A DNA stretch of 36,778 bases from Pseudomonadota bacterium (GTDB lineage Bacteria; Pseudomonadota; Gammaproteobacteria; UBA6429; Thiohalophilaceae). The position numbers and the translations under genes were made by a program. Below are positions 1 to 36,778 of the stretch, one piece after another; position 1 is the first letter of the stretch; each line of letters opens with the position of its first letter. The stretch lies in the NCBI GenBank assembly GCA_022340685.1, contig JAJDNN010000181.1:1-36778 (forward strand), in the 5' to 3' direction. The notes under the pieces were generated by a model. The model was not told the DNA's origin. It did not search any database and worked only from the letters and a program-made list of their open reading frames with translations.

Positions 1-980
1 TACCGATGTATCTGGTCTCCGGTGAAGAACCTTTTCAGCTCGGGCAGGTCTGTGATGCCATTCGCCAACGGGCACATGACGCCGGTTACACGAATCGTAC
101 TGTCATGCAGGTGGATCGCAGCTTCGACTGGCAGACCTTGACCGCTGCCGCACAAACTCTGTCGCTGTTTGCCGAAAAACAGTTGATTGAATTGCGTCTG
201 CCCAGTGGCAAGCCGGGTGATGCCGGCAGCAAGGCGCTGGTGGCTTACTGTGACAATCCGCCCGTGGATACATGTCTGTTGATCATTGCCGGCAAGCTCG
301 ACAAGCCCCAGCAGACGACCAAATGGTTCAAGGCGCTGGACCGGATCGGGGCGGTGATTCAGGTCTGGCCGGTTGATGCCGCGCAGCTACCGCAGTGGAT
401 AGCGCAGCGCATGCGGGTGCGCGATATGCAGCCCACGTCGGGGGCCGTTGCCATGCTAGCGGATCGGATCGAAGGGAATCTGTTAGCGGCAGATCAAGAG
501 CTGGAAAAACTACGCCTGCTGAATGGCGGGGGGGCGATCGATGTGGAAGCGGTGGCCGCCGCCGTATCTGACAGCGCCCGCTATGATGTATTTACTTTGG
601 TGGATGCCGCGCTGCTGGGAAACGCCAGCCGTACAGCACGGATCCTTTACGGTCTGCGGGCCGAGGGGGTAGAGCCAGTGCTTGTGTTATGGGCGTTGAC
701 CCGGGAATTGCGCAGCCTGTGTGGCATGAGCCGTGCCCTGACGCAGGACCAGTCCGTGGGCCAGGTGATGGCCCAGTACCGGGTGTGGGACAAGCGCAAG
801 CCTCCGCTTCAGGCTGCCCTGACGCGCTATCCGTTAAAACGCTGGCAGGGCCTGCTGTGGCAGGCCGGTGAGGTGGAACGGGTCATCAAGGGCCAGGCGG
901 CAGGCAGGCCGTGGGATGAATTGTTACAATTGAGCTTCAAGATTGCCGGCCAGCCGTTATTTCGCGCGGCGGCCGGGTAA
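1..980 (+). CDS. holA: DNA polymerase III subunit delta (5' end outside window)
   Basis: Frame is open to the window edge (..[13 protein letters not shown]); the family usually has about 20 residues before the (V/M)YLVSG(D/E)EP motif. HolA-like throughout; followed by proA/nadD as in many gammaproteobacteria. Confidence 0.9.
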
Positions 981-991
981 ACCAGGACGAC

Positions 992-2263
992 ATGATGGAT
1001 GCCAAAGTGGACGTAAAGCAGTACATGCACCAGCTGGGACAACAGGCCCGCCAGGCGGCCCGGGTCCTGGCGCGGACCCCGACCGGTCCCAAGAACCAGG
1101 CCCTGCTGGCCATGGCCGAGGCCTTGTTGGCCCGTACGGCCGATCTGCTGGTGGCCAACCAAAAGGATATGGAAGCGGGGGCCGCCAAGGGGCTGGATGC
1201 CGCTCTGCTGGATCGCCTGGCACTGAACGAAGCGCGTATCGCGGCGATGGCCGACGGGCTGCGGGAAATCGTGGCCTTGCCGGATCCGGTTGGTGAGATT
1301 TCACACATGACCTACCGTCCATCGGGGATCGAGGTGGGCAAGATGCGTGTCCCACTGGGCGTGATCGGCATCATTTATGAATCGCGGCCCAATGTGACCG
1401 CCGATGCTGCGGCCCTGTGTCTCAAGTCGGGTAATGCCGCAATTTTGCGCGGAGGCTCGGAAGCCCAGCATTCTAACCAGGCTATCGCGGACTGCATTCA
1501 CGCGGGACTGAAATCGGCCGGCCTGCCCATCGACGCGGTACAGGTGATTGAAACCACCGATCGTCAGGCGGTGGGCGAACTGATTACCATGCCGGAGTAT
1601 GTAGACGTTATCGTGCCACGGGGTGGCAAGGCCCTGATCGAACGCATCAGTGCCGAGGCGCGGGTACCGGTTATCAAGCATCTGCACGGCGTTTGTCACG
1701 TGTATATTGATGACAAGGCGGATCTGCACAAGGCGATCCGGGTTGCGTTCAACGCCAAGACTCAACGCTATGGTACCTGCAATACGATGGAAACCCTGCT
1801 GGTCAATCAGAGCATCGCCGGACAGGTTCTGCCGGAACTGGGCCGGATGTATGCCGATGAGGGTGTGGAACTGCGGGGTGACGAAGCTACCCGGGCCATC
1901 CTCACTGATAGCAAGGCAGCGACCGATGAAGACTGGGACACGGAATACCTGGCCCCGATTTTGTCGATCCGGGTGGTCGCGGACCTGGATGCGGCGATTG
2001 AGCATATCCACCGACACGGTTCCGGTCATACCGAATCGATCATGACCGAAGATCTGGGCCGGGCTCGCCGCTTCCTGGCTGAGGTGGATGCCAGCTCGGT
2101 GATGGTGAATGCCTCAACCCGTTTCGCCGATGGATTCGAGTACGGACTGGGCGCCGAAATCGGCATCAGCACAGACAAGATCCACGTGCGTGGCCCGGTC
2201 GGTCTGGAAGGCCTCACCTCGCAGAAATACATCGTCCTGGGTGATGGGCATATTAGGGAATAA
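992..2263 (+). CDS. proA: glutamate-5-semialdehyde dehydrogenase (gamma-glutamyl phosphate reductase)
   Basis: 423 aa ORF; typical ProA motifs ([84 protein letters not shown]). Confidence 0.97.
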
Positions 2264-2438
2264 ATGGCGAGGAACGTGTGACGAGGAAATTCGAAATAAC
2301 AGGACTTCGATTAAAACGCGAGAGTGAGATTGCCTGTAAACGCGTCATCAACCTGTTCCCGTTTACCTTTTCCATGTCGAAGATAACCAGTAAACGCTTT
2401 TTCTCGTCCCTTCTTCCTCATTGCTCGTTACTCATCGA

Positions 2439-3065
2439 ATGATTGGCATCTACGGCGGGATGTTCGACCCGGTGCACTTCGGGCACCTGCGGCCAGCACT
2501 GGAAGTCCAGCAGGCGCTCGGTCTTGGCGAAGTCCGGTTTGTGCCCGTCGGCCAACCACACCATCGTGATGCGCCCCGGGCCAGTGCGACGCTACGCGTC
2601 GCCATGCTGCAGGCTGCGATTGCGGACCAGCCAGGTTTCGTGCTGGACGAACGGGAAATCACGCGCGCCGGACCTTCCTACATGGTGGATACTCTTGCTT
2701 CACTGCGCGCCGAGGTTGGTCGATCTCCGCTGTGCCTGATCCTGGGCTACGATGCATTCCTTGGCTTGCCAGACTGGCATCAATGGACGCGTTTGATTGA
2801 ACTGGCCCATCTGGTGGTGACCCACCGGCCGGGCTGGACGACGGATGCGCTGAGTGACGCGCTGCAAGAGCTGGTGGAACAGCATCGACTGGCACCCGGG
2901 GGCTTGTCCCGGCAACCGGCAGGCGGTGTCTGTTTCGTCCCGGTTACGCAACTGGCGATTTCCTCCACGAGAATTCGGGAGCAGATCGGTGCGGGTCAGG
3001 ATGTTCGTTATCTGTTACCGGATCAGGTCGTAACCCTGATTAAAAATAACAATCTTTACAGGTGA
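2439..3065 (+). CDS. nadD: nicotinate-nucleotide adenylyltransferase
   Basis: [22 protein letters not shown] nucleotidyltransferase motif and C-terminal [13 protein letters not shown] at 2439 preferred over the upstream TTG at 2421. Confidence 0.95.
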
Positions 3066-3418
3066 AATCGTTGAATATAGAACAATTGAAACAACTGGTG
3101 ATCGAGGCGCTGGAAGACGTGAAGGGTGTTGACATCCGCGTGTTCGATGTACAGGACAAGTCGAGTGTGACGGATATGATGGTCGTCGCCAGCGGCAACA
3201 CTGCGCGGCAAGTCAAGGCGCTGGCCGATAGCGTGGTGGAAAAAGCCAAGCAGGCCGGGGTACGGCCGCTGGGCATGGAAGGCGAGCAATTCGGCGAATG
3301 GGTCCTGGTGGATCTGGGTGATCTGGTCGTGCATATCATGCAGCCGTCGGTGCGCGATTTTTATAATCTGGAAAAGCTGTGGGGTGAGGACAGCCCGGCC
3401 GCAGCGCACAAGAAATAG
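3062..3418 (+). CDS. rsfS: ribosome silencing factor RsfS
   Basis: Contains [28 protein letters not shown] and [17 protein letters not shown], diagnostic for RsfS (YbeB/Iojap); sits between nadD and rlmH. Start may be the TTG at 3071. Confidence 0.95.
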
Positions 3419-3433
3419 GCTGCGACTGTCAGG

Positions 3434-3901
3434 ATGGAGATTCACCTGATCGCGGTGGGGGAGCGCATGCCGGACTGGGTCAGCCGGGGCTATGAGGAAT
3501 ATGCGCGCCGCATGCCACCCGAATGCCGCCTCAAGCTGATTGAAATTCCTGCCGCTAAAAGGACCAAGGCGGCTGACCTCAAGCGCATCATGCAGCAAGA
3601 AGGCGAGCGCATGTTGGCCGCAATCCCGGCCAACGCTGATGTGGTGGCGCTGGATGTGGGCGGCCAGAATTGGACCACCCCTGACCTCGCCCAGCAGTTG
3701 GAAAACTGGTTACAGGAAGGGCGGAATCTCGCACTGCTGGTCGGTGGCCCGGAAGGACTGGCGCCGGCTTGCCGGAAACGTGCTGCACGTCATTGGTCAC
3801 TGTCCGCATTAACCTTTCCCCATCCGCTGGTGCGTATCATTCTGGCCGAACAGTTGTATCGGGCGACGACCATTCTCAAGGGACATCCCTATCATAAATA
3901 A
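3434..3901 (+). CDS. rlmH: 23S rRNA (pseudouridine1915-N3)-methyltransferase
   Basis: 155 aa; LLVGGPEGL and [34 protein letters not shown] are RlmH signatures. Confidence 0.97.
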
Positions 3902-3914
3902 CTAAGGACGAAGC

Positions 3915-3986
3915 ATGGAGCGAATTCAAACGGTCTGCATGCAGTGTCTCTTGCTGTTGCAAAGGGGTGATGAACGCAATGCGTGA
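3915..3986 (+). CDS. putative 23-aa leader ORF ([23 protein letters not shown]) overlapping the maf start
   Basis: AAGGA at 3904-3908 lies 6 nt upstream of ATG 3915; ORF ends at TGA 3984-3986, past the candidate maf starts (3967/3970/3979). Confidence 0.3.
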
Positions 3987-4569
3987 AGATTTTGATATTT
4001 ATCTGGCCTCCGCCTCCCCGCGGCGGCGTGAACTGTTGGCGCAAATAAACGTTCGGTTCCAGCTGCTCGAGGTCGAGGTGTCGGAGCAACCGCAGCTGAA
4101 TGAACCGGCCCGGGTGTATGTCCAGCGTTTGGCACTTGCCAAGGCGCGTGCCGGGTTGATGCACTTGCCCGCGGCGGATAAAAGCCTGGTGCTGGGTGCA
4201 GACACTGCAGTGGTGGTGGACGACGCTATCCTCGGCAAACCAGAAGACGAGGTCCAGGCGAAGGCCATGCTGAGACAGTTGTCTGGACGCAGCCACCAGG
4301 TCATGTCGGCAGTGGCCGTAATGTGTGTGGAGCGCAAGGCGGTAAAGTTGAATGTGAGTACCGTGACCATGCGTGAGCTGGACGAACCGGAAATCGAGGC
4401 GTACTGGAACAGTGGAGAATGTCGCGACAAGGCCGGTGCTTATGCCATCCAGGGTCGCGCTGCAATATTCGTTTCGGCGTTACAGGGAAGTTATTCGGGT
4501 GTCATGGGACTGCCGCTATATGAAACCGCGTTGATCCTGAAGGAATTTGGCATAAATCCGCTTAAATAA
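3979..4569 (+). CDS. maf: Maf-family nucleotide pyrophosphatase (septum formation inhibitor Maf)
   Basis: [58 protein letters not shown] motifs. Alternative starts at 3967 (GTG) and 3970 (ATG). Confidence 0.94.
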
Positions 4570-4611
4570 CTGATAGGGTTAAAATTCAGGGTTGGTGAGG
4601 AGTAGTCCACG

Positions 4612-6081
4612 ATGAGCGAGGAGTTACTGATTAATGTCACACCGCAGGAAACGCGGGTGGCGTATGTGGAAAACGGCGTGCTGCAGGAAGTCCACATTGA
4701 GCGTGCCCGGCGGCGTGGTTTGGTGGGCAATGTTTATCAGGGCAAAGTAATGCGCGTGCTCCCGGGCATGCAGGCGGCATTTCTGGAAATCGGTCTGGAA
4801 CGCACCGCATTCCTGCACGCGTCGGACATTGTCCAGCCCGCGTCGAACAAGCCGCAGAACAACGAGCGGCCCACCGAGACGATCATGGAACTGCTGCGGG
4901 AAGGGCAGGAATTGCGGGTACAGGTGATCAAGGATCCAATGGGAACCAAGGGGGCACGGCTTACCACCCAGATCTCCATACCGTCACGCTACCTGGTGTA
5001 CATGCCAGGCGCGGAGCATATCGGAATTTCCCAGAAAATTGAGGACGAGGGCGAGCGCCAGCGATTGCGCGATGTCATTACCCGGCATGCGGCGAACTTC
5101 GATCCGGGTGGTTATATCGTGCGGACGGTGGCGGAGGGTGTGGATGAAGCGGCGATTGTGGCCGACATGCATTTTCTGCAAAAGTTATGGGCTACGATTA
5201 AGGAACGTAGCAAGGCGGAGCAGGGTCCCGCCCTGATCCATGAAGATCTGCCGCTGGTGATGCGGACCATGCGGGATTTGAGCGGGCGGGATATTGAAAA
5301 AGTTCGCATTGATTCCAATGAGACTTCGCAACGGGTCAGCCGCTTCGCCCAGAAATTCATCCCCGAGCTGTCGAACTGCATTGAATATTATCCGGGAGAG
5401 CGTCCTATCTTTGATCTGTACGGTGTCGATGATGAAATTCACAAAGCACTGGAACGCAAGGTGCAACTCAAGTCAGGGGGTTACCTGATCATCGATCAGA
5501 CCGAGGCCATGACGACAATTGATGTCAATACCGGCGCCTTTGTCGGGCATCGCAATCTGGAAGAGACCATTTTCAAGACTAACCTCGAAGCAACCCAGGC
5601 CATTGTCCGGCAACTTCGGTTGCGTAATCTGGGCGGAATCATCATTCTTGATTTTATCGACATGCTCGATACGGAACACCGGCGACAAGTTTTACGCGCG
5701 CTGGAAAAAAACCTCGAACGGGACCATGCCAAGACACACATCAGCGAAGTTTCTACCCTTGGACTGGTGGAGATGACGCGCAAACGGACCCGCGAAAGTC
5801 TGGAACATATATTATGCGAAAGTTGTCCAATTTGTAACGGACGCGGCTCGCTTATGACAGCCGAGACAGTTTGCTATGAAATATTTCGGGAAATCATGCG
5901 TGAGGCACGGCAATTTGAAACGACGGAATTTCTGGTGCTGGCGGCTCAGCCCGTAATCGATATGTTGCTGGACGAAGAATCCACCAGCGTTGCAGAACTT
6001 GAAGAATTTATCGGCAAACCCATCCGTTTCCAGGTGGAATTGGAATACACCCAGGAACAGTTCGATGTGGTCCTGATGTGA
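4612..6081 (+). CDS. rng: ribonuclease G
   Basis: MSEELLINVTPQETRVAYVENGVLQEVHIERARRRGLVGNVYQGKV, S1 domain, TTIDVNTGAFVG, and Zn-link CESCPICNGRG. Confidence 0.97.
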   Translation: MSEELLINVTPQETRVAYVENGVLQEVHIERARRRGLVGNVYQGKVMRVLPGMQAAFLEIGLERTAFLHASDIVQPASNKPQNNERPTETIMELLREGQELRVQVIKDPMGTKGARLTTQISIPSRYLVYMPGAEHIGISQKIEDEGERQRLRDVITRHAANFDPGGYIVRTVAEGVDEAAIVADMHFLQKLWATIKERSKAEQGPALIHEDLPLVMRTMRDLSGRDIEKVRIDSNETSQRVSRFAQKFIPELSNCIEYYPGERPIFDLYGVDDEIHKALERKVQLKSGGYLIIDQTEAMTTIDVNTGAFVGHRNLEETIFKTNLEATQAIVRQLRLRNLGGIIILDFIDMLDTEHRRQVLRALEKNLERDHAKTHISEVSTLGLVEMTRKRTRESLEHILCESCPICNGRGSLMTAETVCYEIFREIMREARQFETTEFLVLAAQPVIDMLLDEESTSVAELEEFIGKPIRFQVELEYTQEQFDVVLM

Positions 6082-6142
6082 GTCGATCAAGGCGTATACC
6101 CGCAGTCAAACTATTATTCGGACTACTGCAGGACTAATCTGA

Positions 6143-9100
6143 ATGTCGGAAAAAATGCCGTTCAAGTTGCGCCTGCAACGCGTCATTTTTTACAGCGTGG
6201 CGCTGCTGGTAGTGACCGCCGCGGTCTTGTTGTCTATTGCGCGCATGCTGGTCTCGGACGTCGAGAGTTATCGATTGGATCTCGAGCAACTGGCCAGTGC
6301 CTTTCTTGATCACCCGGTCAAAATCGATGGCATGGATGCCCGTTTCGTGGGACTCAGCCCGACCCTGGTATTTGAGAATGTTCGTATGCTGGATGCCAGG
6401 GGGGAGCGTGTACTGATTAGTTTCAAGGAAGCTCGTCTGAGTGTCGCAGTGCTGGCCTCGTTGCAGGCGGAAAAACTGGTGCCCGGCGATCTGGTCATTG
6501 ATGGCGTCAACTTCAACGTCATCCGCCAGCAGGATGGCCAGATCAGAATCCAGGGCATCAATTTTGAAAAATTCAGTAGTGATGAGATCGGTGATGCATC
6601 TCAGTCTTCAGGGCAATTATCCCAGTGGTTGTTTCAACGTTCGCGCCTGGCCATACGCAACAGTACCCTAGTCTGGAACGATTTCAAGCGCGGTATCTCG
6701 CGCCGTTTCGATGACGTGAATCTTCAGCTTAGTAATGATGAATCCGATCATTTCATGAAAGGCGAGATCACATTGCCGCAGGCATTCGGGCGCAAACTGG
6801 AACTGGCCGTGGCCGTACATGGCAACATGCTGCAACCTGCCCACTGGCAGGGTGAGGTCTACGTGAATGCCGAAGGCCTGAATCTGTATGCATGGCAGGA
6901 TGCTTTGCAAGTACATGATGTTAATGTCAGGGCTGGTCTACTGGACTTGAAAATGTGGGCTGCCCTCAACAAGGGTCGGCTAACAAACCTGAGTGGCGAT
7001 GTATCGGTTTACAAGCTGGCCATGCAGGCCGGATTTCTGGCCCAGCCACTCGGGTTTGATCGGGCCGGCGGCCTGTTCAATTACCAGGCCTCAAAACAGG
7101 GCTGGGCACTGGATATCGATGAACTGCAATTTATCGAGGGAGAGAATATCTGGCCGGCTTCGCGTCTGCATGCCGGGTTGCGGTATGGGGAAGAAGATCG
7201 TCCGGACCAGCTTGAACTTGCCGCGGATTATCTGCCACTGGATAAGATCACCAGCCTGTTGCTGAAGACTCACCTGTTGCCAGACAAGGACCGGATGCGG
7301 CTGCAACAGGCTCGCCCGGTTGGTGACATTCACAATCTGGTGGTCACTACCCTGCTCACGGAGGATCTGTTAAGCGGTCCGTATCGCATCCAGGCCCGCT
7401 TCAGTGATCTGGGCTTGCAGGCCGTGGGTGCAGAGCCCGGCTTTCAGGGCCTGAGTGGGACACTGTGGGCCAATGAGGAACGCGGAAAGGTACAGCTGAG
7501 CAGCGGAGCATCGGCGCTGGACTTTAAAACCATCTTTCGCGCACCACTGGAATTGCGTCAGCTTACCGGCGAGGTGTTCTGGAAAAAGCAGCATGGCAGT
7601 TGGCAGGTCTGGTCGGAAGCGCTGGCTGCCGACACGCCCTACATCAATACCAACAATCGATTTTTACTGGAAGTCACCGGAACGGATGTGGCCCCGTATC
7701 TGGATTTGCAAACCACGTTTCACGATGGTAACGGTGCTTTTGCCAGTCTTTATGTGCCCGCAGGCATAATGAATACAGATTTGATCAAGTGGCTGGACAC
7801 GGCAATCAAGGGCGGCCATGTCATCGAAGGTGGTGCCATATTCAACGGCCGGCTGAGTGATTTTCCGTTCAATAAGAATCAGGGTCAATTCATGGTGTAC
7901 TTTGCCGGTGAAGACATTCGGCTGGACTATGCGCCGGGCTGGCCGGCGGCCACCGCAGTACATGGTGAAGCAACCTTTAGTGGCATCGGGGTTACGGTCC
8001 AGGTTGACTCCGGTAAGTTGCTGAACAGTCAAATCAGCCGTGCCCGACTGGACATCCCTTCGTTTAACGATGGTTTACTAACACTCGATGGAACGGTCAA
8101 GGGTTCGCTGCGGGATGCGGCAGACTTTCTGGTCAAGAGTCCCATCGCCCCCGAGGCAAAAACGTTCGTTAGCTCAAGCCGGATTGAAGGACAGGCGCAG
8201 ACTACCCTGCAGTTGAGGTTTCCCCTGTCCGATGAAGCCGCGGCCCGGGCACCTGAGCAATATTCCGGGAAGACACAGATAATCGATGGTGCGCTGCTGT
8301 TGTACGATGACCGGGTGGATATCACTGCATTGAATGGTGATATTGAATTTTCCCAGAGCGGGCAAAGCGGAAGCGGCATAACAGGTCTGGTCATGGGGCA
8401 AAAAGCAGTTTTTGATCTCTATACCCAGCCCGGCGAGGCTGGTAACCAGACCAGCATCGTTGCCAATACCAACCTGGATGCCGGTGAATTAAAGCGACGG
8501 TTCAAACTTGCGCAAAACCGCCTGAGCGGTAAGTCTGCATTGCAAGCGGTTCTGTTGTTGGGAAAAGATGCTAAGGGTAAGGCCCGGCCACCCATGTTGC
8601 GACTGCATTCTGATCTGCACGGTATGACGCTCGAACTGCCAGCACCGATGGCCAAACCGCCTGCAGTAAAAAGTGATCTGGATGTGGAAGTTGGTTTTGC
8701 CGGGATCGACGAGGCCACCATCCAGATTAACTATGCCGATCAGTTCCGCACCGCCTTTGCAATGCACATGAACAGTGTCGACAGGATTGCGGTGCAGTTT
8801 GGTCCCAAGCCACCGGTCTTGCCCGCGCGTAGCGGAGTACGGATCACGGGTTCGGCACGCAATCTTTCCGTTACCGCATGGCGCAGTCTGATTGAGGAAT
8901 TGCTGCCCGCATCGGGCCAGACGCAGAAAATATTACCGATCAGTATCGATATGCAGCTGCTCGAAATTGGCAAGCTTGCGGAGACCGAGAGTGACTATGC
9001 ATCCAGCATCGACGTCAAGCGGATACCTCCGGTACGCGGCACCATCAAGCAGCTGGTTTATGACAACCTGCCCATCGGTAGTGTAACGTTCAGTACCACC

Positions 9101-9856
9101 CGGATCAGGCACGGGATCCGGATTGACTGGATGGATGTGAACGGACCCCATTTCCAGCTGCATGCCACCGGCGAGTGGAAAAAATCTATTCTGGGTGAAA
9201 CCACTTCACTCGATATTACCTCCAGCAGTCAAAATGCCGGCAATGCGCTGAAGGATCTGGGCTATGCCGTGATTATCAAGGAAGGCGTTATGCAGGGCAG
9301 CGCGAAAATCAGCTGGCCAGGTTCGCCGATGCAATTCGATGCCGCTAAACTCAAGGGCAGTATGCATCTCAACATCCAGAAAGGCTCCTTCACTGATGTG
9401 GATGCGGGTGCCGGGCGGTTACTGGGTTTGTTCAGCCTGACGGCATTGCCGCGTCGATTGATACTGGATTTTCGGGATACCTTTAAGGAAGGGTTCAGTT
9501 TTGATGAGCTGAATGGTGATTTTCGTCTGGCTGGCGGTAATTCCACGACAGACAATCTGACCATCAAAAGTCCTTCGGCGGTCGTGGCCATTACCGGGCG
9601 GGTTGGGCTGGTGCAAAAGGACTTCGATGAAGTGATGACGGTTGTTCCCCAGTTCGGTGGGTCCCTGCCGGTGGCAGGGGGTTTGGTGTTCGGGCTGGAA
9701 GTTGGTGCGGCGATACTCTTGCTGGATCAACTGTTGGGCAAGGAAATTAATAAGGCCGGCACCAAGCAATACACCATTACCGGGAGTTGGGAAAACCCGC
9801 AAATCACCGAAATCAAAAAGCCACCATCGCCCGAATTGCCCGATGAAGAGGATTAG
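6143..9856 (+). CDS. yhdP: YhdP family AsmA-like envelope protein (phospholipid transport related)
   Basis: 1237 aa ORF with one N-terminal TM segment, a long beta-rich body and the rng-yhdP-nit-tldD context. Confidence 0.9.
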   Translation: MSEKMPFKLRLQRVIFYSVALLVVTAAVLLSIARMLVSDVESYRLDLEQLASAFLDHPVKIDGMDARFVGLSPTLVFENVRMLDARGERVLISFKEARLSVAVLASLQAEKLVPGDLVIDGVNFNVIRQQDGQIRIQGINFEKFSSDEIGDASQSSGQLSQWLFQRSRLAIRNSTLVWNDFKRGISRRFDDVNLQLSNDESDHFMKGEITLPQAFGRKLELAVAVHGNMLQPAHWQGEVYVNAEGLNLYAWQDALQVHDVNVRAGLLDLKMWAALNKGRLTNLSGDVSVYKLAMQAGFLAQPLGFDRAGGLFNYQASKQGWALDIDELQFIEGENIWPASRLHAGLRYGEEDRPDQLELAADYLPLDKITSLLLKTHLLPDKDRMRLQQARPVGDIHNLVVTTLLTEDLLSGPYRIQARFSDLGLQAVGAEPGFQGLSGTLWANEERGKVQLSSGASALDFKTIFRAPLELRQLTGEVFWKKQHGSWQVWSEALAADTPYINTNNRFLLEVTGTDVAPYLDLQTTFHDGNGAFASLYVPAGIMNTDLIKWLDTAIKGGHVIEGGAIFNGRLSDFPFNKNQGQFMVYFAGEDIRLDYAPGWPAATAVHGEATFSGIGVTVQVDSGKLLNSQISRARLDIPSFNDGLLTLDGTVKGSLRDAADFLVKSPIAPEAKTFVSSSRIEGQAQTTLQLRFPLSDEAAARAPEQYSGKTQIIDGALLLYDDRVDITALNGDIEFSQSGQSGSGITGLVMGQKAVFDLYTQPGEAGNQTSIVANTNLDAGELKRRFKLAQNRLSGKSALQAVLLLGKDAKGKARPPMLRLHSDLHGMTLELPAPMAKPPAVKSDLDVEVGFAGIDEATIQINYADQFRTAFAMHMNSVDRIAVQFGPKPPVLPARSGVRITGSARNLSVTAWRSLIEELLPASGQTQKILPISIDMQLLEIGKLAETESDYASSIDVKRIPPVRGTIKQLVYDNLPIGSVTFSTTRIRHGIRIDWMDVNGPHFQLHATGEWKKSILGETTSLDITSSSQNAGNALKDLGYAVIIKEGVMQGSAKISWPGSPMQFDAAKLKGSMHLNIQKGSFTDVDAGAGRLLGLFSLTALPRRLILDFRDTFKEGFSFDELNGDFRLAGGNSTTDNLTIKSPSAVVAITGRVGLVQKDFDEVMTVVPQFGGSLPVAGGLVFGLEVGAAILLLDQLLGKEINKAGTKQYTITGSWENPQITEIKKPPSPELPDEED

Positions 9857-9963
9857 AGTTGAGCCGCATGGCGGAGCTGGACTGATACCGTAATAGACAA
9901 AGAGTCATAGTCGGATCAATAACTTGGGCTGCTACCCCAGTCAGTTCATGGTATCCTTTGTCG

Positions 9964-10371
9964 ATGAAATTCATTCTTTTTTTAGCGGCTTTATGCATGG
10001 CCACGCAGGTCATGGCAAACGATCCCATGTTTCGCCTTACTGCGGAGCAGTGGGCGGTACCGCGCAGTGCTGAAACCGTGATCAGCATGCCGGCGCTGGC
10101 GAATACCATGCAGACATTGCGTGATACCACGGGTGGTCGATTGTTGCTGCGGTATCCCGGTGGCGATGCAGGCACCCTGTGGATGAACGAGCTGCGCAGC
10201 TGGTTGATTGCCCTGGGTGTTGCATCAAGCATGATTGAAACGGTTCCCGGCAGTCCCGATGAAAAGGTGATCGAGCTGGAAGTGCTTCCCCCTCTTGGGG
10301 GGGTACAGCCCTCCGTGCCGGGCGGGGTCGCAACTGGAACCGCAGTTGAGACTGTGAGAGGAGCGTCATGA
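9964..10371 (+). CDS. hypothetical small periplasmic protein
   Basis: Signal peptide MKFILFLAALCMATQVMA; overlaps the following nitrilase-family gene by 4 nt (ATGA). Confidence 0.75.
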   Translation: MKFILFLAALCMATQVMANDPMFRLTAEQWAVPRSAETVISMPALANTMQTLRDTTGGRLLLRYPGGDAGTLWMNELRSWLIALGVASSMIETVPGSPDEKVIELEVLPPLGGVQPSVPGGVATGTAVETVRGAS

Positions 10372-11192
10372 AGCGGGTCGCCGCCATCCAGATGGCCTCT
10401 GGCCCGAAAGTCAGTGCCAACCTGACTGAAGCTGCCCGCCTGATCCGCAACGCAGTGCAGGCCGGGGCGGAACTGGTGGTACTACCCGAGAATTTTGCCA
10501 TTATGGGCAATAGCGAACAGGACAAGCTCAAGATCCGGGAAGAGGAGGGGAGTGGACAGATCCAGTCCTTCCTGGCTGAGCAGGCTGCGCGCAACCGGAT
10601 CTGGATCGTAGGTGGCACCCTGCCACTCGTGGCCAGCGACAGTGATCATATCCGGGCCGCCTGTCTGTTGTATGACGACAAGGGTGAAGTCAAGGCTCGC
10701 TATGACAAGGTACACCTGTTTGATGTGCACTTGCCGGAGAATAGTGAAACTTACAACGAATCTGCGACCATCGAGCCGGGTACGTCGACCACGGTGGTGG
10801 ATACGCCGTTCGGCAAACTCGGCCTGGCGGTGTGCTACGACTTGCGCTTTCCGGAACTGTTCCGCCACATGGTGGACAAAGGGGTCGAGGTGATCGCAGT
10901 CCCCTCCGCTTTCACCGCTATTACCGGCAAAGCCCACTGGGATGTGTTGGTGCGATCCCGGGCCATCGAAAATCTCAGTTACCTCATTGCAGCGGCCCAG
11001 GGTGGCTATCATATCAATGGTCGCGAAACCCACGGCGACAGCATGATCGTCGATCCCTGGGGTGTGGTGTTGGACCGGCTGCCGCGAGGTTCCGGTGTTG
11101 TCATCGCTGATCTGGACCTGGACAAGATCCGTAACACCCGCCGTCATTTCCCGGTGCTGGAGCACCGCAAGATCCCCGCGACAACGTTATGA
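10368..11192 (+). CDS. carbon-nitrogen hydrolase (nitrilase superfamily, Nit-like)
   Basis: Glu-Lys-Cys catalytic triad motifs: [38 protein letters not shown]. Confidence 0.93.
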
Positions 11193-12631
11193 CGAACTCA
11201 CCTCTGGGTATGGCCCGCGCAGCCTTGCTATCACCCACCGGTCTCGACGAGCCGGATCTGCAAGCTGTGCTTGATCAACTCATGGGCCACCGAATTGACT
11301 ACGCGGATCTCTATTTCCAGCTCAGCCGACACGAGTCGTGGATGCTGGAAGACAGCATCGTGCGGGAAGGTCATCATGGAATCGAACAGGGTGTGGGGGT
11401 GCGAGCCTGTCACGCTGAAAAGACCGGCTTTGCCTATTCCGATGAGATCCTGCTGCCTGCCTTGACCGAGGCGGCGGGCGCCGCACGCGCCATCGCCCAG
11501 AGTGGCCGGAAGGGGAGTGTACAGGCCTGGCGACAACAAGCCGGGCAGCAACTTTATCTGCCCATCGATCCCCTGGCCTCGCTACAGGCGGGTGACAAGA
11601 TCGATCTCCTGCGCAGCCTCGATGCCGAAGCGCGTCGGCTGGATCCCCGCATCCAACAGGTCACGGTCAGTCTGGCCGGTGTACACGAGATTATTCTGCT
11701 GGCGGCCAGCGACGGTACCCTGGCGGCCGATGTCCGGCCCCTGGTGCGCATGAGCGTCAGCGTGATTGCGGAGCAGGGCGGACGTCGCGAGCAGGGCAGC
11801 GGCGGTGGGGGTGGTCGGGTCGACTACGGTTACTTTCTGGAGGAAGAGCGCGGCCTGGGTTACGCGCGCGAAGCAGTGCGTCAGGCGCTGGTCAACCTGG
11901 AAGCCGTTGCCGCACCGGCGGGTACCATGCCGGTCGTACTGGGTTCCGGCTGGCCAGGTGTATTGCTCCACGAGGCCATCGGGCATGGATTGGAAGGTGA
12001 CTTCAATCGCAAGGGCAGTTCCGCCTTCGCCGGGCGCATTGGCGAGCAGGTGGCCTCGCCCTTGTGCACCGTCGTGGATGACGGCACCCTGCCGGGTCGA
12101 CGCGGCTCACTCAACATTGATGACGAGGGCTCACTGACCCAGCAGACGGTACTGATTGAAAACGGACGTCTGAAGGGTTACATGCAGGACAAGTTCAACG
12201 CCCGGTTGATGGGTATGGCGCCGACCGGCAATGGCCGGCGTGAGTCCTATGCCCATCTGCCCATGCCGCGCATGACCAACACTTATATGCTGGCTGGCGA
12301 ACAGGATCCGCAGGACATCATCGCCTCGGTGGATAAGGGCCTGTATGCCGTCAATTTCGGGGGCGGGCAGGTCGACATTACCTCCGGCAAGTTCGTGTTT
12401 TCGGCCAGTGAGGCGTACCTCATCGAGAACGGCAAGGTCACCCGGCCGGTCAAGGGTGCGACGCTGATCGGCAATGGACCCGATGTACTGACCCGGGTCT
12501 CCATGGTTGGCAACGACCTGGCGTTGGACCGGGGAGTCGGGGTTTGTGGTAAGGAAGGCCAGAGCGTTCCGGTCGGGGTCGGACAGCCAACGCTCAAGGT
12601 CGACAGCCTCACGGTGGGCGGGACAGCCTGA
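11189..12631 (+). CDS. tldD: metalloprotease TldD
   Basis: [40 protein letters not shown] contains the HExxxH metal-binding motif; partner pmbA nearby. Confidence 0.97.
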
Positions 12632-12721
12632 ACCGGGCCCGGGCGACGCGGCAGGGATAGCGAAAAAATGCGGACGATTTCGTCGTGAAACGACACGAGC
12701 GAGATGGTGGGTTAGGTGCTT

Positions 12722-12750
12722 GTTTAAAGAGAAGCCTGACCTGTGTCAGC
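12722..12750 (-). terminator. possible intrinsic terminator downstream of darP
   Basis: On the - strand, hairpin CTGAC-ACAG-GTCAG (stem 12736-12740/12745-12749) followed by the T-rich GCTTCTCTTTAAA. Confidence 0.35.
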
Positions 12751-12776
12751 TCCCTGTCGCAGGACAAATCGCACCA

Positions 12777-13292
12777 TCACCGCATTCCCTCCCCGCTCGT
12801 TACCGCTTTCAAATAACGAAACAACTCCCGCGCTGACTTGGGCGGTTTGCCGGCGGACTCTTCCTTGACAGCAGCGCGTAGCAACTGGCGCAGGTGCTGG
12901 CGATCGGTATCCGGGTTTTCTGCCAGCCACTCACCCAGAGCGGCATCACCCTCGGTGAGTAAACGATCCCGCCACTGTTCGATCCGGTGGTGTTGCTCCA
13001 CATCCTGCTCCAGCGGGTGGGTGGCTTGCTCATAGGCTTGCCGAATCGCGTCGACCTCAGTGGACTCGCGCATTAATCTGCCAATGAACTGTAACTGGCG
13101 CTTCAGGGCCCCCCGTTGGCGGATGTGCTGCGCTTCGACAACCGCGTTGCGTAGCGCCTCGGGCAGGGGGATTTTCGCCAGCGCGGCCTTGTTCAGTCCG
13201 ACAAGTGATTCGCCCAACGCTTGCAGGGCAAGGGCCTCGCGTTTGAGCTGGGATTTACTCGGTGGCGCTTCATCGTAGGGATCATCGAACAT
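12777..13292 (-). CDS. darP: DarP/YjgA ribosome-associated protein
   Basis: DEAPPSKSQLKREALALQALGESLVGL is the YjgA/DarP N-terminal signature; divergent from pmbA. Confidence 0.95.
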   Translation of the reverse strand: MFDDPYDEAPPSKSQLKREALALQALGESLVGLNKAALAKIPLPEALRNAVVEAQHIRQRGALKRQLQFIGRLMRESTEVDAIRQAYEQATHPLEQDVEQHHRIEQWRDRLLTEGDAALGEWLAENPDTDRQHLRQLLRAAVKEESAGKPPKSARELFRYLKAVTSGEGMR

Positions 13293-13372
13293 GGTGTGAT
13301 TATCGCATTTGTCGCCACCGCTTCACACCAGTAGAATGCCCCTCATCACCCAACCGTAACCTCGAGTCCCCC

Positions 13373-14734
13373 ATGTCCCAGACCCCGGTCAGTAAACCCG
13401 CCGCTTCCCCCGCCTTTGATACCGAACGCAGCATCAGCGTGGTTGACGACATGCTGGCCGAAGCTAGCCGGTTAGGGGCCTCGGCCGCGGAGGCAGCCGT
13501 CAATGTGGAGGCCGGCCTGTCGGTTAATGTCCGGCTGGGGGAAGTGGACACCCTGGAACACAACCGCGACAAGGGACTCGGCATCACGGTCTATTTCGGG
13601 CAGCGCAAGGGCTCGGCCAGCACCAGCGACTTCAGCAGCAAGGCGATCCGGGAAACGGTGCAGGCCGCTTGCGATATCGCCCGCTTCACTGAGGCGGACG
13701 ACTATGCCGGCTTGGCTGACGCGGCACTAATGGCGACCGAGATCCCGGATCTGGATCTGTACCATCCCTGGTCAATCAGCGCCGAGCAGGCCATCGAGTT
13801 GGCACGCGACTGTGAAGCAGCGGGGCGGGAGACTGATGCGCGGATCAGTAATTCCGAAGGGGCCATGTTCAGCAGTCACGACGGCCTGCGCGTGTATGGC
13901 AACAGTCATGGTTTCCGGGGCCATTACCCGCGTTCCCGGCACAGTCTTAGCTGCACGCTGATTGGTCAGGACGATAAGGGCATGCAGCGCGACTACTGGT
14001 ACACCATCGCGCGCAATCCGGCCGAACTGGAAGACGCCGAGGTGGTAGGCCGCAAGGCCGCCGGGCGGACTGTTTCGCGGCTGGGTGCTCGTCGACTGGG
14101 TACCTGCCAGGTACCGGTGATCTTCCAGGCCGACGTGGCGCGCGGCCTGTTGGGCCACTTGTTGGGCGCAATCAACGGCAACGCGCTTTACCGCAAGGCC
14201 TCATTTCTGCTCGATCAACAGGGCAAGCAAGTGTTCCCCGCCAGCGTCCGCATTGACGAACGGCCCCACCTGAAAGGTGCCCTGGGCAGTGCACCATTTG
14301 ACAACGAAGGTGTGACAACCCGCGCCCGTGATGTAGTGCAGGCCGGCATTCTGGAAGGGTATGTGCTGGACAGTTATGCCGCGCGACGACTCGGCATGCA
14401 ATCCACCGGCAATGCGGGTGGAGTACACAACCTGTTTATCAATCATGATTCAGTGAGCTTCGAGGACCTGCAGCAGCATATGGGTACCGGCCTGATTGTC
14501 ACGGAAGTGATGGGGCAGGGGGTGAATACCGTGACCGGTGATTATTCGCGCGGCGCCAGTGGTTTTTGGGTTGAAAATGGCGAGATCCAGTATCCGGTCG
14601 AAGAAATTACCCTGGCAAGTACCCTGCAGTCCATGTACCAGGGTGTACAAGCCATCGCCAGTGATGTGGATCGGCGTGGCAATATTTGTACCGGTTCATG
14701 GCTGATCGATCAAATGACGGTCGCCGGCGAATGA
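13373..14734 (+). CDS. pmbA: metalloprotease PmbA (TldE)
   Basis: GLGITVYFGQRKGSASTSDFS and DYSRGASGFWVENGEIQYPVEEITLA; ATG at 13373 preferred over the extended ORF start. Confidence 0.97.
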   Translation: MSQTPVSKPAASPAFDTERSISVVDDMLAEASRLGASAAEAAVNVEAGLSVNVRLGEVDTLEHNRDKGLGITVYFGQRKGSASTSDFSSKAIRETVQAACDIARFTEADDYAGLADAALMATEIPDLDLYHPWSISAEQAIELARDCEAAGRETDARISNSEGAMFSSHDGLRVYGNSHGFRGHYPRSRHSLSCTLIGQDDKGMQRDYWYTIARNPAELEDAEVVGRKAAGRTVSRLGARRLGTCQVPVIFQADVARGLLGHLLGAINGNALYRKASFLLDQQGKQVFPASVRIDERPHLKGALGSAPFDNEGVTTRARDVVQAGILEGYVLDSYAARRLGMQSTGNAGGVHNLFINHDSVSFEDLQQHMGTGLIVTEVMGQGVNTVTGDYSRGASGFWVENGEIQYPVEEITLASTLQSMYQGVQAIASDVDRRGNICTGSWLIDQMTVAGE

Positions 14735-14835
14735 CCGGCAGGACAATGTTCCCGGGGCTTGATGCCTGGACAAGTTTCAACAGAGTATGCAAGTATCCTG
14801 ACAACATCCGCAAACGTGACTGAAAGGTGACCCGT

Positions 14836-15492
14836 ATGAAATTTCCCGCCCTGATATTCGCAAGCATGTTGCTGATTTCCTTTGTCACCAGCGCCAGTGC
14901 CATGAACCAGTATGGATACCCGCCAGGTCGGAGCGGGGTCGACATGCCGGGCGGTAAACTGCGCGAAGGCATCGACAAGATCACCGCGTATCTCGCCACC
15001 AGCGAAAATCGCAACCCAAAGGAGCTGGCGGCCTTTGTCGACAAGGAAATCGCCCCCTATTTTGATTTTACCCAGATGGCCAAATGGATTGCCGGTCGAA
15101 CCTACCGGTATATGGATGCGGCGCAGCGCGCCGCGTTTGAAAAAACCGTGGAAGAAATGTTCATGGGGGCGATGGTCAGACAAATTGCCGGGTTTGGCTA
15201 TGAACGGGTGCGCTACCTGCGGCCGCGTGGGAATCCGCGCAGTGGACAAATTACCCTGAGCCTGGTGGCCTATTCACAAAGCGGACAGTCGACCCGGGTT
15301 AGTTTCCGTATGTACAAAGGCGCGAACGGTTGGAAGGTATACGATGTTTCCAGCAATGGTCAGAGTGCAGTCGGTTACTACCGCCAGTACTTCGCCGAGA
15401 GGCTGGAACAAATACAACCCCGCACCCAGTATCCAGGTCCAGCGCAGCCCTATCCGGGTCGTCGCGGCTATCCGGCGTATCAATATCGCTAA
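14836..15492 (+). CDS. orphan MlaC-like (Ttg2D family) periplasmic protein
   Basis: Signal peptide; MlaC-like core (FVDKEIAPYFDFTQMAKWIAGRTYR... WKVYDVSSNGQS) and a Pro/Tyr/Gly-rich C-terminal tail. Confidence 0.85.
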   Translation: MKFPALIFASMLLISFVTSASAMNQYGYPPGRSGVDMPGGKLREGIDKITAYLATSENRNPKELAAFVDKEIAPYFDFTQMAKWIAGRTYRYMDAAQRAAFEKTVEEMFMGAMVRQIAGFGYERVRYLRPRGNPRSGQITLSLVAYSQSGQSTRVSFRMYKGANGWKVYDVSSNGQSAVGYYRQYFAERLEQIQPRTQYPGPAQPYPGRRGYPAYQYR

Positions 15493-15509
15493 AGCGTTCG
15501 AGCCTGGGG

Positions 15510-16511
15510 CTACACGTCCAGATCCAACGTAACCGGAAAGTGATCGGAGGCCGTCAGCAGATCCTGCTTTAACGGTTCGGCGTCTACAACTTCGTAGGGG
15601 TTCCAGATCCGGTACGCGGGACCGGCGACAACCGGTACGCCCGCTGAGACAAGGATGTGGTCTATCAACACGTTGACATTGTCGCCGGTCATCCGGTCCT
15701 TGAAACGCGCGGAGGCGGGTTTCCAACCGCGCGAGGTCCATGTGGGCTTGCCGGACAGGCTGCGCAGCACCCGCTCCGGGCTGAAGATATCCCCCATAAT
15801 AATTTCCACCGCACTGTGGCCATAGCGGAATTCGTAATAGTCCATGCCCGGCCCATCATTGAAATCGCCCATCGCAATGACATCCGTATCATCATCCAGC
15901 CATTCATCGACCCGGCGGCGGATCCAGTCACATTCGGCATACAGCTTTAACCGGCTACGTTTTGATTCACGTTCCCAATGCAGCATGTCCATGCTGTTGA
16001 AAATACCCTTTGATTTAGGGTGGGCGACAATCATTTTCATCGTGTTGCCGCTCTGGGTAACGACGACCTCGACCTCCAGCGGAGGCCGGTAGTGCTTATA
16101 GACTTCCTTGATGCGATCCTCGTCGGTATCGAAATAGAATTCGCCATTAAACGGGGGATTGCTTTTTGAGCCCGGATTGCCGCCAGGCGCATGGCTGACC
16201 TGAAGCTTGTTCGGGTTATACAGTACGGCGATCTCCTGGGTGCCACCGGAAATATAACCGGTCAGCGCCTTGCTGGTGGGCAGGCCATGCTGGGCAGCGA
16301 AATTCTCCAGCTTGGTGACCGTGGACTCCGTACCGTTGGCCGAGGTATTGGGTGCTTCGAGAATGCCAATCAGATCTGATTGGAGCCCCTGCAGGACATT
16401 CTGCAGGGCTGTAAAGCGGGCCTGTTCCTTGTTCCCGGTCTTTAGGCTGTTGTCCTTGTTGAACAGGTGATTAAACCATTCGATATTGTATGAGCAGATT
16501 CGTAGTGTCAT
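15510..16511 (-). CDS. endonuclease/exonuclease/phosphatase family protein
   Basis: MTLRICSYNIEWFNH, VIAMGDFNDGPG, DHILVS and SDHFPV match EEP-superfamily catalytic motifs. Confidence 0.88.
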   Translation of the reverse strand: MTLRICSYNIEWFNHLFNKDNSLKTGNKEQARFTALQNVLQGLQSDLIGILEAPNTSANGTESTVTKLENFAAQHGLPTSKALTGYISGGTQEIAVLYNPNKLQVSHAPGGNPGSKSNPPFNGEFYFDTDEDRIKEVYKHYRPPLEVEVVVTQSGNTMKMIVAHPKSKGIFNSMDMLHWERESKRSRLKLYAECDWIRRRVDEWLDDDTDVIAMGDFNDGPGMDYYEFRYGHSAVEIIMGDIFSPERVLRSLSGKPTWTSRGWKPASARFKDRMTGDNVNVLIDHILVSAGVPVVAGPAYRIWNPYEVVDAEPLKQDLLTASDHFPVTLDLDV

Positions 16512-16558
16512 GACGAGTCATCCTTAATATAGTCGTATGAATCCTGAGGGAAGTATTG

Positions 16559-16577
16559 AACATGTCTCAAGCATGTT
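16559..16577. promoter_or_regulatory. AACATG-N7-CATGTT inverted repeat upstream of the EEP gene
   Basis: Perfect 6-bp half-sites in the AT-rich 192-bp gap, about 50 bp upstream of the 16511 start. Confidence 0.3.
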
Positions 16578-16703
16578 ATGCCAATAATATATTCTTAAAT
16601 TGGCGGAATACATTCGTTTTCATGGTAAAGCGATGCAAATAACCGGTTATCAATGAAGCGTTTGGAATAGGCAGTCCGAATTAAAGGAATATTCCGGTGA
16701 AGG

Positions 16704-18062
16704 TTAAATCAGAAAGATTGTTGCCAGTCCGAGGAACATAAAAAACCCCATCACGTCGGTAATCGTAGTAAGAACCACGCTACCACCCAAGGCGGGGTCA
16801 GCGCCGATTCTGCGCAGCAGCAGGGGTACGGTTGCGCCGGCAAGGGCTGCGAGAAGCAGGTTGAGAATGATAGCGGCACCGATGACCAGGCCTAGTTTTG
16901 AATTGCCGAACCAGAAGTAAGCAATACTACCGATTACGACCGCCCACAGCAGACCGTTCCAGGCACTGACCCAGATTTCCTTGTTGAGCAGGCGTCGGGC
17001 GTTACTGCTGCTGATTTGTCCCAGTGCGATACCGCGGATCATCAGTGTGAGAGTCTGGGTACCGGCGATACCACCCATGCTGGTGACGATGGGCATCAGT
17101 ACGGCCAGTGCGACTAATTTTTGAATGGTGTTTTCAAACTGGCCGATAACCCAGGCGGCGAGGAGCGCGGTCAGCAAGTTGATACCCAGCCATATGGCGC
17201 GCCGCTTGGTACTTGTGATGATCGGAGCGAACATGTCTTCTTCTTCGTTCATGCCGGCCATACTCATCAGGGAGTGCTCGGCATCGTCTATGATCACGTC
17301 CACCACATCATCGATGGTAATGCGACCCAACAGTATCCCATTGACATCCACGACGGGAGCAGAGATGAGATCGCGTTGTTTAAATCGTAACGCAACATCG
17401 CGCGCCGGTGTTTCGGCGGAAATAGCTTCTTCACCTTTCAGCATGACATCTTCAACCAGCTCGCTGGGATCTCGCGTCAACAGGGTGATGAGTGGCAGGC
17501 TGCCGATGTAATGATTTTCGCGGTCCACCACATACAGGTTGTCAGTGCCTTCCGGAATTTCCCCACGCCGGCGTAGATAGCGCTGCACGACATCCAAGCT
17601 GAGACCGGCACGCACCATCACCGCATCCAGGTTCATCAGTCCACCAGCGGAGTCCTCGTCAAAGGACAGGGCGGAACGCAGGCGATCACGATCCTGCTGC
17701 TCCATGGTGAGTAGCAGCTCCTGGATAACATCCTGCGGCATTTCCGGCAGGATGTCAGCCAGGTCGTCGGTGTCGAGGGTTTCGGTGGCCGCGAGCAACT
17801 GGCTGGAGTCCATGCGTTCAATCAGGGCGGCGCGGACATCCTCGTTGACATTGGTCAACACCTCGCCTTCCATCTCTGCAGGGACATGTTCCCACACGGC
17901 GTGGCGTTGATCGGTGGGCAGGGATTCCAGCAGGTGGGCGATTTCTGCCGGGTGCATTTCCTCGAGCTGATGTTCGATCTGGTCGATATCGCCCTGCTGC
18001 AGGATGTGGATAAAGAGTTGCAGCGTGTCTTTTTGTTCTTCTATGTTTTCTGCAGCGCCCAT
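16704..18062 (-). CDS. mgtE: magnesium transporter MgtE
   Basis: MgtE N domain (HPAEIAHLLESLPTDQRHAVWEHV), CBS pair and C-terminal TM domain. Confidence 0.97.
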   Translation of the reverse strand: MGAAENIEEQKDTLQLFIHILQQGDIDQIEHQLEEMHPAEIAHLLESLPTDQRHAVWEHVPAEMEGEVLTNVNEDVRAALIERMDSSQLLAATETLDTDDLADILPEMPQDVIQELLLTMEQQDRDRLRSALSFDEDSAGGLMNLDAVMVRAGLSLDVVQRYLRRRGEIPEGTDNLYVVDRENHYIGSLPLITLLTRDPSELVEDVMLKGEEAISAETPARDVALRFKQRDLISAPVVDVNGILLGRITIDDVVDVIIDDAEHSLMSMAGMNEEEDMFAPIITSTKRRAIWLGINLLTALLAAWVIGQFENTIQKLVALAVLMPIVTSMGGIAGTQTLTLMIRGIALGQISSSNARRLLNKEIWVSAWNGLLWAVVIGSIAYFWFGNSKLGLVIGAAIILNLLLAALAGATVPLLLRRIGADPALGGSVVLTTITDVMGFFMFLGLATIFLI

Positions 18063-18164
18063 TGCCCTTGCTCCTGGTTTGGTTGCAAAGTGTAACAGGC
18101 CGAACGGGTAATTGGGAGGAAGTCAGTCCGGCATGGGTTGCCAGGCGATTGATTTGTAACAGGA

Positions 18165-18198
18165 TTACCACATAGTCTCGGCGATCGAGAGGTGGTAA
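18165..18198 (-). promoter_or_regulatory. nested hairpin in the mgtE leader
   Basis: TTACCAC..CTCG-N5-CGAG..GTGGTAA: 7-bp perfect outer stem (18165-18171/18192-18198) and 4-bp inner stem (18177-18180/18186-18189). Confidence 0.45.
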
Positions 18199-18222
18199 AA
18201 AGCCGGTGGTGTGCCGCCGGTG
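18196..18222 (-). terminator. putative intrinsic terminator downstream of HPr
   Basis: On the - strand: CCGGCGG-CACA-CCACCGG-CTTTTT, a GC-rich stem with one mismatch followed by a T5 tract. Confidence 0.6.
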
Positions 18223-18246
18223 AGCGGGTTGCCCTGAACGCGGGGT

Positions 18247-18516
18247 TCAGCTTGCTTCGTCGAAGCGGTTTTTGATCAGGCTGGCTAACTGTTCGGCGGC
18301 ATCCACTTCATCCGGACCCTCGATGTGCAGGCAGACCTGGCTTCCCTGTGCTGCGGCCAGCATCATGACCCCCATGATGCTTTTGCCATTTACTTTTGAA
18401 TCATTCAGGCTAATCTGGATATCAGCCTTGAAGCGCGACGCCAGGGTGACAAACTTGGCGGCTGCGCGGGCATGCATGCCCAGCTTGTTGATGATCTCGA
18501 GCTCGCATTCGATCAT
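18247..18516 (-). CDS. phosphocarrier protein HPr (NPr type)
   Basis: GMHARAAAKFV has the active-site His; NGKSIMGVMMLAA has the regulatory Ser region. Confidence 0.95.
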   Translation of the reverse strand: MIECELEIINKLGMHARAAAKFVTLASRFKADIQISLNDSKVNGKSIMGVMMLAAAQGSQVCLHIEGPDEVDAAEQLASLIKNRFDEAS

Positions 18517-18908
18517 GGTTGGAGATCCCGGCAGGACAATACACCATCGCGTCCACCCGTGAGCGCCTTTTGCACTAGATCCTCAAGTTCCAGTTCCGGA
18601 TAGTTCAATACCCGAAGCAGCATCGGCAAGTTGAGACCCGCCACCACCGCCACCTTATCGCCTCGCAGCTTGCAGGCGATGTTGCTGGGAGTGGAGCCAT
18701 ACAGATCAGTCAGGATCAGAACGCCGTTGCCCTGATCCAGCCGTTTGGTATAACGCCGGGCCTCCTCCAGTTGCTCTTCCGGTTCACCGGACATGGCGAT
18801 GCCCAGAGCCTGGGTCTTCAATGGGCAGGTGCCGAGCACGGAGATGGCTGTGTCGAGCATACTACTGCCGACGTTGCCGTGGGTGATGATCAGTAAGCCG
18901 ACTTTCAT
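18513..18908 (-). CDS. PTS EIIA component, mannose/fructose type
   Basis: MKVGLLIITHGNVGSSMLDTA active-site His region and LTDLYGSTPSNIA; ATG overlaps the rapZ stop. Confidence 0.93.
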   Translation of the reverse strand: MKVGLLIITHGNVGSSMLDTAISVLGTCPLKTQALGIAMSGEPEEQLEEARRYTKRLDQGNGVLILTDLYGSTPSNIACKLRGDKVAVVAGLNLPMLLRVLNYPELELEDLVQKALTGGRDGVLSCRDLQP

Positions 18909-19762
18909 GCTACTTCCCGGTGTCGTGTGAGAATGCCTTCCCGCTGGGCGTTGAAATAGTTGGCAAGGCGATTCACCATGTATACGGAGCGGTGCTGGCC
19001 ACCGGTACAACCGATAGCGACGGTCATATAGCTGCGGTTGTCCGCTTCAAAGCGGGGAATCCAGCTGTCCAGAAACTGGCGAATATCGTTATACATACGA
19101 TCCACGTCATCAAATTGTTCCAGATAGTCCTTAACTTTTTGATCCCGACCGGTCAGACTGCGCAGCTCAGGTACCCAGTGCGGGTTGGGAATACAGCGGA
19201 TATCGAAGATAAAGTCGGCATTGATCGGAAGACCATGCTTGAAGCCGAACGACTCAAACAGGAGAGACAGACCGGTATGTTCGACACTGGCAACCCGGCC
19301 CCGGATCAGATCGCGTAGTTGGTGCACATTGGTCTGGCTGGTATCGAGAATCAGGTCGGCATGACTGATAATTGGCTCCAGCAGGCTGCGTTCCTGGATG
19401 ATTGCTTCATTCAAGGGCACTTCATCACCACTCAGGGGATGACGTCGCCGCGTTTCGCTGAAACGCTTCAACAAAGTTGCGTCATCAGCCTCCAGAAAAA
19501 ATACTTCACAACTCCGACCAGACGCTTTGAGGTCACTGAGGATAGCAGGAAACTGTTGCAGGTCTCCGGTCATGTTACGGGCGTCGATTCCGACGGCGAA
19601 ATGGTCGTAGGTATTCTCCCGATCCTGATGTAACTGATCAGCCAGCGCCGATAACATGCCAATTGGCAGGTTATCAATGCAGTAGTAGCCGAGGTCCTCA
19701 AGCAGGTGCAGGGCGATACTCTTGCCGGAGCCTGAAAGGCCACTGATGATAATCAGTTTCAT
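18905..19762 (-). CDS. rapZ: RNase adapter protein RapZ
   Basis: IISGLSGSGKSIALHLLEDLGYYCIDNLP, GCTGGQHRSVYMVNRL. Confidence 0.97.
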   Translation of the reverse strand: MKLIIISGLSGSGKSIALHLLEDLGYYCIDNLPIGMLSALADQLHQDRENTYDHFAVGIDARNMTGDLQQFPAILSDLKASGRSCEVFFLEADDATLLKRFSETRRRHPLSGDEVPLNEAIIQERSLLEPIISHADLILDTSQTNVHQLRDLIRGRVASVEHTGLSLLFESFGFKHGLPINADFIFDIRCIPNPHWVPELRSLTGRDQKVKDYLEQFDDVDRMYNDIRQFLDSWIPRFEADNRSYMTVAIGCTGGQHRSVYMVNRLANYFNAQREGILTRHREVA

Positions 19763-20709
19763 GCGTTATTCGTGTTGAGTTGGTGATGTTGCCGTTCAAT
19801 AAAATCCTCTGTGGCATTGTAACCATTCATGATAAGGACATGGTTACGCACCGCAGCTTCAATGATAACAGACAGATCTCGCCCTGGCGCCACCGGTAAC
19901 ATCACTTCCGGAATATCAACGTCAAGTATCTGGCGGTGATGCTGGATGGCTCTTAGCCGGTCGAGTGGTAGGGGTTCCGTGTCCTCCGATGAGAGTTGCA
20001 GCTGGATAATCAGATGCAGGCGCTTTTCCGTGATTACCGCATTATTGCCGTACATGGCACGCACGTTGAGAATGCCAAGGCCGCGCACTTCCAGAAAATC
20101 AGACAGTATGTCCGGGCACGTGCCCAGAATGGTGTCAGGTGTGGTGCGTCGGAACTCGGGCGCGTCATCGGCGATCAGCCGGTGGCCGCGACTTAGTAAT
20201 TCCAGTGCCAGCTCGCTCTTGCCCACCCCGGCTGGTCCGGTCAGTAATACTCCCAGCCCCATGACTTCCATGAACACGCCGTGATGGATCTGCTTTTTCG
20301 AGATCTGACTGGTAAGATAGTAGTGCAGGTGATCGATAACCTGGCTGGCTGATTGTGGCGTGGTAGCGACGGGCACACCGTGTTGTTCCGCACGGTCCAG
20401 AAAGATTTTACTTGGACGAATCGCATCGGAGAAAATAAGTAACAGCGGCGGGTGGGAAAACAGGCTGTTGAGTGCGTCCTGATGCGAGTTTTTACCCAGC
20501 TGGTCGAGATAGGCCAGTTCCGTTTTGCCCAGTATCTGGACCAGGTTGGGCCGGATGAGGTTGAGGTGACCAACCAGACTACCGGTTTGGTGGCCGAGGT
20601 TGTCGCTTGCGACGGGGCGATCAGCATAATGTTGTCCGCCCACCCAGTCGAGCTCCAGGATTTTCTGATGTTGATCGAAAATAGTCCGGGCAGTGAGGTC
20701 GGTGCTCAT
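19759..20709 (-). CDS. hprK: HPr(Ser) kinase/phosphorylase
   Basis: Walker A GVLLTGPAGVGKSELALELLSRGHRLIADDAPEF and signature LEVRGLGILNVRAMYG. Confidence 0.97.
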   Translation of the reverse strand: MSTDLTARTIFDQHQKILELDWVGGQHYADRPVASDNLGHQTGSLVGHLNLIRPNLVQILGKTELAYLDQLGKNSHQDALNSLFSHPPLLLIFSDAIRPSKIFLDRAEQHGVPVATTPQSASQVIDHLHYYLTSQISKKQIHHGVFMEVMGLGVLLTGPAGVGKSELALELLSRGHRLIADDAPEFRRTTPDTILGTCPDILSDFLEVRGLGILNVRAMYGNNAVITEKRLHLIIQLQLSSEDTEPLPLDRLRAIQHHRQILDVDIPEVMLPVAPGRDLSVIIEAAVRNHVLIMNGYNATEDFIERQHHQLNTNNA

Positions 20710-20715
20710 GATGAA

Positions 20716-21177
20716 TCAATGACCAGGTTGCCATTCCCGTATCAGTTTGAGCATAGTTTCCGGGTTGTGACATTCCCGCAATTTATTGCGCATGGCCGCA
20801 TCCTGGAACATGCCGGCCAGCAGGGCTAGAATTTTAAGGTGGTCATCGGTCGCCTGTTCCGGTACTACGAGGGCGAACAGCAGGTCTACCGGCTGATTGT
20901 CAATGGCGTCAAAATCCACGCCATGTTTCAGCTGAATCAGGGCCGCCGTGGTGTGCTCGCTGTTTTTGAGCCTGCCGTGGGGGATAGCGACGCCGAAACC
21001 AATGCCGGTTCCACCAAGCCGTTCCCGCGACAGCAGGCTGTCAAAGATTTCCGGGGCGCTGATACTGTCCTGATCTTGCGCAATGAGCTCACTGAGCTGC
21101 TCGAGAGCCCGTTTTTTACTTTGTATATCCAAATCGCAAACAATGCGATCGACTGAGAGAAAGTCAGATAACTGCAT
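20716..21177 (-). CDS. ptsN: PTS IIA-like nitrogen regulatory protein
   Basis: GTGIGFGVAIPHGRLKN active-site His; adjacent to hpf and rpoN. Confidence 0.96.
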   Translation of the reverse strand: MQLSDFLSVDRIVCDLDIQSKKRALEQLSELIAQDQDSISAPEIFDSLLSRERLGGTGIGFGVAIPHGRLKNSEHTTAALIQLKHGVDFDAIDNQPVDLLFALVVPEQATDDHLKILALLAGMFQDAAMRNKLRECHNPETMLKLIREWQPGH

Positions 21178-21191
21178 TTGAGTCTGGTCCG

Positions 21192-21521
21192 CTATTCAAC
21201 GCTGTTGTGTTTAACCTGAACGCCTTCGCTACGGTGATGGTCCTTGAGCTTTTCCTTGTGCTTTTTAATCTGGCGGTCCAGTTTGTCAATCATGGCATCG
21301 ATGGCGGCATACATATCATCGTCCTGTGATTCGGCGAACAGGTTGCCGCCGGCGATGTGCAGGGTTGCTTCCGCCTTCTGGCGGACTTTCTCCACACTCA
21401 GGATAACGTGAACGTTGGTAACGTGATCAAAATGTCTTTTTAATCGTTCTATTTTCTGGGCCACGTAGTCATGCAGGGGCGGGGTGATGTCAAGGTGATG
21501 GCCAGTAATGTTGAGCTGCAT
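21192..21521 (-). CDS. hpf: ribosome hibernation promoting factor (short HPF)
   Basis: MQLNITGHHLDITPPLHDYVAQKIERLKRHFD; between rpoN and ptsN. Confidence 0.96.
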   Translation of the reverse strand: MQLNITGHHLDITPPLHDYVAQKIERLKRHFDHVTNVHVILSVEKVRQKAEATLHIAGGNLFAESQDDDMYAAIDAMIDKLDRQIKKHKEKLKDHHRSEGVQVKHNSVE

Positions 21522-21533
21522 AGGAGCCTCCTT

Positions 21534-23009
21534 TCAGGCTAGACGTTTACGTTCATTGGATGGTGGGATTGATAATGATTCCCGGTACTTGGCAATGGTG
21601 CGGCGCGCCACATTGATACCCTGATCGGACAGGATCGTGGCAAGCTTGCTGTCGCTTAGCGGTTTTCTGGGGTTTTCCGCGGCAATCAGCTTTTTCATCA
21701 GGGCGCGAATGGCTGTGGCAGAGCATTCACCACCGTTACTGGTTGAGACATGACTCGAGAAGAAGTATTTCAGTTCAAAAATCCCGCGCGGGGTATGCAT
21801 GTACTTTTTGTTGGTGACGCGGGAGATAGTGGATTCGTGCATATCCACGGCTTCGGCAATGTCATGTAATACCAGGGCCTTCATGGCTTCTTCGCCGTGT
21901 TCCAGGAACTCGCGTTGTCGTTCGACGATGCTGCTGGCGACCTTGAGCAGCGTTTCGTTACGGCTCATCAGGCTTTTGATGAACCAGCGCGCTTCTTGCA
22001 GGTGGTTTTTCAAAAAGGTGTTGTCTGCGTTGCTCTGTGTTTGTTTGACCAGGCTGGCGTAATGCGGATTGACCCGCAAGCGGGGCGCCGCGTCCGGATT
22101 GAGTTCGATCTTCCACTGCCCCTTGACCTTGGTGACGATAACATCCGGGATAATGTATTCAGGTATTTCGGCTGTAATCTGGCTGCCGGGGCGCGGATTG
22201 AGCGAAGTGATCAGTTGCATGATTTCTGCCAGCTCGGCCTCGCCCACCTTGAGGCGGCGCGCGAGTTGTCCGTACTCGCGGTGGGCAAGCAAATCAAAAT
22301 GGGATTCGACCAGCTCCTGCGCCTTTTCCCGCCAGTCCACGTCGGAAGGTAACTGACGCAATTGCAGCAGCAGGCTCTCACGCAGGTCGCGAGCGCCGAC
22401 CCCGGGCGGGTCAAAATTCTGGATGCGGTGCAGAACGGCTTCCACTTCATCTTCTTCGATGCCCAGTTCCTCGACCAGTGCCTGATGGATATCGGCGGTG
22501 CTGATGGCGAGGTAGCCGTCGTCGCTGATGGAGTCGATGATGAATTCGGCAATCGCGCGATCAGTTTCGGAAAACGGTGTCAACTGCATTTGCCAGCGCA
22601 GGTGGGCCTGCAGGCTTTCACCCGCCGCGCCGACCGGTTCAAAGTCGCGGTTGTCGGTGGTGTTACTGGCCGAACTGGCCGGCGAGGCAATATTGTCGTA
22701 GATGTCATCCCAGGTACTGTCGACCGGTAGATCTTCGGGAATGTCAGATTCGCCAGCGGCGGAAGGTTCGGTGATGGAACCATCGTCGCCATTGTTGGTG
22801 CTGGTGTCGGCGGAGGCGGCGTTGTTGCCGGCGGTGTCGGCATCGGTCTCTGTGTCCTCTTCTACTTCCAGCATGGGATTGGCGTCGAGGGCTTCCTGAA
22901 TCTCGGTCTGTAGTTCAAGGGTCGAGAGTTGCAGCAGCCGAATGGCTTGCTGTAACTGGGGAGTCATGGTCAGGTGCTGACCGAGTCGGAGTTGTAGGGC
23001 CTGTTTCAT
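21534..23009 (-). CDS. rpoN: RNA polymerase sigma-54 factor
   Basis: N-terminal [29 protein letters not shown] and RpoN box [21 protein letters not shown]. Confidence 0.98.
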
Positions 23010-23032
23010 TAATTTTATATGGACTTACCGCA

Positions 23033-23092
23033 TGCCTGTAAATTGTTGACAGGCAAGTAAAATTCTAGCCTATTTCTTGCATGGCTGCATGC
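23033..23092. promoter_or_regulatory. inverted repeats in the lptB-rpoN intergenic region
   Basis: TGCCTGT-N9-ACAGGCA (23033-23039/23049-23055) and GCATG-N4-CATGC (23079-23092); a -10-like TAGAAT on the - strand lies between them. Confidence 0.35.
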
Positions 23093-23122
23093 CTTGACAA
23101 GTGTGTGGAAAAGGACTCCGGT

Positions 23123-23848
23123 TTACATCCGGAACTGCTCGCCCAGATAAACCTGGCGGACTTGTTGGTCTTTCAGCAGACTATCCGGTTCACCCGCCGC
23201 GATGACCCGGCCATCATTCATGATATAGGCGCGTTCACAGATCCCAAGGGTCTCGCGGACATTGTGGTCGGTAATTAGCACACCGATATCACGCTCCCGC
23301 AGGTGGTGAATGATGCTTTGGATGTCGAGCACCGAAATGGGATCGACCCCGGCAAAAGGTTCATCCAGCAGAATAAAACGGGGTTCCATGGCCAGGGCGC
23401 GGGCAATTTCAACTCGCCGCCGCTCTCCACCGGACAGGCTAATTCCGGTATTGTTACGGATATGGCTTATGTGTAGTTCCTCGAGCAGCTCCTCCAGTTT
23501 CTGTTCTCGCTGGAAGGTGTCGAGATCCTTGCGCAGTTGTAGGATGGCCAGGATATTGTCTGTCACGGAGAGTTTGCGGAACACCGAAGCTTCCTGCGGC
23601 AGGTAGCCGATACCGAGCCGGGCGCGCTGATGCATGGCCAGCGGGGTGATGTCCTGCTCGTCGAGGACGATCCGCCCGGCATCGGCGGGGATCAGGCCGA
23701 CCACCATATAGAAGGAGGTGGTTTTTCCTGCCCCGTTGGGACCGAGCAAGCCAACCACTTCACCGCTGGAAATATCCATCGACACGCCCTGCACCACCTC
23801 GCGGCCCTTGTAACGTTTTGCCAGATCACGGATTTGCAGGCGGCTCAT
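23123..23848 (-). CDS. lptB: LPS export ABC transporter ATP-binding protein
   Basis: [51 protein letters not shown]. Confidence 0.97.
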
Positions 23849-24363
23849 GGCGCAGTGGTTTTCCCGTTGTCTTCAGGCGGCGGGGTAATTGTAATGCTAA
23901 CGCGGCCACCATCCTCTTTGCCTTTCTCGCCAGTGATGGTGCCCGTGTTCGTATGGTACGTAATATGTTCACCGCTGAACCGGTTGGGCCCCTGCCAGAC
24001 TTCGGCATTGCCGATGAGGTCAATCAGTTGTTCATCCACCCGATATTCCATTTTATGGGCCCGTGAATGCATCGGCTCGGCCTGGCCTTCGGGAAGCTGG
24101 AGCAGGCTGGCAGGCTGACCGAGCACGATGATTTTGCGGAGCTTGTTCTGCGCCACGAACACAGTCAGATCATCGCCGGTGATCTTGAGGCTGCCCTGGG
24201 TAAGCAGGACATTGCCCTGATAGCGGCTATAGCCTTTTTTCTCTACCACGGTGATGTGGTCGGCCGTGATGTTGACGGGTTGCTTGCGGTCACTATCCAG
24301 TCCCCAGGCCGGTTGGCCAGTGAGGTACAGGCACAGGAGCCCGATTCTAGCGGCCGATGACAT
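23845..24363 (-). CDS. lptA: LPS transport periplasmic protein LptA
   Basis: [45 protein letters not shown] at 24363 ([10 protein letters not shown]...) starts a signal peptide, so the longer ORF start at 24492 is rejected. Confidence 0.94.
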
Positions 24364-24916
24364 AGGTACCTTCCCCGTTCGCCAGTAGTTCAAGCCGGCG
24401 CTCGTCCAGATAGACGCGCATGCCGGTGCCGGCCAGCCGACTGTCGGCACTGGTAATGACCACGCGGTCGGCAGTTTCGGCATAGTCCTCACCGGGCCGC
24501 ACCAGCAGATCGCGGGTGCTCAGGTTCAGTGGCGCGGTGCTCTGGCTGGCCGGACGTTGCATGTTGACCGCACCATCCAGATATACCCGCTTGCCGTCAT
24601 CATAAATTCGTCCGGCTTCAGAAACGAGCTGCCAGGTTGCGCCATCCGGCGGGAAGTAGTGCAGGTCAGGGCGGGTCAGCTGCAGGCTGTTGTCATCCGG
24701 ATAATGACTTACCCGGCTGGCCTGGAGCCGATATCGAACCCGTCCCTGCGGGTCCATCATGGTGGCATTAATGTCGGCCATGAAATAGTCGGGGTTATGT
24801 CTTGCCACTTTCTCCACCTGGGCGCTACCGGGCTTGAACAGGTTGTTGACCCAACCGGCATAGGCAGTAATCAGCAGCACTGCCAGCAGAATCAACAAAT
24901 AGTGCAGGCGGGTCAC
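24347..24916 (-). CDS. lptC: LPS export protein LptC
   Basis: N-terminal TM segment, HNPDYFMADINATMMDPQGRVRYRLQASRVSHYPDD; between kdsC and lptA. Confidence 0.93.
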   Translation of the reverse strand: MTRLHYLLILLAVLLITAYAGWVNNLFKPGSAQVEKVARHNPDYFMADINATMMDPQGRVRYRLQASRVSHYPDDNSLQLTRPDLHYFPPDGATWQLVSEAGRIYDDGKRVYLDGAVNMQRPASQSTAPLNLSTRDLLVRPGEDYAETADRVVITSADSRLAGTGMRVYLDERRLELLANGEGTYVIGR

Positions 24917-25437
24917 GTCAGAAACGACTCGAGTTGGGCCGCCAGGGTCTGTTGTGCTTCCATGATCAGTTCACACACATCCCGCGCCGCACCGCGACCT
25001 CCGCCGTGCGGAGTCTGCCAGTGGGCATGTTGCCTGGCGAGGGGATGGGCATCGGCAACTGCGATGGCCAGACCGGCGCGGCGCATCACCGGCAGGTCCA
25101 CCACGTCGTCGCCCACGTAGGCAGTTTGCTCGTAGGACAGGCCCAGCTTGCCAACCAGATCCTCGAAGGCCGGCAGCTTTTCCTGCTGGCCCTGATAAAC
25201 ATGCTGGATGTTGAGGCTCTCCATACGGTGGCGTACGACTTCGGAACTGCGCGCGGTGATGATGCCGATTTCAACCCCGCTGCGGTGCAGCATTTTCATC
25301 CCCAGCCCGTCCCGTGAATGAAAGGCCTTGTACTCCTGACCATCGTCGCCGATGAACAGGCTGCCGTCGGTCAGTACGCCGTCCACATCGAATACCACCA
25401 GCTTTATCTGTGCGGCTTTTTCCAGAATGTCTTTCAT
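24913..25437 (-). CDS. kdsC: 3-deoxy-D-manno-octulosonate 8-phosphate phosphatase
   Basis: HAD motifs VVFDVDGVLTDG, GIITARSSE, YVGDDVVDLPVM. Confidence 0.96.
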   Translation of the reverse strand: MKDILEKAAQIKLVVFDVDGVLTDGSLFIGDDGQEYKAFHSRDGLGMKMLHRSGVEIGIITARSSEVVRHRMESLNIQHVYQGQQEKLPAFEDLVGKLGLSYEQTAYVGDDVVDLPVMRRAGLAIAVADAHPLARQHAHWQTPHGGGRGAARDVCELIMEAQQTLAAQLESFLT

Positions 25438-25504
25438 CGTGTCCGTGTCATTATTGTGGTGTCGGGCCCTGGTTGGCGCGTCTTATGGTCAGTTATGGCC
25501 GGGG

Positions 25505-26479
25505 TCAAACCACCCCGGCGCGCAGCAAGTCGTGCATGTTGATCGCACCGACAAGGCGCTGCTGGTCGTCGACCACCGGCAGGGCATTGATGCGCTTGCT
25601 GTCCATCAGTTGCAGCGCTTCGGCGGCCAGCTGGTGGGCGTTGATAGTGGTGCAATGCCGGGTCATACATTCGCCGATCGTCCGGGTCTGGACATCGACA
25701 GCACCGTGATCCAGTACCCGGCGCAAATCGCCGTCGGTAAACACCCCGGCTATCCGGTTGTCGTCAGCCACGATGACGGTCATGCCGAGTCCCTTGCGCG
25801 TCATCTCCACCAGTGCTTCCCCCAGATTGGCGTCTTCGCTGACCCGGGGAATTGCGTCACCGGCATGCATGATGTCGGCTACGTGCAGCAGCAGTCGCTT
25901 GCCGAGCCGACCGCCGGGGTGGGAGAGGGCGAAGTCGTCGGCGGTGAACCCACGCGATTCGAGCAGTGAAACGGCCAGAGCATCCCCCATTACCAGCGTG
26001 GCGGTGGAGCTGGAGGTTGGGGCCAGCCCCAGGGGGCAGGCTTCCTTCTCGACACTGACGTCAAGGTGCACATCGGCTTCACTCGCGAGGCGCGAAGCCG
26101 GGTTGCCGGTCATGGCGATGAGCGGCACACCGAGGCGTTTGATCAGGGGCAGAATGGTCAGGATTTCGTCCGTTTCGCCGGAGTTGGACAAGGCCAGCAC
26201 GACGTCCTGCAAGGTGATCATACCAAGGTCACCGTGGCTGGCTTCGCCGGGATGCACGAAAAAAGCCGGCGTGCCGGTGCTGGCCAGGGTGGCGGCAATC
26301 TTGCCACCAATATGCCCGGACTTGCCCATGCCAATGACCACCACCCGGCCGCGGCAGCCCAGCATGTGTTCGCAGGCGGCGGCAAAGGCGTCATCGACCC
26401 GATCGGCCAGCCCCTCGACAGCCGCGGCCTCGGTCCGAATCACGGCGCGCGCCAGGCTGAAAAGTGTGTCCTTGTTCAT
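25505..26479 (-). CDS. kdsD: D-arabinose 5-phosphate isomerase
   Basis: SIS domain (GMGKSGHIGGKIAATLASTGTPAFFVHPGEASHGDLGM) plus two CBS domains; MNKDTLF at 26479 is the likely start. Confidence 0.96.
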   Translation of the reverse strand: MNKDTLFSLARAVIRTEAAAVEGLADRVDDAFAAACEHMLGCRGRVVVIGMGKSGHIGGKIAATLASTGTPAFFVHPGEASHGDLGMITLQDVVLALSNSGETDEILTILPLIKRLGVPLIAMTGNPASRLASEADVHLDVSVEKEACPLGLAPTSSSTATLVMGDALAVSLLESRGFTADDFALSHPGGRLGKRLLLHVADIMHAGDAIPRVSEDANLGEALVEMTRKGLGMTVIVADDNRIAGVFTDGDLRRVLDHGAVDVQTRTIGECMTRHCTTINAHQLAAEALQLMDSKRINALPVVDDQQRLVGAINMHDLLRAGVV

Positions 26480-26489
26480 CAGGTCAGAT

Positions 26490-26693
26490 TCAGTTGGCAA
26501 CGGGGTAACCCAGCTCCGACAGCCGCGAATTGATGCCAGCCTGATTGAGCGTGTCGCCCTCGATCCTGACGGTGCCGGTCTCAACATCCACCTGTACCGT
26601 GTCAATCCCGGGCAGGGGGCGAAGACCATCCTGAATGGAACTGGCACAGCCGCCGCATTTCACGTTCTGGACCTTCAGTTCGAGTGTTGCCAT
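26490..26693 (-). CDS. heavy-metal-associated (HMA) domain protein, CopZ-like
   Basis: MATLELKVQNVKCGGCASSIQDGL...VDVETGTVRIEGD: HMA fold with a CxxC motif. Confidence 0.9.
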   Translation of the reverse strand: MATLELKVQNVKCGGCASSIQDGLRPLPGIDTVQVDVETGTVRIEGDTLNQAGINSRLSELGYPVAN

Positions 26694-26713
26694 GGTCGTT
26701 CTCCTTTCTGATT

Positions 26714-27688
26714 TCAAGGCCGGATGTCATGGTAGAGCATCAGCATGTAGGCCAGGTAGCTGCCCAGCAACAGGCCACCTTCCCAGCGGTTGATACGGCC
26801 GTCGCGCTTGAAGCCATAGGCCATGATGAACAGTGCGATACTGAGCCCAATCATGACCGGGAAATCCCGGTTCAGTACCGCCGTCTCCAGCCTGACGGGC
26901 ATGATGATGCCTGGCAGGCTCAGTACAGCCAGTAGATTGAACATATTGGAACCGATTACATTGCCGATAGCAATGTCAGGTTCGCCGCGTAGCGCGCTCA
27001 TCACTGAGGCAGCCAGTTCCGGCAGGCTGGTGCCCAGGGCGACGATGGTCAGTCCGATAATCAGATCGCTGACCCCGAACGCGTGGGCAATATTTACCGC
27101 GCCCCACACTAGTATGTGTGAACTGCCCAGTAACAATACCATGCCGAGCCCGAGCCAGAGCAATGCGCGGCCGGTCGTCAGGGTAGGGATCTCCTTCTCA
27201 TATTCTGCCTCCATCGGATCGTGGTCACGCCGCAGGCCGAGGCGGACCATCCAGAAGATCATAATCACCAGTCCGGCCAGCAGGATCAGACCGTCGAGGC
27301 GGCTCAGCGTACCGTCCATCACCAGTAGCAGGGACAGCAGCATGATGATGAACATCAGGGGGTACTCCCGGCGCAGGGTTTCGGATTTCACTACCAACGG
27401 GGTGATGAGGGCAGTGCTGCCCAGCACCAGGGCGATATTGGCGATGTTCGAACCGATCGCGTTGCCAACCCCGAGGGCCGGATTCCCCTGCCAGGCGGCC
27501 ATCGCCGAGACCAGGATTTCCGGTGTTGAGGTACCGATGCCGACGATGGTCAGGCCGATGATAAGGGGTGATATGCCCAGATTGCGTGCCGTACCGGCGG
27601 CGCCGAAGACGAAGCGATCGGCGCCCCAGACCAGGATGGCAAACCCGCCGAGGACGGCGATGACAGACAAGACAAGTTGGAATGACAT
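26714..27688 (-). CDS. yrbG: calcium/sodium antiporter YrbG
   Basis: Two alpha repeats (GTSTPEILVSAMAA..GNAIGSNIANIALVLG; GTSLPELAASVMSA..GNVIGSNMFNLLAVL); next to kdsD as in E. coli. Confidence 0.95.
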   Translation of the reverse strand: MSFQLVLSVIAVLGGFAILVWGADRFVFGAAGTARNLGISPLIIGLTIVGIGTSTPEILVSAMAAWQGNPALGVGNAIGSNIANIALVLGSTALITPLVVKSETLRREYPLMFIIMLLSLLLVMDGTLSRLDGLILLAGLVIMIFWMVRLGLRRDHDPMEAEYEKEIPTLTTGRALLWLGLGMVLLLGSSHILVWGAVNIAHAFGVSDLIIGLTIVALGTSLPELAASVMSALRGEPDIAIGNVIGSNMFNLLAVLSLPGIIMPVRLETAVLNRDFPVMIGLSIALFIMAYGFKRDGRINRWEGGLLLGSYLAYMLMLYHDIRP

Positions 27689-27708
27689 CCGCTCAGCTTA
27701 CCATCATG

Positions 27709-28572
27709 TCAGGGAGAGTCCGGCTTGACCGGTTCCGGTGCGGCGGGCGCGGCCTGCTTCTTTTGTGCACGTTCATCTTCCAGTTTGAGTTGTAATTGCA
27801 GATCTGCGTCCTGTTCGCTGTCCAGGTTAAATTCATTAAATTCGTTTTCATCGGGGGGCGGATTCCCGTCATAAACGAGGTTACGCCGGTACTGGAAATA
27901 GGCATCGCGGGTGAAGACATAGGGATCGATCGCAGCCTGATCCACGACGTCGGTGGCGCCCAGCAGATCGGCCCGCAAAGAAATGAAGGCCAGCGCCACC
28001 GCGCCCCATTGCTGGTAGTCATCCTGCAGGATGCCGTGGGTCAGGGGATTGATATACAGATCGCCAACCAGGCCTGCCGCGCCCCGTGTCGAGCTGGGCC
28101 CCAGCAATGGAATCACCAGATAAGGGCCAGGTTCAAATCCCCATACCCCCAGGGTTTGGCCAAAATCCTCGTTGTGCTTGGGTAAGTCATCCATATAGGC
28201 GGTGAAATTAATCAGGCCGAATACCCCGAACGTAGTGTTGTACGCGATGCGGGAGGAGTCCTGCATCGCCTGGATCAGTTTGAATTGCAGCAGGTCGTTA
28301 ACAAACACCACAAAGTCATTCAGGTTGCTGAAAAAATTGCGGACGGCATCCTGAAACAGGTCCGGTGTGTAATCCCGATAGCCGACAGCAACCGGCCGGA
28401 TCACGGCTTTGTCGGCTGCAGTATTAAAGTCGTACATTGCGCGATTGTATGACTCGAAGGGATCTCGCTTGTCGGGGGGGCCGGGCACACTGGCACAACC
28501 ACTGCCAAGCAACAGCACGCCCGCGACCGGTAGCCAACGGTATCCTGTGAATTTGAGAATTCTGGTGAGCAA
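27709..28572 (-). CDS. mlaA: MlaA (VacJ) family lipoprotein
   Basis: Lipobox LLLGSGC; DPFESYNRAMYDFN, GPSSTRGAAGLVGD. Confidence 0.96.
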   Translation of the reverse strand: MLTRILKFTGYRWLPVAGVLLLGSGCASVPGPPDKRDPFESYNRAMYDFNTAADKAVIRPVAVGYRDYTPDLFQDAVRNFFSNLNDFVVFVNDLLQFKLIQAMQDSSRIAYNTTFGVFGLINFTAYMDDLPKHNEDFGQTLGVWGFEPGPYLVIPLLGPSSTRGAAGLVGDLYINPLTHGILQDDYQQWGAVALAFISLRADLLGATDVVDQAAIDPYVFTRDAYFQYRRNLVYDGNPPPDENEFNEFNLDSEQDADLQLQLKLEDERAQKKQAAPAAPEPVKPDSP

Positions 28573-28616
28573 GGTATTCTTTTTATATTATTGTCTGGTA
28601 TCAGTCACAGGCCGAG

Positions 28617-28802
28617 CTAACGGGCCTCGGTTTTGACTGCGCCACAGCGGTGGCAACGAAAACGGGTTACCATCTTGCCCTGTTTGACATCAAACGGGTT
28701 ACCCTGGACAACTTCCCATTTGTGAAAGCCGCTTTTACACAGGGTCTTGCCCTTGTGCTGGTCACTGGCGGCGGGTTTTTTAAAGGGTATGACATTCCCC
28801 AT
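28617..28802 (-). CDS. small putative zinc-ribbon protein
   Basis: MGNVIPFKKP...CKSGFHKWEVVQG...RFRCHRCGAVKTEAR: CxxxxHxW plus CxxC arrangement. Confidence 0.65.
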   Translation of the reverse strand: MGNVIPFKKPAASDQHKGKTLCKSGFHKWEVVQGNPFDVKQGKMVTRFRCHRCGAVKTEAR

Positions 28803-28884
28803 AACCGGAGCATTCCTTTGTTGAACGGACGGACTATTATTCCATATCTGCACCAGCTTGCGGCAACCGGACCTGACCAAGTTC

Positions 28885-29553
28885 ATGTCCCGTGACTATC
28901 CCATGCTAATAGGCGCCTGCGGCTGGACGCATGAGGCGTGGGCAGGGTCCTACTATCCGGATGATCTCCCGTCCGACTGGCGTCTCGGATTCTATGCTAA
29001 CGAGTTTCCCGTTGTCCTGGTGACCCGAAACGAGTGGGAGCGTGCCGATGCTGACCCACAACAGTGGTGTGAGGACAGCGATAGTTCGCTGTTGTTTGTG
29101 AGCGAAGTGACTGCTGATGACCCCTCAGATGCAGAGATGCAGATTCGGCAAATTAGGCTTTTGGGCGAACGTTGTACCGGTATTTTATGGCGAACCACGC
29201 TTCATAATGATGCACCAGCCTTGAATGGGCTATTGAATGGTGCAGGTCCGGCATTACCGGTGTGCGTGGATTTTGGTGAGGCACTTCCCGATGAGGCAGT
29301 AAGATCACTGTTAAGAAAGCGTCAAACCGGATGGTGTTGGCACGGTAATGATGATTCGACTGGCTTGCAGATCGGGCCACTTTCAATCGCCCGTGTCGCA
29401 AGCAACGACGCTGATCTCAGGCAACTGCGACGCCTGGTGGAAACCTGTCTTGCAGCGGTGCGTGACGACAGATGGGTAATTCTTTTGTTTGATGGCAATC
29501 CGCCGGAGGTAGAGCGCATTCAAAAAGCGGGTGTGATCATGGGGCTGTTGTAA
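28885..29553 (+). CDS. divergent DUF72/YecE-like protein
   Basis: N-terminus MLIGACGWTHEAWAGSYYPDDLPSDWRLGFYANEF resembles the DUF72 start; the remainder is divergent. Start could be 28858 (TTG), 28885 or 28903. Confidence 0.65.
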   Translation: MSRDYPMLIGACGWTHEAWAGSYYPDDLPSDWRLGFYANEFPVVLVTRNEWERADADPQQWCEDSDSSLLFVSEVTADDPSDAEMQIRQIRLLGERCTGILWRTTLHNDAPALNGLLNGAGPALPVCVDFGEALPDEAVRSLLRKRQTGWCWHGNDDSTGLQIGPLSIARVASNDADLRQLRRLVETCLAAVRDDRWVILLFDGNPPEVERIQKAGVIMGLL

Positions 29554-29586
29554 TGCGCAGTTTATATCGGGTGTTTACAGGGGTAA

Positions 29587-29603
29587 CTGGCACCTATTTT
29601 GCT
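29587..29603 (+). promoter_or_regulatory. sigma54 (-24/-12) promoter upstream of ppdK
   Basis: CTGGCAC-CTATT-TTGCT matches the YTGGCACGrNNNTTGCW consensus at the key GG/GC elements with 10 nt between GG and GC; 77 nt before the ATG at 29680. Confidence 0.7.
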
Positions 29604-29679
29604 GAATTATTTTAAATATTAATCACGGGTTCGCGGTTAACCCAGTATGGGCATGCTTTTTAACTTAGGAATTTGATTC

Positions 29680-32454
29680 ATGACAATTTTAGATGACACT
29701 ACCAGGCAGGTTTACTCATTCACTGAGGGGGACGGTAAGAACAAGCACCTGTTGGGTGGTAAGGGTGCCAATTTGTGCGAAATGACCCAGATTGGCCTCA
29801 ATGTCCCGCCAGGTTTTGTGATTTCAACCAAGGCGTGCCTGGCATACCTGGCATCGAGTTCTGGTGCGTTACCAGCTGGTCTGATGGATGAAGTGCGGGC
29901 ACAGATGCAGGCGGTGGAAGAGGCCACCGGTAAAGGCTTCGGAAACGCCGACAATCCGCTGCTCATATCGGTCCGCTCTGGTTCTGCGATGTCCATGCCG
30001 GGGATGATGGATACGATTCTTAATCTGGGGCTCAATACGACGACATTACAGGGGGAAATCAAGCAAACCGGGGATGCACGTTTTGGATATGATTCGTACC
30101 GCCGCTTTATTCAACTTTTCGGCAAGGTTGCCCTTGGTATTGATGATGAACTGTTTGATGAGCAGTTTCAGGAAATCAAACAAAAAGCGCATGTCACAGA
30201 AGATGTAGGTCTTTCGGCCAGTGATCTCGAGGAAATCAGTAAACGATTTCTCGATGTTGTGCAAAACCAGACCGGGCGTCCCTTTCCCGAAGACCCATTC
30301 GATCAACTCGAGATTGCCATCAAGGCGGTATTCAATTCCTGGATGGGCAAACGGGCGGTGGATTATCGGCGTGAATTCAACATTACACCGGAGATGGCAA
30401 ATGGCACAGCGGTGAATATTTGCACCATGGTGTTCGGCAACCGGGGCAACGACTCCGCCACCGGGGTGGCTTTTACCCGCAACCCGGGCACAGGTGAAAA
30501 CAAATTGTTCGGAGAATATCTTGTTAACGCCCAGGGCGAAGATGTGGTGGCTGGAATTCGCACACCGAAACCAATCGATCGTCTTGCCAATGAAATGCCG
30601 GAATTGGCAAGGCAGCTTGAAGAACTGCGGCAAAATCTGGAACAACACTACCACGAAGTTCAGGATTTTGAATTTACGATTGAACGCGGTACGTTGTACT
30701 GCCTGCAAACCCGTAATGGAAAAATGAACGCTACGGCGATGGTACGTACGTCAGTTGAAATGGAAAAGGAAGGACTGATCAGCCGGGACCAGGCTCTGTT
30801 ACGTATTGCGCCTGACCACCTTGAGCAAATGCTCTATCCCAGGCTCGATCCTGACGCGCGGGCGGTTCCCCTGGCGCAGGGCTTGCCTGCTTCACCGGGC
30901 GCGTCAAGTGGGCACGTTGTGTTCGATGCAGACCGGGCAGAAAAACTCGGCAAAGAGGGGCAGCGGGTTATCCTGGTTCGTGAGGAAACCAAACCCGAAG
31001 ACATCCATGGCTTTTTTGCGTCCCAGGGTATTCTGACCAGCCGGGGGGGCAAGACCTCCCACGCCGCCGTGGTAGCCCGCGGCATGGGTAAGCCATGCGT
31101 GGCGGGGGCTGAGGGTATTCATGTGGATGTGCAGCTTCGCGAAGCATTTGTTGGTGATACAACGATTCGCGAAGGTGATTTGATTACAATCGATGGTACC
31201 ACCGGTAATGTCTATGCCGGTGAGGTGCCAACAGTGGAAGCGGATTTCTCTACTGAGCTGAATACTCTGTTAGGCTGGGCCGATGAAGCGGCCAGGCTCA
31301 AGGTTCTGGCCAATGCAGATACCGCAGTTGATGCGCGGCGCGCCCTGAAGTACGGGGCCTGTGGTATTGGCCTGTGTCGTACTGAACGTATGTTCAATGA
31401 CACAGAGCGTTTACCAGTGGTGATCGAGATGATTGTCGCGGAAACTGAAGAACAGCGTGAGGCGGCACTGGCAAAGCTGTTACCCATGCAGCGGAGTGAT
31501 TTCAAGGCGTTGTTTCAGGTGATGGCTCCCTACCCGGTTACTGTCCGCCTGCTTGATCCTCCTATCCATGAGTTCCTGCCCTCCGAACACCAGTTGCAGG
31601 ATGAAATTGAGTATTTACAACGCCTCAAGGACACCGTGTATGGAATGGAAGTACTGGCCGGAACCTTGTCGTTGCTGGGTGATCAAAATGAAGTATCCAA
31701 AGAGGCTGAGTCAATCAGGCATCTGGTTGAAGCCCGTCTGGTTGAAGATGCGATTACCAAAAAAGAAACCATGCTGAAAACCGTCCGGGCGCTCTATGAA
31801 ACCAATCCGATGTTGGGTCACCGCGGTGTCAGACTGGGTATTACATTTCCAGAAATCTATACGATGCAGATTCGCGCGATTCTGGAAGCCGCAGCAGAAT
31901 GTATGCAGCAAGGGATTGAAGTCCATCCCAAGATCAAGGTACCGCAGGTGTGTACCGCCCAGGAACTTCTGTATGTGAAAAAATATGTTGAAACGATACG
32001 CGAAGAGGTCGAACAACATTATGACCTGTCGTTGAAGTTCGAGTTTGGCACAATGATCGAGGTGGTGCGGGCCTGCATGCGTGCCGAGAACCTGGCAGAA
32101 GAGGCAGAATTCTTTTCATTTGGTACCAATGACCTAACTCAGGCCACATTCTCATTCTCGCGTGAAGATGCCGAAAACAAGTTCCTGCCGATGTATAACG
32201 ATAAGGAAATTCTTCAGGACAATCCCTTCGAAGTGCTTGATGTCAAAGGGGTTGGCAAGTTAATGGAACTGGCTGTCCAGTGGGGACGTCAGACACGGCC
32301 GGATCTTACGGTTGGGATTTGTGGCGAACATGGCGGGCATCCGGCCTCCATTCGATTTTGTCACAAGGCGGGTCTCGACTATGTATCCTGTTCGGCACCC
32401 CGGGTGCCTGTCGCGCGATTATCCGCTGCCCATGCCGCCTTGCTTGAAGATTGA
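29680..32454 (+). CDS. ppdK: pyruvate, phosphate dikinase
   Basis: 924 aa; swivelling-domain RGGKTSHAAVVARGMGKPCVAG and C-terminal FGTNDLTQATFSFSREDAENKFLPMY. Confidence 0.97.
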   Translation: MTILDDTTRQVYSFTEGDGKNKHLLGGKGANLCEMTQIGLNVPPGFVISTKACLAYLASSSGALPAGLMDEVRAQMQAVEEATGKGFGNADNPLLISVRSGSAMSMPGMMDTILNLGLNTTTLQGEIKQTGDARFGYDSYRRFIQLFGKVALGIDDELFDEQFQEIKQKAHVTEDVGLSASDLEEISKRFLDVVQNQTGRPFPEDPFDQLEIAIKAVFNSWMGKRAVDYRREFNITPEMANGTAVNICTMVFGNRGNDSATGVAFTRNPGTGENKLFGEYLVNAQGEDVVAGIRTPKPIDRLANEMPELARQLEELRQNLEQHYHEVQDFEFTIERGTLYCLQTRNGKMNATAMVRTSVEMEKEGLISRDQALLRIAPDHLEQMLYPRLDPDARAVPLAQGLPASPGASSGHVVFDADRAEKLGKEGQRVILVREETKPEDIHGFFASQGILTSRGGKTSHAAVVARGMGKPCVAGAEGIHVDVQLREAFVGDTTIREGDLITIDGTTGNVYAGEVPTVEADFSTELNTLLGWADEAARLKVLANADTAVDARRALKYGACGIGLCRTERMFNDTERLPVVIEMIVAETEEQREAALAKLLPMQRSDFKALFQVMAPYPVTVRLLDPPIHEFLPSEHQLQDEIEYLQRLKDTVYGMEVLAGTLSLLGDQNEVSKEAESIRHLVEARLVEDAITKKETMLKTVRALYETNPMLGHRGVRLGITFPEIYTMQIRAILEAAAECMQQGIEVHPKIKVPQVCTAQELLYVKKYVETIREEVEQHYDLSLKFEFGTMIEVVRACMRAENLAEEAEFFSFGTNDLTQATFSFSREDAENKFLPMYNDKEILQDNPFEVLDVKGVGKLMELAVQWGRQTRPDLTVGICGEHGGHPASIRFCHKAGLDYVSCSAPRVPVARLSAAHAALLED

Positions 32455-32684
32455 CAAGGCTGTCAAATCTCATGGCTGGACTCGCCGGGTGTTTGCTGTG
32501 CGCAGGCTCCCCCGTTACACACGGTAACGTGCTCTACCAGTAACGATTTCCCGGACACTTTGGATGCTGATTAATGTCTGGCAGCTGCAAGATGGAACTT
32601 GCTACCGGGAGAAGGATGCGAGGCATTGTCATCATCACTTCCCTGGGTCACAATGCGGCCATCTTTTTTGCAGCTGTCACTATC

Positions 32685-33497
32685 ATGAACGAATCATCCC
32701 TGATTCAAATCCGCGATCTCCATTTTGCGCATAAGCAACGCGTAGTTTTCGACGGGGTGGATATCGATATCCAGCGTGGTGGCATAACCGGCATCATGGG
32801 ACCCAGCGGCACGGGCAAGACAACCCTGTTGCGTCTGATTGGCGGGCAGTTGAAACCCACGCGCGGGTCGATTCTGGTAGACGATGAAAATGTGCCGCGT
32901 TTGCCACGCGCAGCACTGTACCGGCTACGGCAACGCATGGGTATGTTGTTCCAGAACGGTGCGCTGCTGACGGACATGAATGTCTACGACAATATCGCCT
33001 ACCCGCTGCGCGAACATACCCGTTTATCGGAAACCCTGATTCGCACCCTGGTGTTGATGAAACTGGAAGCAGTTGGTTTGCGGGGCGCGCGCGATCTGAT
33101 GCCCAGTGAACTGTCAGGCGGCATGGGACGCCGGGTGGCCCTGGCGCGAGCCATTGCCCTGGACCCCATGATGGTGATGTACGACGAACCGTTTACGGGC
33201 CAGGACCCCATTTCGAAGGGGGTGCTGGTACGCCTGATTCGCAGCCTGAATGATGCCCTGGGCCTGACCAGCATCATCGTCTCGCACGACATCGAAGAGA
33301 CCTGCGCTATCGCCGACTATATTTATCTGCTCTCGGGCGGGAAGGTGGTCGCTCATGGTACTGCCCAGGCGCTGGGACGTTCCGAGTCGGCCTGGGCGCA
33401 GCAGTTCCTGCACGGCGAGGCAGACGGGCCGGTCCCGTTTCACTATCCGGCCAACACGTTTACCGATGATGTGATGCAGTCCGGGAACGTTAGCTGA
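32685..33497 (+). CDS. mlaF: phospholipid ABC transporter ATP-binding protein MlaF
   Basis: [61 protein letters not shown] at 32685 preferred over 32574. Confidence 0.96.
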
Positions 33498-34276
33498 TGC
33501 TGGGCGCATTGCAACTGCTGGGGCAGAAGGGGCTGGATTTTTTCCAGCGCCTGGGGCGGGGCAATATCCTGCTGCTACATATTGTAGAGGGCCTGCCCAG
33601 TCTGTTGCCGCGACTACCACTGCTGATCCGGCAGACCTACATGGTCGGTGTGCTGTCGCTGTTGATCATCGTGGTGTCCGGCCTGTTTGTTGGCATGGTG
33701 CTGGGATTGCAGGGCTACAATACCCTGGTGGATTTTGGTGCCGCCGAATCCCTCGGCACGATGGTTGCTCTGTCGTTGGTGCGTGAACTTGGACCGGTGG
33801 TTACCGCACTGTTGTTTGCCGGCCGGGCGGGATCGGCGCTGACCGCGGAGATCGGCCTGATGAAAGCCACCGAGCAATTGTCGGCGATGGAAATGATGGC
33901 GGTGGATCCGGTGCGGCGGGTGCTGGCGCCACGCTTTCTGGCGGGGGTAATTTCCATGCCACTGTTGGCGGCGATCTTCAGCGCCATCGGCGTGTTGGGT
34001 GGCTGGTTTGTTGGTGTGGGACTGCTAGGCGTCGATGATGGGGCATACTGGATGCAAATGCAGGATCATGTGGATGTGTATGACGACATCATGAATGGTG
34101 TCATCAAGAGCCTGGTGTTCGGGGTGGTGGTGACCTGGATTGCTGTTTTTGAAGGTTACGATGCCGTGCCGACCTCGGAAGGCGTCAGCCGGGCCACCAC
34201 CCGTACCGTGGTGCATGCCGCACTGGCGGTACTGGGACTCGACTTTATACTTACCGCGCTAATGTTCGGAGACTGA
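33497..34276 (+). CDS. mlaE: phospholipid ABC transporter permease MlaE
   Basis: [57 protein letters not shown]. Confidence 0.97.
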
Positions 34277-34279
34277 CTC

Positions 34280-34765
34280 ATGACGACGCGTACAATTGAA
34301 ATCTGGGTGGGGGTATTCATTGCCGCCGGACTGGCCGCGCTGTTTATGCTGGCCATGAAGGTCAGCAATCTGTCGACCTATCAGGGCGAAACCGGCTACG
34401 AGCTGGTGGCCCGTTTCGAGGATATAAGCGGACTCAAGGAACGCTCACCGGTGACCGTCGCTGGCGTCCGTATTGGTCGGGTCAAGCAGATCGTGTTTGA
34501 TGATCAGACCTTGGAAGCCAAGGTGGTGATGGAAATCGAACCCCGGCATAACAAACTGCCAAAAGACACTTCGGCCAGCATTTACACCTCCGGTCTTCTG
34601 GGTGAAAAGTACATCGGGCTCGATCCCGGCGGTGACATGGAAAGCCTCAAGCAGGGGGATGAAATCCAGCTGACCCAGGATTCCCTGGTACTGGAAAAAC
34701 TCGTGGGCCAGTTTGTCGCAAATTTTATCAACAACAAGAGTGACAAGAAGGTGGAGAACAAGTGA
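34280..34765 (+). CDS. mlaD: outer membrane lipid asymmetry substrate-binding protein MlaD (MCE domain)
   Basis: N-terminal TM segment plus MCE domain (FEDISGLKERSPVTVAGVRIGRV; SGLLGEKYIGLDPGG). Confidence 0.97.
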   Translation: MTTRTIEIWVGVFIAAGLAALFMLAMKVSNLSTYQGETGYELVARFEDISGLKERSPVTVAGVRIGRVKQIVFDDQTLEAKVVMEIEPRHNKLPKDTSASIYTSGLLGEKYIGLDPGGDMESLKQGDEIQLTQDSLVLEKLVGQFVANFINNKSDKKVENK

Positions 34766-35382
34766 CGTTGATCCATCGGCAGTGGGCCTGGTTGTTGCTG
34801 GCAGGATTGTTGTCGCCGCTGGCGGTCGCGGCCGATCTGGGTCCCCAGCAGCTGGTCGAGCAGACCAGCAATGAAATCCTGACGCGCCTGCGACAGGATC
34901 GACCGGCTCTGGAGAAAGATCCCGCGAAAATAAACGCCCTGCTGGAAGACATTGTTCTGCCCCATTTTGATTTCGTACGCATTTCGGCCTGGACGCTGGG
35001 TAAGTACTGGCGCACCGCAAGCCAGGCACAGAAGCTGCGCTTTATCCAGGCGTTTCGCACCCTGTTGGTCAGAACCTATGGGGTGGCATTGCTGAACTAT
35101 ACCGACAATAAAATCAGTTATCTGCCCTTGCGCGATGATCCGGCCAGCGTTGATGTAACCGTCCGTACCGAAGTCCTTGGCAAGGGACGCTATCCTGTGG
35201 CGGTCAATTACCGCCTGTACAAACTGCAGGGTGAATGGAAGGTTTATGATGTCAGTATCGATGGCATCAGTCTGGTGGCTAATTTCCGGGCTTCGTACGC
35301 GGGCGAGATCAAGCAGGATGGTCTGGATGCCCTGATTAGTCGTATCGAGCAGCATAACGCCAACCCGCCCGCGCCCCGATGA
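34762..35382 (+). CDS. mlaC: periplasmic phospholipid-binding protein MlaC
   Basis: LPHFDFVRISAWTLGKYWRTASQAQKLRFIQAFRTLLVRTYG; WKVYDVSIDGISLVANFRASY. Confidence 0.96.
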   Translation: MTLIHRQWAWLLLAGLLSPLAVAADLGPQQLVEQTSNEILTRLRQDRPALEKDPAKINALLEDIVLPHFDFVRISAWTLGKYWRTASQAQKLRFIQAFRTLLVRTYGVALLNYTDNKISYLPLRDDPASVDVTVRTEVLGKGRYPVAVNYRLYKLQGEWKVYDVSIDGISLVANFRASYAGEIKQDGLDALISRIEQHNANPPAPR

Positions 35383-35711
35383 ATCACGTCCAGCTTGTCA
35401 GAGTATCTCCCGGCGTATTTGCACTGCACGGCGATTTGAACTTCTATTCCGTGCCGGGTATCGAGGGTGTGTTTGAAAACCTGCTGTCGGCCGATGAAGC
35501 AGAGATTACGATTGATCTGGGCGAGGTGAGCCGCAGTGACAGCGCGGGTCTGGCTCTACTGGTAGAATGGTGGAAGCGGGCGCAACGCCGTGGTATCTCA
35601 TTGCATTTCAGCCATTTGCCTGACCAATTGCTGGAAATTGCCCGGATCAGCAACTTGTTGCCCATTCTCCCATTTGACAGGGACAAATCCGCCACTCCTC
35701 CGCTACAATAG
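35379..35711 (+). CDS. mlaB: STAS-domain protein MlaB
   Basis: IDLGEVSRSDSAGLALLVEWW STAS motif; position between mlaC and ibaG. Confidence 0.92.
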   Translation: MNHVQLVRVSPGVFALHGDLNFYSVPGIEGVFENLLSADEAEITIDLGEVSRSDSAGLALLVEWWKRAQRRGISLHFSHLPDQLLEIARISNLLPILPFDRDKSATPPLQ

Positions 35712-35743
35712 CGCCTTTTCTTTCAGCGACCAGGGTGGAATCC

Positions 35744-36778
<1,035 letters not shown>

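Follow-up and report, generated by a model that had tools for sequence, protein, structure and literature searches.

A predicted sigma-54 promoter upstream of ppdK in a gammaproteobacterium of the Thiohalophilaceae

Promoters that depend on sigma-54 (RpoN) are all-or-none switches requiring an activator. Their geometry is fixed, transcription beginning 12 nt past the C of the GC doublet at −12, and their consensus is YTGGCACGNNNNTTGCW. Pyruvate phosphate dikinase (PPDK), the product of ppdK, catalyses a reversible, PPi-linked step between pyruvate and PEP, and we found no report in the literature of ppdK under RpoN. The closest described systems are from Desulfovibrio, in which pyruvate formate-lyase operons and regulons are under enhancer-binding proteins (EBPs; PMC4641369) and a transcriptome table places the EBP gene Ddes_1643 beside Ddes_1644, labelled 'pyruvate phosphate dikinase' (PMC5701242); the sections of these two papers considered here report no ppdK promoter for Desulfovibrio. 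Regarding the recognition of such promoters, Francke et al., who also give a reduced sigma-54 motif, conclude that, in genomes with sigma-54, sites resembling its promoters are very probably real when they occupy a promoter position, and that site counts ignoring position fail to separate genomes with and without sigma-54 (PMC3162934).

Here we describe a ppdK locus on a 36,778-bp contig, the whole of which was analysed and is called the window below. The likeness to Desulfovibrio, as far as the sections cited go, is that pyruvate-node enzymes there are under, or beside, EBPs (PMC4641369, PMC5701242). The phylum and the genes are different, however, and whereas in those sections an EBP gene lies near its target, none was detected on the 37-kb ppdK contig. 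With that partial precedent in Desulfovibrio pyruvate metabolism, ppdK is an unusual target of a mechanism that is itself known.

Sequence and placement of the ppdK element

The reading of positions 29587–29603 as a sigma-54 promoter draws on five lines of evidence: the sequence, its placement, its rank at the top of the genome sample, and the presence in the genome of a complete RpoN and of EBPs. We consider it quite likely that this predicted promoter of ppdK is genuine.

First, the DNA upstream of ppdK holds CTGGCACCTATTTTGCT on the forward strand, in which the spacer CTATT (29594–29598) lies between the −24 and −12 blocks and C29587 and T29603 flank them (Table 1). The GG (29589–29590) and GC (29601–29602) are separated by 10 nt, the sigma-54 spacing. 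The original prediction had named these blocks, the 5-nt spacer and the GG-N10-GC arrangement, and all are present exactly where it placed them. Against the consensus, the element matches ten of ten block positions, the Y and W flanks and the exact GG-N10-GC, and departs from it in having C, not G, directly after TGGCAC. The exact pattern TGGCACN5TTGC has a single match in the window.

Second, the element lies in the sense orientation in the gap before ppdK, as had been claimed; this gap extends over 126 bp from a stop codon (29551–29553) to the ppdK ATG (29680), and the 76 nt between element and ATG are in the usual range for sigma-54 promoters. The naming of the gene also held, as the protein scores 1276 bits on the profile TIGR01828 (pyruvate, phosphate dikinase), for which the cut-off is 843. 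The upstream frame has a weak coding score and a start resembling a DUF72 protein, and matched no curated family; any upstream activator site for ppdK would fall largely within it.

A GGGTT-N7-AACCC hairpin proposed for the leader fared less well. Its arms are present as described (29627–29631 and 29639–29643), but the folding of the leader is no better than that of shuffled sequences (z = +0.33) and the hairpin is absent from the minimum-energy fold, and we reject it as a regulatory element.

Table 1. Coordinates of features at the ppdK locus and of rpoN within the window
Feature	Position	Strand	Basis
Predicted sigma-54 −24/−12 promoter element CTGGCACCTATTTTGCT	29587..29603	+	Joint top score in 1.36 Mb; unmatched by altered-spacing controls
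−24 block TGGCAC	29588..29593	+	Direct reading
−12 block TTGC	29599..29602	+	Direct reading
Predicted transcription start A, 12 nt past the C of the −12 GC	29614	+	Fixed sigma-54 geometry
Predicted 66-nt ppdK leader	29614..29679	+	Predicted from the start; folding no better than shuffles
GGGTT-N7-AACCC inverted repeat	29627..29643	+	Letters read directly; unsupported as functional hairpin
AGGA, probable ribosome-binding site, 9 nt before ATG	29667..29670	+	Direct reading
ppdK, pyruvate phosphate dikinase, 924 aa	29680..32454	+	TIGR01828 profile match
Upstream ORF, weak DUF72 resemblance	28903..29553	+	E 0.19, below cut-off
rpoN (sigma-54)	21534..23009	−	Activator-interacting, core-binding and DNA-binding domains, RpoN box

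Chance expectation and genome-wide rank

The foremost alternative is that the element is a chance match and no promoter, with ppdK transcribed from a weak or atypical sigma-70-family promoter or by read-through from upstream; we regard this as unlikely. Its best argument is the number of exact ten-base matches in the 2.23-Mb genome, which is 5, where base composition predicts about 4.9 (0.2256^4 × 0.2744^6 × 2 × 2,227,063, by our own arithmetic); a reversed control pattern matches twice. Because the observed number equals the chance expectation, the bare ten-base match is unremarkable genome-wide, and the argument first made for the site, that such a match arises once per 4^10 positions per strand, is right for the window but not for the genome. 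The distribution of the five matches is less even, with two within genes and three upstream in sense, although upstream sense positions make up only about 5.5% of all positions on both strands.

Third, the exact-match count being uninformative, we called genes and scored their upstream segments with a weight matrix, our own approximation of the published sigma-54 consensus, over 1.36 Mb (61% of the genome) and 956 upstream segments. At the natural spacing three upstream sites score at least 17, two of them, including that of ppdK, at 19.4; by contrast, each of 12 scans with altered spacing gave no upstream site of at least 17, which argues against chance. Upstream and in sense, the ppdK element thus agrees with the extended consensus more closely than expected by chance, and it is the joint best site. 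The scan also returned a false positive, a site on contig C23 that scores 17.7 and lies antisense within a gene. What sets the ppdK element apart is its placement upstream in sense together with its joint best extended score, in agreement with the earlier finding that position, and not bare count, is informative (PMC3162934).

The remaining high-scoring sites allow the scan to be checked within the same genome. The site that shares the best score (C34:6272–6289, +, L001; 19.4) is a perfect match, TTGGCACTGGTTTTGCA, which precedes genes of Sel1 type and of SulP (transporter) type, with a divergently oriented sensor kinase/EBP pair on the other side. Another perfect site, TTGGCACTCGCCTTGCT (C118:3846–3863, +, L003; 17.6), lies directly before tungstate-type ABC transporter genes and is likewise divergent from a sensor kinase/EBP pair, making EBP-controlled oxyanion uptake likely there. 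A third (C93:3637–3654, −; 17.7) is upstream of a sulfide-quinone-reductase-like gene, about 73 nt from where that gene probably begins, and a PAS-type EBP gene comes next; the automatic gene call starts too early here, and the site is counted apart from the top three of the 956 segments. Target genes at these three loci are described from reading of the sequence, not from a family search. Additionally, glnA on contig C48 was recovered as a positive control, with a score of 13.1 and two NtrC-like boxes upstream, the classical layout of such a promoter. Since the three sites adjoin EBP genes and glnA was recovered, the matrix scan is validated within this genome, and the position of comparably scoring sites beside EBP genes further counts against a chance match at ppdK. 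The ppdK and glnA elements lie 72–76 nt before their ATGs and would be read by the same form of RNA polymerase; unlike glnA, ppdK has no NtrC-like box, whereas its −24/−12 element is the stronger (19.4 versus 13.1). A further strong site, TTGGCACGATCAATGCT (C9:92–109, +), precedes a gene whose small exported product looks YfdX-like by eye, and then HlyD/EmrB-type pump genes.

Other routes of transcription were sought between the upstream frame and ppdK. The AT-rich stretch 29603–29625 could supply a sigma-70 −10, but a consensus scan found no sigma-70-like promoter at 9 of 12 positions in this gap. No terminator-like site was found there either, consistent with read-through.

More widely, chance alone should produce a perfect consensus match several times in a genome, and placement and altered-spacing controls are what tell real sites from noise.

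RpoN, activators and other ppdK loci

Fourth, the RpoN of this genome is complete by sequence, with all three domains and the RpoN box, as expected of a functional protein. That rpoN lies in the same window had been noted in favour of the promoter; the gene is there, but since sigma-54 acts in trans its proximity is no evidence for the promoter.

Fifth, the genome has ten Sigma54_activat matches, nine above 136 bits and a weak tenth; GAFTGA was read in eight of the proteins, and one EBP is NtrC by curated cut-off. The control by an EBP envisaged in the original prediction therefore has its proteins, a complete RpoN and EBPs, but no recognisable enhancer site upstream of ppdK, in which the locus is unlike known sigma-54 promoters. 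The best match to an NtrC box in 29300–29680 has 4 mismatches, against 1 and 2 at glnA, and since the box is recognisable at glnA and absent at ppdK, NtrC control of ppdK is not favoured. The best inverted repeats in 29380–29600 are no better than in shuffled sequence, and the same holds for those at 29418, 29445 and 29497. An IHF-like site at 29565, with one mismatch, is weak evidence. The 10-mer TTACAGGGGT, common to the stretches upstream of ppdK and of the C34 site, falls inside the C34 sensor gene and has no clear dyad; as an activator site shared with the C34 two-component system it was rejected as chance.

The missing enhancer site is a point in favour of a chance match. It would also suit a roadblock, in which sigma-54 binds without activating and hinders another promoter, or read-through into ppdK, by competition or repression. 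Such non-productive binding of RpoN is known from other bacteria, but the 76 nt to the ATG, the purine at +1 and the ribosome-binding site are the geometry of a productive promoter and no competing promoter is visible, which makes a roadblock highly improbable.

Comparison with relatives adds a second point for chance, as the element is not conserved at other ppdK loci. A search of 36 further genomes from the family gave PPDK-level matches, some of them fragments, in 5, and ppdK is therefore accessory there; the DNA upstream of ppdK had no match in the 39 other family genomes searched, a set without genus-mates. We scanned the upstream regions of the best 80 ppdK loci of the species collection (a few shortened by contig ends) and of five relatives' loci for the element, and none of these 85 regions has a credible −24/−12 site at a promoter-like place. 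The best site among them (L059) lies about 200 nt upstream, in an apparent neighbouring gene. A conserved TGGTACCAGCG(C/T)TGC in L050, L053 and L059, about 200–220 nt upstream, resembles the neighbour's coding sequence and was set aside.

Conservation of the −24/−12 element in relatives, which the original prediction proposed as a check, is thus not observed: it is not kept upstream of orthologues. Loss of the GG and GC in close relatives was to count against the promoter; the closest homologues are indeed without the element, yet protein identity with them is only 82%, their upstream DNA shows no visible similarity to that of this locus, and the regions checked are not syntenic. Because these homologues are not close and have no upstream sequence visibly in common with it, the missing element is no refutation. 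On the sequences compared, the result speaks against a conserved sigma-54 regulon for ppdK and not against a local promoter, and the arrangement appears specific to this lineage.

Predicted control of the pyruvate/PEP step

The reading of the element as the sigma-54 promoter of ppdK, as originally proposed, has in its favour a strong site in the right place and orientation, but draws no support from an enhancer site, from conservation or from the hairpin. If it is right, E-sigma-54 would bind 29587–29603 as a closed complex, a remote EBP encoded elsewhere in the genome would hydrolyse ATP and open it, and transcription would begin near A29614, with ppdK made from the 66-nt leader. The outcome would be on/off control of PPDK, and an activator protein probably acts as the switch for ppdK. 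The prediction is sharp, in that it comes down to one start base and four invariant bases. The genome also has a match to acetyl-CoA synthetase, which has no bearing on the ppdK promoter.

More tentatively, PPDK in this lineage may be under a sigma-54 activator that responds not to nitrogen status but to some other signal, such as redox, sulfur or carbon. An enzyme of central carbon metabolism would then belong to an EBP regulon of which we found no description in Gammaproteobacteria. If the promoter is genuine, a dedicated signal would switch the PPi-linked pyruvate/PEP step on or off in this organism, and its control would not be left to allostery.
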